DNA of 64,000 nt, from the NCBI GenBank assembly GCA_905221295.1, contig CAJNCP010000001.1:434001-498000 (forward strand). The letters run 5' to 3'. The position numbers were made by a program, and so were the translations under genes. The stretch is from a bacterium. GTDB taxonomy: Bacteria > Bacillota > Bacilli > Lactobacillales > Streptococcaceae. Shown here piece by piece: positions 1 to 64,000 of this stretch (positions are counted from its first letter, which is position 1; every line of letters begins with the position of its first letter). The notes beneath the pieces were generated by a model. It had not been told where the DNA came from. It did not search any database and saw only the letters and a list, made by a program, of their open reading frames with translations.

Positions 1-2
1 GC

Positions 3-158
3 CTACTTACCAGCTTTGTTCTTGGAGTTGTCTTTTCAGCTTACTTGACGATTTTCTATCATGAAAAGACGATTCTAGGTGTTCCCGTGATGATGAGCAT
101 CTTTTACCTCAGTATGCTTTTTGCTTCTTGGAGGAAAAAAGGGAAAGAAAAAGCTTGA
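3..158 (+). CDS. C-terminal end of a small membrane protein (partial)
   Basis: The window opens inside a reading frame whose last 51 codons are visible and end in TGA at 156-158. The visible part has two hydrophobic stretches separated by a short polar turn (FYHEKT) and finishes with a basic tail (WRKKGKEKA). That pattern fits a membrane protein with a cytoplasmic C-terminus. The family cannot be recognised from this fragment. It lies on the same strand upstream of rplU but is separated from it by a promoter and a leader RNA, so it is probably not co-transcribed from the rplU promoter. Confidence 0.5.
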   Translation, partial: LLTSFVLGVVFSAYLTIFYHEKTILGVPVMMSIFYLSMLFASWRKKGKEKA

Positions 159-174
159 TTTTGATTGATTTCGC

Positions 175-203
175 TTGTAAGAAAAAAGAAGATATGCTAT
201 ACT
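175..203 (+). promoter_or_regulatory. Promoter of the rplU operon
   Basis: A -35 box TTGTAA (175-180) and a -10 box TATACT (198-203) are separated by 17 bases. A TG one base upstream of the -10 box makes it an extended -10. Transcription would start near 210, just ahead of the L21 leader. Confidence 0.75.
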
Positions 204-214
204 TGAAGAGTTGA

Positions 215-360
215 CTATGCACAGTCCTGTGCAACCGCACGAACATCGTTGCTCGTCGTATACAAAATTTAAACTTTGTTATACTTAGAGCTCATATACT
301 AAGTGGTTCGTCCCACGATGCTAGGCGAGTCTTCACAAAATACGGGGAAACCCAAAAAAT
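215..360 (+). ncRNA. Ribosomal protein L21 leader (cis-regulatory RNA)
   Basis: The leader between the promoter and rplU carries the sequence hallmark of the Firmicutes L21 leader: CACTAAGTGG-type pairing, then the GTTCGTCCCACGATGCTAGG block around 304-325, followed by AGTCTTCACAAAA. In this family the RNA is thought to bind ribosomal protein L21 and control its own operon. The call rests on recognising the conserved block and its position; boundaries are approximate. Confidence 0.7.
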
Positions 361-375
361 CATAGGAGGTGCATA

Positions 376-690
376 ATGAGCACATACGCGATTATCAAAA
401 CTGGCGGAAAACAAGTTAAAGTTGAGGTTGGTCAAGCAGTTTACGTTGAAAAATTGAACGTTGAAGCTGGTCAAGAAGTTACTTTTAACGAAGTTGTTCT
501 TGTTGGTGGTGAAAACACTGTTGTCGGAACTCCACTTGTTGCTGGAGCTACTGTAGTTGGAACTGTTGAAAAACAAGGAAAACAAAAGAAAGTTGTTACT
601 TACAAGTACAAACCTAAAAAAGGTAGCCACCGTAAACAAGGTCACCGTCAACCATATACAAAAGTTGTCATCAACGCAATCAACGCTTAA
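376..690 (+). CDS. rplU: 50S ribosomal protein L21
   Basis: This 104-residue protein has the full L21 sequence: the N-terminal [10 protein letters not shown] motif, the V-rich beta core, and the C-terminal [17 protein letters not shown] rRNA-binding loop. It is a structural protein of the large ribosomal subunit that contacts 23S rRNA. The ATG at 376 is preceded by AGGAGG at 363-368. It is the first gene of the rplU-prp-rpmA operon typical of Firmicutes, and its expression is probably tuned by the L21 leader just upstream. Length and sequence are normal for the family. Confidence 0.98.
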
Positions 691-696
691 TTTTAA

Positions 697-1050
<354 letters not shown>

Positions 1051-1066
1051 CACGGAGGAAAACATT

Positions 1067-1360
1067 ATGTTAAAAATGACTCTTAACAACTTGCAACTTT
1101 TCGCCCACAAAAAGGGTGGAGGTTCTACATCAAACGGACGTGATTCACAAGCGAAACGTCTTGGAGCTAAAGCAGCTGACGGACAAACTGTAACAGGTGG
1201 ATCAATCCTTTACCGTCAACGTGGTACACACATCTATCCAGGTGTAAACGTTGGACGTGGTGGAGACGATACTTTGTTCGCTAAAGTTGAAGGCGTAGTA
1301 CGCTTTGAACGTAAAGGTCGCGATAAAAAGCAGGTTTCTGTTTACCCAATCGCAAAATAA
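1067..1360 (+). CDS. rpmA: 50S ribosomal protein L27 (with cleavable N-terminal extension)
   Basis: This 97-residue L27 includes the Firmicutes-specific extension [12 protein letters not shown] before the mature [15 protein letters not shown] start. Prp cleaves between F12 and A13 in this family. The mature N-terminus reaches the peptidyl-transferase centre. GGAGG lies just ahead of the ATG. It is the last gene of the rplU operon and is followed by two candidate terminator hairpins. Confidence 0.97.
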
Positions 1361-1385
1361 AAAGGTCCAGTGAACCTTTTTATCC
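1360..1385 (+). terminator. Short hairpin directly after rpmA
   Basis: A 7-bp stem AAAAGGT/ACCTTTT (1360-1366 with 1374-1380) has a 7-base loop and ends in a short T run. It may be a weak terminator or a processing hairpin. Confidence 0.4.
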
Positions 1386-1431
1386 CGAGCCTTGAAATGA
1401 AAAGGCGAGGAAGCTAGAAGTAGCATTAAAT

Positions 1432-1466
1432 AAGGCTTTCCGAGTTTTCGGAGAGCCTTTTTGTTA
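1432..1466 (+). terminator. Rho-independent terminator of the rplU operon
   Basis: A 12-bp stem AAGGCTTTCCGA/TCGGAGAGCCTT with one G-U pair is followed by a T run (TTTTTG). This is the stronger of the two hairpins after rpmA. Confidence 0.85.
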
Positions 1467-1660
1467 TATGTGTATTAATCCGTCTCACGCTGTAAGGTCT
1501 CAGACAAGTGAACTAATCTCTATGCGGGTGTGATATTTTAGAGATAGTGCTCAGTAATATCAAGATTTCTTTGGGAGGAATATGAGGACTCAAAAACGGT
1601 TAGTTACTCTCTAGAATGTTTGATACTTGAGTTAATTAGAAACTTTAAATTTTTTTATAA
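1467..1660. other. Intergenic stretch with no recognised gene
   Basis: Between the rpmA terminator and the promoter of the GH20-GH84 gene there are only short broken frames. The best is a 10-codon ORF preceded by GGGAGG near 1573-1613. No recognisable domain, repeat or RNA was seen. Confidence 0.5.
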
Positions 1661-1666
1661 AAAGAC

Positions 1667-1695
1667 TTGACATTTTTGGGGAAGGATTGCATAAT
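1667..1695 (+). promoter_or_regulatory. Promoter of the GH20-GH84 surface protein gene
   Basis: A perfect -35 TTGACA (1667-1672) and a -10 CATAAT (1690-1695) are spaced by 17 bases. The start of transcription would fall near 1702, upstream of the cre site at 1725. Confidence 0.8.
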
Positions 1696-1724
1696 AGAGA
1701 TAATAATATATAAAGCGCATTATT

Positions 1725-1738
1725 TGAAAGCGCTTACT
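1725..1738 (+). promoter_or_regulatory. Catabolite-responsive element (cre) for CcpA
   Basis: TGAAAGCGCTTACT matches the consensus TGWAARCGYTWNCW at all 14 positions. It lies about 25 bases downstream of the predicted transcription start and 24 bases ahead of the ATG. Bound CcpA would act there as a roadblock, so repression of the glycosidase when preferred sugars are present is the expected effect. Confidence 0.85.
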
Positions 1739-1762
1739 CGCTTTTAGGAGGAGAAAAGGAAA

Positions 1763-4700
1763 ATGGATAAGAGATTGTTTGAGAAAAAATCTACCTATAG
1801 CATACGGAAATATGCTGTAGGAGTTTGCTCTGTTGTAATAGGAACTATGTTATTTAGTTCCCGACTAGCTGCAGCTGCAGAAGTTACCCCTACAAGTCCG
1901 GTTTCGATTGCTAGTGCAGCGACTGAGACTGATGACGCTGCTTCGGGGGCGGTAGAGAAGATTCAACCCTTAGATGAATTGCCAGCAGATTTAGCTGATA
2001 AACTAGCTAAAGCAGAGGCGGGGGGAAATGATACTCCAAGTACAGAAGGTCATGAACCAACTTCCGAAGCATCTGCGGAAGCGACTTCACCTAAAGTAGC
2101 TCAACCTAAGGTGAGCAATGAACTAACTCATCCAGAATCAGCAACAACTACACCAACAACAGAAGTTGAAAAGACTCCTGATGTCAATCATTTATTAAAT
2201 GTTCGTGTAAGCGCATCCAATCATGAACAAAATACTTCTTTTACTGCTGATAAGGCAGTTGATGGAGATAGTACTAGTCGTTGGGCGACAGATAAGGATG
2301 TAGTCAATCCTCAGTTGACTATGACACTAGATAAAGTGACATCAGTCAAACGGATTGAAATCGATTGGGATCGTAGACAGAGAACAGGACAGCCGAACGA
2401 TCCAAACATTCAAGGATGGAAACTATACTATGCTACAGCTGAAGCTATCAATGAAGAGGAAGCGACACGTAAGTGGAAATTGGCTTATGAAAAAGATGGT
2501 CAACCAGTTTTAGACGAAAGAGTTAATTTGGATGTTCCGATTGAAGCCAAATATCTCAAATTGGAAATCACTAAATATGCTGAAGGTAGTATGCGCTGGC
2601 GCAATGTCGGTATTCAGGAAATACGAGCTTATTCTAACATTCCAGAACCAGATAAGGTGACAAGTCTTAACCAAGTAGAGTCACTGACTTTGGCTCAAGA
2701 TGGCTATTCACTTGTCCTACCTAAATTACCAGGTAAGGTTAGCTTAGTTGGTAGCAATAAAACAGGCGTGATTGACCTGAATAATAAAATCCACCAGCCT
2801 CTAACGGAGCAGACAGTTAAAGTTTCTTTGCAACAAGTGCATGAAGGTCAAACCATTACCAAGGAATTTGAAGTTAGAGTTCCTGGTCGCTATGCAGACG
2901 AAGGAGTTGGAGACAAGCCAACAGTGGCTCCAACTGTTCAGCAATGGCATGGTGAGAAAGGACGTTCTTCTATTTTGGAAGATACCGTTCTATCTGTTGG
3001 AGATTCAGGATTTGACAGGGCAGCTAATTTCTATGCTAATGACTTGATTTCTCGAGGTTTAGAGCTTGCCAAGGGAGACAGTACATCCGCTCATCGTATT
3101 GAGTTTAAAAAGGTAACGGACAAGGGCTATGGTGAAGAAGGCTATGGTATTACGATTCGTGATAATGTCTTTACCATTGAAGCGCAGACAAATAAAGGTG
3201 CTTTTTATGCTACTCGAACCCTACTTCAAATGGGGCAAGAAAATATCCAAAATGGTGAAATTCGAGACTTTCCAAGTTTCAGTCACCGTGGATTTATGCT
3301 AGATACTGGTCGTAAGTTTATTCCTTATGATACCCTTGTGGACATTATGCTAAACATGGCTTACTACAAGATGAATGACTTGCAGTTGCATTTGAATGAT
3401 AACTATATTTTCCTCAAGGAGCACTTAGCAGGTAAAAATCTGACCAAGGAGCAGGAACTTGAGTATGTACTCAATCATGCAGATACAGGTTTCCGTTTAC
3501 AGACAGATATTGTCGGTGACAATGGTGTACCTTTGACTTCTAAGCAACACTATACCAAAGATGAAATGCAAAGACTCATCGCGTTGGCTGATGAGTTAGG
3601 AATCAACTTGGTACCAGAAATTGATACACCGGGGCATGCTTTATCATTTGTGAAGGTTCGTCCAGACTTGATGTATAAAGGACAGCTGAGTCCGAATAAG
3701 CACAATGTAGAGCGTGTTGCGATGCTTGATTTGGATAAGAATTATGATGAAACATTGCGCTTTGTCAAGTCTGTTTATGATAAATTGTTGGATGGAGAAA
3801 ATGCCCCACTTCGAGGTGTTAAGACAATTCACATCGGAACAGATGAGTACTATGGCAACAATGAAAACTATCGTCGTTATGTCAATGATTTGATTACCTA
3901 CATTAAAGGTAAGGGCTATACGCCACGAATTTGGGGTTCACTTAGCCGTAAGAGTGGTCAAACACCAGTTGATTTGAAGGATGTCGAGGTGGATATCTGG
4001 AGTCTAGGCTGGCAACATCCACAAGCGGCTTTGAAGGCTGGTGCTAAAATTATCAATATTACTGACGTTCCGACTTACAGTGTGCCAAATGGTAATAACC
4101 AGCAAGGAGCATACGGTGATTACTCTTCTTATGAGTATCAATATAATCGTTGGACACCAAATGATTTTACGACAGCAGGAAATGGTCCAAAATTAGCTGC
4201 TTCAAACCCTCATATCTTGGGTGGTGGACATGCTGTTTGGAATGATAATATTGATCTCCACGAAACAGGCATGACTTCTTATGATATTTTCAAGCGCTTC
4301 TTTGAAGCAACAAGAGTTACTGCTGAAAAGACATGGGGATCAAACCGAGCTGCTAACAACTTTGAAGGAAGAACCTTACCACACGCAGACTATGTTTATG
4401 CACCGGGTAGTAATCCAGAGTACAAGATTGATGATACTGAGACCTATGAAATCAATCCAAAGACAATCAAGCGTTACGATGCAGAAAACATCACACAAAG
4501 CGCTAAAGGTCTAGTCTTCAATAAAGAAAGCAAGATTGAAAATGCCATTGGGAACGTCGGTCCAAGTCACGTCTTAAAAGTTGATGTGACGGTTACAGGT
4601 GACGGTGTGCAGGAGTTAGCTTCTAGTGAGGGGAACAAGCTCTATTTGTCTGATGAGTCAGGTAAAGTAGCCTATAAGTTTGAGCAGCACCATATTCAGT

Positions 4701-7700
4701 TTGATAAGACATTGGAAAAAGGTAAACGCTATGAGCTAGTCTTTGTCACCAAACCTCAGTCAACTGAGCTCTATGTCAATGGTGAAAAGATCAATCGTAT
4801 TGCCAACCCAGCTCACCCAAGATTGGCTCACACAAGTCTTGTTCTACCTCTTGAAAAAATCGGAGGTTTTGAAGGTACTTTGCACAATCTCAGCTTGTCT
4901 GATAAGCCATTTGTCAATCCACGTTTGATTGCACAGGATCAGATTGCCCGTGTGGAAGCAAGCAGTGAGCAACTACCAGGAAATGCTACAGAAGGAGCTG
5001 TTTCTAAAGCCTTTGATGGGAATCCTGCAACCTTCTGGCATTCACATTGGACGAAGAAGGATCCGTCTTATACGGTTACTATGACCTTGAAGAAAGCGAC
5101 AGCTGTAAATGCTTTGACTTATCTTCCTCGTCCAGGTGGCGGAAATGGTCTTGTGACTAAATATGAAGTCTATGCTAAAAAGGCTGATCAATTGGTTAAG
5201 GTAGCTGAAGGTAGTTGGGATAATAATGCAGCTGAAAAGATTGCAAACTTTGAAGCTGTCGAAACGGATACAATCCAGTTGAAGATTCTACAGGGAGTAG
5301 AAGGATATGCCAGTGCAGCTGAAATCAATCTTTTGAAACCAATAGCTGCATCAGATGAGCCTGCTACACCACCAGCACCAAAACCAGATCTAAAACCTGA
5401 AATTCCAGCTCCGAAAGATGACGGAACTGTTGAATTGGAAGATACCTTTATCGCTAAAAAACCAGCAGATCCAAGTGTAGTAGAAGCAGCTTTGAGAAGC
5501 CAAGAATACCTTAAGAAACAGTATAAGATTTTCCCAACTCCTCATAAGGTTACTTATGGTGATGGCTTGGTACGTCTAGATAAGAAAGTTCATTTGGTAA
5601 TTGGTGAGCAAGTTGATATTTACACTCGTAATCGACTCAAGTCTATTTTGCAAAATAGCAATATCTCCTATACCACTGGTAAGACAGCCGAAGCTGGAGC
5701 AACTAATATCTATCTGGGAGTTCACCAGACTGGCTCAAAAGCGGAAGAAGCTCAGAAAAGAGAGCCTGTCAACCAAGGACTATTTGATAAGATTGATGCT
5801 TATTCATTAGTGGTTAAAGGTCAGCAAATTTCCATTGTCGGAAAAGATACAGATGCTGTCTTCTATGGACTAACAACACTCAAGCATATGCTAAATGATA
5901 GCTCTGCTCCAGTTCTACGTGAGGTCAATGTTGAAGACTATGCTGATGTGAAGAATCGTGGCTTTATCGAAGGCTATTATGGTAACCCATGGTCCAACGA
6001 AGATCGTGCGGCCTTGATGCGCTACGGTGGTGATTTGAAACTGACCCAGTATTTCTTCGCACCAAAAGATGACCCATATCACAACAGCAAGTGGAGAGAA
6101 CTTTATCCAAAAGAAAAACTAGAAGAAATCCGTCAGCTCGCTAAGGTGGGGAACGAAAACAAGACTCGCTATGTTTGGACCATTCATCCATTTATGAATA
6201 GTCGAATTCGCTTCCAAAACGAGACGGTTTACCAAGAAGACCTGAATGCAATCAAGGCTAAATTTACCCAGTTACTGGACGTCGGCGTTCGTGAGTTTGG
6301 TATCCTTGCAGATGATGCAGCTCAGCCTTATGGTGGTTATGAAAGTTATAACCGCTTGATGAAAGATATGACCGATTGGTTGACTGAAAAACAAGCGACT
6401 TATCCGGGCTTGAAGAAAGAGATGATTTTTGTTCCAAGTCAGTATTGGGGTAATGGTCGGGAAGACGAACTGCGTTCCCTAAACCGTAATCTTCCGAAAA
6501 GTAGCATTATGACTCTGACAGGAGGCAAGATTTGGGGTGAAGTTTCTGAAAACTTCTTGACTCAACTTAAGCAAAATATAGAGGCATCTGGTCAACCATA
6601 TCGTCCTGTTCAACTTTGGATCAACTGGCCGTGTACAGATAATTCTAAACAACACCTTATCTTGGGTGGTGGTGAGAAATTCCTACACCCTGATGTGGAT
6701 CCAAGCCTAATCGGTGGGGTCATGCTCAATCCGATGCAGCAATCAGAACCATCTAAAATTGCTCTCTTCTCAGCTGCAGAGTACAGCTGGAATATCTGGA
6801 AGAATGAGGCAGAAGCCAAAGCTGTTAATGATATAGCTTTCAACTTTGCAGAAACAGGTCGTTTCACAGATACCAAAGAATCTGTAGCTTTCCGTGAGCT
6901 AGGTAAGCACATGATTAACCAACATATGGATAATCGTGTTGTGAAGCTAGAAGAGTCTGTAGAGCTAGCTCCGAAATTGACAAACTTCATGAACAAGCTG
7001 AAAGCAGGTCAAGATGTTTCAGCTGAGCGCAAAGAGTTGAAGGCAGAATTTGCTAAGCTAAAAGCTGCTGCTGAGACCTATAAAGCATCAGGAAATGAAC
7101 AGATGCGTGAGCAGATTAAGTACTGGCTTGACAATACCATTGACCAGATGAATGCCTTAGATGCTCTCTTAACAGCTACTGAATTTATTGGTAGCAAAAA
7201 TGCTGACGGTCTTTGGAATAATTACTACAAGGGCTTGAAAGATTATGAGCAATCTAAGAAACATTCCTTCTGGTATGTTGACCACTACGAAAATGCTGAG
7301 CTAGGTGTACAGCATATCCGTCCATTTATCCTTAACCTTAAAGAATATCTGGCTAAGGAGGTCGAAAAAGAACTGAATCCAGATAAAGTTGTAACGACCT
7401 TTATTACTAACCGTACAGGTGGTGAAGGAGATTTGACTCAGGTATTGGACGGAGACTTGTCAACTCAAGTTATCTTTAAAAATCCAACCAGAATTAGTAC
7501 TGGCGATTATGTTGGACTTCAGTTCAATAAGCCTATTTCTATCAAGAAATTGAGCTTTGCTATGGGAGCTATCAGCAATCCGAAAGATACCTTTAACAAG
7601 GCCAAGATTGAATACTTAAATGAGGCGGGTGAGTGGACTGCCCTTCCTCAAGGTAACTATGTCGGCAATGAATCTGAGATTACCTTAGACAATCTTGACA

Positions 7701-10700
7701 TCAAAGCCAAAGGTATTCGAATGGTTGCAACAGAAGACCGAGACAATACTTGGTTTGCAGTCCGTGAAATCGCAGTTAACCGTCCTCTTGAAAATGCCAA
7801 GAAGAAAGCTGGAAGCATTACCATCAGTCCAAATCTGGTCTATAAACTTAATACAACGTCTGCCAAGATGACAGATAATAGTGATAGCACAGAAGCAATG
7901 TTGGCAAGTTCTTCAACAGCAAATGGAGAAAGAGATACAACCCCAGTAGATGCTTGGGTGCAGTTGGATCTTGGCTCTCAACAAACAGTCAAGAAGATTC
8001 GTTTGGTACAAGGTGTGACAGATAAGCTAGCATCTGGTGTCATCGAAGTCTCTACTGACGGACAAAACTGGACAACAGTGGCCAACTTGACAGGTGAGCA
8101 AAGCAAAGAAGTTGAAACCAATCAGAATATCCGTTATGTACGCGTTAGAAATACGCAAAAGACGAATTTCTGGTGGCGAATTGGCAACCTATCTGTCGAG
8201 TCAGAAACTGGAACAGACCAATACACAGATACTAATGTTGATCAACTCAAGGCTACTCAAGTCCATGAAAAATTGGGTCGCTACGAGATGAATATTCCAA
8301 CTGGAACAACTTTAGATGCGGGTCAATATCTTGGCATGAAACTAGATCGCCTCCATGAAATTGGGGATTTGAAACTAGGTGAGAATGCCAATCAAGCACT
8401 CCAGCTCCGCTATTCTCCAAATGGAGTGGAGTGGTATAGGGCTTCTGAATTACAAGACCACCAGCTCGTCCGTTATGTACGTCTTGAAAACAAGACGGGT
8501 CAGAAACAGGCAATCGGAACGACTTCCTTGCTTTTGACTACTAAGGAAATTCAACCAACATCAATTGAGTCAACCAGCATGGGTATCGATCCTAACTATG
8601 GTAGCGGAGATGTTCGTAAAGCGAAAAACCTAGACCAGCTCTTTGATGGTGATTTAAACAATTATGTTGAATTTTCTGATTATCCACAAACCGATGGTCA
8701 TATGACGCTCAATCTTGGAGCAACCCGTCAAATCAAGAAGATTCGTGCCTACATTAAAGATGGCACACAGAACTATCTTCGTGATGGAAAGATTCAAGTT
8801 AGCGCAGATGGCAAGACCTGGAAAGATGTCGTTTCAGTGGGAGATGGTCAGGAAAATCCAGCACGTGACGACTCCTTAACTGATGGCTGGACACATGATT
8901 CACAGCGACCTGGAAATCGCTATATTGAGGGAGAATTGCCAGAAGCAACTGCAGCGAAATATCTCCGAGTGCTCTACACAGCTCCTTATCGTCATCGCTT
9001 TGTTGGATTTACAGAGTTAGTTATTAATAATGGAGAATACACTAAGTCAGTCAATAATCCAACTGTGGAAGGTGCGGGTACAGAGAGCAAGTCATCTGAA
9101 AAGAATAATATAGCAGATGGAAATATTCTCAGCAGTTACAAAGCGACCCAAGACAGCGGTGAGTTGATTTACCATCTATCTGAAAAGACAGAATCGAATC
9201 ATGTTCGCCTGATTTCAGATATTCCAGCAGGAAGCTCAGCGCACGTTTGGGCAAGAACCATTTCCAAAGATGGCCAAACAGCATGGCAAGATCTGGGTGC
9301 GGTTACCACAAGTTTCCAAACCTTCCAGCTTGCTAACAGCGCCCACTTATTAGATGTTAAGTTGAAGTGGGAAGGTGGTCGTCCTGAGTTTTATGAGGTT
9401 TCTACCTATCATGCTGAGATAGCTGAGACACCTAATCCAGATACACCAAAACCACCAGTTCACAAGACGACACCAGATGAAGGCGTTCAATCTCCTGTAG
9501 TTGAACAACCGCGCTTGGATGTGGTAACTGAAGAGGTTGCTTTCAAGACTATTGAACGCGAAAATCCGCAATTGCCTAAGGGCACCCGAAAAGTTGTCCA
9601 AGAAGGCAAGGTTGGTGAGAAGACCACGCTTGTTGAAGTAACGATTGAAAATGGCAAGGAAAGCGGTCGAGTGACTCGAGATAGCTTTGTTTCCAAAGCC
9701 CCAGTGGATCAAATCGTGGAAATCGGTAAACCAGTCGAGCAAGTAACGCCAGACCAAGGCGTTCAATCTCCTGTAGTTGAACAACCGCGCTTGGATGTGG
9801 TAACTGAAGAGGTTGCTTTCAAGACTATTGAACGCGAAAATCCGCAATTGCCTAAGGGCACCCGAAAAGTTGTCCAAGAAGGCAAGGTTGGTGAGAAGAC
9901 CACGCTTGTTGAAGTAACGATTGAAAATGGCAAGGAAAGCGGTCGAGTGACTCGAGATAGCTTTGTTTCCAAAGCCCCAGTGGATCAAATCGTGGAAATC
10001 GGTAAACCAGTCGAGCAAGTAACGCCAGACCAAGGCGTTCAATCTCCTGTAGTTGAACAACCGCGCTTGGATGTGGTAACTGAAGAGGTTGCTTTCAAGA
10101 CTATTGAACGCGAAAATCCACAGTTGCCTAAGGGCACCCGAAAAGTTGTCCAAGAAGGCAAGGTTGGTGAGAAGACCACGCTTGTTGAAGTGACGATTGA
10201 AAATGGCAAGGAAAGTGGCCGAGTGACTCGAGATAGCTTTGTTTCCAAATCTCCAGTGGATCAGATCGTGGAAATTGGTAAACCAGTTGAGCAAGTAACG
10301 CCAGCTGCGGGTGATAAAGAACTTGTAGTTGAACAGCCACGCTTGGATGTGGTAACTGAAGAAGTTGGCTTCAAGACCATCGAGCGTGAGAATCCACAGT
10401 TGCCTAAGGGCACTCGAAAAGTTGTCCAAGAAGGCAAGGTTGGTGAGAAGACCACGCTTGTCGAAGTGACGATTGAAAATGGCAAGGAAAGTGGCCGAGT
10501 GACTCGGGATAGCTTTGTTTCCAAAGCACCAGTCGATCAGATCGTGGAAATCGGTAAACCAGTCGAGCAAGTAACGCCAGCTGCGGGCGATAAAGAACTT
10601 GTAGTTGAACAGCCACGCTTGGATGTGGTAACTGAAGAAGTTGGCTTCAAGACCATCGAGCGTGAGAATCCACAGTTGCCTAAGGGCACTCGAAAAGTTG

Positions 10701-11050
10701 TCCAAGAAGGTAAGGTTGGTGAGAAGACCACGCTTGTTGAAGTGACGATTGAGAATGGTAAGGAAAGCGGCCGTGTGACTCGAGATAGTTTCGTTTCCAA
10801 AGCACCAGTCGATCAGATCGTGGAAATTGGAAGTAAGGAAGAAAAACCAGAAATTCCTTCACAAGATCAAACTAACAAGCCTGATTCTCCTCAGAATCAA
10901 GAAGCTAAACCAGAGGCACCGCTACAGACTCCAGAAAGAAAAGAGACTGCAGTCTTGCCAAATACTGGAACAGCAACAGATTCCGCCTTCTTACTTGGTC
11001 TTTTAACCGCCTTGACAGGATTGTTCCTGTTCAAAAAGAGGGAAGAGTAG
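1763..11050 (+). CDS. Giant LPxTG-anchored GH20-GH84 glycosidase with multiple CBM32-like and G5 modules
   Basis: This 3095-residue secreted, wall-anchored protein has two glycosidase modules. Visible order: YSIRK signal peptide (about 1-39); linker; F5/8C (CBM32)-like module (about 141-292); GH20 catalytic module (about 393-860) with the acid/assist pair D694-E695 in HIGTDEYYG; LamG-like segment (about 913-1053); second CBM32-like module (1060-1192); GH84 module with its N-terminal beta domain (about 1250-1700) and the catalytic D1517-D1518 in ILADDA; helical bundle (about 1735-1860); further F5/8C-like modules (about 1871-2423); five G5 repeats (2574 onward); LPNTG and a membrane tail. GH20 enzymes remove terminal HexNAc (or lacto-N-biose); GH84 enzymes remove beta-GlcNAc from glycans or O-GlcNAc proteins. 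The likely targets are host glycans outside the cell. Exact specificities are inference. A promoter and a perfect cre site precede it, and bgaA follows. Confidence 0.93.
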   Translation: MDKRLFEKKSTYSIRKYAVGVCSVVIGTMLFSSRLAAAAEVTPTSPVSIASAATETDDAASGAVEKIQPLDELPADLADKLAKAEAGGNDTPSTEGHEPTSEASAEATSPKVAQPKVSNELTHPESATTTPTTEVEKTPDVNHLLNVRVSASNHEQNTSFTADKAVDGDSTSRWATDKDVVNPQLTMTLDKVTSVKRIEIDWDRRQRTGQPNDPNIQGWKLYYATAEAINEEEATRKWKLAYEKDGQPVLDERVNLDVPIEAKYLKLEITKYAEGSMRWRNVGIQEIRAYSNIPEPDKVTSLNQVESLTLAQDGYSLVLPKLPGKVSLVGSNKTGVIDLNNKIHQPLTEQTVKVSLQQVHEGQTITKEFEVRVPGRYADEGVGDKPTVAPTVQQWHGEKGRSSILEDTVLSVGDSGFDRAANFYANDLISRGLELAKGDSTSAHRIEFKKVTDKGYGEEGYGITIRDNVFTIEAQTNKGAFYATRTLLQMGQENIQNGEIRDFPSFSHRGFMLDTGRKFIPYDTLVDIMLNMAYYKMNDLQLHLNDNYIFLKEHLAGKNLTKEQELEYVLNHADTGFRLQTDIVGDNGVPLTSKQHYTKDEMQRLIALADELGINLVPEIDTPGHALSFVKVRPDLMYKGQLSPNKHNVERVAMLDLDKNYDETLRFVKSVYDKLLDGENAPLRGVKTIHIGTDEYYGNNENYRRYVNDLITYIKGKGYTPRIWGSLSRKSGQTPVDLKDVEVDIWSLGWQHPQAALKAGAKIINITDVPTYSVPNGNNQQGAYGDYSSYEYQYNRWTPNDFTTAGNGPKLAASNPHILGGGHAVWNDNIDLHETGMTSYDIFKRFFEATRVTAEKTWGSNRAANNFEGRTLPHADYVYAPGSNPEYKIDDTETYEINPKTIKRYDAENITQSAKGLVFNKESKIENAIGNVGPSHVLKVDVTVTGDGVQELASSEGNKLYLSDESGKVAYKFEQHHIQFDKTLEKGKRYELVFVTKPQSTELYVNGEKINRIANPAHPRLAHTSLVLPLEKIGGFEGTLHNLSLSDKPFVNPRLIAQDQIARVEASSEQLPGNATEGAVSKAFDGNPATFWHSHWTKKDPSYTVTMTLKKATAVNALTYLPRPGGGNGLVTKYEVYAKKADQLVKVAEGSWDNNAAEKIANFEAVETDTIQLKILQGVEGYASAAEINLLKPIAASDEPATPPAPKPDLKPEIPAPKDDGTVELEDTFIAKKPADPSVVEAALRSQEYLKKQYKIFPTPHKVTYGDGLVRLDKKVHLVIGEQVDIYTRNRLKSILQNSNISYTTGKTAEAGATNIYLGVHQTGSKAEEAQKREPVNQGLFDKIDAYSLVVKGQQISIVGKDTDAVFYGLTTLKHMLNDSSAPVLREVNVEDYADVKNRGFIEGYYGNPWSNEDRAALMRYGGDLKLTQYFFAPKDDPYHNSKWRELYPKEKLEEIRQLAKVGNENKTRYVWTIHPFMNSRIRFQNETVYQEDLNAIKAKFTQLLDVGVREFGILADDAAQPYGGYESYNRLMKDMTDWLTEKQATYPGLKKEMIFVPSQYWGNGREDELRSLNRNLPKSSIMTLTGGKIWGEVSENFLTQLKQNIEASGQPYRPVQLWINWPCTDNSKQHLILGGGEKFLHPDVDPSLIGGVMLNPMQQSEPSKIALFSAAEYSWNIWKNEAEAKAVNDIAFNFAETGRFTDTKESVAFRELGKHMINQHMDNRVVKLEESVELAPKLTNFMNKLKAGQDVSAERKELKAEFAKLKAAAETYKASGNEQMREQIKYWLDNTIDQMNALDALLTATEFIGSKNADGLWNNYYKGLKDYEQSKKHSFWYVDHYENAELGVQHIRPFILNLKEYLAKEVEKELNPDKVVTTFITNRTGGEGDLTQVLDGDLSTQVIFKNPTRISTGDYVGLQFNKPISIKKLSFAMGAISNPKDTFNKAKIEYLNEAGEWTALPQGNYVGNESEITLDNLDIKAKGIRMVATEDRDNTWFAVREIAVNRPLENAKKKAGSITISPNLVYKLNTTSAKMTDNSDSTEAMLASSSTANGERDTTPVDAWVQLDLGSQQTVKKIRLVQGVTDKLASGVIEVSTDGQNWTTVANLTGEQSKEVETNQNIRYVRVRNTQKTNFWWRIGNLSVESETGTDQYTDTNVDQLKATQVHEKLGRYEMNIPTGTTLDAGQYLGMKLDRLHEIGDLKLGENANQALQLRYSPNGVEWYRASELQDHQLVRYVRLENKTGQKQAIGTTSLLLTTKEIQPTSIESTSMGIDPNYGSGDVRKAKNLDQLFDGDLNNYVEFSDYPQTDGHMTLNLGATRQIKKIRAYIKDGTQNYLRDGKIQVSADGKTWKDVVSVGDGQENPARDDSLTDGWTHDSQRPGNRYIEGELPEATAAKYLRVLYTAPYRHRFVGFTELVINNGEYTKSVNNPTVEGAGTESKSSEKNNIADGNILSSYKATQDSGELIYHLSEKTESNHVRLISDIPAGSSAHVWARTISKDGQTAWQDLGAVTTSFQTFQLANSAHLLDVKLKWEGGRPEFYEVSTYHAEIAETPNPDTPKPPVHKTTPDEGVQSPVVEQPRLDVVTEEVAFKTIERENPQLPKGTRKVVQEGKVGEKTTLVEVTIENGKESGRVTRDSFVSKAPVDQIVEIGKPVEQVTPDQGVQSPVVEQPRLDVVTEEVAFKTIERENPQLPKGTRKVVQEGKVGEKTTLVEVTIENGKESGRVTRDSFVSKAPVDQIVEIGKPVEQVTPDQGVQSPVVEQPRLDVVTEEVAFKTIERENPQLPKGTRKVVQEGKVGEKTTLVEVTIENGKESGRVTRDSFVSKSPVDQIVEIGKPVEQVTPAAGDKELVVEQPRLDVVTEEVGFKTIERENPQLPKGTRKVVQEGKVGEKTTLVEVTIENGKESGRVTRDSFVSKAPVDQIVEIGKPVEQVTPAAGDKELVVEQPRLDVVTEEVGFKTIERENPQLPKGTRKVVQEGKVGEKTTLVEVTIENGKESGRVTRDSFVSKAPVDQIVEIGSKEEKPEIPSQDQTNKPDSPQNQEAKPEAPLQTPERKETAVLPNTGTATDSAFLLGLLTALTGLFLFKKREE
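9482..10829 (+). repeat. Array of five 276-bp G5-domain repeats
   Basis: Units of exactly 276 bp (92 residues) begin with equivalent Gly codons at 9482, 9758, 10034, 10310 and 10586. The last unit is shortened. Each unit encodes one G5 domain (VVTEEV ... EIGKPVEQVTP). Units 1 and 2 look identical at the DNA level and the others differ at only a few positions. The linker has two versions: DQGVQSP for early units and AAGDKEL for late units. G5 domains are extended stalk-like adhesion modules of surface proteins. Confidence 0.95.
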
Positions 11051-11114
11051 AAGTTGGCAGTTTTCAACGCAATTCCTAATGCATAGAAATTAGTCTTTGC
11101 AATTAGGATTTAAA

Positions 11115-11167
11115 GGCGGAACATAACCCCATAAAGGATTTAATGTGTGTTATGTTCCGTCTGTTTT
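11115..11167 (+). terminator. Terminator between the two glycosidase genes
   Basis: A 12-13-bp stem GGCGGAACATAAC (11115-11127) pairs with GTTATGTTCCGTC (11149-11161) and is followed by TGTTTTATT. It should separate the transcript of the GH20-GH84 gene from bgaA. Confidence 0.75.
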
Positions 11168-11219
11168 ATTATGATTCTATTTTTAAAATTTAAAGTAAAA
11201 TATATTTTTTGGATAAAAT

Positions 11220-11233
11220 TGTAAACGCTTACG
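11220..11233 (+). promoter_or_regulatory. cre site overlapping the bgaA promoter region
   Basis: TGTAAACGCTTACG matches the CcpA consensus at 13 of 14 positions. It lies 27 bases before the bgaA ATG. A possible -10 (TAAAAT, 11214-11219) directly abuts it, though no convincing -35 was found. Catabolite repression of bgaA is the expected effect. Confidence 0.75.
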
Positions 11234-11260
11234 AAAAGCGTCAGATAGGAAGGTTTCTTT

Positions 11261-14200
11261 ATGGAAAAGAAATGTAAGTATAGTATTAGAAAATACGCTA
11301 TCGGTGCTTGCTCTGTCATGATTGGAGCACTATTATTCGGTACATCTTTGGCATCGGCTGATGAAGTACAGGCACCTAGTCCAGCAATAGCTAGAGGGGA
11401 AGTTTCAGACAGGGGGGGAACTGAAACTGGTGAGGTCGAGCAACTTGAAGGAAAGACAAACTTGGCAACTGAAGAAACTGCTCAGTTCGTCAAAGCGAAG
11501 GCAGATGAAGACACACCAACTCCTTCTAAAAAGAATGAAAATGGAAAGGCAGAAAGTTCAGAATCAGTTCTGCCAGATTCTTCTTTTAGTCAGAAAGACA
11601 AAAATACGATAAATTCAGAACAAGTCTCACACCAATCTCAGTCTCTAAGAACTGTAGAACAAGAAAAGCCAGCACCGCTGATTTCAAAGGAACAAAATCA
11701 GGTACAACCGATAACAACATCTCCAGTTACCGAAGAAGAGAAAGCCTTACTTGAGGCTCGTAAGCAAAACTTTAATAAAGACTGGTACTTTAAGCTCAAC
11801 CCTACCGGAGATCAATCTAAAGAAAATATTGATATGAAGGACTGGAAAAAGCTCAATCTCCCACATGACTGGAGTATTTTCTTTGACTTTGATCACTCGT
11901 CTCCAGCTCGCAACGAAGGTGGTCAGCTAAATGGTGGAGTAGCCTGGTATCGCAAGACCTTCACACTGGAGGAAGAAAATAAAGACAAGAATGTCCGTTT
12001 GACCTTTGATGGGGTTTATATGGATTCGCATGTCTATGTCAATGGGAAACATGTTGGACACTATCCAAACGGCTATAATCAATTCTCTTATGATATTACA
12101 GACTACCTCTACAAAGATGGTCGTAAAAACACGATTGCAGTTCAGGTCACCAATAAACAACCAAGTAGTCGTTGGTACTCAGGAAGTGGTATTTATCGAG
12201 ATGTTCATCTGAAGATGACAGATAAGCTACATGTCAGCAAGCACGGCAATACTATTACAACACCGAAGTTAAAGGAGCAACAAAAGGGTGATGTTGATAC
12301 GGTTATTGCAAGCAAAGTTGTCAATACAGATAGCAAGGCACATCAGGTTTATGTTGAACACCAAGTCTTTACCAAAGAAGGCCAGGCTGTCTCAGCTGCT
12401 GTTCGCTCTGTTATAAAAGAACTTGGAGCCAATCAGGAGCTACAATTTGACCAGACCCTTCAGGTCAACCGTCCTACTCTATGGACGACCAAATCAGATA
12501 AACCTCAGCTCTATGTCATGAAGACTAAGGTTTATAGGGACAATCAGTTGGTTGATGTGACCGAAGATACCTTTGGCTATCGCTACTTTGATTGGACTGC
12601 AGCAGAAGGATTTTCACTAAATGGTGAGCGCATGAAATTCCACGGCGTATGTATTCACCAGGACAATGGAGCCTTAGGTTCGGAAGAAAATGCCAAGGCC
12701 ATCTATCGTAAACTAAAATTACTCAAGGAGATGGGAGTCAATGCTATTCGTACTTCCCACAACCCAGCCAGCGAGCAATTGTTGAATGCTGCGGCTGAAC
12801 TTGGATTCTTAGTACAAGAAGAAGCATTTGATACTTGGTATCATAGTAAAAAGACCTATGACTACGGCCGCTTCTTTGATCAAGAAGCAACCCATCCAGA
12901 TGCTAAACCGGGTGAGAAGTGGTCTGACTTTGATTTGAGAATGATGGTTGAAAAGGACAAAAACAATCCATCCATCATCATGTGGTCTCTCGGAAATGAA
13001 GTAGAAGAAGCCAATGGTGATGAGCGCTCTATTGCGACTGCTAAGCGCTTGAAGGCTGTTATCAAAGCAATTGACAAAGAGCGCTATGTCACTATGGGTG
13101 AAAACAAATTTAGTCAACGTTCTTCTGGAGATTTTCTGGAAATCGCTAAAATCATGGACGTTGTCGGAATGAACTATGGGGAGCACAACTATGAAGCCGT
13201 GCGTAGAGCTCATCCAGACTGGAAGATCTATGGATCCGAAACTTCTTCTGCAACTCGAACTCGTGGTTCTTACTATGACCCATCACGGATTTTAAACCAT
13301 GACCACAGCGCTGGTCGTCACTACGAGCAGTCTGACTATGGAAATGACAAGGTGGCTTGGGGACGAACAGCGACTCAATCATGGACCTTTGATCGTGATC
13401 GTGCCGGTTATGCAGGTCAATTTATATGGACTGGTATTGACTATATCGGTGAACCAACTCCTTGGCATAATATGGACCGAACACCAGTAAAGAGCTCCTT
13501 CTTTGGTATTATTGACACAGCAGGTTTGCCTAAGAATGACTTCTATCTTTACCAAAGCCAATGGCGCTCAGTCAAAGATAAGCCGATGGTTCATATGCTT
13601 CCACACTGGAATTGGGACGAGCAAAGCTTGCGAGATAGAAAGATGCTGGTTGATGGCAAAGTACCTGTTCGCGTATTCTCAAATGCAGCTAGCGTTGAAC
13701 TTTATTTGAACAATGAATCACTTGGTAAGAAGACCTTCGCTAAGAAACAGACTGCTGATGGCAGAAGTTACCAAGAAGGTGAAAATGGTCAACTCTATCT
13801 GGAGTGGAAGGTTGCTTATAAACCGGGTACACTTGTAGCAGTTGCTCGAGATGAGTCTGGCAAAGAGATTGCCCGTGATACCGTGACAACTGCTGAGCAA
13901 GCAAGCAATGTTCGCCTTGTCAAAGAAGAGCATGTTATCGGAGCGGATGGAAAAGACTTGACCTATATCCATTATGAAATCGTAGATGCTAATGGTAATC
14001 TCGTACCAACTGCCAATAACCTTGTGCATTTCAATCTTCATGGTCAAGGTGAGATTGTTGGTGTGGATAATGGTGAGCAGGCTAGTCGTGAACGTTATAA
14101 AGCTCAAGCAGATGGAACCTGGAAGAGAAGAGCCTTTAATGGTAAGGGTGTCGTCGTCGTTAAGTCAACTGAAACAGCAGGAAAGTTTACCCTCTTCGCT

Positions 14201-17200
14201 GATTCAGAAGGTTTGGGCTCTGATTCTGCAACTGTTTATACAGTGAAAAAAGACCAATCGGTCAAGGAATTAGTCGGTTTCCTTCCTGCAAAAGCGACAG
14301 CTATGGTTGGTGACGAAGTACAACTTCCACAGACAGTCAAAGCTGTCTATAGCGATGGCAGTACAGAAGATAAGTCCGTGACTTGGCAGGCTCCGGCTGA
14401 CCTGACTAAGACCCATGGTGTCAAAGAGGTTACAGGAAGCGTAGAAGGGACGAAGCATCCAGCTCGCTTGATAGTGAAGGTACTAGATTTGGTTGCCTGG
14501 TTACCGAAAAAACAGACGGTACCAGTCAATACTGATACAGAAGACTTGGATAAGACGGTTACTGCGGTATTCTCTGATGGCTCGACCTCGGATACAGAAG
14601 TCAGCTCATGGACTTTGGAAGATCCAGAAGCCCTGAAGACTGAAAAAGGTGAAACAAAGGCTACAGGTAAGATTGAAGACACCGATATCTCAATTCCAGC
14701 AAGATTTAAAGCATCCGATGAGGAGGTGCCAGAAGGTTCTGTGACAGGCATTCAGATTGCTGGCAAGAGTCTGGCAGACTTTAGTGCAGACAAGACTTAC
14801 TATCGTATTCCGCTTGCTTATGGAGCAACTATTCCGACTGTTTCAGCAACCACAAGCGGTGGAGCGACAGCAACCATTCAGCAGGCTGGTGCTGGTAATG
14901 ATAAGTTAACTTCTATTTTTGTAACAGATGAGTCTGGCCGCCTAACTAGAGTTTATCGCTTGCAGTTTGTTGAGGCTAGTCCAGCCTTGACTGGTATCGA
15001 ACTTGAAGTGGATAAGACAGAAAATCTGGTTGAAGATCAAGCTATACCATATAAGGTCAAAGGTGTTTATGAAGATGGCACAAGAGCGCTTCTGTCGGAA
15101 AATGATGTAGAACTCACGATTAAGTCTGGAGATGGAGCAGAAGTAAAAGCGGAAAATGGCAAGCTTTTACTCTACCGTAAAGGAACAGCTCATATCTCAG
15201 CTCGTCTTACCAAGGGAGACAAAACTCTGACTTCGAAAGAGTTGACCTTAAATATTGTTGAAAATGCGCAAGAAAAAACCATTACAGAACTTCGGCCGAT
15301 TAAGCTATCAACAGACTTGCATAAGTTGCCAAGTCTTCCGCAAGAAGTTCTAGCAGTTTATAATCAAGGTTTGCCACGTAAGGTAGCCGTTACTTGGGAG
15401 CCGATTTCCCAAGAAAAGGTTGATCACTATCATAGCTTTACCGTCAAGGGGCGAGTAGCAGGTACTGACATTGATGCGCAAGCTCATGTGACTGTTGAAG
15501 GCTTCTTGACAGCTGAAGAAGTGTCATTGGCTGTATCAAAAGGTGAGAAGATTAAACTTCCTGCAACAGTTCGTACTTATCATTCTGATGGCAGTGTCCA
15601 GTATAAAGAAGTAGCTTGGGATGATGTTCCGGCAGATGCCACAGCTCAAGCTGGGAAAGTAGAAGTTACAGGAACAGTTCAGGGACTCAATTTGAGAACC
15701 AAGGCTCACATCCGAGTGTCTGAGCAAACGGTCCAAAACAAAAATATCTCTAAACAATGGACAGGGTCAGAACTTCCAGCAGCCTTTGTATCGGATACTG
15801 GTGGGGATGACAGTGCTAGCGCTTTAAATGATACCCATGTTTCAAGAACCCCAAGTGGAGCCAAGAACCGTTGGACCAACTGGCGTACTGGTAATGAAGA
15901 AGATTATGCAGGTATTCTATTTGGAGATGCAGGCGACTTGACCAAACGCTTCGTTGACAATCTAAAAGCAGATTTTTATACAGACGGTGCTATTGGCCTA
16001 CCAGAGGACTATGTCATTGAATACTACGCTGGCAAAGATCTTCCAGAATTACCAAAAGATGTCAACCATGTCCGCAAAGAAGCGCAGCATCCATTCAACC
16101 AAGCAAGTAATTGGAAGCCTGTAACCGGTCTTCGTGCGCCTCAGACTCTGAGTGCTAATTCTGAAAATGTTTTCCGCTTTGATAAGGTAGAAACACCGGC
16201 TATCCGTATTCGTATGAAGAAGAAAGCGAACACTTCAGGTGTTGGTTTAACCGAGCTGACCGTTATGGGTAACAGTGTTGAAGAGGCGACAAGCGCAAAA
16301 GCTAAGCTTATGGTGGATGGACAAGCTATCCCAGGATTTAACAGTGCTATCAAGGAATATGAGATTGTCAAGAAAGAAACAGGCAATCAAGTGACCGCAG
16401 AAGTTAGCGATAATGGTTTGGCGACAGTCATTCCAGCCGCAACTGAAAAGGATCCTGTTCGTGTCCTCATCAAGGCTGAAAATGGTCAAATCATAGATGA
16501 GTACCGCATTCGCTTTGTTAAAGAAAGTAAGCAAGTAGGCAAGCCGGTGGCAGCTGAAACATTATCAACGGTCGTGAATGTTGGAGATAAACTCAATTTG
16601 CCATCAACTGTACCTGTTTATTATCCAAATGGTACAGAGTGGACTAAGAAAGATTTAGCCGTTACTTGGAATCCAGTTGATGAAAGTCTGCTTCAGACCA
16701 AAGGCAACTTTACACTGACAGGAACGATTCCGGGGACAGATTTGCAAGCGCGGCTTAAAGTACGAGTAAGCGAGCAAACTGGACGTAACGCTGCTTTGAA
16801 CCAAAATCACAATGACCAAGATTCTCTGGCTTTTGCCTCAATAACAAATGATACAGATCCAGCTTCAAAAGACAAGGTTTACTATGTCAATGATGGTTCG
16901 ACTAACGAAAGCAATCGCTGGACCAACTGGTCAAGACAGGCTCCAAGTAAAGAAGTGTCTGTTGGTGTGCTCTTCAAAAAACAAGGTAAAATTGCTGCTG
17001 AAACAGTGACGCAAGTAGGTATGCAATTCTTCAGAGATGGTGGAACAGATGCACCACAAAAACTAGTTTTAGAATACTATGCTGGACCAGATTTTGCTGA
17101 ACCAAATCCGACTTCACGCTATTCTGAGCAGGCTGATCATCCGTTCAACGATCCAAATAATTGGAAGCAGTTGAACTATACAGCAGACAGTGAAATCAAA

Positions 17201-18919
17201 GCTGGCAAGATGATTCATTTCAACTTTGATGCTGTTAAAACAAAAGCTATCCGTGCTCGCATGACGCGCAAGGATACTACTAACGGAATTGCTCTAGTAG
17301 AATTCTCTGCAGTTACTCCAACAGAGGCGCTTCAGTCAACGACAACAACAAGCATTACTGTCAACGGTCAAACCTTGTCTAATTTTGCAGCAGATAAGAC
17401 AGATTACCGTCTGGAGTATCAAGGTACAAGGCCAAGGATTGAAGCTACCGCAACAAACAATGCAACTGTGACAGTAGTTCAATCTGAGAGCGATGAGCTT
17501 CCAAGTCTTGTTCGTGTGGTGACGGAAGACGGTCAAACCATTAAAGAATACCGTATCCAATTAGTTAAAAAGTTTGCGGATCCAAGTCAACCAACACCAC
17601 CAGTTCACAAGACGATACCAGATGAAGGCGTTCAATCTCTTGTAGTTGAACAACCGCGCTTGGATGTGGTAACTGAAGAGGTTGTCTTCAAGACTATTGA
17701 ACGCGAAAATCCACAGTTGCCTAAGGGCACCCGAAAAGTTGTCCAAGAAGGCAAGGTTGGTGAGAAGACTACGCTTGTTGAAGTGACGATTGAAAATGGC
17801 AAGGAAATCGGTCGAGTGACTCGGGATAGCTTCGTTTCTAAAGCTCCAGTCGATCAAATCGTGGAAATTGGTAAACCAGTTGAGCAAGTGACACCAGACC
17901 AAGGCGTTCAAGCTCCTGTAGTTGAACAACCGCGCTTGGATGTGGCAACTGAAGAAGTTGGCTTCAAGACCGTCGAACGTGAAAATCCACAGTTGCCTAA
18001 GGGCACTCGAAAAGTTGTCCAAGAAGGCAAGGTTGGTGAGAAGACCACGCTTGTTGAAGTGACGATTGAAAATGGCAAGGAAATCGGCCGAGTGACTCGA
18101 GATAGCTTCGTTTCCAAATCTCCAGTGGATCAAATCATGGAAATCGGTAAACCAGTCGAGCAAGTGACACCAGCTGCGGGTGATAAAGAACTTGTAGTTG
18201 AGCAGCCACGCTTGGATGTGGTAACTGAAGAAGTTGGCTTCAAGACCATTGAACGCGAAAATCCACAATTGCCTAAGGGCACCCGAAAAGTTGTCCAAGA
18301 AGGTAAGGTTGGTGAGAAGACTACGCTTGTTGAAGTGACGATTGAAAATGGCAAGGAAATCGGTCGAGTGACTCGGGATAGCTTCGTTTCTAAAGCTCCA
18401 GTCGATCAAATCGTGGAAATCGGTAAACCAGTCGAGCAAGTGACACCAGCTGCGGGTGATAAAGAACTTGTAGTTGAGCAGCCACGCTTGGATGTGGTAA
18501 CTGAAGAAGTTGGCTTCAAGACCATTGAACGCGAAAATCCACAATTGCCTAAGGGCACCCGAAAAGTTGTCCAAGAAGGTAAGGTTGGTGAGAAGACCAC
18601 GCTTGTTGAAGTGACGATTGAGAATGGCAAGGAAAGTGGTCGAGTGACTCGAGATAGCTTCGTTTCCAAAGCTCCAGTGGATCAAATCGTGGAAATTGGA
18701 AGTAAGGAAGAAAAACCAGAAATTCCTTCACAAGATCAAACTAACAAGCCTGATTCTCCTCAGAATCAAGAAGCTAAACCAGAGGCACCGCTACAGACTC
18801 CAGAAAGAAAAGAGACTGCAGTCTTGCCAAATACTGGAACAGCAACAGATTCCGCCTTCTTACTTGGTCTTTTAACCGCCTTGACAGGATTGTTCCTGTT
18901 CAAAAAGAGGGAAGAGTAA
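11261..18919 (+). CDS. bgaA: Surface-anchored GH2 beta-galactosidase, BgaA type
   Basis: This 2552-residue protein follows the pneumococcal BgaA plan: YSIRK signal peptide (to about residue 35); GH2 sugar-binding and Ig-like domains (about 169-436); GH2 barrel (from about 437) with the acid/base E580 in SLGNEVEE and the nucleophile E660 in YGSETSS; bacterial Ig-like (Big_4) modules near 997-1155 and 1340-1487; a CBM71-like module (about 1492-1670) with the RWTNW motif; another Ig-like domain; a second CBM71-like module (about 1840-2025); four G5 repeats; LPNTG, membrane helix and KKREE tail. BgaA removes beta1,4-linked galactose from host N-glycans and also acts as an adhesin through its CBM71 modules. 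AGGAAGG precedes the ATG. Its last ~75 residues are identical to those of the upstream GH20-GH84 protein. The two enzymes together would strip Gal and then GlcNAc. Confidence 0.96.
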   Translation: MEKKCKYSIRKYAIGACSVMIGALLFGTSLASADEVQAPSPAIARGEVSDRGGTETGEVEQLEGKTNLATEETAQFVKAKADEDTPTPSKKNENGKAESSESVLPDSSFSQKDKNTINSEQVSHQSQSLRTVEQEKPAPLISKEQNQVQPITTSPVTEEEKALLEARKQNFNKDWYFKLNPTGDQSKENIDMKDWKKLNLPHDWSIFFDFDHSSPARNEGGQLNGGVAWYRKTFTLEEENKDKNVRLTFDGVYMDSHVYVNGKHVGHYPNGYNQFSYDITDYLYKDGRKNTIAVQVTNKQPSSRWYSGSGIYRDVHLKMTDKLHVSKHGNTITTPKLKEQQKGDVDTVIASKVVNTDSKAHQVYVEHQVFTKEGQAVSAAVRSVIKELGANQELQFDQTLQVNRPTLWTTKSDKPQLYVMKTKVYRDNQLVDVTEDTFGYRYFDWTAAEGFSLNGERMKFHGVCIHQDNGALGSEENAKAIYRKLKLLKEMGVNAIRTSHNPASEQLLNAAAELGFLVQEEAFDTWYHSKKTYDYGRFFDQEATHPDAKPGEKWSDFDLRMMVEKDKNNPSIIMWSLGNEVEEANGDERSIATAKRLKAVIKAIDKERYVTMGENKFSQRSSGDFLEIAKIMDVVGMNYGEHNYEAVRRAHPDWKIYGSETSSATRTRGSYYDPSRILNHDHSAGRHYEQSDYGNDKVAWGRTATQSWTFDRDRAGYAGQFIWTGIDYIGEPTPWHNMDRTPVKSSFFGIIDTAGLPKNDFYLYQSQWRSVKDKPMVHMLPHWNWDEQSLRDRKMLVDGKVPVRVFSNAASVELYLNNESLGKKTFAKKQTADGRSYQEGENGQLYLEWKVAYKPGTLVAVARDESGKEIARDTVTTAEQASNVRLVKEEHVIGADGKDLTYIHYEIVDANGNLVPTANNLVHFNLHGQGEIVGVDNGEQASRERYKAQADGTWKRRAFNGKGVVVVKSTETAGKFTLFADSEGLGSDSATVYTVKKDQSVKELVGFLPAKATAMVGDEVQLPQTVKAVYSDGSTEDKSVTWQAPADLTKTHGVKEVTGSVEGTKHPARLIVKVLDLVAWLPKKQTVPVNTDTEDLDKTVTAVFSDGSTSDTEVSSWTLEDPEALKTEKGETKATGKIEDTDISIPARFKASDEEVPEGSVTGIQIAGKSLADFSADKTYYRIPLAYGATIPTVSATTSGGATATIQQAGAGNDKLTSIFVTDESGRLTRVYRLQFVEASPALTGIELEVDKTENLVEDQAIPYKVKGVYEDGTRALLSENDVELTIKSGDGAEVKAENGKLLLYRKGTAHISARLTKGDKTLTSKELTLNIVENAQEKTITELRPIKLSTDLHKLPSLPQEVLAVYNQGLPRKVAVTWEPISQEKVDHYHSFTVKGRVAGTDIDAQAHVTVEGFLTAEEVSLAVSKGEKIKLPATVRTYHSDGSVQYKEVAWDDVPADATAQAGKVEVTGTVQGLNLRTKAHIRVSEQTVQNKNISKQWTGSELPAAFVSDTGGDDSASALNDTHVSRTPSGAKNRWTNWRTGNEEDYAGILFGDAGDLTKRFVDNLKADFYTDGAIGLPEDYVIEYYAGKDLPELPKDVNHVRKEAQHPFNQASNWKPVTGLRAPQTLSANSENVFRFDKVETPAIRIRMKKKANTSGVGLTELTVMGNSVEEATSAKAKLMVDGQAIPGFNSAIKEYEIVKKETGNQVTAEVSDNGLATVIPAATEKDPVRVLIKAENGQIIDEYRIRFVKESKQVGKPVAAETLSTVVNVGDKLNLPSTVPVYYPNGTEWTKKDLAVTWNPVDESLLQTKGNFTLTGTIPGTDLQARLKVRVSEQTGRNAALNQNHNDQDSLAFASITNDTDPASKDKVYYVNDGSTNESNRWTNWSRQAPSKEVSVGVLFKKQGKIAAETVTQVGMQFFRDGGTDAPQKLVLEYYAGPDFAEPNPTSRYSEQADHPFNDPNNWKQLNYTADSEIKAGKMIHFNFDAVKTKAIRARMTRKDTTNGIALVEFSAVTPTEALQSTTTTSITVNGQTLSNFAADKTDYRLEYQGTRPRIEATATNNATVTVVQSESDELPSLVRVVTEDGQTIKEYRIQLVKKFADPSQPTPPVHKTIPDEGVQSLVVEQPRLDVVTEEVVFKTIERENPQLPKGTRKVVQEGKVGEKTTLVEVTIENGKEIGRVTRDSFVSKAPVDQIVEIGKPVEQVTPDQGVQAPVVEQPRLDVATEEVGFKTVERENPQLPKGTRKVVQEGKVGEKTTLVEVTIENGKEIGRVTRDSFVSKSPVDQIMEIGKPVEQVTPAAGDKELVVEQPRLDVVTEEVGFKTIERENPQLPKGTRKVVQEGKVGEKTTLVEVTIENGKEIGRVTRDSFVSKAPVDQIVEIGKPVEQVTPAAGDKELVVEQPRLDVVTEEVGFKTIERENPQLPKGTRKVVQEGKVGEKTTLVEVTIENGKESGRVTRDSFVSKAPVDQIVEIGSKEEKPEIPSQDQTNKPDSPQNQEAKPEAPLQTPERKETAVLPNTGTATDSAFLLGLLTALTGLFLFKKREE
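17627..18698 (+). repeat. Array of four 276-bp G5-domain repeats in bgaA
   Basis: The repeats begin at equivalent Gly codons at 17627, 17903, 18179 and 18455. They are the same 92-residue unit as in the upstream gene, with the same two linker types and nearly the same DNA sequence. The following 3' segment (about 18699-18917) matches 10830-11048 of the first gene essentially base for base, and similarity stops right after the stop codon region. Confidence 0.95.
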
Positions 18920-18979
18920 GTATTTGACAAGAATCTTGTGGTTGATGGACGATAAAGAGTTCCTGAAATCGAAAGTTTA

Positions 18980-19009
18980 GGAGAAGACCAGATGGTCTTC
19001 TCCTTTTTC
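18980..19009 (+). terminator. Terminator of bgaA
   Basis: A perfect 10-bp stem GGAGAAGACC/GGTCTTCTCC with a 4-base loop (AGAT) is followed by five T residues. Confidence 0.9.
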
Positions 19010-19016
19010 AGGTTTT

Positions 19017-19355
19017 TTGTCAACTGAAATGAGTGACTTATGTAGAGGTCATTTGAATGGGTATCAGTTTAGTGGATTGGACGATGAAAAGAGAAATTTG
19101 GTCTCTATGACCGACTGGCTCAATGCTGGAACAGATAATACTAATCAAGAAAGCATGCTTTACTATAAGAACTGTTTGGACTCTTGGTTGTCTAATCACC
19201 CAAACTACTATCTTGACTACGAGGTGACACCAATCTATCAAAAGGATGAATTGATCCAGAGAAAGATTGAGTTGCAGTATGTGGGAATCAATTATTTGGA
19301 AGTTGCTACTAAAAATACAGTCAAAAAGCCGTTGGAAAGCGGTTTTTTGTTATAA
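19017..19355 (+). pseudogene. 5'-truncated DNA/RNA non-specific endonuclease fragment
   Basis: About 108 residues resemble the C-terminal half of the DNA/RNA non-specific endonuclease family: CRGHLNGYQFSG (compare the DRGH catalytic motif), then DEKRNLVSMTDWLN and TNQESMLYY. The N-terminal half and signal sequence are missing, because upstream of 19017 the frame runs straight into the bgaA terminator. No ribosome-binding site precedes the possible starts (TTG 19017, ATG 19029). The first catalytic Asp of DRGH is Cys here. It is best read as a remnant cut off when the glycosidase genes arrived or rearranged. Function is unlikely. Confidence 0.7.
19323..19348 (+). terminator. Terminator after the nuclease fragment
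   Basis: A stem AAAAGCCG/CGGTTTTT with one G-U pair is followed by T residues, and overlaps the end of the fragment's frame. Confidence 0.55.
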
Positions 19356-19356
19356 T
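19351..19356 (+). promoter_or_regulatory. Extended -10 of the DUF2829-SDR pair
   Basis: TGT-TATAAT (TATAAT at 19351-19356) lies 33 bases before the next ATG. No good -35 is visible, which is common for extended -10 promoters. Confidence 0.5.
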
Positions 19357-19389
19357 TAAACTAAGAGTGTAGCATTAAAGGAGAACAAC

Positions 19390-19626
19390 ATGACTTTTGA
19401 AGAAATATTGCCTGGATTAAAGGCTAAGAAAAAATATGTACGAACTGGTTGGGGAGGGGCAGAAAACTATGTCCAACTTTTTGACACCATCGAGCAAAAT
19501 GGTGTAGCTCTTGAGGTGACGCCCTATTTCCTAATCAACGTGTCTGGAGAAGGGGAAGGTTTTTCCATGTGGAGCCCGACACCTTGTGATGTTTTGGCAA
19601 CGGATTGGGTAGAAGTGCATGACTAG
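19390..19626 (+). CDS. DUF2829 family protein (Tad2-like)
   Basis: This 78-residue protein starts MTFEEILPGLKAKKKYVRTGW and ends with the W-S-P-(x)4-D-x-L-A-x-D-W motif. These are the hallmarks of DUF2829. Phage members of this family (Thoeris anti-defence 2, Tad2) bind and sequester cyclic-ADPR-type signals, but many chromosomal members have no known role. AAAGGAGAA precedes the ATG. It overlaps the following SDR gene by 8 bases, so the two are almost certainly co-translated. The family call rests on motif recognition; an anti-defence role here is only a hypothesis. Confidence 0.75.
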   Translation: MTFEEILPGLKAKKKYVRTGWGGAENYVQLFDTIEQNGVALEVTPYFLINVSGEGEGFSMWSPTPCDVLATDWVEVHD

Positions 19627-20317
19627 ACGTGTATTGATTACGGGAGTGAGTTCAGGTATCGGACTTGCTCAAGCTCGACTCTTTTTAGAGAAGGGTTATC
19701 AAGTTTATGGAGTTGACCAAGGCGAAAATCCATTTTTACAGGGTGATTTCCACTTTTTACAGAGAGATTTGACCTTAGACTTGAAACCTGTTTTTGACTG
19801 GTGTCCTCAGGTGGATGTCTTGTGCAATACTGCAGGAGTTTTGGATGATTACAAACCACTGTTGGATCAAACAGCGCAGGAAATTCAAGAGATTTTTGAA
19901 ATCAACTACGTGACTCCTGTTGAGTTGACTCGGCATTATTTGACACAAATGTTGGAAAATAAAAAAGGAATCATCATCAATATGTGTTCGATTGCCTCAA
20001 GTCTAGCTGGCGGAGGTGGTCACGCCTATACCTCGTCTAAGCATGCCTTGGCTGGGTTTACCAAGCAGTTGGCTCTAGACTATGCTGAGGCTGGGATTCA
20101 GGTCTTTGGGATCGCTCCAGGAGCAGTTAAGACAGCTATGACCGCTGCGGACTTTGAGCCAGGTGGATTGGCTGACTGGGTGGCTAGTGAAACGCCTATC
20201 AAGCGCTGGATTGAGCCAGAGGAAATAGCAGATGTTACACTTTTCCTGGCAAGTGGAAAAGCAAGCGCCATGCAAGGACAAATCATTACAATAGATGGTG
20301 GTTGGTCTTTGAAGTAA
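19619..20317 (+). CDS. Short-chain dehydrogenase/reductase
   Basis: This 232-residue classical SDR has the NAD(P)-binding GVSSGIG motif at residues 9-15, an NTAG segment (about 70), and the catalytic Ser (MCSIAS) and YTSSK (Tyr/Lys) residues. It ends in the usual GQIITIDGGW. It resembles 3-oxoacyl-ACP reductases, but the fatty-acid synthesis operon is not nearby, so the substrate is unknown. Its ATG lies inside the DUF2829 gene (8-base overlap). Confidence 0.9.
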   Translation: MTRRVLITGVSSGIGLAQARLFLEKGYQVYGVDQGENPFLQGDFHFLQRDLTLDLKPVFDWCPQVDVLCNTAGVLDDYKPLLDQTAQEIQEIFEINYVTPVELTRHYLTQMLENKKGIIINMCSIASSLAGGGGHAYTSSKHALAGFTKQLALDYAEAGIQVFGIAPGAVKTAMTAADFEPGGLADWVASETPIKRWIEPEEIADVTLFLASGKASAMQGQIITIDGGWSLK

Positions 20318-20353
20318 TATAGTTGCTATTGAGTGAATATGTGGAGGTAAGCT

Positions 20354-20689
20354 ATGAAAAGAGATGAGTTCGGATTTGTGTTACCAAGCCTCTATTATCA
20401 GTTTTTATCAGAATGGGACGAAGTGGATTCTTATGAGATTGGTGACTCAGGTATCTGTTTGTATGCTAAGGAGGATCTCTTAGAGCGTAATGAGACCTAT
20501 CAGATAGAAGTAGATGAATCAGACTTCTTTTTGATTGGTCAAGAGGGAGATTTGGTTTATTTTATCAAGAAAAATGCTGATGATTGCATTTATGAAAATG
20601 ATTTGGGTGCTTTGGGCTCTTTAGAAATGCAAAAAGTTGCTGCAACTGTCTATGACTTTATTGACAAGGTCTTAGAAGAAAGATTGTAA
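20354..20689 (+). CDS. SMI1/KNR4 (SUKH)-like protein
   Basis: This is a 111-residue acidic protein. Its N-terminus (FGFVLPSLYYQFLSEWDEVDSYEI) has the LPxxYxxFL pattern seen in SUKH-superfamily proteins, followed by short beta-strand-like segments (LYAKEDLLE, FFLIGQEGDLVYFI). SUKH proteins are often immunity proteins to secreted nuclease toxins. The ATG is preceded by GGAGGTAAG. A second SUKH-type gene follows 16 bases later. The assignment is by pattern and neighbourhood and is moderate. Confidence 0.6.
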   Translation: MKRDEFGFVLPSLYYQFLSEWDEVDSYEIGDSGICLYAKEDLLERNETYQIEVDESDFFLIGQEGDLVYFIKKNADDCIYENDLGALGSLEMQKVAATVYDFIDKVLEERL

Positions 20690-20705
20690 AACCGGAGGGA
20701 TAATT

Positions 20706-21128
20706 ATGCTAAGAGCAACAGATGCGAATGAGCCAATTACAAGAGAAGATCTTTTACAATTTGAGGAGAACCTTGGAAAGAAATTGCCCGAATCCATGTT
20801 AAACTTTTATCTTCAGTACAATGGTGGTCACTCTTGTGTGTCTGGTGTTCATGATGACAAACATCTCTTTCCTTTCAATGCTTTTTATTCACTAGAGGAG
20901 ATGGAGAAGGCCCTCAACTGGTTTGATGATGAGGTTGTTCCAGCAGGATTTAAGGCTAAAGACCTCCTTCATTTTGCCTATGATCCTGGGTCTGGCAACT
21001 ATGCTCTGTCTCTAAGGGAAGAAGATTTTGGCAAGGTTTACTACTATGTTTTAGAAGAAAGAGCTGAGATTTTTGGTCAATGGCTTTCATTTGAGGCTTT
21101 TCTGACTAGTTTTGTGGAAGGTGAGTAG
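20706..21128 (+). CDS. SMI1/KNR4 (SUKH) family protein
   Basis: This 140-residue protein has clear SMI1/KNR4 features: LLQFEENLGKKLPESMLNFYLQYNGG near the N-terminus, the FPFNAFYSLEEM segment, and the strand pair HFAYDPGSGNYALSL followed by KVYYYVLEE. Members are common as immunity proteins of polymorphic toxins and as orphan genes. CGGAGGG precedes the ATG. It lies in a same-strand cluster with another SUKH-like gene and a broken DUF7716-like gene, an arrangement typical of immunity islands. No intact toxin is in the window. Confidence 0.8.
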   Translation: MLRATDANEPITREDLLQFEENLGKKLPESMLNFYLQYNGGHSCVSGVHDDKHLFPFNAFYSLEEMEKALNWFDDEVVPAGFKAKDLLHFAYDPGSGNYALSLREEDFGKVYYYVLEERAEIFGQWLSFEAFLTSFVEGE

Positions 21129-21145
21129 AAATAAAAGGAGCAATC

Positions 21146-21482
21146 ATGCGTAAACACCAATTCTTTTCACTAGCAGATATTTTAGAGCAAGTTAAGTTAG
21201 AACAATGTACTCAAGATGACTTTTGCCTCTATGGCAATGATGAAGGGAATTTGGCTCTCGATAGCCTTTATTTTGGTGTCGGATTATCCAGTTGTAGTTG
21301 ATGATAAAGATGTCTACCCTGTGGAAGTAGTAGAGAGAAATCTTAATCTGGTATATTATGGTGAACAGTTGATTGATGTTTTGATTGTAGCCTTGGAAGA
21401 AAAGCCAGACGCAAGTCTCCAAGACTTGGTCGATGCATTGAATTACTATAATCGGAATGATACGTTTATGCCTTTTGCCTAG
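21146..21482 (+). pseudogene. DUF7716-like gene broken by a frameshift
   Basis: An ATG at 21146, preceded by AAAGGAG, opens a frame that reads MRKHQFFSLADILEQVKLEQ and continues to about codon 45 before running into a stop at about 21300. The continuation is in the +1 frame from about 21270: SDYPVVVDDKDVYPVEVV, then YYGEQLIDVLI and LQDLVDALNYYNRNDTF up to the stop at 21482. Joined, the two parts make one protein of about 111 residues resembling the DUF7716 family found near immunity genes. The shift lies in the T-rich stretch at about 21268-21290. Confidence 0.7.
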
Positions 21483-21510
21483 TAACTAAGCTGGATTTAC
21501 ATAGTTCCAT

Positions 21511-21548
21511 TAAGTATAGGCGAATACAGTAAGTATAGGCAAATACAG
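21511..21548 (+). repeat. Tandem duplication of a 19-bp unit
   Basis: TAAGTATAGGCGAATACAG is followed immediately by a copy with one change (G to A). It ends right at the TAAGGAG ribosome-binding site of the next gene. It looks like a recent slippage duplication. Confidence 0.9.
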
Positions 21549-21560
21549 TAAGGAGTTAAA

Positions 21561-22166
21561 ATGAAGCTGACAGAAGTATTTGAGCTAGTGGAAAATCATC
21601 CAGATTTAAAACCCTATGTAGAAAAGATTTTAAAAAAGCACATGAAGACCAACTGTTCCTATCTTGAGTCTCTTAATCACCTTGCTTATTTACTCTATCT
21701 AGATGGTCAAAAAGAACTAGCTAAAAAGTTGTTAGATATTTTGCTACAAATTCCCTTTGAAGGAGATTATAATAGTTGGACCTTTGTTGAGAGTTCAATA
21801 GTCTTGTTGGCCTATATGGAAAAGCAGACGGAAAATCAGGTGTTCATCTATCAAAATCTCCTTTTAAGTCCACTGGATTCTGGGGAGGAAACAACTAGAA
21901 AAATAAGAAGGAGAGTACATCAGAGATTTTTGAATGGTGATACCTTGGAACAAAAGCTTGCAAAAATCGAGCAAGCTTCGACCCTTACATCTGAGATGGA
22001 ATGGTGCTTACTTTACTTAGCAGACTTGTTAAAACTTCAGTTGTTTAGTGCGGAATCAACTCTGGACGAGGCGGATATCCAGTCTAAAATAGAAGAACAA
22101 ATCGAAAGATTACAAAACTTTATCAAGGAGCAGGGGATGTATGTACTTTTTCCATTTAGGGTATGA
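21561..22166 (+). CDS. Uncharacterised helical protein
   Basis: This 201-residue protein is not recognised with confidence. It is predicted to be nearly all helical, with a TPR-like feel in the middle (SYLESLNHLAYLLYLDGQKELAKKLLDILLQI), a basic RRRVHQRF segment near residue 118, and an amphipathic, possibly coiled, region at 165-190. It has no signal peptide or membrane segment, so it is probably cytoplasmic. AAGGAG precedes the ATG. It sits in the same-strand accessory cluster after the broken DUF7716-like gene, so a link to an immunity island is possible but unproven. Confidence 0.7.
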   Translation: MKLTEVFELVENHPDLKPYVEKILKKHMKTNCSYLESLNHLAYLLYLDGQKELAKKLLDILLQIPFEGDYNSWTFVESSIVLLAYMEKQTENQVFIYQNLLLSPLDSGEETTRKIRRRVHQRFLNGDTLEQKLAKIEQASTLTSEMEWCLLYLADLLKLQLFSAESTLDEADIQSKIEEQIERLQNFIKEQGMYVLFPFRV

Positions 22167-22207
22167 GGAAGTGTAGCTAAATTTGAATGATGGAAAGAGG
22201 GGAAGAA

Positions 22208-23056
22208 ATGAATAACCAGCTAGCCCTTAGTGGCGAAAAAATTGTTGAAAAGGTTCATCCTAAAATATTCCACCATATTGGTATGATTCGTGGAGAATAT
22301 TTGTTGAGAGAGCTTAATCAAAACATCCTATTAGCAAGTTGCCAGCAATTTGTAAAAGATTATCTAGATACCATTTGCTCCTTGTACTCAGATGAAGAGG
22401 TATGGTATCGTTTTTCAGAATTAACGAATACAGAAGCTAATTGTCTAAAAGGGACTAAAGAGTATTTTGATGAAAATCATCCCTTGTTTGGATATAGAGG
22501 GATAAGGCGTTTGCTGGCGTGTCCGAATGAATTTCAGACTGAGGCACATGTCGTTACAGAAGTTTATCAAACAAATCCCAATCTGTCTCTTATTTTTCCT
22601 TTTGTCAATGATGCCGACCAATTAAAACAAGCTATTAGAGTATTGCGTGAGCATGGTTTTACTGGAAAAGTCGGCACAATGATTGAATTACCGTCAGCTT
22701 ATTTTGACTTGGACAGAATAATAGAAACGGGTATTTCAAAGATTATAGTTGGAATGAATGATTTGACTTCTTTTGTTTTTGCGACTGTGAGAAACAGTCA
22801 ATGGCATGATATGGAAAGTCCAATAATGTTAGATATGCTAAGACAGGTGCAGGATAAAGCAATGATAAAAAAGATTGACTTTGCTGTAGCAGGCTATCTG
22901 AATGCTTCTTTCATACAAAAAATAAATCAGATGGGTATCAAGTGTATTATCCACTACAGTTCTATTCCAGAGATTTTTAATTTAGAGATTGACCTTCCAG
23001 ACCACCTCAAACGTGTAAAAGAAGTAAGTAAAAAATTACAAAGGAGTGACCTATGA
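22208..23056 (+). CDS. Free-standing PEP-utiliser-type TIM barrel protein
   Basis: This 282-residue protein matches only the C-terminal PEP/pyruvate-binding barrel of PEP synthase, pyruvate phosphate dikinase and PTS enzyme I. Visible family residues are R97 in HPLFGYRGIRRLL, the IFPFVND strand, the metal-ligand E160 in MIELPS, and D185 in GMNDLTSF. The ATP-grasp and phosphohistidine domains are absent. At the position of the catalytic Cys (CGE/CGQ) it has A228-G229-Y230. It may bind PEP or a related acid without the usual chemistry. I chose the ATG at 22208 because AGAGGGG lies 5 bases upstream; an ATG at 22187 in the same frame has no ribosome-binding site. It overlaps the next gene by 4 bases (ATGA). 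Confidence 0.75.
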   Translation: MNNQLALSGEKIVEKVHPKIFHHIGMIRGEYLLRELNQNILLASCQQFVKDYLDTICSLYSDEEVWYRFSELTNTEANCLKGTKEYFDENHPLFGYRGIRRLLACPNEFQTEAHVVTEVYQTNPNLSLIFPFVNDADQLKQAIRVLREHGFTGKVGTMIELPSAYFDLDRIIETGISKIIVGMNDLTSFVFATVRNSQWHDMESPIMLDMLRQVQDKAMIKKIDFAVAGYLNASFIQKINQMGIKCIIHYSSIPEIFNLEIDLPDHLKRVKEVSKKLQRSDL

Positions 23057-23493
23057 CACCGCAAGAAATGTGGAATATTTACAAGCAAATTAACCCCGCG
23101 ATTGGAGATGAGATAGATGCCTGGGCTTTTGGAGTGGAAGCCGATCTCTTGGCAGATTTGGTTTTAAGAGGCGAAAAGACAGCAACCGCCTCAGCCTACG
23201 ACCTCTACGCTCTAGAAGTCGAACCTCTTCCGCGAGAAGGGACCTTCGATGTCATTTTAGACAGTCAAAATCAGGCTGTCTGCATTGTCGAAATTACAAA
23301 GGTTTCCGTTCAGCCCTTTAATCAAGTTTCTGCTGACCATGCCTTTAAGGAAGGTGAGGGAGACAAATCTTTAGCCTATTGGCGTCAGGTTCATGAGGAC
23401 TGTTTCGCCGAGTGGCTGAGAGAGGCAGGACTGACTTTTACACCTGACAGCAAGGTCGTTTTGGAAGAATTTCGCAAGGTCTACCCACTGTAG
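23053..23493 (+). CDS. ASCH domain protein
   Basis: This 146-residue protein has the ASCH pattern: LVLRGEKTATASAY near residue 38, then a basic-free beta-barrel core (FDVILDSQ, CIVEITKVSVQPF), and GEGDKSLAYWRQVHEDCF with the conserved W/H pair. ASCH domains are thought to bind RNA; some relatives are nucleases or hydrolases of modified nucleosides. The ATG overlaps the preceding stop (ATGA), so it is translationally coupled to the PEP-utiliser-like gene. It is followed by a terminator. Confidence 0.85.
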   Translation: MTPQEMWNIYKQINPAIGDEIDAWAFGVEADLLADLVLRGEKTATASAYDLYALEVEPLPREGTFDVILDSQNQAVCIVEITKVSVQPFNQVSADHAFKEGEGDKSLAYWRQVHEDCFAEWLREAGLTFTPDSKVVLEEFRKVYPL

Positions 23494-23498
23494 AATGT

Positions 23499-23540
23499 AA
23501 AAGGAAGAAAGTTTTGGAAATCACCGTCCAATCCTTTTTT
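23499..23540 (+). terminator. Terminator between the ASCH gene and pepN
   Basis: An outer stem AAAAGGA/TCCTTTT and an inner TTGGA/TCCAA pair are followed by a T run at 23535-23540. Confidence 0.6.
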
Positions 23541-23556
23541 CTCATGCGAAACATGA

Positions 23557-23562
23557 TATAAT
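23557..23562 (+). promoter_or_regulatory. Extended -10 promoter of pepN
   Basis: TGA-TATAAT, about 50 bases ahead of the pepN ATG. No good -35 is seen. Confidence 0.6.
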
Positions 23563-23614
23563 AAGTTTGTTTGAAGAAGAGCTCTAGCTCTTAAACTTAG
23601 AATAGGAGAAAACT

Positions 23615-26161
23615 ATGCAAGCAGTAGAACATTTTATTACGCAATTTGTTCCTGAACATTATGATTTATTTTTAGACTTGAGTCGTGAGACCAAGACCTT
23701 TTCTGGGAAGGTGACCATCACTGGTCAAGCCAAGATTAACCGTATTTCCCTTCACCAAAAAGATTTGGCAATCACTTCTGTAGAAGTTGCAGGTCAAGCT
23801 CGTCCATTTACAGTTGATCATGAAAATGAAGCCCTTCATGTCGAATTGGCTGAGGCTGGTCAAGTTGAATTAGTCATCGCTTTTTCAGGAAAAATCACAG
23901 ACAACATGACAGGTATTTACCCTTCTTACTACACAGTGGATGGTGTCAAGAAGGAAGTCTTGTCTACTCAGTTCGAGAGCCATTTTGCGCGTGAAGCCTT
24001 TCCGTGTGTGGATGAGCCAGAAGCCAAAGCAACCTTTGACCTCGCTCTTCGTTTTGACCAGGCAGAAGGTGAGTTGGCCTTTTCAAACATGCCAGAAATT
24101 GATGTGGAAAACCGTAAGGAAACAGGCATCTGGAAGTTTGAGACAACACCTCGCATGTCTTCTTACTTGTTAGCCTTTGTTGCAGGTGATTTGCAAGGGG
24201 TGACCGCTAAAACTAAAAATGGTACCCTTGTAGGTGTCTACTCAACCAAAGCCCACCCATTATCTAACCTTGATTTCTCACTGGACATCGCCGTTCGCTC
24301 TATCGAGTTTTACGAAGATTACTACGGAGTTAAGTATCCAATTCCTCAATCGCTCCACATCGCCCTTCCTGACTTCTCAGCTGGTGCCATGGAAAACTGG
24401 GGTCTTGTGACCTACCGTGAAGTTTACTTGGTTGTGGATGAGAACTCAACCTTTGCTAGCCGTCAAGAAGTTGCCCTAGTTGTAGCACACGAGCTTGCTC
24501 ACCAATGGTTTGGTAACCTTGTGACTATGAAATGGTGGGATGACCTCTGGCTCAATGAAAGCTTCGCTAACATGATGGAATACGTCTGTGTGGATGCCAT
24601 CGAGCCAACTTGGAATATCTTTGAAGATTTCCAAACAGGTGGAGTTCCAGCTGCGCTTAAACGCGATGCGACGGATGGCGTTCAGTCTGTCCATGTCGAA
24701 GTCAAACACCCAGATGAAATTAATACCCTCTTTGATGGCGCTATCGTCTATGCCAAAGGAAGCCGTCTCATGCACATGCTTCGTCGTTGGCTAGGTGATG
24801 CGGATTTTGCTAAAGGCTTACATGCTTACTTTGAAAAGCACCAGTACAGCAACACCATTGGTCGTGACCTTTGGAATGCTCTTGGTCAAGCGTCAGGCCG
24901 TGATGTCGCAGCCTTCATGGATTCTTGGTTGGAACAGCCTGGTTATCCAGTTCTCACTGTCAAAGTTGAAAATGATGTCTTGAAGATTTCGCAAAAACAA
25001 TTCTTCATCGGTGAGCACGAAGACAAGAACCGCCTCTGGGTTGTGCCACTCAACAGCAACTGGAAAGGTCTACCAGATATACTCGAAACTGAAAGTATCG
25101 AAATACCTGGCTACGCAGCTCTTCTTGCTGAAAATAAAGGAGCTCTTCGTCTCAATACTGAAAATACAGCTCACTATATTACAGACTATCAAGGAGATTT
25201 GTTAGATGCTGTTCTTGCTGACTTAGAAACACTTGATAACACAAGCAAACTGCAAATCGTTCAAGAACGTCGTCTGCTTGCTGAAGCAGGGCACATTTCT
25301 TATGCGGACTTGCTCCCAGTCCTTGATAAACTTGCTAAGGAAGAGTCTTACCTTGTGGTTTCAGCTGTTTCTCAAGTGATTTCTGCCCTTGAACGCTTTA
25401 TCGATGAAGGAACAGATGTTGAAACAGCCTTCAAATCACTGGTTGCTAAATTGGCTCGTCATAACTATGACCGTCTTGGCTTTGAAGCCAAAGATGGAGA
25501 ATCAGATGAGGATGAATTGGTTCGTCAGTTGGCCGTTTCTATGATGATTCGCTCCAATGATGCAGAAGCTAGTCAAGTCGCTAGTCAAATCTTTGCAGCT
25601 CATAAGGAGAACCTTGCAGGACTTCCAGCAGCCATCCGTGCTCAAGTTCTCATCAATGAGATGAAACACCATGAGACCAAAGACTTGGTCGCAACTTATC
25701 TGGACCTCTACACTCATGCCACAGATGCTGTTTTCAAACGTCAGTTGGCAGCTGCTCTAGCCTACAGTACAGATGCTGACAATATCCAAACCTTGATTCG
25801 TTCATGGAAGGACAAATTTGTGGTGAAACCACAAGACCTTTCTTCATGGTACCTCCAATTCCTCGGACACCAATCAACTCAAGAGACTGTTTGGGTTTGG
25901 GCGCGTGAAAACTGGGATTGGATCAAGGCAGCTCTTGGTGGTGACATGAGCTTTGACAGCTTTGTTATCCTACCTGCCCATGTATTTAAGACAGAGCAAC
26001 GCTTGGCAGAGTACAAGGAATTCTTTGAGCCACAGCTCTCTGACCTCGCTCTTAGCCGTAACATCCGCATGGGAATCAAGGATATCGCAGCGCGTGTTGA
26101 CTTGATTAAGCGTGAGAAAGCAGCAGTAGAAGCTGTTGTAGCCCAATATGGCAAGGCTTAA
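23615..26161 (+). CDS. pepN: Aminopeptidase N (lysyl aminopeptidase)
   Basis: This 848-residue M1-family zinc metallopeptidase cleaves N-terminal residues from peptides in the cytoplasm. Visible motifs are G257-A-M-E-N for substrate N-terminus recognition, H292-E-x-x-H296 as zinc ligands with catalytic Glu, and the third ligand E315 in NESFA. An ERAP1-like helical C-terminal half runs from about 520. Length is normal for streptococcal PepN. It has no signal peptide. ATAGGAGAA precedes the ATG. It stands as a single gene with its own promoter and terminator, just upstream of ciaRH as in pneumococci. Confidence 0.97.
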   Translation: MQAVEHFITQFVPEHYDLFLDLSRETKTFSGKVTITGQAKINRISLHQKDLAITSVEVAGQARPFTVDHENEALHVELAEAGQVELVIAFSGKITDNMTGIYPSYYTVDGVKKEVLSTQFESHFAREAFPCVDEPEAKATFDLALRFDQAEGELAFSNMPEIDVENRKETGIWKFETTPRMSSYLLAFVAGDLQGVTAKTKNGTLVGVYSTKAHPLSNLDFSLDIAVRSIEFYEDYYGVKYPIPQSLHIALPDFSAGAMENWGLVTYREVYLVVDENSTFASRQEVALVVAHELAHQWFGNLVTMKWWDDLWLNESFANMMEYVCVDAIEPTWNIFEDFQTGGVPAALKRDATDGVQSVHVEVKHPDEINTLFDGAIVYAKGSRLMHMLRRWLGDADFAKGLHAYFEKHQYSNTIGRDLWNALGQASGRDVAAFMDSWLEQPGYPVLTVKVENDVLKISQKQFFIGEHEDKNRLWVVPLNSNWKGLPDILETESIEIPGYAALLAENKGALRLNTENTAHYITDYQGDLLDAVLADLETLDNTSKLQIVQERRLLAEAGHISYADLLPVLDKLAKEESYLVVSAVSQVISALERFIDEGTDVETAFKSLVAKLARHNYDRLGFEAKDGESDEDELVRQLAVSMMIRSNDAEASQVASQIFAAHKENLAGLPAAIRAQVLINEMKHHETKDLVATYLDLYTHATDAVFKRQLAAALAYSTDADNIQTLIRSWKDKFVVKPQDLSSWYLQFLGHQSTQETVWVWARENWDWIKAALGGDMSFDSFVILPAHVFKTEQRLAEYKEFFEPQLSDLALSRNIRMGIKDIAARVDLIKREKAAVEAVVAQYGKA

Positions 26162-26180
26162 TTCGTTCAAAATGTAAACA

Positions 26181-26227
26181 AAAACTCAACTTTCTATCTG
26201 AAAAGAAGAGAGAGTTGAGTTTTTTTT
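26181..26227 (+). terminator. Terminator of pepN
   Basis: AAAACTCAACT pairs with AGTTGAGTTTT, followed by an 8-T run. Confidence 0.85.
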
Positions 26228-26246
26228 AAGGCAATTTTGGTATAAT
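26225..26246 (+). promoter_or_regulatory. ciaRH promoter with a degenerate CiaR repeat
   Basis: An extended -10 TGG-TATAAT (TATAAT at 26241-26246) is preceded by TTTAAG-N5-TTTGGT at 26225-26241. The known CiaR site is a direct repeat TTTAAG-N5-TTTAAG overlapping the -35 region; here the first half is perfect and the second is degenerate. Weak autoregulation is possible. Confidence 0.55.
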
Positions 26247-26270
26247 AATCATAACAAGGAGGAGTTTCTG

Positions 26271-26945
26271 ATGATAAAAATCTTATTAGTAGAAGATGAC
26301 CTAGGCCTGTCAAACTCAGTATTTGACTTTTTGGATGATTTTGCAGATGTCATGCAGGTTTTTGATGGAGAAGAAGGTCTCTACGAAGCTGAAAGTGGCG
26401 TCTATGACTTGATTTTGCTTGACTTGATGTTGCCGGAAAAAAATGGGTTCCAAGTCTTGAAAGAGTTGCGCGAAAAAGGAATTACGACACCAGTCCTTAT
26501 CATGACTGCCAAAGAGAGTTTGGATGACAAGGGACACGGTTTTGAGCTTGGAGCGGATGACTACCTCACCAAACCTTTCTACCTTGAAGAACTCAAAATG
26601 CGGATCCAAGCCCTTCTCAAACGTTCAGGCAAGTTTAACGAAAACACTTTGACCTATGGGGATATTGTCGTCAACCTTTCAACGAATGAAGTGAAAGTGG
26701 AAGATACTCCTGTGGAACTACTCGGAAAAGAGTTTGAGTTATTGGTTTATTTCCTTCAAAATCAAAATGTTATTCTTCCCAAGACGCAAATTTTTGACCG
26801 TCTATGGGGATTTGATAGCGATACGACGATTTCCGTTGTAGAAGTCTATGTCTCAAAAGTTCGTAAGAAATTGAAGGGAACAGCCTTTGCTGAAAATCTT
26901 CAAACCTTGCGTAGTGTCGGGTATATTTTAAAAGATGTTCAATAA
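26271..26945 (+). CDS. ciaR: Response regulator CiaR
   Basis: This 224-residue OmpR/PhoB-type regulator has a receiver domain (1-115) with D51 as the phosphorylation site in LLDLMLP and K101 in LTKPFY, and a C-terminal winged-helix DNA-binding domain (about 130-222). In pneumococci CiaR activates htrA, small csRNAs and other genes, restrains competence, and affects beta-lactam tolerance. AAGGAGGAG precedes the ATG. It overlaps ciaH by 11 bases. Confidence 0.97.
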
Positions 26946-28272
26946 ACTAAAAAAAACATGGTATGCGGATGATTTCAGCTATTTCATTCGAAACTTTGGA
27001 GTGTTCACCCTGATCTTCTCTGCGATGACCCTGATTATCCTCCAGGTCATGCACTCGAGTCTCTACACTTCTGTAGATGAAAAACTCCAAGCCCTTAGTA
27101 GCAGTCCCCAAGCGGTTATCCAGTTAGCCCTGAATCGGGCGACTGAAGAGGTCAAGGATATTCAACCAGCAACAGCGGATGCCAACAAGGCTGAAATCAA
27201 GCCCAATGTCAGCTCCAATACGGAAGTCTTGCTCTTTGACAAGGATTTTAACCAACTCTTACTGGGCAATCGTTTTTTAGGTTTGGACAAGATCAAGCTG
27301 GACAAAAAGGAGTTGAATCACATTCGCCAAATCCAAGTTGTCAATAGCTACGGTCAGGAAGAAACCTATCGAATGATCTTGATGGAAACAAATTCGTCCA
27401 CTGTTTCAAGCAACGTCAAATATGCGGCGGTTTTAATCAATACCAGCCAGCTCGAGCAAATCAGCCAAAACCACGAGCATTTAATTGTTGTAGTCATGGC
27501 TAGTTTCTGGCTCCTGTCTTTAATTGCCAGTGTTTACTTGGCACGTGTCAGTGTCAAACCCTTGCTGGAAAGTATGCAAAAGCAGAAGTCATTTGTTGAA
27601 AATGCCAGTCACGAACTGAGAACGCCTTTGGCCGTTTTACAAAATCGTTTAGAAAATCTCTTTCGAAAACCAGAGGCAACGATTATGGAATCCAGCGAAA
27701 GTATCGCTTCCAGTCTTGAAGAAGTTCGCAACATGCGCTTCCTCACGACCAATCTTCTCAACCTTGCACGTCGCGATGATGGAATCAAACCAGAAATAGC
27801 AGAAGTATCACCACAGTTCTTTAAGACGACCTTTGCTAACTATGAGTTGATTGCTTCTGAAAATGATCGTATTTTTGAGTATGAAAATCGGATTTATCGT
27901 CCCTTCATGACCGATCAGTTGCTCCTAAAACAGCTCATGACCATCTTGTTTGACAATGCCATCAAGTATACAGAAGAAGATGGGAAAATTGAGTTTGTAG
28001 TTCATGCTACAGATCGTCATCTCTATCTAACAGTAACGGATAATGGAATTGGAATCTCAGCTGATGACAAGAAGAAAATCTTTGACCGATTTTACCGTGT
28101 AGACAAGGCGAGAACTCGTCAGAAAGGTGGTTTTGGTCTTGGACTATCTTTGGCCAAGCAGATCGTAGATGCATTACGAGGAACGATTAGCGTAAAAGAT
28201 AACAAACCTAGAGGAACAATATTTGAAGTTAAGATCGCTATTCAATCGCCTTCAAAACGTAAGAATAAATAA
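26935..28272 (+). CDS. ciaH: Sensor histidine kinase CiaH
   Basis: This 445-residue membrane kinase has two transmembrane segments (about 20-43 and 182-203) flanking an extracytoplasmic sensor, then a HisKA domain with H226 in [10 protein letters not shown] and a HATPase domain (N box [11 protein letters not shown]1 DNGIGIS, G2 [10 protein letters not shown]). T230, the site of a well-known activating change in pneumococcal lab mutants, is the wild-type Thr. It partners CiaR in the same operon; the ATG lies inside the ciaR 3' end. Confidence 0.97.
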
Positions 28273-28301
28273 AAAAGACAGTTAGATAACTGTCTTTTTT
28301 G
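28271..28301 (+). terminator. Terminator of ciaRH
   Basis: AAAAAAGACAGTT pairs perfectly with AACTGTCTTTTTT across an AGAT loop. The symmetric A/T flanks could also work on the other strand. Confidence 0.9.
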
Positions 28302-28314
28302 ATAACTAGAAAAG

Positions 28315-28336
28315 AGGTTGGTAGTAGTACCAACCT
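28315..28336 (-). terminator. Terminator of the DUF3270 gene
   Basis: A 9-bp stem AGGTTGGTA/TACCAACCT lies directly after the minus-strand stop and is followed on that strand by CTCTTTTC. Confidence 0.6.
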
Positions 28337-28621
28337 TTATTTTGAAAATTTTCGTTTCATCATCTTTCTTTGAAGTTGTAAAAGGGCGAAACTAAGACCC
28401 ATTGCAGCGACAAAGGATAAAGCTGTATTTAATTTTATAGCTAAAAAGATAAAACTAAAAAGTGCCATAAAAATACAGAAACAAGCGATATTTACAAAAA
28501 ATAAAATCTCTTTTAGGTTAGGACCGACTGGGGCTTCAGGTGTGTAATCTTGGTAAAGCGGAGTTTGTTTCGATTCGGGAGCTTGTTCAAACTCATAAGC
28601 TTCTAGTTTTCTTGCGGACAT
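28337..28621 (-). CDS. DUF3270 family membrane protein
   Basis: This 94-residue protein has a polar, Pro/Glu-rich N-terminus (about 1-36) and two transmembrane helices (about 37-60 and 64-84), ending in a basic KRKFSK tail. This matches the streptococcal DUF3270 family, which lies beside ciaRH in pneumococci. Function is unknown. On the minus strand the ATG is preceded by AAGGAGAG. It is transcribed toward ciaH. Confidence 0.85.
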   Translation of the reverse strand: MSARKLEAYEFEQAPESKQTPLYQDYTPEAPVGPNLKEILFFVNIACFCIFMALFSFIFLAIKLNTALSFVAAMGLSFALLQLQRKMMKRKFSK

Positions 28622-28731
28622 GATTCTCTCCTTAACAGTACATAACTATTTTATCATTTTTTATGCAGAGAATTATTACAGAATGGTTACAAAACTACTA
28701 AAGTCTCTTATCAACTTCTAAGTCTCTCTTC

Positions 28732-28760
28732 TTGACACCCACTAGAGAAAATGATAGCAT
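28732..28760 (+). promoter_or_regulatory. Promoter for the ABC transporter leader
   Basis: TTGACA (28732-28737) and TAGCAT (28755-28760) are spaced 17 bases, with TGA just ahead of the -10. The predicted transcript has a leader of about 240 bases before the permease gene. Confidence 0.75.
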
Positions 28761-28766
28761 GGATGT

Positions 28767-28926
28767 TACACTTAAAACAGATAACCTGACCTTCTCTATT
28801 ATAAATATACTGAGAAAGGAAAGGATAACTTATATAAATTGATAGCAAGCTGAGGCTTTTTCCTAAGATGATTTGTTAAGTTGTTACCTGTATACTTTTG
28901 AAAAGTATTGGTAGGAGTTGTTTTGA
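28767..28926 (+). other. Long untranslated leader ahead of the ABC transporter
   Basis: No known riboswitch motif was recognised in this stretch. It leads into the short ORF at 28927, whose coding region also contains a hairpin (GACAGA/TCTGTC near 28938-28952). Confidence 0.4.
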
Positions 28927-29004
28927 ATGGATGGTAGGACAGAGATTCTGTCTATTGGACTGGGTGGCATTCTTGCTACCTCTGGGAAAAGTAAAAGGAG
29001 ATAA
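28927..29004 (+). CDS. Possible 25-residue peptide upstream of the ABC transporter
   Basis: A 25-codon ORF has an ATG at 28927 and a TAA at 29002-29004. A TAGGAG ribosome-binding site lies 9 bases ahead of its start, and its stop lies 2 bases before the permease ATG. The peptide has an N-terminal acidic part, a hydrophobic Gly-rich middle (ILSIGLGGILA) and a basic end (GKSKRR). It could be a leader peptide coupling translation to the permease gene, or an exported peptide. The LSIGLGG stretch faintly resembles a double-glycine processing site. It was found by reading; its translation is unproven. Confidence 0.45.
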   Translation: MDGRTEILSIGLGGILATSGKSKRR

Positions 29005-29006
29005 GC

Positions 29007-30062
29007 ATGTATCTTGCTATCAAAGAGATAGTACGAAACAAACTTCGATATAGTTTGATCTTAACGACCATTTTTCTTATCGCTTTTATGGTCTTTTTTA
29101 TGACCAGTCTAGCTCTCGGTCTTGTGCGAAACAACCGAGCAGCTATTGATAATTGGCAAGCGACAGGTGTCGTTTTATCCGACTACGCAAATGATAATTT
29201 GACAGCATCCTTTATTCCTGAAAAGGACTACAAGGACAAGAGTTCTGAAGAGGCTGCTCCATTGGGCTATATGTTCGCTGTAACCAATCTAGTCAATGGT
29301 AGTGAAAAGATCAACGTTTCCATCTTTGCTCAAAACTGGGACTCTTTTATCTCTCCTAGTTTGACGGAGGGTCGTTATCCTGAAGGAGATGATGAGGTTG
29401 TCGTGGATCAGTCTTTTGAGAACTATGGGATGAAGCTAGGTGATGCCATTCAGCTCAATGGAAGCGAGGCAAGCTACAAGATTGTAGGCCTGACTCAAGG
29501 AAATAAGTTTTTCACCGAGCCTGTTGTCTTTACAAGTCTGACAACTTATTGGACCTTACAAGGAACCTTGAAGGCCAATCGTCCCATCTCTGCCTTGGTA
29601 TTAAAAAATGACATAGAAGTGTCTGGAGATGGACTGAAACAGATTTCCATTCCAAAAATGATATCGAAAATTCCTGGTTACACGCCTCAGGTTAATGTAT
29701 TTTCAGGAATGATTCTTGCTATGATTGTTATCACAGGCTTGATTGTGGGGATTTTTGTTTATATCATTACCATCCAAAAACTAGGTCTTTATGGAATAAT
29801 GCGGGCTCAAGGGATACAGATCAAAACCATTGTATGGTCTCTGTTCTGTCAAATCTTCCTCCTAGCTGGTATGGGGATTGCTTTAGCCTTGCTGGCAATC
29901 GGAGGAGTGATTTTAGTCTTACCAGCTACCTTCTTTTTCTATCCAAGTTGGATAGCCTACTCTGTCCTAAGTTTGGTAATTTCCTTGATGGCCCTTCTAG
30001 GTGGTGTCATTTCACTTCCACGCTTGCTAAAGGTGGACCCGATTACTGCGATTGCAGAGTGA
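29007..30062 (+). CDS. FtsX/MacB-type ABC transporter permease
   Basis: This 351-residue permease has the FtsX-like layout: one N-terminal transmembrane helix (about 15-37), a large extracytoplasmic domain (about 40-230), and three C-terminal helices (about 236-260, 277-310, 315-338) ending in the LLKVDPITAIAE motif typical of MacB-type permeases. It partners the ATPase encoded 13 bases downstream. Such pairs export peptides or lipoproteins or pull on surface components. AAAAGGAG precedes the ATG. Confidence 0.9.
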   Translation: MYLAIKEIVRNKLRYSLILTTIFLIAFMVFFMTSLALGLVRNNRAAIDNWQATGVVLSDYANDNLTASFIPEKDYKDKSSEEAAPLGYMFAVTNLVNGSEKINVSIFAQNWDSFISPSLTEGRYPEGDDEVVVDQSFENYGMKLGDAIQLNGSEASYKIVGLTQGNKFFTEPVVFTSLTTYWTLQGTLKANRPISALVLKNDIEVSGDGLKQISIPKMISKIPGYTPQVNVFSGMILAMIVITGLIVGIFVYIITIQKLGLYGIMRAQGIQIKTIVWSLFCQIFLLAGMGIALALLAIGGVILVLPATFFFYPSWIAYSVLSLVISLMALLGGVISLPRLLKVDPITAIAE

Positions 30063-30075
30063 TAAGGAGAATAGT

Positions 30076-30756
30076 ATGACAACATTGATTGAAATGACTC
30101 AAGTGACAAAAACGTACGGGGAAGGAAAGATGAAAGTCGTAGCTCTGCATGAGACGAATTTTCAGCTAAATGCGGGAGAGTTCGTGGCTATCGTCGGGCC
30201 TTCTGGATCTGGAAAGACGACCTTTCTAACAACTCTAGGACAACTACAGGAAGCTTCGAGTGGAAAGATTCTAGTAAAGGGGAAGGAAACAGGCAGTTTG
30301 ACGGAGAAGGAGAAAACAGACCTCCGTTTTAGAGAGTTTGGCTTCATTCTCCAGGCTTCAAATTTAATTCCTTTTCTAACGGTCAAGGAACAGCTGGATT
30401 TGATTGACAGACTGGATAAGGGAAAAAATAGTAAAAGTGACCGAAAAGAGCTGTTTGACTTGTTGGATTTGGCAAAAGTACAAGATCATTATCCCAAAGC
30501 TCTATCAGGTGGTGAACGTCAACGTGCCGCGATTGCTAGAGCGCTTTATAACAATCCGAGCATCGTTCTTGCAGATGAGCCGACAGCCAGTCTAGACACC
30601 CAGCGTGCCTACCAAGTAACGGAGATGCTGGCTGCCATTGCCCATGAACAAGGTAGAGGAGTTGTTATGATTACACATGATACCCGTCTTCTTGATAAGG
30701 TTGACCGTATTTATGTCATGAACGATGGCCACCTAGTTGAAGAAACACATGTATAA
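30076..30756 (+). CDS. ABC transporter ATP-binding protein (MacB/LolD type)
   Basis: This 226-residue ATPase has Walker A GPSGSGKTT (about residue 40), the Q-loop region, the signature LSGGERQRAAIARAL and Walker B VLADEPTASLD. The family is that of MacB/LolD/FtsE-like proteins that pair with FtsX-type permeases. I chose the ATG at 30076 because AAGGAGA lies 8 bases ahead; an in-frame upstream start at 30052 would overlap the permease and lacks a site. It is followed by a terminator. Confidence 0.95.
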   Translation: MTTLIEMTQVTKTYGEGKMKVVALHETNFQLNAGEFVAIVGPSGSGKTTFLTTLGQLQEASSGKILVKGKETGSLTEKEKTDLRFREFGFILQASNLIPFLTVKEQLDLIDRLDKGKNSKSDRKELFDLLDLAKVQDHYPKALSGGERQRAAIARALYNNPSIVLADEPTASLDTQRAYQVTEMLAAIAHEQGRGVVMITHDTRLLDKVDRIYVMNDGHLVEETHV

Positions 30757-30762
30757 AATAGA

Positions 30763-30793
30763 GTGAATGGTACAAGTTACTGTTCACTTTTTT
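30763..30793 (+). terminator. Terminator of the ABC transporter operon
   Basis: GTGAATGGTA pairs with TACTGTTCAC (two wobble pairs), followed by a T6 run. Confidence 0.75.
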
Positions 30794-30868
30794 GATTGGG
30801 AAAGATAGAAATAAGTTTAACTTTTTGTGAAACTCTCAGTATTCATAGCTGATTTTTGAGAAATGTGG

Positions 30869-30874
30869 TATAAT
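30869..30874 (+). promoter_or_regulatory. Extended -10 giving an apparently leaderless mRNA
   Basis: TGG-TATAAT lies only 7 bases before the ATG of the U32 gene, so the predicted first transcribed base is the start codon itself or one base away. Confidence 0.75.
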
Positions 30875-30881
30875 TTTTCTT

Positions 30882-31811
30882 ATGGAAAAGATTATTATTA
30901 CAGCAACTGCTGAAAGTATTGAACAAGTTGAACAGTTACTCGAAGCTGGCGTAGATCGTATCTATGTTGGTGAGAAAGATTTTGGTCTTCGTCTGCCAAC
31001 GACTTTTAGTTATGACCAATTGCGTGAGATTGCTAAGTTGGTTCATGAAGCAGGCAAAGAATTGATTGTTGCGGTTAATGCCCTCATGCACCAAGATATG
31101 ATGGACCGTATCAAGCCTTTCCTAGACTTCTTGGAAGAAATCAAGACAGACTATATTACAGTAGGAGATGCAGGTGTCTTTTACGTGGTCAACCGTGATG
31201 GCTATTCCTTCAAGACCATTTATGATGCTTCAACCATGGTGACAAGCAGTCGTCAGATTAACTTCTGGGGACAAAAGGCTGGCGCATCTGAGGCTGTCTT
31301 GGCACGTGAAATTCCATCTGCTGAGCTCTTCAAGATGCCTGAGATTTTGGAAATTCCTGCTGAAGTGTTGGTTTACGGAGCTAGTGTCATCCACCATTCT
31401 AAGCGTCCGCTCTTACAAAACTACTATAACTTTACGCATATCGATGATGAAAAAACGCGTAAACGTGACCTCTTCTTGGCAGAGCCGAGTGACCCAGAAA
31501 GCCATTATTCCATTTTTGAAGACAATCATGGTACTCATATCTTTGCAAATAATGACCTGGATTTGATGACCAAATTGACAGAATTGGTGGAGCATGGTTT
31601 TACTCACTGGAAACTTGAGGGTCTTTACACCCCAGGTCAGAATTTTGTAGAAATTGCCAAACTCTTTATCCAAGCGCGTAGCTTGATCCAAGAGGGGAAC
31701 TTTAGCCATGATCAAGCCTTCTTGCTGGATGAGGAAGTGCGCAAGTTACATCCTAAAAACCGTTTCCTCGACACAGGATTCTATGATTACGATCCTGATA
31801 TGGTTAAATAG
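30882..31811 (+). CDS. Peptidase U32 family protein
   Basis: This 309-residue member of the U32 family starts with the typical IIITATAESIEQVEQLLEAGVDRIYVG barrel strand. U32 proteins form a TIM barrel; several relatives (RlhA, TrhP, UbiU/V) are tRNA/rRNA or quinone hydroxylases rather than peptidases, so the protease label is uncertain. No ribosome-binding site precedes the ATG, and the -10 box ends 7 bases before it, which implies leaderless translation. It stands alone between two terminators. Confidence 0.85.
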   Translation: MEKIIITATAESIEQVEQLLEAGVDRIYVGEKDFGLRLPTTFSYDQLREIAKLVHEAGKELIVAVNALMHQDMMDRIKPFLDFLEEIKTDYITVGDAGVFYVVNRDGYSFKTIYDASTMVTSSRQINFWGQKAGASEAVLAREIPSAELFKMPEILEIPAEVLVYGASVIHHSKRPLLQNYYNFTHIDDEKTRKRDLFLAEPSDPESHYSIFEDNHGTHIFANNDLDLMTKLTELVEHGFTHWKLEGLYTPGQNFVEIAKLFIQARSLIQEGNFSHDQAFLLDEEVRKLHPKNRFLDTGFYDYDPDMVK

Positions 31812-31817
31812 GACACC

Positions 31818-31849
31818 AAAACCCGAAATAAAAATGTTCGGGTTTTTCA
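31818..31849 (+). terminator. Terminator after the U32 gene
   Basis: A perfect 10-bp stem AAAACCCGAA/TTCGGGTTTT is followed by TTC. Confidence 0.85.
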
Positions 31850-31881
31850 AGTGTATTCATGAAATAAAAACGGATACATGT

Positions 31882-31887
31882 TATAAT
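31882..31887 (+). promoter_or_regulatory. Extended -10 promoter of rpiA
   Basis: TGT-TATAAT, 29 bases ahead of the GTG start of rpiA. Confidence 0.65.
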
Positions 31888-31916
31888 GAAAGTAGCTCTT
31901 TATTGGAGGTATTTAA

Positions 31917-32600
31917 GTGGAGAATCTGAAAAAGATGGCAGGTATCAAGGCTGCTGAGTTTGTCAAGGATGGTATGGTAGTCGGTCTGGGAACTGGTTCT
32001 ACTGCCTACTATTTCGTAGAGGAAGTAGGTCGTCGGATCAAGGAAGAAGGTTTGCAGATTACTGCTGTAACGACTTCCAGTGTAACCAGTAAACAGGCTG
32101 AAGGACTTAACATCCCGCTCAAGTCTATTGATCAAGTAGACTTTGTCGATGTGACGGTTGACGGGGCGGATGAAGTAGATAGCCAGTTTAACGGGATCAA
32201 AGGTGGTGGTGGTGCCCTTCTGATGGAGAAGGTTGTTGCAACGCCCTCAAAAGAATACATTTGGGTGGTGGATGAAAGCAAACTGGTAGAGAAACTAGGT
32301 GCTTTTAAATTGCCTGTGGAAGTGGTTCAGTATGGCGCAGAACAGGTCTTTCGTCGGTTTGAGCGAGCTGGCTACAAACCAAGTTTCCGTGAAAAAGATG
32401 GCCAACGTTTTGTGACCGATATGCAGAACTTTATCATTGACCTAGCCTTGGATGTCATTGAAGATCCGATTGCTTTCGGGCAAGAATTGGACCATGTCGT
32501 TGGTGTCGTAGAGCATGGATTGTTCAACCAAATGGTGGATAAGGTCATCGTAGCGGGACGAGATGGTGTTCAGATTTTAACTTCAACAAAAGCAAGATAA
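31917..32600 (+). CDS. rpiA: Ribose-5-phosphate isomerase A
   Basis: This 227-residue RpiA interconverts ribose 5-phosphate and ribulose 5-phosphate in the cytoplasm. Visible motifs are [37 protein letters not shown] and VDESK, which form the substrate loops. It starts at GTG, with TGGAGGT 7 bases upstream. It heads a nucleoside and pentose salvage run with deoB, punA and deoD, which feed or use ribose phosphates. Confidence 0.97.
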
Positions 32601-32623
32601 CTAAGATAGTAAGGAGACAGACT

Positions 32624-33835
32624 ATGTCAAAATTTAATCGTATTCACTTGGTGGTACTGGATTCTGTGGGAATCGGTGCTGCACCAGATGCCAATAACTT
32701 TGTCAATGCAGGGGTTCCAGACGGTGCTTCTGACACACTAGGACACATTTCCAAAACAGTTGGTTTGAATGTGCCAAACATGGCTAAAATCGGTCTGGGA
32801 AATATTCCTCGCGAAACGCCCCTTAAGACTGTACCAGCTGAAAGCAATCCAACAGGTTATGTAACAAAATTGGAAGAAGTTTCCCTTGGTAAGGATACCA
32901 TGACTGGACACTGGGAAATCATGGGACTCAACATTACGGAGCCTTTTGATACCTTCTGGAACGGATTCCCAGAAGAAATCTTGACAAAAATCGAAGAATT
33001 TTCAGGGCGCAAGGTCATTCGTGAAGCCAATAAACCTTACTCAGGAACTGCTGTTATCGATGATTTTGGACCACGTCAGATGGAAACTGGGGAGTTGATT
33101 ATCTATACTTCAGCTGACCCTGTTTTGCAAATTGCTGCCCACGAAGATATCATTCCTTTGGATGAATTGTACCGTATCTGTGAATACGCTCGTTCGATTA
33201 CCCTTGAGCGCCCTGCCCTTCTAGGTCGTATCATTGCCCGTCCTTATGTGGGTGAGCCAGGTAACTTCACTCGTACAGCCAACCGTCGTGACTTGGCCGT
33301 TTCTCCATTTGCACCAACCGTTCTTGATAAACTCAATGAAGCGGGTATCGATACTTATGCTGTTGGTAAAATTAACGATATCTTTAACGGTGCGGGTATC
33401 AACCATGATATGGGCCACAACAAGTCAAACAGCCATGGAATTGATACACTATTGAAGACAATGGGACTTGCTGAATTTGAAAAAGGATTCTCATTCACAA
33501 ACTTGGTCGATTTCGATGCCCTTTACGGCCACCGCCGCAATGCTCATGGTTACCGTGATTGCTTGCATGAGTTTGATGAACGCTTGCCTGAAATTACCGC
33601 AGCCATGAGAGAGAACGACCTTCTCTTGATTACTGCGGACCATGGAAATGACCCGACCTATGCAGGAACAGACCACACTCGTGAATACATTCCACTTTTA
33701 GCTTATAGCCCTGCTTTTAAAGGAAATGGTGTCATTCCAGTTGGACATTTTGCAGATATCTCAGCGACTGTTGCCGATAACTTTGGTGTGGAAACTGCCA
33801 TGATTGGGGAAAGTTTCTTAGATAAATTGGTATAA
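32624..33835 (+). CDS. deoB: Phosphopentomutase
   Basis: This 403-residue DeoB of the alkaline-phosphatase superfamily moves phosphate between C1 and C5 of (deoxy)ribose. The metal-binding motifs are visible at the N-terminus ([13 protein letters not shown]), at [13 protein letters not shown] (phosphorylated Thr region), and at [17 protein letters not shown] near the C-terminus. It links the nucleoside phosphorylases to the pentose phosphate pathway. TAAGGAGA precedes the ATG, 23 bases after rpiA. Confidence 0.97.
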
Positions 33836-33836
33836 G

Positions 33837-34397
33837 ATGACGCGCTACGCTTTACTGGTTAGGGGCATTAATGTCGGTGGGAAGAATAAGGTTGTCATGG
33901 CGCAACTTCGTCAAGAATTGACAGAGTTGGGACTGGAAAAGGTTGAGACCTACATCAACAGTGGCAATATTTTCTTTACTTCGACAGATCCCAAAGCCCG
34001 ATTGGTTGAAAAGTTAGAGGCTTTCTTTGAAGTCCATTATCCATTTATTCAGAGCTTTTCTTTGCTGAGTCTAGGGGACTTTGAAGCGGAACTTGAAAAT
34101 CTGCCTGAATGGTGGACCAAAGATTTGGCACGAAAGGATGTCCTCTTTTACACTGAGGGATTGGATGTGGCTCAAGTCATCGAGAAAGTGAACAGTTTGG
34201 AACTGAAAGATGAAGTGGTTCATTTTGGAAGACTTGGGATTTTCTGGGGGAAAATCTCAGAGGAATCCTACTATGCAACTGCCTATCATAAGTACTTGCT
34301 CAAGATGCCTTTTTATCGTAATATCACCATTCGCAATGCTAAAACTTTTGACAAAATCGGTCAAATGCTAAAAAATAATAAAGGAGACACAGAATGA
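33837..34397 (+). CDS. DUF1697 family protein
   Basis: This 186-residue protein starts with the DUF1697 hallmark RYALLVRGINVGGKNKVVMAQLRQEL and has YINSGNIFF. Function is unknown. It lies one base after the deoB stop and overlaps punA by 4 bases (ATGA), so it is embedded in the nucleoside salvage operon. A role there is possible but not shown. Confidence 0.85.
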   Translation: MTRYALLVRGINVGGKNKVVMAQLRQELTELGLEKVETYINSGNIFFTSTDPKARLVEKLEAFFEVHYPFIQSFSLLSLGDFEAELENLPEWWTKDLARKDVLFYTEGLDVAQVIEKVNSLELKDEVVHFGRLGIFWGKISEESYYATAYHKYLLKMPFYRNITIRNAKTFDKIGQMLKNNKGDTE

Positions 34398-35203
34398 CAT
34401 TTTTAGATAAGATCAAGGAAACAGCTGCTTTCCTGAAAGACAAGGGAATCCAAGCACCTGAGTTCGGTCTAATCCTTGGATCAGGTCTTGGAGAATTGGC
34501 AGAAGAAATCGAAAATCCAGTTGTAGTAGACTATGCAGATATTCCAAACTGGGGCCGTTCGACAGTAGTCGGTCACGCTGGTAAATTGGTATATGGTGAC
34601 CTTGCAGGTCGCAAGGTCTTGGCTCTTCAAGGGCGCTTCCATTTCTACGAAGGCAATCCTCTTGAAGTCGTGACTTTCCCAGTACGTGTGATGAAAGTTC
34701 TCGGATGTGAAGGTGTCATTGTAACCAATGCAGCTGGTGGTATTGGATATGGCCCTGGCACCTTGATGGCTATCTCAGACCATATCAACATGACGGGTCA
34801 AAATCCATTGATGGGTGAAAACTTGGATGATTTTGGTCCACGTTTCCCAGATATGTCTAAAGCCTACACACCAGAATATCGTGCTACTGCCCATGAAGTG
34901 GCTAAGAAACTTGGTATCAAGCTTGATGAAGGTGTCTATATTGGTGTAACAGGTCCGACTTATGAAACCCCAGCAGAGATTCGTGCCTATAAGACATTGG
35001 GGGCAGATGCAGTTGGTATGTCCACTGTTCCTGAAGTTATTGCTGCAGCGCACTCTAGCTTGAAAGTTCTCGGTATTTCATGTATTACTAACCATGCTGC
35101 TGGTTTCCAAGAAGAACTCAATCACGAAGAGGTTGTAGAAGTGACTGAACGTGTCAAAGGCGACTTCAAAGGCTTGCTTAAAGCGATTCTTGCTGAATTG
35201 TAA
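34394..35203 (+). CDS. punA: Purine nucleoside phosphorylase I (PNP, trimeric type)
   Basis: This 269-residue trimeric-type PNP phosphorolyses inosine and guanosine (and deoxy forms) to base and (deoxy)ribose 1-phosphate. Visible motifs are GLILGSGLGELAEE, the phosphate-binding GRFHFYEG, VTNAAGGIG, TGPTYETPAEI and the purine-site TNHAAG. It is translationally coupled to the DUF1697 gene. Its product feeds DeoB. Confidence 0.95.
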   Translation: MTFLDKIKETAAFLKDKGIQAPEFGLILGSGLGELAEEIENPVVVDYADIPNWGRSTVVGHAGKLVYGDLAGRKVLALQGRFHFYEGNPLEVVTFPVRVMKVLGCEGVIVTNAAGGIGYGPGTLMAISDHINMTGQNPLMGENLDDFGPRFPDMSKAYTPEYRATAHEVAKKLGIKLDEGVYIGVTGPTYETPAEIRAYKTLGADAVGMSTVPEVIAAAHSSLKVLGISCITNHAAGFQEELNHEEVVEVTERVKGDFKGLLKAILAEL

Positions 35204-35205
35204 TC

Positions 35206-36489
35206 ATGTTAATAGAATTGAGGAGAATTTTTCGAAAGATTCCTTATAATCTTAGATTATTCATAGCAGTAATTCTGCAAGGAATAGTTTCGGGTTTATC
35301 TGGTATATTTCTCCATTATCTTTTAGAGATGGCGGAGGGGCTAGCTTTTGGTCATTCAGAGCATCATAATGGATTTTTGACAGATGGAGTTTCCTCCTCA
35401 CGGATAGGACTAAGTTTAATAATCGTGGGTCTTAGCTCGTCCTTAGTCTGGTACTTCTTGCAAAAAAGGTCGAAGATTTATTCCATCAAAGCTCAGATGA
35501 AGGATGAGACTTCACAATACAAGCTTCATTTTTTAAAACAGCTATTTCATTCAATTTGGCAGATTATTGCAGTTGGAGGGGGAGCACCTATTGGCAAAGA
35601 AGCTGCACCACGAGAGATTGGAGCCCTATTTGCAGGTCCAATTGGAAAAATATGTATACTGTCTATGAAGGATCGAATCTTTCTCCTTGCTTGTGGTGCT
35701 GGTGCTGGTTTAGCAGCTGTCTATCAGGTTCCATTAACCAGTGTTTTCTTCGTTTTTGAGACTCTAGGAATTACTTTATCTATCAAGCGATTTGTCTTAG
35801 TCGGTTTGACTACCTATGTGTCTACCTATATAGCAGGCTTGGTTATTTCAGATCATGCTCTTTACCAGCTTCCAGCTATCACATGGTCATTAAAGGAAGT
35901 GTGGATTGTCCCTTTATTACTTCTTTTCTTAACTCCCCTAGCTTGGCTTTTTGGTCGCTTAAGTAAAAAAGTGTCTTCAAACAAGATAAAAGATCAACGA
36001 ATACTTCTCACTTTGCCCTCAGCTTTTCTGTTTCTTGTTGGTCTGGCAAGTTACTTTCCACATCTACTTGGCAATGGACGCATGATGGCTCAGGAAATTT
36101 TAAATGGTAGCGATGGTAAAACAGTGCTTCTCATGTTTTTCCTAAAAGCAGTGGTCGTTCTTATTATCCTTTGGGCAGGGGCCTATGGTGGTACTCTTAC
36201 GCCATCTTTTGCCTTGGGGATGGCTGGAGCTGCTCTCTTAGCCATGATTCTAGGTTTGGACAGCCAGTCAAGCATTTTGCTTTTGGGATCGGTTTGCTTT
36301 TTATCAGTGACCTTGAGGGCTCCCTGGTCTGCAACTGGATTAGTAATTGGTTTCACTGGGTTAGGTTTAGATTCTCTTCCGTATCTCTTAGTAACGGCTT
36401 TCCTAGCTTATGGTTTTGCAAAAGTGTTAGACCGCTTTCCTTGGGCTAGTATACTGTGTAAGATGTCAAAGAATAAAGTAGTTAGGTAG
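35206..36489 (+). CDS. ClC-type chloride channel/transporter
   Basis: This 427-residue membrane protein has about ten hydrophobic segments and the ClC signature parts in degenerate form: GKEAAPREIGA (compare GREGP, with the gating Glu kept), GAGAGLAAVYQVPLTSVFFVFE, and GGTLTPSFALGMAGA. ClC proteins move chloride, often with proton exchange. The ATG is 2 bases after the punA stop with no clear ribosome-binding site of its own, which suggests coupling. It is followed by a 290-base gap with a large inverted repeat. Confidence 0.88.
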   Translation: MLIELRRIFRKIPYNLRLFIAVILQGIVSGLSGIFLHYLLEMAEGLAFGHSEHHNGFLTDGVSSSRIGLSLIIVGLSSSLVWYFLQKRSKIYSIKAQMKDETSQYKLHFLKQLFHSIWQIIAVGGGAPIGKEAAPREIGALFAGPIGKICILSMKDRIFLLACGAGAGLAAVYQVPLTSVFFVFETLGITLSIKRFVLVGLTTYVSTYIAGLVISDHALYQLPAITWSLKEVWIVPLLLLFLTPLAWLFGRLSKKVSSNKIKDQRILLTLPSAFLFLVGLASYFPHLLGNGRMMAQEILNGSDGKTVLLMFFLKAVVVLIILWAGAYGGTLTPSFALGMAGAALLAMILGLDSQSSILLLGSVCFLSVTLRAPWSATGLVIGFTGLGLDSLPYLLVTAFLAYGFAKVLDRFPWASILCKMSKNKVVR

Positions 36490-36649
36490 GAAATACCCGT
36501 TTCTTCTAATCAAGGATTTATCTTAAAGGATTAAAAACTATTGTCAGTTTATCAATAACTGTTTGAAATAAAAATGAACTAGGCTCGTCGGAGTCATGAT
36601 TGGATACGATTTTTCCTAGCTATGAAATATAAAAATAAATAAAGAAAGG

Positions 36650-36766
36650 TAGAGCGAAGTGTTCTAATTTGAACACGAGCGGAAAACTTGGAAAATAGAT
36701 AATCTGACTGAGAAATCAGGATTTCTAGTCAGATTCCTAATTTTCAGTCGTTTTCTTCTCGCTCTT
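36650..36766. repeat. Composite inverted repeat ahead of deoD
   Basis: Three nested palindromes lie here: outer arms AGAGCG.. (36650) and ..CGCTCT (to about 36766); a small hairpin GTGTTC/GAACAC (36659-36676); and a near-perfect stem of about 15 bp, AATCTGACTGAGAAAT (36701-36716) with ATTTCTAGTCAGATT (36721-36735). The unit is about 117 bp and ends 14 bases before the deoD ATG. It could be a small mobile repeat or a structured regulatory RNA. It matched no BOX element that I could recognise. Confidence 0.7.
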
Positions 36767-36779
36767 TGTATCATAAATT

Positions 36780-37490
36780 ATGTCTATCCATATTGCTGCT
36801 CAGCAGGGTGAAATTGCTGATAAAATTCTTCTTCCTGGAGATCCTCTTCGTGCGAAATTTATTGCGGAAAACTTCCTTGAAGATGCTGTTTGTTTTAACG
36901 AAGTGCGTAACATGTTTGGCTACACTGGTACTTACAAGGGTCACCGTGTATCTGTCATGGGAACTGGGATGGGAATGCCATCTATTTCGATTTATGCGCG
37001 TGAGTTGATTGTGGACTACGGTGTGAAAAAATTGATCCGTGTGGGAACTGCTGGTTCTTTGAATGAAGATGTCCACGTCCGTGAATTGGTTTTGGCACAA
37101 GCAGCTGCAACCAACTCAAATATCATCCGCAACGACTGGCCACAGTATGATTTCCCACAAATCGCTAGCTTTGATTTGTTAGACAAGGCCTACCATATCG
37201 CCAAAGAACTTGGTATGACCACCCACGTTGGGAACGTTTTGTCGTCAGATGTCTTTTACTCAAACTACTTTGAAAAGAACATCGAGCTTGGTAAATGGGG
37301 AGTCAAAGCTGTGGAAATGGAAGCAGCAGCCCTTTACTATCTTGCTGCCCAACACCACGTCGATGCACTTGCTATCATGACCATTTCTGATAGCTTGGTC
37401 AATCCTGATGAAGACACCACTGCAGAAGAACGCCAAAATACCTTCACCGATATGATGAAGGTCGGATTGGAAACCTTGATTGCAGAGTAA
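36780..37490 (+). CDS. deoD: Purine nucleoside phosphorylase DeoD (hexameric type)
   Basis: This 236-residue hexameric PNP has [35 protein letters not shown], the phosphate-site RVGTAGS and VEMEAAALY, and the catalytic Asp in ISDSL. The start [10 protein letters not shown] is the family norm. However, no ribosome-binding site precedes this ATG; the upstream bases are TATCATAAATT, where TATCAT could be a -10 box. The composite inverted repeat lies right before it. Its last 57 bases recur after the sir2 gene. Confidence 0.95.
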
Positions 37491-37573
37491 TCAGAGAATA
37501 GCTTTTCAATTACATTAGTTACAAGAACTGTTGTAAGAGATTTATTTTCAATATCTAAGCAATGATAATGAAA

Positions 37574-37619
37574 GAGTTGAAAATCAGATTGCTGGAGCTA
37601 TTGGTTTTCAACTTTTTTA
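37574..37619 (+). terminator. Terminator of deoD
   Basis: AGTTGAAAA(C) pairs with GTTTTCAACT, followed by T6. Confidence 0.85.
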
Positions 37620-37643
37620 GATCCCAGCTTAAGGAGAAATGTG

Positions 37644-38375
37644 ATGGATAAAATTGAACAATTACAAGACTTGATAGATCAAAGCCAACGGATTGTTTTC
37701 TTTGGAGGGGCAGGAGTGTCAACCGAGTCTAATATCCCAGATTTTCGTAGTTCAGATGGTGTTTATAGTCATCAGTTAGGCCGTCATTTTACGGCAGAGC
37801 AACTCGTTTCTCGGACCATGTTTGAGCGCTATCCAGAAGAATTTTTTGACTTCTATAAAAAATACCTTATTTATCCAGAAGCCAAGCCTAATGCAGCTCA
37901 TCACTACCTAGCTGTTTTGGAAAAAACTGGCAAGCTAAAGGCTGTTGTGACACAAAATATCGATAGTCTTCATGAAATGGCTGGCTCCCCAAAAGTCTTT
38001 AAATTGCATGGGAGTGCGGACCGCAATTACTGCCTAGGTTGCCAACGTTTCTATGACTTAACTGCTTTTTTGGCTCTCGAGGGACTGGTTCCCCACTGCT
38101 TAGATTGTGGTAAGGTGGTCAAGCCTGACGTGACCTTGTATGAAGAATCACTTGACATGGATGTTTTTAGCCAAGCTGCACAAGCTATTCGGCAAGCTGA
38201 CTTGCTGATAATTGGTGGGACTTCCTTGGTTGTTTATCCTGCAGCTAGCCTAGTAAACTATTTTTCTGGGACAAATCTGGTCGTTATCAATAAAACCAGT
38301 ATTCCACAAGACAGCCAAGCTACATTGGTTATTGAAGGTAAGATTGGGGAAGTCTTTTCGAAATTGAGACAATAA
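37644..38375 (+). CDS. Sir2-family NAD-dependent deacylase
   Basis: This 243-residue sirtuin removes acyl groups from lysines using NAD. Visible motifs are GAGVSTESNIPDFRSSDG (NAD binding), VTQNIDSLHE, the catalytic HGS (KLHGSADRNY), zinc ligands CLGC and CLDC, and IIGGTSLVVYPAA. I chose the ATG at 37644 because AAGGAGAA lies 5 bases upstream; a GTG one codon earlier is also in frame. It sits between deoD and a copy of the deoD 3' end, which suggests arrival by insertion. Confidence 0.93.
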   Translation: MDKIEQLQDLIDQSQRIVFFGGAGVSTESNIPDFRSSDGVYSHQLGRHFTAEQLVSRTMFERYPEEFFDFYKKYLIYPEAKPNAAHHYLAVLEKTGKLKAVVTQNIDSLHEMAGSPKVFKLHGSADRNYCLGCQRFYDLTAFLALEGLVPHCLDCGKVVKPDVTLYEESLDMDVFSQAAQAIRQADLLIIGGTSLVVYPAASLVNYFSGTNLVVINKTSIPQDSQATLVIEGKIGEVFSKLRQ

Positions 38376-38485
38376 AAGAATTTTAGAAGATAGCAACAAA
38401 ACCTTGTTACTTGAAAGAGAAAACTATCTCATTTATTGACCAAAATCTCGCTCTTTAAGAGTTACTAAAAACTGGCTGAGAAAAT

Positions 38486-38542
38486 CAAAACACCTTCACT
38501 GATATGATGAAGGTCGGCTTGGAAACCTTGATTGCAGAGTAA
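38486..38542 (+). pseudogene. Duplicated 3' end of deoD
   Basis: Fifty-seven bases here match the last 57 bases of deoD (37434-37490) with about 3 changes, including the TAA stop. The offset between the two copies is 1052 bp, and the sir2 gene lies between them. No start or upstream deoD sequence is present, so this is a dead fragment. Confidence 0.9.
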
Positions 38543-38554
38543 ATTTGTAATAGA

Positions 38555-38587
38555 AAATCCTGTTTTCAAGTGAAATCAGGATTTTTT
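38555..38587. terminator. Bidirectional terminator between the deoD copy and pavA
   Basis: AAATCCTGTTTTCA pairs with TGAAATCAGGATTT (one mismatch), with A and T runs on the two sides. The pavA stop (38576-38578 on the minus strand) lies within the stem. Confidence 0.8.
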
Positions 38588-40231
38588 CATGGATGCGATT
38601 TTTTCTGGGTCTGGTGTGACACGGAGGGTCTTTTGTCCTGTGTAGGTCACAAAGCCGGGTTTGCCACCAGTTGGTTTGTTGAGTTTTTTAACTTCAATCA
38701 TATCCACTTGAACCAAGTTCGACAAGCGTCCTTTAGAGAAATATGCAGCAAGTTCTGCAGCGTCCGTCTTAACTTCGTCAGAAGGATTGAGATTTCCTGA
38801 GATGACGACATGGCTTCCAGGGATGTCCTTGGCATGGAACCAAAGTTCCTCCTTGCGGGCCATTTTAAAGGTCAATTCCTCATTTTGCAGGTTATTGCGT
38901 CCGACGTAGATGATGGTCTTGCCATCGCTGGCCAGATACTGTTCTGGTTTCTTGCGTTTCTGAATTTTTTCGCGTTGGCGTCTTCTAATGAATCCTGTTT
39001 GGATCAATTCTTCACGAATTTCAGCGATTTCTTCCAGTCCAGCTTGGTTGAGGACGGTCTCGACACTTTCTAGATAGAGAATGGTTGCCTTGGTTTCTTC
39101 GATCAGTTCAGTCAAGTATTTGACGGCTTCTTTGAGTTTCTGATAACGTTTAAAATAGCGTTGGGCATTCTGGCTGGGAGTCAAGGCCTTATCAAGCGCA
39201 ATGGTGATAGGTTGATTGGTGTAGTAGTTGTCCAAGGTAACCTGATCTTGGTCATTAGGCACTTGGTGGAGGAAGGTTGTTAGCAATTCCCCTTTTTGGC
39301 GAAATTCCTCAGCATTGTCTGTCGCTAGTAACTCTTTTTCTTGTTTTTTTAGCTTATGTCGATTTTTCTGAAGTTCATTTTCAACACGTCGAATCAGTTC
39401 ACTGGCTTGCTGTTTGACGCGGTCTCGTTCTGCCTTGTCCTTATAGTAGGTGTCCAGCAAATCAGAAAGGCTGGCAAAAGGCTCTCCTACACGGTTCATA
39501 AAAGGAACTGGACTGAAGGAAGTCTCTGTTAAGCATGGCTTGGTTTCTTGACTGAAAAAGTTTCGGAAAGTGGATAGTTTGTCACTGACCAATAAACTTT
39601 CCAGTTCATATGCCGTATCTCGTCCTAAACCTTGAAAGAGGCTTTGAAGATTTTTTGCTGTTAGTTCTTGGGTTTGCAGAATTTCAAAGAGTTTTTCATC
39701 CTTGATAGTAAAAGGATTGAGAGACTCGGTGCTTGGCGGAGCGATATAGGTTGATCCTGGAAGCAAGGTGCGGTAGCTATTTTGTGAAAAGCCGACGTGT
39801 TTGATGACTTCGAGGATTTTATGGCTACTTTTATCGACTAGTAGAATATTGCTGTGTTTGCCCATGATCTCGATAATCAAGGTAGCCTGGATATGGTCTC
39901 CAATCTCGTTTTTATTAGAAACGGTAATTTCCACGATACGGTCGTTTTCCACTTGCTCGATTGACTCAATCAGGGCACCCTGCAAATATTTTCTCAAAAC
40001 CATGATAAAAGTAGAAGGTTGGGCTGGATTTTCAAAAGTTGTTTGGGTCAGCTGGATGCGACCAAAAACGGGATGAGCAGAGAGGAGCAGGCGATGGCTT
40101 TGGCGATTGCTGCGGATTTGCAGGACCAACTCTTGTTCAAAAGGTTGATTGATTTTCTGGATGCGACCATTGACCAACTCGCTTCGCAATTCCTCAACCA
40201 TGTGATGTAAAAAAAATCCGTCAAATGACAT
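38576..40231 (-). CDS. pavA: PavA/FBP54-type fibronectin-binding protein (RqcH/NFACT family)
   Basis: With the start at 40231 this is a 551-residue protein, the usual length of PavA. It begins SFDGFFLHHMVEEL and has the NFACT-N domain (about 1-430, with a coiled-coil around 270-330) and the NFACT-R domain (KPEQYLASDGKTIIYVGRNNLQNEEL, WFHAKDIPGSHVVI). It is known as a surface fibronectin-binding adhesion factor in streptococci, and is homologous to RqcH, the ribosome quality-control factor that recruits Ala-tRNA. A frame extension of 9 codons upstream exists, but AAGGAGAG sits just ahead of the chosen ATG. Confidence 0.93.
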   Translation of the reverse strand: MSFDGFFLHHMVEELRSELVNGRIQKINQPFEQELVLQIRSNRQSHRLLLSAHPVFGRIQLTQTTFENPAQPSTFIMVLRKYLQGALIESIEQVENDRIVEITVSNKNEIGDHIQATLIIEIMGKHSNILLVDKSSHKILEVIKHVGFSQNSYRTLLPGSTYIAPPSTESLNPFTIKDEKLFEILQTQELTAKNLQSLFQGLGRDTAYELESLLVSDKLSTFRNFFSQETKPCLTETSFSPVPFMNRVGEPFASLSDLLDTYYKDKAERDRVKQQASELIRRVENELQKNRHKLKKQEKELLATDNAEEFRQKGELLTTFLHQVPNDQDQVTLDNYYTNQPITIALDKALTPSQNAQRYFKRYQKLKEAVKYLTELIEETKATILYLESVETVLNQAGLEEIAEIREELIQTGFIRRRQREKIQKRKKPEQYLASDGKTIIYVGRNNLQNEELTFKMARKEELWFHAKDIPGSHVVISGNLNPSDEVKTDAAELAAYFSKGRLSNLVQVDMIEVKKLNKPTGGKPGFVTYTGQKTLRVTPDPEKIASMKKS

Positions 40232-40261
40232 CGTTCTCTCCTTGTGATTGTATTCCATAGT

Positions 40262-40267
40262 ATTATA
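40262..40267 (-). promoter_or_regulatory. -10 box of pavA
   Basis: TATAAT on the minus strand, about 30 bases ahead of the pavA ATG. It is divergent from the ybeY promoter, whose -10 lies 34 bases away. Confidence 0.5.
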
Positions 40268-40300
40268 TCAAAAAGGTAGAATAAAATCATGGAAATATGG

Positions 40301-40306
40301 TATAAT
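40301..40306 (+). promoter_or_regulatory. Extended -10 promoter of the ybeY operon
   Basis: TGG-TATAAT, 29 bases ahead of the ybeY ATG. It would drive ybeY-dgkA-era-mutM-coaE-pmrA-rpmG. Confidence 0.65.
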
Positions 40307-40335
40307 AAAGCCAAGTAAAGAGAATCGAGAAGTAC

Positions 40336-40833
40336 ATGTATATTGAAATGGTAGATGAAACTGGTCAAGTTTCACAAGAAATCTTGCACCAAACCCAAGA
40401 AATTTTGGAATTTGCAGCCCAAAAAATAGGACAAGAAGACAAGGAGATGGCAGTCACTTTTGTGACCAACGAGCGTAGCCACGAACTCAATCTGGAGTAC
40501 CGTGATACGGATCGTCCGACAGATGTTATCAGCCTTGAGTATAAACCAGAGTTGGATATTGCCTTTGACGAAGAGGATTTGCTTGAAAATCCTGAATTAG
40601 CAGAGATGATGTCTGAGTTTGATGCTTATATTGGGGAACTGTTCATCTCTATCGATAAAGCGCATGAGCAGGCTGAGGAATACGGTCACAGCTTTGAGCG
40701 TGAGATGGGCTTCTTGGCAGTACACGGCTTTTTACACATTAACGGCTACGATCACTACACTCCGGAAGAAGAAGCGGAGATGTTCGGTTTACAAGAAGAA
40801 ATTTTGACAGCCTATGGACTCACAAGACAATAA
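40336..40833 (+). CDS. ybeY: Endoribonuclease YbeY
   Basis: This 165-residue YbeY has the metal-binding H130-G-F-L-H134-x5-H140 motif. It matures 16S rRNA 3' ends and takes part in ribosome quality control. Family motif [23 protein letters not shown] is present. It overlaps dgkA by 20 bases, and is the first gene of a translation/DNA repair operon. Confidence 0.95.
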
Positions 40834-41209
40834 ACGAAAATGGAAAAATCGTGACCTGGTATCCAGTTTAGAATTTGCCCTTACAGGAATTCTGACTGCA
40901 ATCAAGGAAGAACGCAATATGCGAAAACATGCAGTGACAGCCCTTGTGGTTATCCTTGCAGGTTTTGTTTTTCAGGTGTCACGAATCGAATGGCTCTTTC
41001 TCCTAATGAGCATTTTCTTGGTAGTAGCCTTTGAAATTATTAACTCTGCTATTGAAAATGTGGTGGATTTAGCCAGTCACTATCACTTTTCTATGTTGGC
41101 AAAGAAAGCCAAGGACATGGCGGCAGGAGCCGTGCTGGTGGTCTCTCTTTTTGCTGCAGTGACAGGTGCACTTATCTTTCTCCCACGCATTTGGGATATA
41201 CTATTTTAA
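40814..41209 (+). CDS. dgkA: Diacylglycerol/undecaprenol kinase
   Basis: This 131-residue membrane kinase has three transmembrane helices (about 43-58, 63-85, 103-124) and the signature [19 protein letters not shown]. In Gram-positives this family phosphorylates undecaprenol (lipid carrier recycling). The ATG lies within ybeY. Confidence 0.93.
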
Positions 41210-41225
41210 ACACTAAGAGGAAATT

Positions 41226-42125
41226 ATGACATTTAAATCAGGCTTTGTAGCCATTTTAGGACGTCCCAATGTTGGGAAGTCAACCTTTTTGAATCACGTC
41301 ATGGGGCAAAAGATTGCTATTATGAGTGACAAGGCGCAAACAACGCGCAATAAAATCATGGGGATTTACACCACGGATAAGGAACAAATCGTCTTTATCG
41401 ACACACCGGGGATTCACAAGCCTAAAACAGCTCTTGGGGATTTCATGGTGGAATCTGCCTACAGTACTCTGCGAGAAGTGGATACTGTTCTCTTCATGGT
41501 GCCAGCTGATGAGCCACGTGGTAAGGGCGACGATATGATTATCGAGCGTCTGAAAGCTGCCAAGGTTCCTGTGATTCTGGTGGTGAATAAGATTGATATG
41601 GTTCATCCAGACCAGCTCTTGGCTCAGATTGATGATTTCCGTAACCAGATGGACTTCAAGGAAATCGTTCCGATCTCAGCCCTTCAGGGAAATAACGTTT
41701 CTCGTCTAATCGATATTTTGAGTGAAAATCTGGAGGAAGGGTTCCAGTATTTCCCATCTGATCAAATCACTGACCACCCTGAGCGTTTCTTGGTTTCAGA
41801 AATGATTCGTGAGAAGGTTCTCCATTTGACACGTGAAGAAATCCCTCACTCAGTCGCCGTAGTAGTCGACTCTATGAAGCGTGATGAAGAGACAGACAAG
41901 GTCCATATCCGAGCAACCATCATGGTGGAGCGAGATAGCCAAAAAGGCATTATCATCGGAAAGGGTGGCGCTATGCTCAAGAAAATTGGGACTATGGCCC
42001 GTCGTGATATCGAACTCATGCTAGGGGATAAGGTTTTCCTAGAAACTTGGGTCAAGGTCAAGAAAAACTGGCGTGATAAAAAGCTAGATTTGGCTGACTT
42101 TGGCTATAATGAAAAAGAATACTAA
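41226..42125 (+). CDS. era: GTPase Era
   Basis: This 299-residue Era has G1 GRPNVGKST, the T in AQTTRNKI (G2), G3 DTPGIH, G4 NKID and G5 SAL, followed by a C-terminal KH domain ([11 protein letters not shown]). It binds 16S rRNA and is needed for 30S assembly and growth. CTAAGAGGAAATT precedes the ATG. Confidence 0.98.
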
Positions 42126-42173
42126 GTAGAGGTGGGCTCATGCCTGCTTCTTGTTTTTACAGAAGGAGGAACT

Positions 42174-42998
42174 ATGCCTGAATTACCTGAGGTTGAAACT
42201 GTTCGTCGTGGCTTAGAAAAATTGATCTTGGGAAAGAAGATTTCCAGCCTAGAGATTCGCTATCCCAAGATGATTAAGACGGATTTGGAAGAGTTTCGAA
42301 AAGAAGTGCCTGGTCAGATTATCGAGTCAATGGGACGTCGTGGAAAATATTTGCTTTTCTATCTAACAGACAAGGTCTTGATTTCCCATTTGCGGATGGA
42401 GGGCAAGTATTTTTACTATCCAGACCAAGTTCCAGAACGCAAGCATGCCCATGTTTTGATTCGGTTTGAAGATGGTGGCACTCTTGTATATGAGGATGTA
42501 CGCAAGTTTGGTACTATGGAACTGCTGGCACCCGACCTTTTGGATGCCTACTTTATTTCTAAAAAATTAGGTCCCGAACCAAGAGAACAGGACTTTGATT
42601 TGCAGGTCTTTCAAGCTGCCCTAGCCAAGTCTAAAAAGCCTATCAAATCCCATCTCCTAGACCAGACCTTGGTAGCTGGCCTTGGCAATATCTATGTGGA
42701 TGAGGTCCTCTGGCGAGCTCAGGTTCATCCAGCTAGACCTTCCCAAACTTTGACTGCAGAAGAAGCGTCAGCTATTCATGACCAGACCATTGCTGTTTTG
42801 GGACAGGCAGTTGAAAAGGGTGGTTCCACCATTAGAACCTATACCAATGCCTTTGGAGAAGACGGAACCATGCAGGACTTCCATCAGGTCTATGATAAGA
42901 CTGGGCAAGCGTGTTCCCGCTGTGGGACAGTGATTGAGAAAATTCAACTAGGCGGACGTGGAACTCATTTTTGTCCTCAGTGTCAAAGGAGGAGCTGA
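42174..42998 (+). CDS. mutM: Formamidopyrimidine-DNA glycosylase
   Basis: This 274-residue Fpg/MutM excises oxidised purines such as 8-oxoguanine. The N-terminal PELPEVE gives the catalytic Pro and Glu; the C-terminal zinc finger (C-x2-C...C-x2-C) is complete, with the H2TH region between. I chose the ATG at 42174 because AGAAGGAGG precedes it and PELPEVE must be at the N-terminus; a longer in-frame start would hide Pro. It overlaps coaE by one base (TGATG). Confidence 0.97.
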
Positions 42999-43603
42999 TG
43001 GGAAAAATCATCGGAATCACAGGAGGAATTGCCTCGGGTAAGTCAACTGTGACAAATTTCCTAAGAGAAAAAGGATTTCAAGTGGTGGACGCTGATGCAG
43101 TCGTCCACCAACTACAAAGACCTGGCGAGCGCCTATATCAGGTCTTAGTTCAGCACTTTGGGCAGGAAATCATCCTTGAAAATAGAGAACTCAATCGCCC
43201 TCTCCTAGCTAGTCTCATTTTTTCAAATCCTGAAGAACGTGAATGGTCTAGGATAACTCAAGGAGAGATTATTCGTGAGGAATTGGCTGCATTGCGAGAC
43301 CAGTTGACTCAGACAGAAGCGATTTTTTTCATGGATATTCCCCTACTTTTTGAACAGGACTACAGTGCCTGGTTTGATGAAACATGGCTGGTCTATTTGA
43401 ACCGTGATGTTCAGGTGGAACGTTTCATGAAACGAGATCATCTTTCTAAGGAAGTAGCAGAGTCCCGTCTGGCAACCCAGTGGTCTTTAGAAGAAAAGAA
43501 AAAATTGGCGAGCCATATATTAGATAATAATGGCAGTCGCGATCAGCTTGTGGGTCAAGTAGTGAAGTTACTTGAAGGAGGCGATAGCTGTGCAAGAGAT
43601 TAG
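42998..43603 (+). CDS. coaE: Dephospho-CoA kinase
   Basis: This 201-residue CoaE phosphorylates dephospho-CoA, the last step of CoA synthesis. Motifs: P-loop GITGGIASGKST, DADAVVHQL, and DIPLLFE. The ATG shares its A with the mutM stop codon (TGATG) and is preceded by AAAGGAGG. It overlaps pmrA by 14 bases. Confidence 0.96.
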   Translation: MGKIIGITGGIASGKSTVTNFLREKGFQVVDADAVVHQLQRPGERLYQVLVQHFGQEIILENRELNRPLLASLIFSNPEEREWSRITQGEIIREELAALRDQLTQTEAIFFMDIPLLFEQDYSAWFDETWLVYLNRDVQVERFMKRDHLSKEVAESRLATQWSLEEKKKLASHILDNNGSRDQLVGQVVKLLEGGDSCARD

Positions 43604-44789
43604 TTGGAAAGAGAATCTTCGTGTCGCCTGGTTCGGTAGTTTTCTAACGGGAGCCAGTATTTCCTTGGTTGTCCCTTTCATGCCTATCTTTGTAGAGCAG
43701 TTGGGAATTGAAGGGGACCAAGTTGCTTTCTATGCTGGATTAGCTATCTCAGTTTCGGCTGTTTCAGCAGCTCTAGTTTCTCCTATCTGGGGTATTCTTG
43801 CTGACAAATATGGTCGAAAACCCATGATGATTCGAGCAGGTCTTGCTATGACCATCACCATGGGAGGTTTGGCCTTCGTGCCGAATATCTATTGGTTAAT
43901 CTTTCTTAGATTACTAAATGGCGTATTTACAGGTTTCGTACCTAATGCGACAGCTTTAATAGCCAGTCAAGTCCCCAAGGATAAGTCTGGCTATGCTTTG
44001 GGGACTCTATCAACAGGTGTTGTTGCAGGAACCCTAACCGGCCCCTTTGTAGGTGGCTTGATTGCTGAAATTTTTGGGATTCGTAACGTCTTTTTATTGG
44101 TGGGTGCTTTCCTATTTTTAGCTGCAATCCTAACCATTTTCTTTATCAAGGAAGATTTTCAACCAGTAGCCAAGGAGAAGGCTATCCCGACGAAAGAATT
44201 ATTTTCTTCTTTCAAGTATCCTAGGCTTTTAGTAAACCTATTTTTGACTAGCTTTGTCATTCAGTTTTCAGCTCAATCAATTGGTCCCATTCTCGCTCTC
44301 TATGTTCGGGACTTAGGGCAGACTGAAAATCTCCTCTTTGTATCTGGTTTGATCGTATCCAGCATGGGATTTTCTAGCATGATGAGTGCTGGAGTGATGG
44401 GAAAACTAGGAGATAAGGTGGGAAATCATAGACTTTTAGTTGCAGCGCAGGTTTATTCAGTCATTATTTACCTTCTTTGTGCCCATGCAACCAGCCCCAT
44501 TCAACTTGGCTTGTATCGTTTTTTATTTGGTTTGGGAACGGGAGCTCTCATACCAGGTGTCAATGCTCTTCTCAGCAAAATGACTCCAAAATCAGGTATT
44601 TCAAGAATTTTTGCCTTTAACCAAGTCTTTTTCTACCTTGGGGGTGTTGTTGGTCCCATGACTGGTTCAGCAGTAGCAGGGCAATTCGGCTACCACTCTG
44701 TTTTTTATGCGACAGCAGCCTGTGTGGCTCTCAGTTGTTTATACAACTTAGTTCAATTTAGATCATTATTAAAAGTAAAGGAAATCTAG
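43590..44789 (+). CDS. pmrA: MFS multidrug efflux transporter PmrA
   Basis: This 399-residue protein of the major facilitator superfamily has 12 predicted transmembrane helices and the motif DKYGRKP after helix 2. It is closely similar to pneumococcal PmrA, which exports norfloxacin and dyes. The GTG at 43590 gives the family length and is preceded by GAAGGAGG; an upstream in-frame TTG (43572) is less likely. Its stop codon overlaps the GTG of rpmG by one base. Confidence 0.95.
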
Positions 44790-44938
44790 TGCGAGTAAAA
44801 ATTAATCTCAAATGCTCCTCTTGTGGCAGTATTAATTACCTAACCAGTAAGAACTCCAAAACCCATCCAGACAAGATTGAGGTTTTAAAGTATTGTCCCA
44901 AGGAAAGAAAAGTAACCCTGCATCTTGAATCTAAGTAG
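44789..44938 (+). CDS. rpmG: 50S ribosomal protein L33
   Basis: This 49-residue L33 starts at GTG 44789, whose first G is the last base of the pmrA TAG. The sequence reads [21 protein letters not shown] and ends [16 protein letters not shown]. The first zinc pair (C9, C12) is intact but the second is C36-P-K-E39, with Glu where a Cys is usual. The length is normal. It has no separate ribosome-binding site and is coupled to pmrA. Confidence 0.92.
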
Positions 44939-44947
44939 AATTTATGG

Positions 44948-44953
44948 TAAAAT
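44948..44953 (+). promoter_or_regulatory. -10 box of secG
   Basis: TGG-TAAAAT is a near-consensus extended -10, 24 bases ahead of the secG ATG. Confidence 0.45.
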
Positions 44954-44977
44954 AATAGGGATTTTAAGGAGTTTGAT

Positions 44978-45211
44978 ATGTACAACCTATTATTAACCAT
45001 TTTATTAGTATTATCTGTTGTGATTGTGATTGCGATTTTCATGCAACCAACTAAAAACCAATCCAGCAATGTATTTGATGCCAGCGCAGGCGATTTGTTT
45101 GAACGTAGTAAAGCTCGTGGTTTTGAAGCTGTGATGCAACGTTTGACAGGTATTTTAGTCTTTTTCTGGCTAGCCATTGCCTTAGCATTGACGGTATTAT
45201 CAAGTAGATAA
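44978..45211 (+). CDS. secG: Protein translocase subunit SecG
   Basis: This 77-residue SecG has two transmembrane helices (about 2-22 and 52-74) with the conserved QPTKNQSSNVFDASAGDLFERSKARGFE loop. It is an accessory part of SecYEG. TTAAGGAG precedes the ATG. Confidence 0.95.
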   Translation: MYNLLLTILLVLSVVIVIAIFMQPTKNQSSNVFDASAGDLFERSKARGFEAVMQRLTGILVFFWLAIALALTVLSSR

Positions 45212-45216
45212 GAAAT

Positions 45217-45245
45217 GGGCAGGACTAGGTCTTTGCCTATTTTTA
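45217..45245 (+). terminator. Terminator of secG
   Basis: GGGCAGGAC pairs with GTCTTTGCC (one bulge), followed by a T run. Confidence 0.5.
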
Positions 45246-45305
45246 TTTTTTACGACATTTACAAAGTCATCAATCAAAAAAATTATAAAAATCTAGAAAG
45301 AAAAC

Positions 45306-47648
45306 ATGAAAGATAAGATTAAAGAATATTTGCAAGAGCAGGGGCGAGTGACGGTAAATGACCTAGCTCAGGCTCTCGGAAAGGATGGGTCCAAGGATTT
45401 CCGTGAGTTGATTAAAACCCTGTCTCTGATGGAAAGAAAGCACCAGATTCGATTTGGAGAAGATGGAAGCCTCACCTTGGACCAGAAGAAGAAACATGAA
45501 ATCACCCTCAAAGGGATTTTTCATGCCCATAAAAACGGCTTTGGCTTTGTTAGTCTAGAAGGGGAAGAGGACGATCTTTTTGTAGGGAAAAATGATGTCA
45601 ACTATGCCATTGATGGCGATACCGTTGAGGTAGTCATTAAGAAAGTTGCTGACCGTAATAAGGGAACAGCTGCGGAAGCCAAGATTATTGATATCTTAGA
45701 ACACAGCCTGACAACCGTTGTCGGGCAAATCGTTCTGGATCAGGAAAAGCCCAAGTATGCTGGCTATATTCGTTCCAAAAATCAGAAAATCAGCCAACCC
45801 ATTTATGTGAAGAAACCAGCCCTCAAACTTGAAGGGACAGAGGTTCTCAAGGTCTTTATCGACAAATACCCAAGTAGAAAACACGATTTCTTTGTAGCAT
45901 CTGTACTTGATGTAGTAGGACATTCTACTGATGCGGGGATTGATGTCCTTGAAGTCTTGGAGTCTATGGATATTGTCTCTGAATTTCCAGAGGCTGTTCT
46001 CAAAGAAGCAGAAAATATACCGGATGCTCCCTCAGAAAAGGATATGGAAGGGCGTCTTGATTTAAGAGATGAGCTTACCTTTACTATTGACGGTGCGGAT
46101 GCCAAGGACTTGGACGACGCAGTTCACATCAAGCCTTTGAAAAATGGTAATATCGAACTCGGTGTTCACATCGCGGATGTTTCCTACTATGTGACAGAGG
46201 GTTCTGCACTTGATAAGGAAGCCCTTAACCGCGCGACTTCTGTCTATGTAACAGACCGAGTGGTTCCAATGCTTCCAGAGCGTTTGTCAAATGGCATCTG
46301 CTCTCTCAATCCACAAGTTGACCGCCTGACCCAGTCTGCCATTATGGAAATTGATAAACATGGTCGTGTAGTTAATTACACCATTACACAAACAGTTATC
46401 AAAACTAGTTTTCGTATGACCTATAGTGCTGTTAATGATATCCTAGCAGGTGACGAGGAGAAGAGACAAGAGTTTAAGAAAATTGTTCCTAGTATCGAGC
46501 TCATGGTCAAGCTTCATGAAAGGCTAGAAAACATGCGTGAAAAACGTGGTGCCCTGAATTTTGATACCAGCGAAGCTAAGATTTTGGTGGATAAAAAAGG
46601 CAAGCCTGTGGATATTGTCCTTCGTCAACGCGGCGTTGCTGAGCGGATGATTGAGTCCTTCATGTTAATTGCCAACGAAACGGTTGCCGAGCACTTCAGC
46701 AAGCTGAACCTACCTTTTATCTATCGAATTCACGAGGAGCCCAAGGCTGAAAAAGTTCAGAAGTTTATTGATTACGCTTCAAGCTTTGGATTGCGAATTT
46801 ATGGGACGGCCAGTGAGATTAGCCAGGAGGCTCTTCAAGACATCATGCGTGCTGTTGAGAGAGAGCCCTATGCGGATGTATTATCCATGATGCTTCTTCG
46901 TTCCATGCAGCAGGCTCGTTATTCAGAGCATAATCACGGTCACTATGGACTAGCGGCTGACTATTACACTCACTTTACCAGTCCGATTCGCCGTTATCCT
47001 GACCTTCTAGTCCATCGGATGATTCGCGACTATGGATGTTCCATGGAAATAGCAGAGCATTTTGAGCAAGTGATTCCAGAAATTGCAACTCAGTCTTCTA
47101 ATCGTGAGCGCCGTGCCATCGAGGCAGAGCGTGAAGTCGAAGCCATGAAAAAGGCTGAGTACATGGAAGAATACGTTGGTGAAGAGTACGATGCAGTTGT
47201 ATCCAGCATCGTCAAATTCGGTCTTTTTGTCGAATTGCCAAATACAGTTGAGGGCTTGATTCACATCACCAATTTACCTGAATTTTATCATTTCAATGAG
47301 CGTGACTTGATACTCCGTGGGGAAAAATCAGGCACAACTTTCCGTGTAGGACAGCAGATTCGTATTCGGGTAGAAAGAGCCGATAAGATGACAGGTGAGA
47401 TTGACTTCTCTTATATCCCTAGTGAATTTGATGTCATCGAGAAGGGCTTGAAAAAGGCTAGTCGCAAGGATATAGGTCGTCGTTCAGACAAGAAGGAAGA
47501 CAAGAGAAAATCAGGGCGCTCAAATGATAAGCACAAGCATTCACAAAAAGATAAGAAGAAAAAGGGGAAAAAACCTTTTTACAAAGAAGTAGCTAAGAAA
47601 GGAGCCAAACATGGCAAAGGGCGAGGGAAAGGTCGTCGCACAAAATAA
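45306..47648 (+). CDS. rnr: Ribonuclease R
   Basis: This 780-residue RNase R (VacB) has an N-terminal helix-turn-helix (about 5-65), cold-shock OB domains, the RNB catalytic core (from about 250) with D262, D265, D268, D270 and D271 in [12 protein letters not shown], an S1 domain (about 620-705), and a long Lys/Arg-rich tail. It degrades structured RNA 3' to 5' and works with SmpB-tmRNA in non-stop mRNA decay. It overlaps smpB by 38 bases, which fits that partnership. Confidence 0.97.
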
Positions 47649-48078
47649 AAAAGCGCACCACGACTATACAATCGTAGATACGCTTGAAGCAGGAATGGTC
47701 CTGACTGGAACCGAAATCAAGAGTGTTCGAGCAGCTCGAATCAATCTCAAGGATGGGTTTGCCCAAGTAAAAAATGGGGAAGTCTGGTTGAGCAACGTTC
47801 ATATCGCCCCTTACGAAGAGGGCAATATCTGGAACCAGGAACCAGAACGTCGTCGTAAACTTCTGCTCCATAAAAAACAAATTCAAAAATTGGAACAAGA
47901 GACCAAAGGGACAGGAATGACCCTTGTTCCCCTCAAAGTCTATATTAAAGATGGTTATGCTAAACTCCTTTTAGGACTTGCAAAAGGGAAACATGACTAT
48001 GACAAACGGGAGTCAATCAAACGTCGTGAACAAAACCGCGACATCGCGCGTGTGATGAAAGCTGTCAACCAGCGTTAA
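47611..48078 (+). CDS. smpB: SsrA-binding protein SmpB
   Basis: This 155-residue SmpB has [22 protein letters not shown] and the tail [26 protein letters not shown]. It binds tmRNA for ribosome rescue. Its start lies within the rnr 3' end, with AAAGGAG upstream. No ssrA gene was seen in this window. Confidence 0.97.
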
Positions 48079-48092
48079 GAAGAGGAAGTAAA

Positions 48093-48953
48093 ATGGAAAA
48101 ATTAATTGCCTATAAACGGATGCCCTTGTGGAATAAACAGACCATGCCAGAAGCTGTCCAGCAAAAGCACAATACTAAAGTCGGTACTTGGGGAAAAATT
48201 ACTGTCTTGAAGGGGGTACTCAAGTTTATTGAGCTGACTGAAGATGGTGAGGTTCTAGCTGAGCACCTCTTTGAGGCAGGGGCTGACAATCCCATGGCGC
48301 AACCACAAGCCTGGCACCGAGTGGAAGCTGCCACTGAAGATGTAGAATGGTACTTGGAATTTTATTGTAAACCTGAGGATTATTTTTCTAAGAAATACAA
48401 TACCAATCCAGTCCATTCAGAGGTCCTAGAGGCTATGCAAACGGTGAAACCAGGAAGAGCCTTGGATTTGGGTTGTGGTCAAGGCCGTAACTCTCTCTTT
48501 CTTGCACAGAATGGTTTTGATGTGACAGCTGTGGATCAGAATGAATTGTCCCTTGAAATCTTGCAAAGCATCGTAGAGCAAGAGGATCTAGACATGCCTG
48601 TAGGACTTTATGATATCAATTCAGCCAGCATTAGCCAAGCCTATGATTTTATCGTATCGACAGTTGTTCTGATGTTCCTACAAGCGGACCGCATTCCAGC
48701 TATTATCCAAAATATGCAGGAGCACACCACGGTCGGTGGCTATAATCTTATCGTCTGTGCCATGGATACAGAGGATTATCCTTGCTCAGTCAACTTCCCA
48801 TTCACCTTTAAAGAAGGGGAGTTGGCGGACTACTACAAGGATTGGGAGTTGGTCAAGTACAATGAAAATCCAGGACATCTGCACCGTCGTGATGAAAATG
48901 GTAATCGCATTCAACTACGCTTTGCGACTATGCTAGCCAAGAAAATCAAGTAA
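48093..48953 (+). CDS. tehB: TehB-like SAM-dependent methyltransferase with N-terminal cupin
   Basis: This 286-residue protein has two parts: a DUF1971-type cupin domain (about 1-95) and a class I methyltransferase (about 100-286) with motif [12 protein letters not shown] and post-I VTAVDQN. The fused form is the TehB of tellurite resistance in many bacteria. GAGGAAG precedes the ATG. It follows smpB by 14 bases and ends in a strong terminator. Confidence 0.92.
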
Positions 48954-48970
48954 ATCAAACTTAACCCAGT

Positions 48971-49006
48971 GAATAGAAACCACTTTGCAAGGTTTCTATT
49001 CTTTTT
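48971..49006 (+). terminator. Terminator of tehB
   Basis: A perfect 11-bp stem GAATAGAAACC/GGTTTCTATTC is followed by T5. Confidence 0.92.
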
Positions 49007-49021
49007 GTTTGTGGCCGTAGA

Positions 49022-49050
49022 TTGGGACGAGCAGGATTTTATGCTATACT
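49022..49050 (+). promoter_or_regulatory. Promoter of the Card1-like gene
   Basis: TTGGGA (49022-49027) and TATACT (49045-49050) are spaced 17 bases, with TGC making an extended -10. This lies within the longest in-frame ORF and supports a start at 49130 rather than 49022. Confidence 0.75.
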
Positions 49051-49129
49051 AGAAGTAGGAAATGTGATTAGTAGAACTGTGTCGCTGATACTCTCAGCTA
49101 AAGAAAGTCTTTATGATGGAGGTGGTCGA

Positions 49130-50278
49130 ATGACGAGTCTTTTGGTGGAATTGTATGATCGATATGTATTGGAAAAGAATGTCTACCAAGCCTTTATCAG
49201 TGATTGTGACGAGATTCTTTTTCTATCTTTGATAAAAATAAGCAATGAAGAGAAAGTTTCTCTCCGTCAGTTTATCCTTGAAGAAGTCCCCCATATCCAG
49301 CGTGTGACCTTTCGTCAGCTATCTTTAGAACAATTAACAGACCAGTTAGATTATTGCCTTGCAGGCTATGACCAAGTCCTTCTCGATGTTTTTGGCGGAG
49401 ATTCACTACTAGCCTTATCTCTCTATCAATATGGCTTGGATCGAAAACTTCCAATTGTAGCCATGGATATCGAGAGGGGTAAGCAATATAAATGGAAGTT
49501 AGGGCAGCTAGAAAAGGATAACTTGGAAGTGCCGACGCTAACGATTCAGCAGTTGATAGCCTTACGTGGTGGCAAGCTTCTCAAATCCAAACGGCCTTTA
49601 CATACTCCTAAGCAAATTGCTGCTATTAAAAAACTAGCCAGCTCTGCTATTGCCAATCCCGCCCATTGGTACCAAGTAACCCAATTTTTTTCTCTAGCTA
49701 AGACTAATGACCTGCATGCTGAAACCGAAAAGAAACTGGAAAACAACGGCAAGCATTACCTCTATCCAGGATCCCTTATCCCCTTACTAGTGGAAGCGGG
49801 GATGCTTCGTATTGAAGGCGAGGACAAGGAGCGAGTAAGCTACAGCTTTCCAAGTCAAGAAGCTCAAATCTTTTGTCGCAACAAAGGGCATATTTTAGAG
49901 GTGTATCTCTATCTCTTGGCGCTTGAGTCTCAGCTGTTTGATGAGTGCATGATAGGTGGTGAGATTGATTGGAATGGCATCTTTCCAGAGGCGGATAATG
50001 TCCAAAATGAGATTGATGTTATTCTGAGAAAGGGCCGCTCGATTACCTTTATCTCCTGCAAGATGACAGATTTATCAGTTGAAGCCATCAACGAACTAGA
50101 AGTCTATGCCAATCATTTTGCTGGGGAGAGTTGCCTCAAGTTGATTGTTTGTACGGGGAAAATCAATCCAGCTTATGCCAATCGCTGCCAGGAATACGGC
50201 GTGCTGGTCATTAGAAGTGAGCAGATTCCCAATCTCATTCCCATGCTAAAAAAATATTCTAAGAGACAAAAAAGATAA
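49130..50278 (+). CDS. DUF1887/Card1-like CARF-nuclease protein
   Basis: This 382-residue protein has the layout of DUF1887/Card1/Can2 proteins: an N-terminal CARF-type Rossmann domain (about 1-130) ending in DQVLLDVFGGDSLLALSLYQYG, where the usual TGG-K motif is degenerate (FGGD); a helical linker; and a C-terminal PD-(D/E)xK nuclease-like domain with D296 in NEIDVIL and S309-C-K311. Card1 of type III CRISPR systems cuts ssDNA and ssRNA when cyclic oligoadenylate binds. Here the usual Glu of ExK is Ser. I chose the ATG at 49130 because GGAGGTGG is 4-9 bases ahead and the promoter lies upstream. No CRISPR-Cas genes are in the window. Confidence 0.8.
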   Translation: MTSLLVELYDRYVLEKNVYQAFISDCDEILFLSLIKISNEEKVSLRQFILEEVPHIQRVTFRQLSLEQLTDQLDYCLAGYDQVLLDVFGGDSLLALSLYQYGLDRKLPIVAMDIERGKQYKWKLGQLEKDNLEVPTLTIQQLIALRGGKLLKSKRPLHTPKQIAAIKKLASSAIANPAHWYQVTQFFSLAKTNDLHAETEKKLENNGKHYLYPGSLIPLLVEAGMLRIEGEDKERVSYSFPSQEAQIFCRNKGHILEVYLYLLALESQLFDECMIGGEIDWNGIFPEADNVQNEIDVILRKGRSITFISCKMTDLSVEAINELEVYANHFAGESCLKLIVCTGKINPAYANRCQEYGVLVIRSEQIPNLIPMLKKYSKRQKR

Positions 50279-50293
50279 GAAATAATATCATGA

Positions 50294-50319
50294 AAGGCTG
50301 GGATTCCAGTCTTTTTTTT
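50294..50319 (+). terminator. Terminator of the Card1-like gene
   Basis: A stem AGGCTGG/CCAGTCT with one G-U pair is followed by eight T residues. Confidence 0.7.
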
Positions 50320-50326
50320 CTTCTTT

Positions 50327-50334
50327 TTCGAATA
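50327..50334 (+). promoter_or_regulatory. Competence (ComX/SigX) cin-box of coiA
   Basis: TTCGAATA matches the streptococcal combox TACGAATA at 7 of 8 positions, with a T-rich stretch upstream (50312-50328). It lies 22 bases ahead of the coiA ATG. Expression of coiA only during competence is expected. Confidence 0.85.
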
Positions 50335-50355
50335 AATGAGAAAAGGAGGTAGGCC

Positions 50356-51312
50356 ATGTTTGTAGCCATAGATGCCAAGGGAAATTTTGTGAATGCTCTC
50401 GAAAAAGATGTTACCAAGCAAGCTTATACCTGCCCCGCCTGTGGGGGCGGACTACGATTACGCCAAGGACAGAGCATTCGAACGCATTTCGCCCATGAAT
50501 CTTTAAGAGATTGTATCGCTATTTTTGAGAATGAAAGTCCAGAACACTTGGGAAATAAAGAGGCCCTTTATCACTGGGCCAAGAAAGACAGTCAGGTCGC
50601 CTTAGAATATAGTCTGCCCAGGATTCAGCAGATTACGGATGTTCTCGTCAATGGGAAACTAGCTCTGGAGGTTCAGTGCAGTCCCTTGTCTCAAAAGATT
50701 TTAGGCGAAAGAAGTCAAGGCTACCGTAGTCAGGGCTACAAAGTTATCTGGCTACTGGGAGAAAAACTCTGGTTAAAGGAGCGATTAACACAATTGCAAA
50801 GGGGATTTCTCTATTTTAGTCAAAATATGGGATTCTATGTTTGGGAACTAGATCTCAAAAAGCAAGTTTTGAGACTCAAATATCTTCTGCACCAGGACCT
50901 ACGTGGCAAGATTCATTTTCAGGTCAAGGAATTTTCCTATGGCCAAGGAAATCTCTTGGAAATTTTACGATTTCCTTATCAAAAACAAAGGCTGTCTGGT
51001 TTTACAGTTTCTCAAGATCCAACTATCTGTCACTACATTCGCCAACAGTTGTACTACCAAACCCCTTACTGGATGAAAAAACAGGAGGAGGCTTATCAAC
51101 GAGGAGACAATCTATTAAACCGTCAACTGGACGACTGGTATCCCCAAGTCAGACCAATAGAATCAGGAGATTTTTGTCAAATTAATCAAGATTTAAGTAG
51201 CTATTATAAAGAATTTTTCGCTTACTATCAAATAAATCCGAAAAATAATAGCCAAAAGCTCTATCCACCAGCCTTTTATCACTTATATTTCTCAAAAAAT
51301 GTGGTAAAATAG
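50356..51312 (+). CDS. coiA: Competence protein CoiA
   Basis: This 318-residue CoiA has the N-terminal zinc-ribbon-like CPAC and the nuclease-like core LALEVQCSPLSQ...YKVIWLLG. CoiA is induced in late competence and promotes recombination of incoming DNA in streptococci. AAAAGGAGG precedes the ATG. A cin-box lies upstream. It is 18 bases ahead of pepF, which may be read from the same transcript. Confidence 0.93.
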   Translation: MFVAIDAKGNFVNALEKDVTKQAYTCPACGGGLRLRQGQSIRTHFAHESLRDCIAIFENESPEHLGNKEALYHWAKKDSQVALEYSLPRIQQITDVLVNGKLALEVQCSPLSQKILGERSQGYRSQGYKVIWLLGEKLWLKERLTQLQRGFLYFSQNMGFYVWELDLKKQVLRLKYLLHQDLRGKIHFQVKEFSYGQGNLLEILRFPYQKQRLSGFTVSQDPTICHYIRQQLYYQTPYWMKKQEEAYQRGDNLLNRQLDDWYPQVRPIESGDFCQINQDLSSYYKEFFAYYQINPKNNSQKLYPPAFYHLYFSKNVVK

Positions 51313-51330
51313 AAAGGATGGAGGAATCTT

Positions 51331-53133
51331 ATGGTATTACAACGACATGAAATAAATGAAAAAGATACATGGGATCTTTCAACAATCTACCCAACAGACC
51401 AGGCTTGGGAAGAAGCCTTGAAAGATTTAACTGAAAAAGTACAAACAGCATCTCAGTATGAGGGACATCTTTTGGACAGCGCAGACAGTTTGCTTGAAAT
51501 TACAGAGTTTTCACTTGATTTAGAACGCCAAATTGAAAAGCTTTATGTCTATGCACATATGAAAAATGACCAAGACACGCGTGAAGCCAAGTATCAGGAG
51601 TACTATGCCAGGGCTATGACCTTATACAGTCAGTTAGAACAAGCCTTTTCATTCTATGAACCTGAATTTATGGAGATTAGCCAAGAGCAGTATGCAGCCT
51701 TCCTAGAAGCTCAACCAAAACTCCAAGTTTACAAACACTTTTTTGACAAGCTCTTGCAAAAGAAAGACCATGTTCTTTCGCAACGTGAAGAAGAATTGCT
51801 GGCTGGCGCAGGAGAAATCTTTGGCTCGGCTAGTGAAACTTTCGCCATCTTGGACAATGCGGATATTAGCTTCCCATATGTGCTTGATGATGAAGGCAAG
51901 GAAGTGCAACTCTCTCACGGCACTTATATCCGCTTGATGGAATCTAAAAACCGTGAAGTGCGACGTGGTGCTTATGAAGCCCTCTATGCGACTTACGAGC
52001 AATTCCAACACACTTATGCTAAGACCTTGCAGACAAATGTCAAGGTGCAAAACTACCGTGCCAAAGTCCGCAACTACAAGAGTGCTCGTCATGCAGCCCT
52101 CGCAGCCAACTTTGTTCCAGAAAGTGTCTATGACAATCTAGTAGCAGCAGTTCGCAAGCATTTGCCGCTTTTGCATCGTTACCTCGAACTTCGTTCTAAA
52201 ATCTTGGGGATTTCAGATCTCAAGATGTATGATGTCTACACTCCACTCTCGTCAGTAGATTATAGCTTTACCTACGAAGAAGCCTTGAAAAAGGCAGAAG
52301 AAGCTTTGGCAGTTTTAGGTGACGACTACTTGAGCCGTGTTAAACGTGCCTTCAGTGAGCGTTGGATTGATGTCTATGAAAACCAAGGCAAGCGTTCTGG
52401 TGCCTACTCTGGTGGTTCTTACGATACCAATGCCTTTATGCTTCTCAACTGGCAGGACAATCTAGATAATCTCTTTACCCTTGTCCATGAAACAGGTCAC
52501 AGTATGCACTCTAGCTATACTCGTGAAACCCAACCTTATGTTTACGGAGATTATTCTATCTTCTTGGCTGAGATTGCCTCAACGACTAACGAAAATATCT
52601 TGACAGAGAAATTGTTGGAAGAAGTAGAAGACGATGCAACTCGCTTTGCTATTCTCAATAACTTCCTAGACGGTTTCCGTGGAACAGTCTTCCGTCAAAC
52701 TCAATTCGCTGAGTTTGAACACGCCATCCACCAAGCAGACCAAAATGGAGAAGTCTTGACAAGTGATTTCCTCAATAAACTCTACGCTGACTTGAATCAA
52801 GAGTACTATGGACTCAGCAAGGAAGACAATCCTCAGATCCAATACGAGTGGGCACGCATACCACACTTCTACTATAACTACTATGTTTATCAGTATTCGA
52901 CTGGTTTTGCAGCTGCTTCAGCCTTGGCTGAAAAGATTGTCCATGGAAGTCAAGAAGATCGTGACCGCTATATCGACTACCTCAAGGCTGGTAAGTCTGA
53001 TTATCCGCTCAATGTTATGAGAAAAGCGGGTGTTGATATGGAAAAAGAAGACTATCTTAACGATGCCTTTGCTGTCTTTGAACGTCGCTTGAACGAGTTT
53101 GAAGCTCTTGTTGAAAAATTGGGACTAGCTTAA
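51331..53133 (+). CDS. pepF: Oligoendopeptidase F
   Basis: This 600-residue M3-family zinc metallopeptidase (PepF/PepB) cuts short peptides in the cytoplasm. The zinc motif HETGHSMHS is visible at about residue 388, and the usual EIASTTNE downstream supplies the third ligand. Length is normal. AGGATGGAGG precedes the ATG. Confidence 0.96.
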
Positions 53134-53134
53134 G

Positions 53135-53848
53135 ATGGTAGAGTCTTATAGTAAAAATGCCAATCACAATATGCGCCGGCCTGTCGTCAAGGAAGAAATC
53201 GTTGAACTCATGCGCCAGCGTCAAAAGCAGGTGACTGGTTCTTTGAAAGAATTGGAAACCTTCGCTCGCAAGGAAAATATCCCAATCATTCCCCATGAAA
53301 CGGTCGCGTATTTTCGATTTCTCATGGAGACCATACATCCCAAGAACATTTTGGAAATTGGGACGGCAATTGGCTTTTCAGCCCTCTTGATGGCGGAACA
53401 TGCGCCAGATGCTAAGATTACAACCATTGACCGTAATCCTGAGATGATCGGCTTTGCCAAGGAAAACTTTGCCCAGTTTGACAGTCGCAAGCAAATCATT
53501 CTTTTGGAAGGAGATGCTGTAGATGTCTTGTCAACCTTGACTGAAACATATGACTTTGTTTTCATGGACTCAGCCAAGTCCAAGTACATTGTCTTTCTGC
53601 CAGAAATTTTGAAACATTTGGAAGTTGGTGGAGTAGTGGTCTTGGATGACATTTTCCAAGGAGGTGATGTTGCCAAGGATATCATGGAAGTCCGTCGGGG
53701 TCAACGCACAATCTATAAGGGATTGCAAAGACTTTTCGAAGCAACTTTGGATAATCCAGATTTAACAGCGACTCTAGTTCCACTTGGGGACGGCATTCTC
53801 ATGCTAAGAAAAAATGTAGCAGATGTCCAACTTCCTGAGAGTGAATGA
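53135..53848 (+). CDS. O-methyltransferase (SAM-dependent)
   Basis: This 237-residue class I methyltransferase of the O-methyltransferase 3 (catechol-type) family has motif I LEIGTAIGFSALLMA, TTIDRNPEM, and the DFVFMDSAKSKY metal/SAM region, then VVLDDI. The substrate is unknown; related proteins (TrmR) methylate 5-hydroxyuridine in tRNA. The ATG begins one base after the pepF stop. Confidence 0.9.
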   Translation: MVESYSKNANHNMRRPVVKEEIVELMRQRQKQVTGSLKELETFARKENIPIIPHETVAYFRFLMETIHPKNILEIGTAIGFSALLMAEHAPDAKITTIDRNPEMIGFAKENFAQFDSRKQIILLEGDAVDVLSTLTETYDFVFMDSAKSKYIVFLPEILKHLEVGGVVVLDDIFQGGDVAKDIMEVRRGQRTIYKGLQRLFEATLDNPDLTATLVPLGDGILMLRKNVADVQLPESE

Positions 53849-53913
53849 TTTTTAGAAAAATTTAAGACAATTTAGTAAAATAGAGAAGGTAACTTACCAT
53901 AAAAGGAGTAAAC

Positions 53914-54855
53914 ATGAAGAAAAAACTATTGGCAGGAGCCATTACCTTATTATCAGTAGCGACTTTGGCTGCTTGTTCAAAAAGTTCTGAAGGAGCTGAC
54001 CTCATCAGCATGAAGGGTGATGTGATTACAGAACATCAATTCTTTGAAGAAGTAAAGAATAATCCAACTGCGCAACAAGTCTTGCTAAATATGACCATCC
54101 AAAAAGTATTCGAACAACAATATGGTTCAGAAGTAACTGATAAAGAAGTGGATGATGCTGTTGCTGAAGAGCAGAAGAAATATGGTGACAGTTATCAAAA
54201 TGTTCTTTCACGTGCGGGGATGACTCCTGAGACTCGTAAAGCTCAAATTCGCACCAGTAAATTGGTTGAATTGGCAGTTAAGAAAGCAGCAGAAAATGAA
54301 CTAACTGACGAAGCTTACCAAAAAGCTTTCGAAGCTTACACACCCGATGTGACAGCGCAAATCATCCGTATGGATAATGAAGACAAGGCAAAAGAAGTGC
54401 TCGAAAAAGCAAAAGCTGAAGGAGCTGATTTTGCCCAGTTGGCAAAAGACAACTCAAACGATGACAAGACAAAAGAAAATGGTGGAGAAATCACTTTTGA
54501 CTCTGCTTCTACAGAACTTCCTGAACAAGTCAAGAAGGCTGCCTTTGCTTTGGATGTGAATGGGGTGTCTGATGTGATTAGAGCAACTGGTACCCAAGCT
54601 TATAGTAGCCAATTCTACATCATCAAAGTAACCAAGAAAACAGAAAAATCCTCAAATTTAGATGATTACAAAGAAAAATTAAAAACTGTCATTTTGACAC
54701 AAAAGCAAAACGATTCATCCTTCGTTCAGAGTGTCATCGGAAAAGAATTGCAAGCTGCTAATATCAAGGTCAAAGACCAAGCCTTCCAAAACATCTTCAC
54801 CCAATACATTGGTGGTGGTGACTCAAGCTCAAGTAGCAGCTCATCAGCAGAATAA
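53914..54855 (+). CDS. prsA: Foldase lipoprotein PrsA/PpmA
   Basis: This 313-residue lipoprotein has a signal peptide ending in the lipobox LAAC (lipid-bearing C21), an N-terminal chaperone region, a parvulin PPIase domain (about 143-240, with VTAQIIRMDNEDKAKEVLEKAKAEGADF and GGEITFD) and a Ser-rich tail (GGGDSSSSSSSS). It helps secreted proteins fold at the membrane surface. AAAAGGAG precedes the ATG. Confidence 0.95.
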   Translation: MKKKLLAGAITLLSVATLAACSKSSEGADLISMKGDVITEHQFFEEVKNNPTAQQVLLNMTIQKVFEQQYGSEVTDKEVDDAVAEEQKKYGDSYQNVLSRAGMTPETRKAQIRTSKLVELAVKKAAENELTDEAYQKAFEAYTPDVTAQIIRMDNEDKAKEVLEKAKAEGADFAQLAKDNSNDDKTKENGGEITFDSASTELPEQVKKAAFALDVNGVSDVIRATGTQAYSSQFYIIKVTKKTEKSSNLDDYKEKLKTVILTQKQNDSSFVQSVIGKELQAANIKVKDQAFQNIFTQYIGGGDSSSSSSSSAE

Positions 54856-54860
54856 AAAAG

Positions 54861-54897
54861 AAAAATGCAAACTTTGTCATGAAGTTTGTATTTTTTA
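54861..54897 (+). terminator. Terminator of prsA
   Basis: AAAAATGCAAACTT pairs with AAGTTTGTATTTTT with one G-U pair, followed by further T residues. Confidence 0.85.
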
Positions 54898-54970
54898 GCA
54901 ATCCGTTTCGACCAAAGAGCAAAATTCGAAGGATTAAAGGGTAAGAGTTTTTTTCTTTCTGAAAAAATGG

Positions 54971-54976
54971 TATAAT
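54971..54976 (+). promoter_or_regulatory. Extended -10 promoter of ftsW
   Basis: TGG-TATAAT, 70 bases ahead of the ftsW ATG. The leader holds a hairpin (GGAACAGAAGCTTCTGTTCC at 55008-55027). Confidence 0.7.
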
Positions 54977-55045
54977 AGCTATCAAAACTAGAAAATAAGA
55001 CGGAATTGGGAACAGAAGCTTCTGTTCCTATTAGAGTGGTGAAAT

Positions 55046-56269
55046 ATGAAAATTAGTAAAAGGCACCTACTAAACTATTCCATTTTGATTCCTTACTTCC
55101 TTTTGTCGATTTTGGGGCTGATTGTGGTATATTCGACAACGAGTGCAACCCTGATTGAAGAAGGGAAAAGTGCATTTCAATTGGTACGTAACCAGGGAAT
55201 CTTCTGGGTAGCTAGTTTGCTTCTGATTGCCTTAATCTACAAATTAAAATTAGGTTTCCTGAGAAATGGGCGTCTGATCTTCATTGTTATGGGGGTCGAG
55301 ATGGTTCTCTTAGCTCTGGCGCGACTGGTCGGAACACCTGTCAATGGAGCATACGGATGGATCTCTGTAGGACCTGTAACGATTCAGCCGGCTGAATACC
55401 TTAAGATTATCATCATCTGGTATTTGGCGCATTGTTTTTCAAAACAGCAAGATGAGATTGCGGTTTATGACTTCCAGGTTTTGACCCAAAACCAGTGGTT
55501 ACCTCGTGCTTTTAATGACTGGCGTTTTGTTCTGCTAGTTCTAATTGGTAGCTTGGGAATTTTCCCAGACTTGGGAAATGCAACCATCTTGGTTTTAGTG
55601 GCGCTTATCATGTATACGGTTAGTGGAATTGCCTATCGTTGGTTCTCGACTATACTGGCTCTCTTGGCAGGAAGTTCAATGTTAGTCTTGTCTGTCATTC
55701 GCTTTGTTGGGGTTGAAAAGTTCTCTCAAATTCCTGTATTTGGTTACGTTGCTAAACGTTTTAGTGCCTTCTTTAATCCCTTTAACGACCTAGCAGGTGC
55801 AGGACACCAGCTTGCAAATTCCTACTATGCCATGGTTAATGGAGGCTGGTTTGGACTAGGATTAGGAAATTCAATCGAGAAACGAGGCTATTTGCCAGAA
55901 GCCCACACGGATTTCGTCTTTTCGATTGTCATTGAGGAATTTGGATTTGTAGGAGCAAGTATGATTTTGGCTTTACTCTTCTTCTTGATTTTGCGAATTA
56001 TCTTAGTCGGAATTCGAGCAAAGGATCCCTTTAATTCTATGGTTGCTATCGGTGTCGGAGGCATGATTCTTGTGCAGGTCTTTGTCAATATCGGTGGGAT
56101 TTCCGGTTTGATTCCTTCTACAGGGGTAACCTTCCCCTTCCTTTCACAAGGTGGAAATAGTCTCCTGGTCTTATCCGTAGCCATAGCTCTTGTTTTAAAC
56201 ATCGATGCCAGCGAAAAACGTGCCAAACTTATTAGAGAATTCAAAGGTCAAACTTCTGAAAGCCTATAA
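55046..56269 (+). CDS. ftsW: Peptidoglycan glycosyltransferase FtsW
   Basis: This 407-residue SEDS protein has about ten transmembrane helices, the [21 protein letters not shown] motif after helix 3-4, [11 protein letters not shown], and [21 protein letters not shown]. It polymerises septal peptidoglycan with a class b PBP. TATTAGAGTGGTG precedes the ATG. It is read with ppc, 23 bases downstream. Confidence 0.95.
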
Positions 56270-56292
56270 GGATTGTATGGAAAGGAAAGTTT

Positions 56293-58989
56293 ATGTCACT
56301 TCAAAAATTAGAAAACTATAGCAATAAAGCAGTCGTCCAAGAAGAAGTCTTGATTCTGACTGAGCTATTAGAAGATATCACAAAAAATATGCTGGCGCCA
56401 GAAACCTTTGAAAAGATTATCCAGTTGAAAGAATTATCAACTAGCGAGAATTATCAAGGGCTCAATGACCTAGTGACCAGTCTTTCGAATGAAGAAATGA
56501 TTTACATTTCACGCTATTTCTCTATCCTTCCACTTTTGATTAATATCTCTGAGGATGTGGATTTGGCCTATGAAATCAATCACCAAAACAATGTGGACCA
56601 AGACTATTTAGGAAAACTATCTACAACGATTAAGATGGTAGCTGAAAAAGAAAATGCAGCTGAAATTTTAGAAAAGTTAAATGTCGTTCCTGTCTTGACC
56701 GCTCATCCAACGCAAGTACAACGCAAGAGTATGCTGGATTTGACCAACCATATCCATACTCTTTTGCGCAAGTACCGTGATGTCAAACTCGGTTTGATTA
56801 ATAAAGAAAAATGGCACACGGATCTCCGTCGTTATATTGAGATTATCATGCAAACGGACATGATTCGTGAGAAGAAATTGAAAGTAACCAACGAAATCAC
56901 CAACGTGATGGAGTACTATCAAAGTTCTTTCTTGAATGCTGTTCCACGTTTGACGGCTGAGTATAAGAAACTAGCTAAGGAACAAGGTATCGAACTCCAA
57001 CATCCAAAACCGATTACCATGGGAATGTGGATTGGAGGAGACCGTGATGGCAATCCTTTCGTAACTGCTGAAACCCTCAACAAATCTGCCTTGACCCAGT
57101 GTGAAGTCATCATGAATTACTACGATGAGAAGATTTATAACCTCTATCGTGAATTCTCACTCTCAACCAGTATTGTGAATGTCAGCGACAAGGTTCGTGA
57201 GATGGCTCTTAAGTCACAGGATAACTCGATTTATCGCGAAAAAGAACTCTATCGTCGTGCCCTCTTTGACATCCAAGCTAAGATGCAGGCAACCAAGACC
57301 TATCTTATCGAAGATAAGGATGTTCATCCAAGATATGCTACCGCAGATGAATTTTACCAAGACTTGTTGGCCATCCGAGATTCTCTATTAGAGAACAAAG
57401 GTGACTACCTGATTTCGGGAGAATTTGTCGAGTTGATGCAAGCAGTTGAAATCTTTGGTTTCTACCTTGCCTCTATCGACATGCGCCAGGATTCTAGTGT
57501 TCACGAAGCCTGTGTGGCTGAATTGTTAGCATCAGCTGGTATCAACGACCACTATAGCGATCTGTCTGAAGACGAAAAATGTAGCCTTCTCTTAAAAGAG
57601 TTGGAAGAAGACCCTCGTATCCTCTCAGCAACTCATGCTGACAAGTCAGAAATGCTTGAAAAAGAACTGTCTATCTTTAAAGCTGCCCGTAAGTTGAAGG
57701 ATAAACTGGGTGAAAATGTCATTCGTCAAACCATCATTTCTCACGCGACAAGTGTATCCGATATGTTAGAACTAGCCATCATGCTCAAAGAAGTAGGCTT
57801 GGTGGATGCCCAAAAAGCACGGGTTCAAATTGTTCCCTTGTTTGAAACTATCGAGGACTTAGATCATTCGGAAGAAACTATGAGAAAATATTTCTCTCTT
57901 CCTTTAGCTAAAAAATGGATTGCTTCAAAAGATAACTATCAGGAAATCATGCTCGGCTACTCTGATAGTAACAAGGATGGTGGTTACCTGTCCTCATGTT
58001 GGACCCTGTACAAGGCGCAGCAACAACTAACTGCTATCGGTGATGAATTTGGCGTTAAGGTCACTTTCTTCCATGGTCGTGGTGGTACTGTGGGTCGTGG
58101 TGGTGGCCCAACTTATGAAGCCATTACATCTCAACCGCTCAAGTCTATCAAGGATCGTATCCGTTTGACTGAGCAAGGAGAAGTGATTGGAAACAAATAC
58201 GGTAACAAAGATGCTGCTTATTACAACCTTGAGATGTTGGTTTCTGCAGCCATTAACCGTATGATTACCAAGAAGAAGAGTGATACCAACACATCAAACC
58301 GTTACGAAGCTATTATGGATCAAGTAGTGGACCGTAGTTATGATATCTACCGTGACTTGGTCTTTGGAAATGAACATTTCTATGACTATTTCTTTGAATC
58401 CAGTCCGATCAAGGCTATTTCAAGCTTCAATATCGGTTCGCGTCCAGCAGCTCGTAAGACCATCACTGAAATTGGCGGTTTGCGTGCTATTCCTTGGGTC
58501 TTCTCATGGTCACAAAGTCGTGTCATGTTCCCTGGATGGTATGGTGTAGGATCCAGCTTTAAAGAGTTTATTGATCAAGATCCGAAAAATATCGAGTTTC
58601 TTCGTGATATGTACCAAAACTGGCCTTTCTTCCAATCTTTACTTTCCAATGTGGACATGGTCTTGTCCAAGTCTAACATGAACATCGCTTTTGAATATGC
58701 CAAGCTCTGTGAAGATGAAGAAGTGCAAGCTATCTTTTACACTATTTTAGATGAATGGCAATTGACCAAGGATGTTATTTTAGCTATTGAAGGTTATGAC
58801 GAACTCTTGGCAGAAAACTCTTACCTAAAAGACAGTCTAAACTATCGTATGCCTTACTTTAATATCCTCAACTACATCCAGTTGGAGTTGATTAAACGTC
58901 AACGTCGTGGTGAATTGTCAGCTGACGAAGAAAAACTGATTCATACAACCATTAACGGAATTGCAACAGGTTTGCGTAATTCAGGTTGA
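56293..58989 (+). CDS. ppc: Phosphoenolpyruvate carboxylase
   Basis: This 898-residue Ppc adds bicarbonate to PEP to make oxaloacetate. Motifs: LTAHPTQ near the N-terminus, [23 protein letters not shown], and the PEP-site [15 protein letters not shown], then the C-terminal [12 protein letters not shown] and [10 protein letters not shown] end. Length is normal. GGAAAGGAAAG precedes the ATG. Confidence 0.97.
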
Positions 58990-59056
58990 TATTTTCTAAA
59001 CTTTCTCTTTTTCTAGGGGAAGTTTTTGAATTGTTTAAAAAATTCTAAAAATAGTC

Positions 59057-59084
59057 TTGACAAGTAATTGAAAAATGATATAAT
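59057..59084 (+). promoter_or_regulatory. Promoter of the trp T-box transcript
   Basis: TTGACA (59057-59062) and TATAAT (59079-59084) are spaced 16 bases with TGA ahead of the -10. This is a strong promoter. Confidence 0.85.
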
Positions 59085-59094
59085 TTAAACATTC

Positions 59095-59325
59095 AGAAAG
59101 TAATCATTGAAGTTTTTTAGAGAGTCTGTGGTTGGTGGAAATAGATAGATGAAAGTGATGAAAATTGGGCTGAATGTTTTAAAGAATTTGAAATCATAAG
59201 AATTCGGTGAGCACACCTTACAGTGCAACTCGTGAAGCGAGATTGAGAGATAGGGGGATTCCCTATAATTGAGGTGGCACCGCGCATAGACGTCCTCACA
59301 CAAGTTTTTTGTGTGAGGACTTTTT
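59095..59325 (+). ncRNA. T-box riboswitch, tryptophan-specific
   Basis: The leader has AGAGAG and GGTTGGTGGAAA in stem I, a UGG at 59166-59168 in a position fitting the specifier, the T-box GAGGTGGCACCGCG (59271-59284), and a 12-bp terminator GTCCTCACACAA/TTGTGTGAGGAC (59292-59320) with T5. The bulge TGGC (59275-59278) pairs with tRNA end GCCA, that is with discriminator G73, as in tRNA-Trp. Uncharged tRNA-Trp should thus switch on the transporter genes. Confidence 0.9.
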
Positions 59326-59342
59326 CTATTAGGAGGATGATG

Positions 59343-59378
59343 ATGGAATTTAAACGATGGCATCGCTTGATGATGTGA
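59343..59378 (+). other. Possible 11-codon ORF containing a Trp codon
   Basis: AGGAGG at 59331-59336 is followed by three in-frame ATGs (59337, 59340, 59343) and a short frame, MEFKRWHRLMM when read from the third ATG, ending at TGA 59376-59378. It lies between the T-box terminator and trpX. It could be chance; it could also be a second, translational Trp sensor. Confidence 0.3.
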
Positions 59379-59416
59379 TTTAAAAAGTTAAGATAAAAGA
59401 ATTAAGGAGAAAGAAT

Positions 59417-60412
59417 ATGAAAAATAAACGTTTGATTGGAATTATCGCTGGATTAGCAGTATTGGTAGTGGCTAGCTTGATTTATTCATCAATGAACAAG
59501 CCAGCGGCTAAGGAAGAGCAAAAGGTTGCTAAGGTTGGTGTTCTTCAATTTGTTAGTCACCCATCCTTGGACTTGATTTACCAAGGAATTCAAGATGGAC
59601 TTGCTGAAGAAGGCTATAAGGACGACCAAGTAAAAATCGACTTTATGAACTCTGAAGGAGATCAGAGCAAGGTTGCAACCATGAGTAAACAATTGGTGGC
59701 AAATGGAAACGACGTTGTTGTTGGGATTGCAACACCAGCTGCTCAAGGACTTGCTAGTGCTACAAAAGACCTACCTGTTATCATGGCAGCTATTACAGAC
59801 CCAATCGGTTCTAACTTGGTCAAAGATTTGAAAAAACCAGGTGGCAACATCACAGGGGTGTCAGATCATAACCCTGCTGAACAGCAAGTGGAACTGATTA
59901 AAGCTTTGACACCTGATGTCAAAACAATCGGAGCCCTCTACTCAAGTAGCGAAGATAACTCAAAATCACAAGTTGAGGAATTCAAGGCTTATGCTGAAAA
60001 AGCAGGTTTGACAGTCGAAACCTTTGCCGTTCCTTCCACTAACGAAATTGCTTCAACTGTTAATGTTATGACCAGCAAGGTCGACGCAATCTGGGTTCCA
60101 ATTGACAACACCATCGCATCAGCCTTCCCAACAGTTGTTTCAAGCAACCAAACAGCTAAAAAACCAATCTACCCAAGCGCAACTGCCATGGTAGAAGCAG
60201 GTGGATTAGCATCTGTAGTAGTTGACCAACACGATCTTGGAGTGGCTACTGGTAAGATGATTGCTAAAGTTTTGAAAGGTGAAAAACCAGCTGATACTCC
60301 AGTTAATGTCTTCTCAACTGGTAAGTCAGTGATTAACAGAAAACTAGCGCAAGAACTTGGTATCACAATTCCTGAGTCTGTTCTTAAAGAAGCAGGACAA
60401 GTGATTGAATAA
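59417..60412 (+). CDS. trpX: ABC transporter substrate-binding protein, TrpX type
   Basis: This 331-residue ABC_sub_bind protein has an N-terminal membrane segment (about 6-27) with no lipobox Cys, followed by the two-lobe binding domain (VAKVGVLQFVSHPSLDLIYQGIQDGL, then GNDVVVGIATPAAQ, PIYPSATAMVEAGGLASVVVDQ). The T-box before it indicates tryptophan (or a precursor) as the substrate. AAGGAGAAAG precedes the ATG. Confidence 0.85.
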   Translation: MKNKRLIGIIAGLAVLVVASLIYSSMNKPAAKEEQKVAKVGVLQFVSHPSLDLIYQGIQDGLAEEGYKDDQVKIDFMNSEGDQSKVATMSKQLVANGNDVVVGIATPAAQGLASATKDLPVIMAAITDPIGSNLVKDLKKPGGNITGVSDHNPAEQQVELIKALTPDVKTIGALYSSSEDNSKSQVEEFKAYAEKAGLTVETFAVPSTNEIASTVNVMTSKVDAIWVPIDNTIASAFPTVVSSNQTAKKPIYPSATAMVEAGGLASVVVDQHDLGVATGKMIAKVLKGEKPADTPVNVFSTGKSVINRKLAQELGITIPESVLKEAGQVIE

Positions 60413-60419
60413 AGATAAA

Positions 60420-60449
60420 GGAGGAGTTGGGGACATCTCCTCCCATTTT
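60420..60449 (+). terminator. Hairpin between trpX and trpY (possible attenuator)
   Basis: A 7-bp stem GGAGGAG/CTCCTCC (60420-60426 with 60437-60443) is followed by CATTTTT. It may cut transcription in part and so give more binding protein than permease, and it also folds away a strong Shine-Dalgarno sequence. Confidence 0.55.
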
Positions 60450-60477
60450 TACTAAAGAAAGAAGTGAGTGAAAGATT

Positions 60478-61344
60478 ATGATAGTATCCATTATTTCTCA
60501 GGGGATGGTCTGGGCGATTTTAGGTTTGGGAATCTTTATGACTTTTCGAATTCTAAATTTTCCGGATATGACTACTGAGGGCTCTTTTCCTTTAGGAGGA
60601 GCAGTAGCTGTAACCTTGATAACACAGGGGGTCAATCCGTTTTTAGCGACCTTAGCTGCAGTAGGAGCGGGCTGTCTAGCAGGAATGGCGACGGGACTCT
60701 TATATACCAAAGGAAAAATCCCAACCCTCTTATCAGGGATTTTGGTTATGACTTCCTGCCATTCCATCATGCTCATGATTATGGGGCGTGCCAATCTGGG
60801 TCTTCTTGGAACCAAGCAAATTCAGGATGTCTTGCCTTTCGATTCAGACCTCAATCAACTCCTGACGGGCTTTATCTTTGTTGCTCTTGTTATTGGTCTC
60901 ATGCTCTTTTTCCTAGATACCAAACTAGGTCAGGCCTACATCGCTACAGGTGACAATCCTGATATGGCTCGTAGCTTTGGTATCAATACAGGTCGTATGG
61001 AACTCATGGGTTTGGTTCTCTCAAATGGGATCATTGCGCTTGCAGGAGCCTTAATTGCTCAACAAGAAGGATATGCAGATGTTTCTCGAGGAATTGGCGT
61101 GATTGTCGTAGGGCTTGCTAGCTTGATTATTGGTGAGGTTTTGTTCAAGAGTTTGACCTTGGCAGAGCGACTCATGACCATCGTAGTAGGGTCTATCGCT
61201 TATCAGTTCCTCGTTTGGGGAGTGATTGCTCTTGGATTTAACACGAGCTATTTACGACTATATAGCGCCTTGATTTTGGCAGTTTGCCTTATGATTCCAA
61301 CCTTCAAAAGCAAATACCTGAAAGGAGTCAAGTTTAGCAAATGA
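60478..61344 (+). CDS. trpY: ABC transporter permease, TrpY type
   Basis: This 288-residue branched-chain-type permease has about eight hydrophobic segments and the LGLGIFMTFRILNFPDMTTEGSFPLGGA N-terminal motif of the ABC permease family linked to ABC_sub_bind proteins. It overlaps trpZ by 4 bases (ATGA). Confidence 0.88.
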   Translation: MIVSIISQGMVWAILGLGIFMTFRILNFPDMTTEGSFPLGGAVAVTLITQGVNPFLATLAAVGAGCLAGMATGLLYTKGKIPTLLSGILVMTSCHSIMLMIMGRANLGLLGTKQIQDVLPFDSDLNQLLTGFIFVALVIGLMLFFLDTKLGQAYIATGDNPDMARSFGINTGRMELMGLVLSNGIIALAGALIAQQEGYADVSRGIGVIVVGLASLIIGEVLFKSLTLAERLMTIVVGSIAYQFLVWGVIALGFNTSYLRLYSALILAVCLMIPTFKSKYLKGVKFSK

Positions 61345-62099
61345 CAGCAATTGTAGAATTAAAAAATGCTACCAAAGTCATTACGAATGGCTTTGACGAG
61401 GAAAAAATCATTCTGAATGATGTTTCTCTTGAAATTTTCGAACATGATTTCATTACTATCCTAGGTGGAAATGGAGCTGGGAAGTCAACGCTTTTTAACA
61501 CTATTGCAGGTACCTTACCTTTAACAAGTGGAAGCATCCGTATCATGGGCGAGGACGTGACGCATTTTTCACCTGAAAAGCGGGCTAAGTACCTGTCTCG
61601 TGTCTTTCAGGATCCTAAGATGGGTACGGCTCCCCGTATGACGGTGGCGGAAAATCTCTTGATTGCCAAGTTTCGTGGTGAGAAGAGAGGACTCCTTCCT
61701 AGAAGACTTTCAAGCCATCGGGAAGAGTTTCAGACAACCATTGAAAAAGTGGGAAATGGGCTTGAAAAACACCTGGACACTCCGATTGAGTTTCTATCAG
61801 GCGGTCAACGCCAGGCCTTGAGTCTCTTGATGGCAACCTTGAAGCGACCTGAGTTGCTCTTGTTGGATGAACACACAGCTGCCCTTGATCCAAAAACAAG
61901 TGTGGCATTGATGGAGTTAACAGATGAATTTGTTAGCAAGGATCATCTGACAGCCTTGATGATTACCCACCATATGGAAGATGCGCTGAAGTATGGCAAT
62001 CGTCTGATTGTCATGAAGGAAGGTCGCATCATCCAAGACCTCAATAAAGAAGAAAAAGCTAAGATGAAAATCTCAGACTACTATCAATTATTTGAATAG
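61341..62099 (+). CDS. trpZ: ABC transporter ATP-binding protein, TrpZ type
   Basis: This 252-residue ATPase has Walker A GGNGAGKST, the signature LSGGQRQALSLLMA, and Walker B LLLLDEHTAALDPKT (His follows the catalytic Glu, as in this subfamily). It powers the TrpX/TrpY importer. It is the last gene of the operon. Confidence 0.93.
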   Translation: MTAIVELKNATKVITNGFDEEKIILNDVSLEIFEHDFITILGGNGAGKSTLFNTIAGTLPLTSGSIRIMGEDVTHFSPEKRAKYLSRVFQDPKMGTAPRMTVAENLLIAKFRGEKRGLLPRRLSSHREEFQTTIEKVGNGLEKHLDTPIEFLSGGQRQALSLLMATLKRPELLLLDEHTAALDPKTSVALMELTDEFVSKDHLTALMITHHMEDALKYGNRLIVMKEGRIIQDLNKEEKAKMKISDYYQLFE

Positions 62100-62138
62100 A
62101 TGAGTTAAATAATCATCAAAAAATAGTGAAAATTAACT

Positions 62139-62169
62139 TAGAAACATGCAGATGTTTCTAGGTTTTTTA
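62139..62169 (+). terminator. Terminator of the trpXYZ operon
   Basis: A perfect 9-bp stem TAGAAACAT/ATGTTTCTA with loop GCAG is followed by GGTTTTTT. Confidence 0.9.
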
Positions 62170-62197
62170 GTTTCATAATTAGATGAATTGGTGCACT

Positions 62198-62227
62198 TGT
62201 CCAAGTTGCTTCATTTTATAGTATAAT
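62198..62227 (+). promoter_or_regulatory. Promoter of the degenerate region
   Basis: TTGTCC (62198-62203) and a perfect TATAAT (62222-62227) are spaced 18 bases. Confidence 0.5.
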
Positions 62228-62239
62228 AAGTATTAGCAT

Positions 62240-62649
62240 GGAGTATAAATATAAGATTATTCCTAGACTCTTTAAGATTAAAGAGTTGAGAAAGTGATAG
62301 AATGTCATCTTTTAAAGTGGTAAACCAAAAATTTTTCAGAACCATTCAAGATAGAATTTAAAATCAGCTATTCTAGACATAGAATTCGTCAATTCTCAGA
62401 GTTTTTGACAGTTCGAGCTATCGAATGGTTTAAAAATTAAAAAAGTAGCAGTTCAAACACTTCGAAGATTTCTAAAACTTTTATATTATGGTAATTCTAA
62501 ACCTAGATTTAAAAGGATATTCATGCAAATTAACGAATTGATAGATTTGATTGTTCAAATCTAAGAATATTGAAGCAGTCAAAGAATAATGAATACAAAT
62601 CTATAAGTGACCTTCAGCTTATCCAAGGTTTAAGTAAGGAAAAAGGTAG
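62240..62649 (+). other. Degenerate coding-like stretch
   Basis: This AT-rich stretch has only short frames: an ATG at about 62238 opens a 19-codon frame, a second ATG at 62301 about 19 codons, and an ATG at 62523 a 13-codon frame. The last, with a shift after its stop, continues to about 62652 (RILKQSKNNEYKSISDLQLI), directly against the next gene. No family is recognised. Broken small genes are the best reading. Confidence 0.4.
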
Positions 62650-63371
62650 ATAAAAAAATTTTAAAAATCGTACTCATAATTTTATTAGTTTTTCTAACTT
62701 TGTTTGGTCTATATCGTGTCTATCAAAAGTATTATTATAAAGGAGTGCATGAATCTTTAAGTAATGTTTTTTTAGAAATGAACTATGCAGAGATAAATAG
62801 TGGTGTTTTACCTGGCCTCGCTGATTTTAGTACAGCCGTTGACGGAGGTGAATCATATCGCGATAAGGATATTATAGTTGGTATGAGTCTTGAATCAGGC
62901 TTATCTGAGAGTGAAACTATATTAGTGTATGTAGGTATTGAAGAAACATTTCTAATTGAGTATAGACGATCGTTACCTAATGGCAGATATCTTTTTATTG
63001 ACTATGATTATAGAGATAAGATGCTCAAACAAACTATTGAAATTTCAGAATCTGATCAATCATTAGCTTACGGGTTAATTGATTATAATATAGAAGTGAA
63101 GAGTGGAAAAGAATCTGATTTAGAGCTACATTTAAAAAGTTCCTATAGTTTTAGCTCGACTAAAGGCTTACCAAATTTTCAGATAACAAATCCAAACGAA
63201 GTACTAGAGTATTTAAAGCCTTATGGGATTGATGAAGCTTGGATTAAAGAAAAATCCCACTTCATGCTCTATGATGTCGTTCTAGAATGCTGGTTTAAAA
63301 ATGGTAGTCAACGTTACTCGGTTGATAATCTTGGGGATGTAGAGATTGTGCCACTAAGTTTTTCTGAATAG
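62650..63371 (+). pseudogene. Membrane-anchored protein gene with a lost start codon
   Basis: The open frame from 62652 runs KKILKIVLIILLVFLTLFGLYR (an N-terminal membrane anchor) and continues to 63371, about 240 residues in total. Just before it the sequence reads AT at 62650-62651 then seven A residues, where ATG plus AAA AAA would be expected; adding one G after 62651 restores an ATG in frame, with AAGGAAAAAGG upstream. No other good start precedes it; the TTG at 62700 would lose the anchor. The outer part is acidic and beta-rich and has no recognised family. Confidence 0.55.
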
Positions 63372-63501
63372 GATGGAGCCGACTCAAACTTATTTTTCCT
63401 ATACTTTTAAGAAAATATCAAAATCAAGGATATCTAGGATAATAATAAGTCATTCAAAGTGAAAAAAATTCAATAAAACATATTGTTTATGGAGGTAAAA
63501 A

Positions 63502-63933
63502 ATGACTTACACACAAGAAGACTTTCAGGAATGGATTTTCCAGATTGAATTTAAAATGGATTATTTTACTAAGGATTTTGCCCAAGAGCAAAATTTAATC
63601 TTGGACTATAGCATGCAGTCCTTGGATGATTTGGAGGCTTGGATTTTGGCTCATTACGAAAATCACCATGTCTTGATAGAGGATAAAAAACTCTTGGATT
63701 ATTTAACAGTCTATATCGGAGAAACCTTCCGCAAGCACTTAGGTGGCAAGTGGTTCATTGACCTAAAGAATAAAAAGAATGCTTATTATTCCATGCCTGT
63801 GTTGGTTGATCCTTCCTATCGAGGAGAAGTATATATAGCACCCATGACTTTTGCAACGGCTTGTATCAGCAGAAAAGATGGTCAGTATATTAGCAGGATA
63901 TTGAAAAATAACCTCGAAAATCAAGTGAAATAG
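63502..63933 (+). CDS. Conserved hypothetical protein
   Basis: This 143-residue protein has no signal peptide or membrane segment. The N-terminal half is acidic and helical; the middle reads YIGETFRKHLGGKWFIDL, a pattern seen in a family of small uncharacterised streptococcal proteins, and a beta-rich part follows (AYYSMPVLVDPSYRGEVYI). ATGGAGGT precedes the ATG by 5 bases. Function is unknown; it stands after the degenerate region at the window end. Confidence 0.7.
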   Translation: MTYTQEDFQEWIFQIEFKMDYFTKDFAQEQNLILDYSMQSLDDLEAWILAHYENHHVLIEDKKLLDYLTVYIGETFRKHLGGKWFIDLKNKKNAYYSMPVLVDPSYRGEVYIAPMTFATACISRKDGQYISRILKNNLENQVK

Positions 63934-64000
63934 TCTTTAATTTCTTTGCAAAGAGTAGAAAATTTGCTCAGAAGATACAGTTTTTCATGATAGCTGGAAA

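Follow-up and report, generated by a model that had tools for sequence, protein, structure and literature searches.

A wall-anchored streptococcal protein joining GH20 and GH84 domains: a candidate debranching enzyme for mucin O-glycans that accompanies GH101

Results

The window analysed here is a stretch of 64,000 nt, and all coordinates are positions in it. At 1763–11050 on the + strand, a streptococcus of the mouth group carries a single open reading frame (ORF), from ATG to TAG, for a wall-anchored protein of 3095 aa, by whose residues the parts below are numbered; they all lie on the same strand. From the N to the C terminus, the protein is composed of a YSIRK signal, a discoidin-like module, GH20, a LamG-like module, a CBM32-like module, a Pro-rich linker, GH84, a helical domain, CBM32-like modules, five G5 domains and LPNTG. 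The YSIRK signal (residues 7–31, 1781–1855) is found by Pfam, and the LPNTG sortase motif (residues 3065–3069, 10955–10969) by its motif and by NCBIfam. The LPXTG anchor scores 19.6 with the Pfam model, just below the cut-off of 20, and 22.2 with the NCBIfam model, above the cut-off of 15.9. With a YSIRK signal and an LPXTG-type anchor, the protein belongs to the sortase-anchored YSIRK surface proteins. The ORF, the Pfam domains, YSIRK and LPNTG together confirm the original prediction of one wall-anchored protein carrying both GH20 and GH84.

Ahead of GH20 lie a discoidin/CBM32-like module (residues 154–287, 2222–2623), which NCBIfam NADase_discoid matches below its cut-off, and the domains preceding the GH20 barrel (residues 316–505, 2708–3277), where the alignment with Am2136 begins at residue 316. 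The GH20 catalytic domain (residues 506–858, 3278–4336) scores 118 bits with the Pfam profile PF00728, against a cut-off of 22.3. Its catalytic pair D694-E695 (3842–3847), assigned by motif and alignment, is located within HIGTDEYYG and is invariant in the alignment of 18 GH20 regions; the motif is kept in 70/70 GH20 domains of the genome census described below. Am2136 is the nearest solved GH20, aligned over residues 316–1010 with about 333 bits. The structure model of this half is moderate (pLDDT 72.5, pTM 0.54) and too weak to judge the pocket; its best fold matches are all GH20, with Am2136 first at a TM of 0.46. The NCBIfam equivalog for beta-N-acetylglucosaminidase, NF041654, gives 299.3 bits, short of the curated cut-off of 1000. 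The window protein has one GH20 catalytic stretch, not the two GH20 domains per chain that mark StrH.

Between the catalytic domains lie a LamG-like module (about residues 896–1050, 4448–4912, with boundaries of our own), a CBM32-like module (residues 1065–1188, 4955–5326) and a Pro-rich linker (residues 1191–1250, 5333–5512), read from the translation and from comparison with the separate genes of an Aerococcaceae locus, L032. This linker is the likely fusion point of the GH20 and GH84 halves. LamG- and CBM32-like spacers had been predicted here. The CBM32-like one is found by Pfam, but the LamG-like one has no Pfam match in the window protein at E 0.001, and Laminin_G_3 is scored behind GH20 in homologues only (L167 above the cut-off; L070 with 24.7 bits, below the cut-off of 27.6).

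The GH84 half begins with a domain preceding the barrel (residues 1254–1393, 5522–5941), matched by the Pfam GH20b model. The GH84 catalytic domain (residues 1399–1688, 5957–6826), also recognized by fold comparison, scores 274.7 bits with the family profile PF07555 (NAGidase), against a cut-off of 25. The pair D1517-D1518 (6311–6316), again assigned by motif and alignment, lies within ILADDAAQ and is invariant in 26 aligned GH84 regions, and the motif is kept in 94/94 census domains. GH84 is therefore not missing, its Asp pair looks intact, and the catalytic residues of both halves had been predicted right to the number. Among solved GH84 enzymes, CpGH84A is the nearest by sequence (655 bits vs 203 for NagJ). 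The structure model of this half has a mean pLDDT of 91.0 and a TM of 0.94 to CpGH84A at 48% identity, so by both sequence and fold CpGH84A is a nearer relative of the domain than NagJ or OGA. These comparisons place the GH84 half in a CpGH84A-like subgroup, with a predicted beta-N-acetylglucosaminidase function. Behind the barrel lies a helical domain (residues 1691–1863, 6833–7351), delimited by the CpGH84A comparison and the structure model. It is followed by C-terminal CBM32-like modules (residues 1872–2434, 7376–9064), which match Pfam as well as 2ls6 (1872–2008) and 4txw (2292–2434), and by a stalk of five G5 domains, a 276-bp tandem repeat at 9473–10827 found by Pfam and by repeat search. 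Pfam counts five F5/8C stretches in the whole protein and finds the further F5/8C modules and the G5 stalk behind the catalytic domains, as foreseen. Pfam, the nearest structures and the catalytic pairs likewise support a protein whose two domains are both presumably aimed at HexNAc and which adjoins a BgaA-type beta-galactosidase.

Upstream of the GH20-GH84 gene are three small genes, which we take from their translations to be rplU, prp and rpmA, and then a terminator-like hairpin with a 12-pair stem (1432–1459, + strand). Since the hairpin closes these small genes, the GH20-GH84 gene appears to begin its own unit. A promoter-like TTGACA-17-CATAAT (1667–1695, + strand) has 11/12 consensus positions, in a region where such matches, 24 in all, are no more frequent than expected (29.9). 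An open frame on the - strand at 292–771 runs antisense to the L21-like gene and has the look of a shadow frame rather than a gene. A scan for defence systems found nothing.

Downstream lies the BgaA-type GH2 beta-galactosidase gene (11261–18919, + strand; 2552 aa), with two BgaA-type CBMs, four G5 domains and an anchor; it is assigned by PF21606 (337.5 bits) together with GH2 domains. The last 1301 bp of the two genes are 94.4% identical (9750–11050 vs 17619–18919); the final 200 bp differ at one position, and the identity ends abruptly. This stalk-and-anchor cassette is probably kept alike by gene conversion. The 210-bp gap between the genes holds a long inverted repeat, seen by eye, and a cre-like site, the kind of site bound by CcpA, at 11220–11232 (+ strand), 28 bp before the BgaA start and with one mismatch to the published consensus. 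Another cre-like site (1725–1737, listed on the + strand) lies 25 bp before the GH20-GH84 start and matches the published consensus exactly on the - strand. One operon for both genes was set aside, as BgaA has its own cre-like site and the 210-bp gap holds the inverted repeat; the data speak more for a common control signal than for a single transcript.

The published consensus (PMC3198803), with one mismatch allowed, gives six matches in the window, which are both strands of three sites, vs 3.42 expected; two of the three sites precede GH20-GH84 and BgaA. The contrast with other ORFs under the published consensus is a fairer test than such chance figures. Within 250 bp upstream in relatives, the published consensus is found before 40/65 GH20-GH84 genes, 12/13 BgaA-like genes and 35/514 other ORFs; a cre-like site with one mismatch allowed is found before 43/65, 12/13 and 4/514, respectively. 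The site is absent at one mismatch from 22/65 GH20-GH84 genes, and L158 and L166 lack it within the window clade. The strict pattern WTGNAARCGNWWNCW occurs in the window only before GH20-GH84, and in relatives before 4/91 GH84 genes vs 2/514 others. The pattern TGWAARCGYTTWC was drawn up with both window sites already known, which biases the number of matches expected by chance (0.05). GH84 genes located behind a GH2 gene have the site in 0/9 cases with either pattern, as would be expected if they share the transcript of the upstream GH2 gene. Pneumococcal bgaA is described as CcpA-repressed in PMC3198803, and both window genes are probably under CcpA control, judging from their upstream sites.

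A protein search returned 370 relatives, and both Pfam catalytic domains were seen by eye in every one of the 120 matches listed. A profile census of 284 Streptococcus genomes found GH84 in 91 genomes, at 103 places. Leaving out eight short GH84 frames of up to about 570 aa, and G152, whose match falls below the threshold, gives a long-GH84 set of 94 loci in 82 genomes; since named and unnamed loci overlap, all counts use these 94 census loci alone. Fused forms number 76: GH20-GH84 (68), GH2-GH84 (6), GH101-GH84 (1) and GH2-GH84-GH20 (1). Among unfused loci, GH84 stands alone less than 1 kb downstream of a GH2 gene in 10, is split from GH20 in one (L144:6013-14169, GH20-GH84 broken into two frames) and shows none of these arrangements in seven. 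Altogether, in 87/94 loci GH84 is fused to a GH20, GH2 or GH101 partner or follows such a gene by no more than 1 kb. In L098 a GH2 frame lies 1.6 kb upstream of GH84, the GH84 of L130 sits at a contig end, and L168:3-6839 carries Laminin_G_3 and weak alpha-L-arabinofuranosidase-like matches before GH84 in one frame; four loci (L169–L172) have no partner in reach. Masked bases fall between the first and last catalytic domain in 3/76 fused loci (L153, 31 X, between domains; L162, 1; L166, 2), and in the GH101-GH84 case X occurs only beyond both domains. Among named loci, S. suis, S. entericus and S. azizii carry the GH2-GH84 form. The GH101-GH84 form occurs in a single genome, S. oralis DD24, present as both L053 and L135.

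Outside the genus, in L032 and a Faecalibacillus locus (L070), a GH84 gene comes directly after a GH20 gene, in the same order as the two halves of the window protein, and this is likely the unfused state. In a 49-row tree of GH84 domains, L032 falls in the unresolved base of the clade holding the streptococci, and architecture and neighbour classes change at least 11 times, counted without direction. The GH20-GH84 fusion is not a one-off. A further fusion partner for GH20 is seen in P0122 (Streptococcus sp. E17BB, 2482 aa), whose GH20 shares 68% identity with the GH20 of L032 and which has sialidase domains in place of GH84.

A GH84 acting on mucin O-glycans should accompany GH101 more than it accompanies N-glycan or hyaluronan enzymes, and this premise was tested in the 284-genome census. 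GH101 is present in 82/82 long-GH84 genomes vs 12/202 others; since the genomes share ancestry, and most of the 82 form one large group, these and the following counts are not independent and their Fisher values overstate the case. The N-glycan enzyme GH85 is found in 65/82 vs 46/202, the BgaA CBM in 70/82 vs 61/202, and hyaluronate lyase, a polysaccharide lyase matching PF02278, in 4/82 vs 36/202, that is, more rarely with long GH84. The window organism's own genome is outside the GH101 counts; its nearest relatives (G133, G001, G127) carry GH101 elsewhere in the genome. The pairing is one-way, as 12 genomes have GH101 without a long GH84. Genomes with the short GH84 of about 570 aa show the opposite pattern, with GH101 in 1/8 and hyaluronate lyase in 7/8, and this short form may serve another pathway; the eight are G278, G016, G176, G039, G014, G276, G063 and G017.

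Twelve long-GH84 genomes lack the BgaA CBM, and there GH101 is kept in 12/12 and GH85 in 1/12. In nine of them GH84 and GH101 are on different contigs, and in the other three they are 21 kb, 383 kb and at least 0.5 Mb apart. At such distances, one transferred cluster or physical linkage does not explain the pairing in these 12. GH101 is also the next gene upstream of 57/63 GH20-GH84 loci with at least 2.5 kb of upstream DNA (68 fused in all), at a gap of 54–592 bp. GH101 does not adjoin GH20-GH84 in the window or in the nearest relatives, L151–L153. A GH2 gene is next downstream in 8/60 fused loci with enough downstream DNA. The predicted BgaA neighbour thus stands for the window (11261–18919) but does not hold as typical of the family. 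Judging from the 82/82 genomes and the 57/63 upstream neighbours, the constant companion of long GH84 is GH101. The upstream GH101 proteins (L006–L026 and others) often have an N-terminal trypsin-like domain.

Discussion

Our data suggest that the wall-anchored window protein acts as an exo-enzyme in two steps on host glycans, chiefly mucin-type O-glycans, and that its GH84 and GH20 domains bare core 1 for GH101, a reading that we consider moderately probable. The BgaA family removes beta-galactose. Removal of the covering beta-galactose by BgaA would bare GlcNAc, after which GH84 would remove the branching GlcNAc (beta-1,6 on core 2 and core 4) and GH20 would remove other terminal GlcNAc, most likely beta-1,3. 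The remainder, core 1 or the bare core, would be released by GH101. The CBM32-like modules may hold the protein on the glycan, the G5 stalk would raise it above the wall, and repression by CcpA would set in when better sugars are available. We infer the linkages, the order of the steps, the binding by the CBMs and the control by CcpA; the beta-1,3 linkage is a guess by analogy with BbhI. PMC10245121 describes the release of GlcNAc from a core-2 oligosaccharide by the four GH84 enzymes of C. perfringens. In Bifidobacterium bifidum, according to the same paper, the GH84 enzyme BbhIV cuts beta-1,6 and the GH20 enzyme BbhI cuts beta-1,3 GlcNAc, and on core 4 GH84 must act before GH20.

The protein might instead be a trimmer of complex N-glycans, a second StrH, in which both domains cut beta-1,2-, beta-1,4- or beta-1,6-linked GlcNAc off the mannose arms after NanA and BgaA and so feed EndoD (GH85). 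The presence of GH85 in 65/82 long-GH84 genomes is consistent with this, as is the quick cleavage of GlcNAc-beta-1,2-Man by the GH84 enzymes BbhIV and BbhV, stated in PMC10245121. However, GH85 is missing from 17/82 of these genomes and GH101 from none. In addition, a separate StrH-like ORF with two GH20 domains, besides the fused GH20, is present in seven of the 11 GH84-bearing genomes checked (G001, G133, G127, G020, G122, G093, G071), so the N-glycan role looks filled in those seven; such an ORF was not found in the other four (G022, G023, G025, G200). An N-glycan enzyme as the whole account is therefore unlikely. N-glycans are likely enough as a second substrate, by analogy, because related GH84 enzymes cleave GlcNAc-beta-1,2-Man. 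Far less credible still, at long odds, is the function implied by the database name hyaluronoglucosaminidase, a hyaluronidase or a protein O-GlcNAcase, to which those names and the family relation to NagJ and human OGA would point. The domain is nearer CpGH84A than NagJ or OGA. The co-occurrence disfavours a hyaluronidase role, as hyaluronate lyase is rarer with long GH84 (4/82 vs 36/202) and goes with the short form instead (7/8). Proteins carrying O-GlcNAc are few outside host cells, which is where this protein sits.

Five F5/8C stretches and a long stalk would also suit a protein that is chiefly an adhesin, binding host glycans by its CBM32-like modules with the enzyme domains as bystanders, and pneumococcal BgaA is itself called an adhesin, too, in PMC3198803. 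Yet the catalytic motifs are kept in all 94 GH84 and all 70 GH20 census domains, and we find a chiefly adhesive role quite improbable. The fusion may, alternatively, be an accident without coupling, leaving two independent enzymes on one anchor. This is doubtful, though it deserves more weight than the adhesin: the linker between GH20 and GH84 is long and Pro-rich, and L032 and L070 have separate adjacent genes. Against it, this GH84 has been fused to several enzymes that all serve one pathway, and the 49-row tree needs at least 11 changes in architecture or neighbours. Such joining argues for selection for proximity, though not for domain contact.

Returning to mucin O-glycan debranching, the streptococcal GH84 may be a roaming module whose fusions with GH20, GH2, GH101 and GH2 plus GH20 arose in separate lines. 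It would be kept solely in genomes that have GH101, because it would serve to convert branched cores into core 1, on which GH101 acts. We give this extension an even chance. If true, it would offer commensal streptococci a route past core 2, which the pneumococcal core-1 enzyme alone handles poorly.

Both GH20 and GH84 are established families, and public databases already list the protein under general names. In a search of titles and abstract openings in the open-licence literature, to which most subscription papers are external, we found no description of the GH20-GH84 fusion, the dependence on GH101 or the swapping of partners. The pneumococcal set of NanA, BgaA, StrH, EndoD and Eng is described for N-glycans and core 1 in a review (PMC9937060). 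A table of that review lists pneumococcal hyaluronate lyase as GH84, which looks like a slip for a polysaccharide lyase that matches PF02278. We also considered the proteases MdpS and MdpS2 of S. oralis and dropped any connection with them, as PMC10830703 and PMC12557822 describe these as TsaD- and TsaB-like. A surface GH84 that in the genomes examined is always found with GH101 names a likely missing step in the breakdown of branched mucin O-glycans by oral streptococci. The GH84-GH101 pairing also corrects the name hyaluronoglucosaminidase. In addition, the repeated joining of one module with enzymes that follow one another in a pathway clearly illustrates how gene fusion can point to shared function.

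Several known systems resemble parts of the window protein. CpGH84A of Clostridium perfringens (PDB 6PV4) has the GH84 barrel, the preceding domain and the helical domain in common with it, whereas the window protein adds the GH20 half, the YSIRK signal, the G5 stalk and the sortase anchor. CpGH84A is reportedly, in work by Pluvinage from 2019, restricted to beta-1,2 and beta-1,6 GlcNAc. The structures that the C-terminal CBM32-like modules resemble, 2ls6 and 4txw, are both labelled hyaluronoglucosaminidase. StrH of Streptococcus pneumoniae is likewise a wall-anchored GH20 protein with G5 domains, and 2ltj, which we take to be StrH, matches residues 2575–2658; StrH has two GH20 domains and no GH84. 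In Am2136 of Akkermansia muciniphila (PDB 6JQF, 7EZT), D412, E413 and Y415 align with D694, E695 and Y697. Unlike the window protein, Am2136 has one catalytic domain and no wall anchor, and it is portrayed as a generalist with broad specificity in PMC9673926. A direct precedent for the idea of one polypeptide addressing two linkages is given by BbhI and BbhIV of B. bifidum, extracellular GH20 and GH84 enzymes that both carry CBM32 and attack core 4 one after the other (PMC10245121). These are two genes, whereas the streptococcal GH20 and GH84 are one polypeptide, and the two systems are likened by description, not by sequence. SiaBb3 of B. bifidum (GH33 and GH123; PMC12856340) is also a single chain whose two catalytic domains take consecutive steps in mucin O-glycan breakdown, but its families are others and so is its epitope, Sda.
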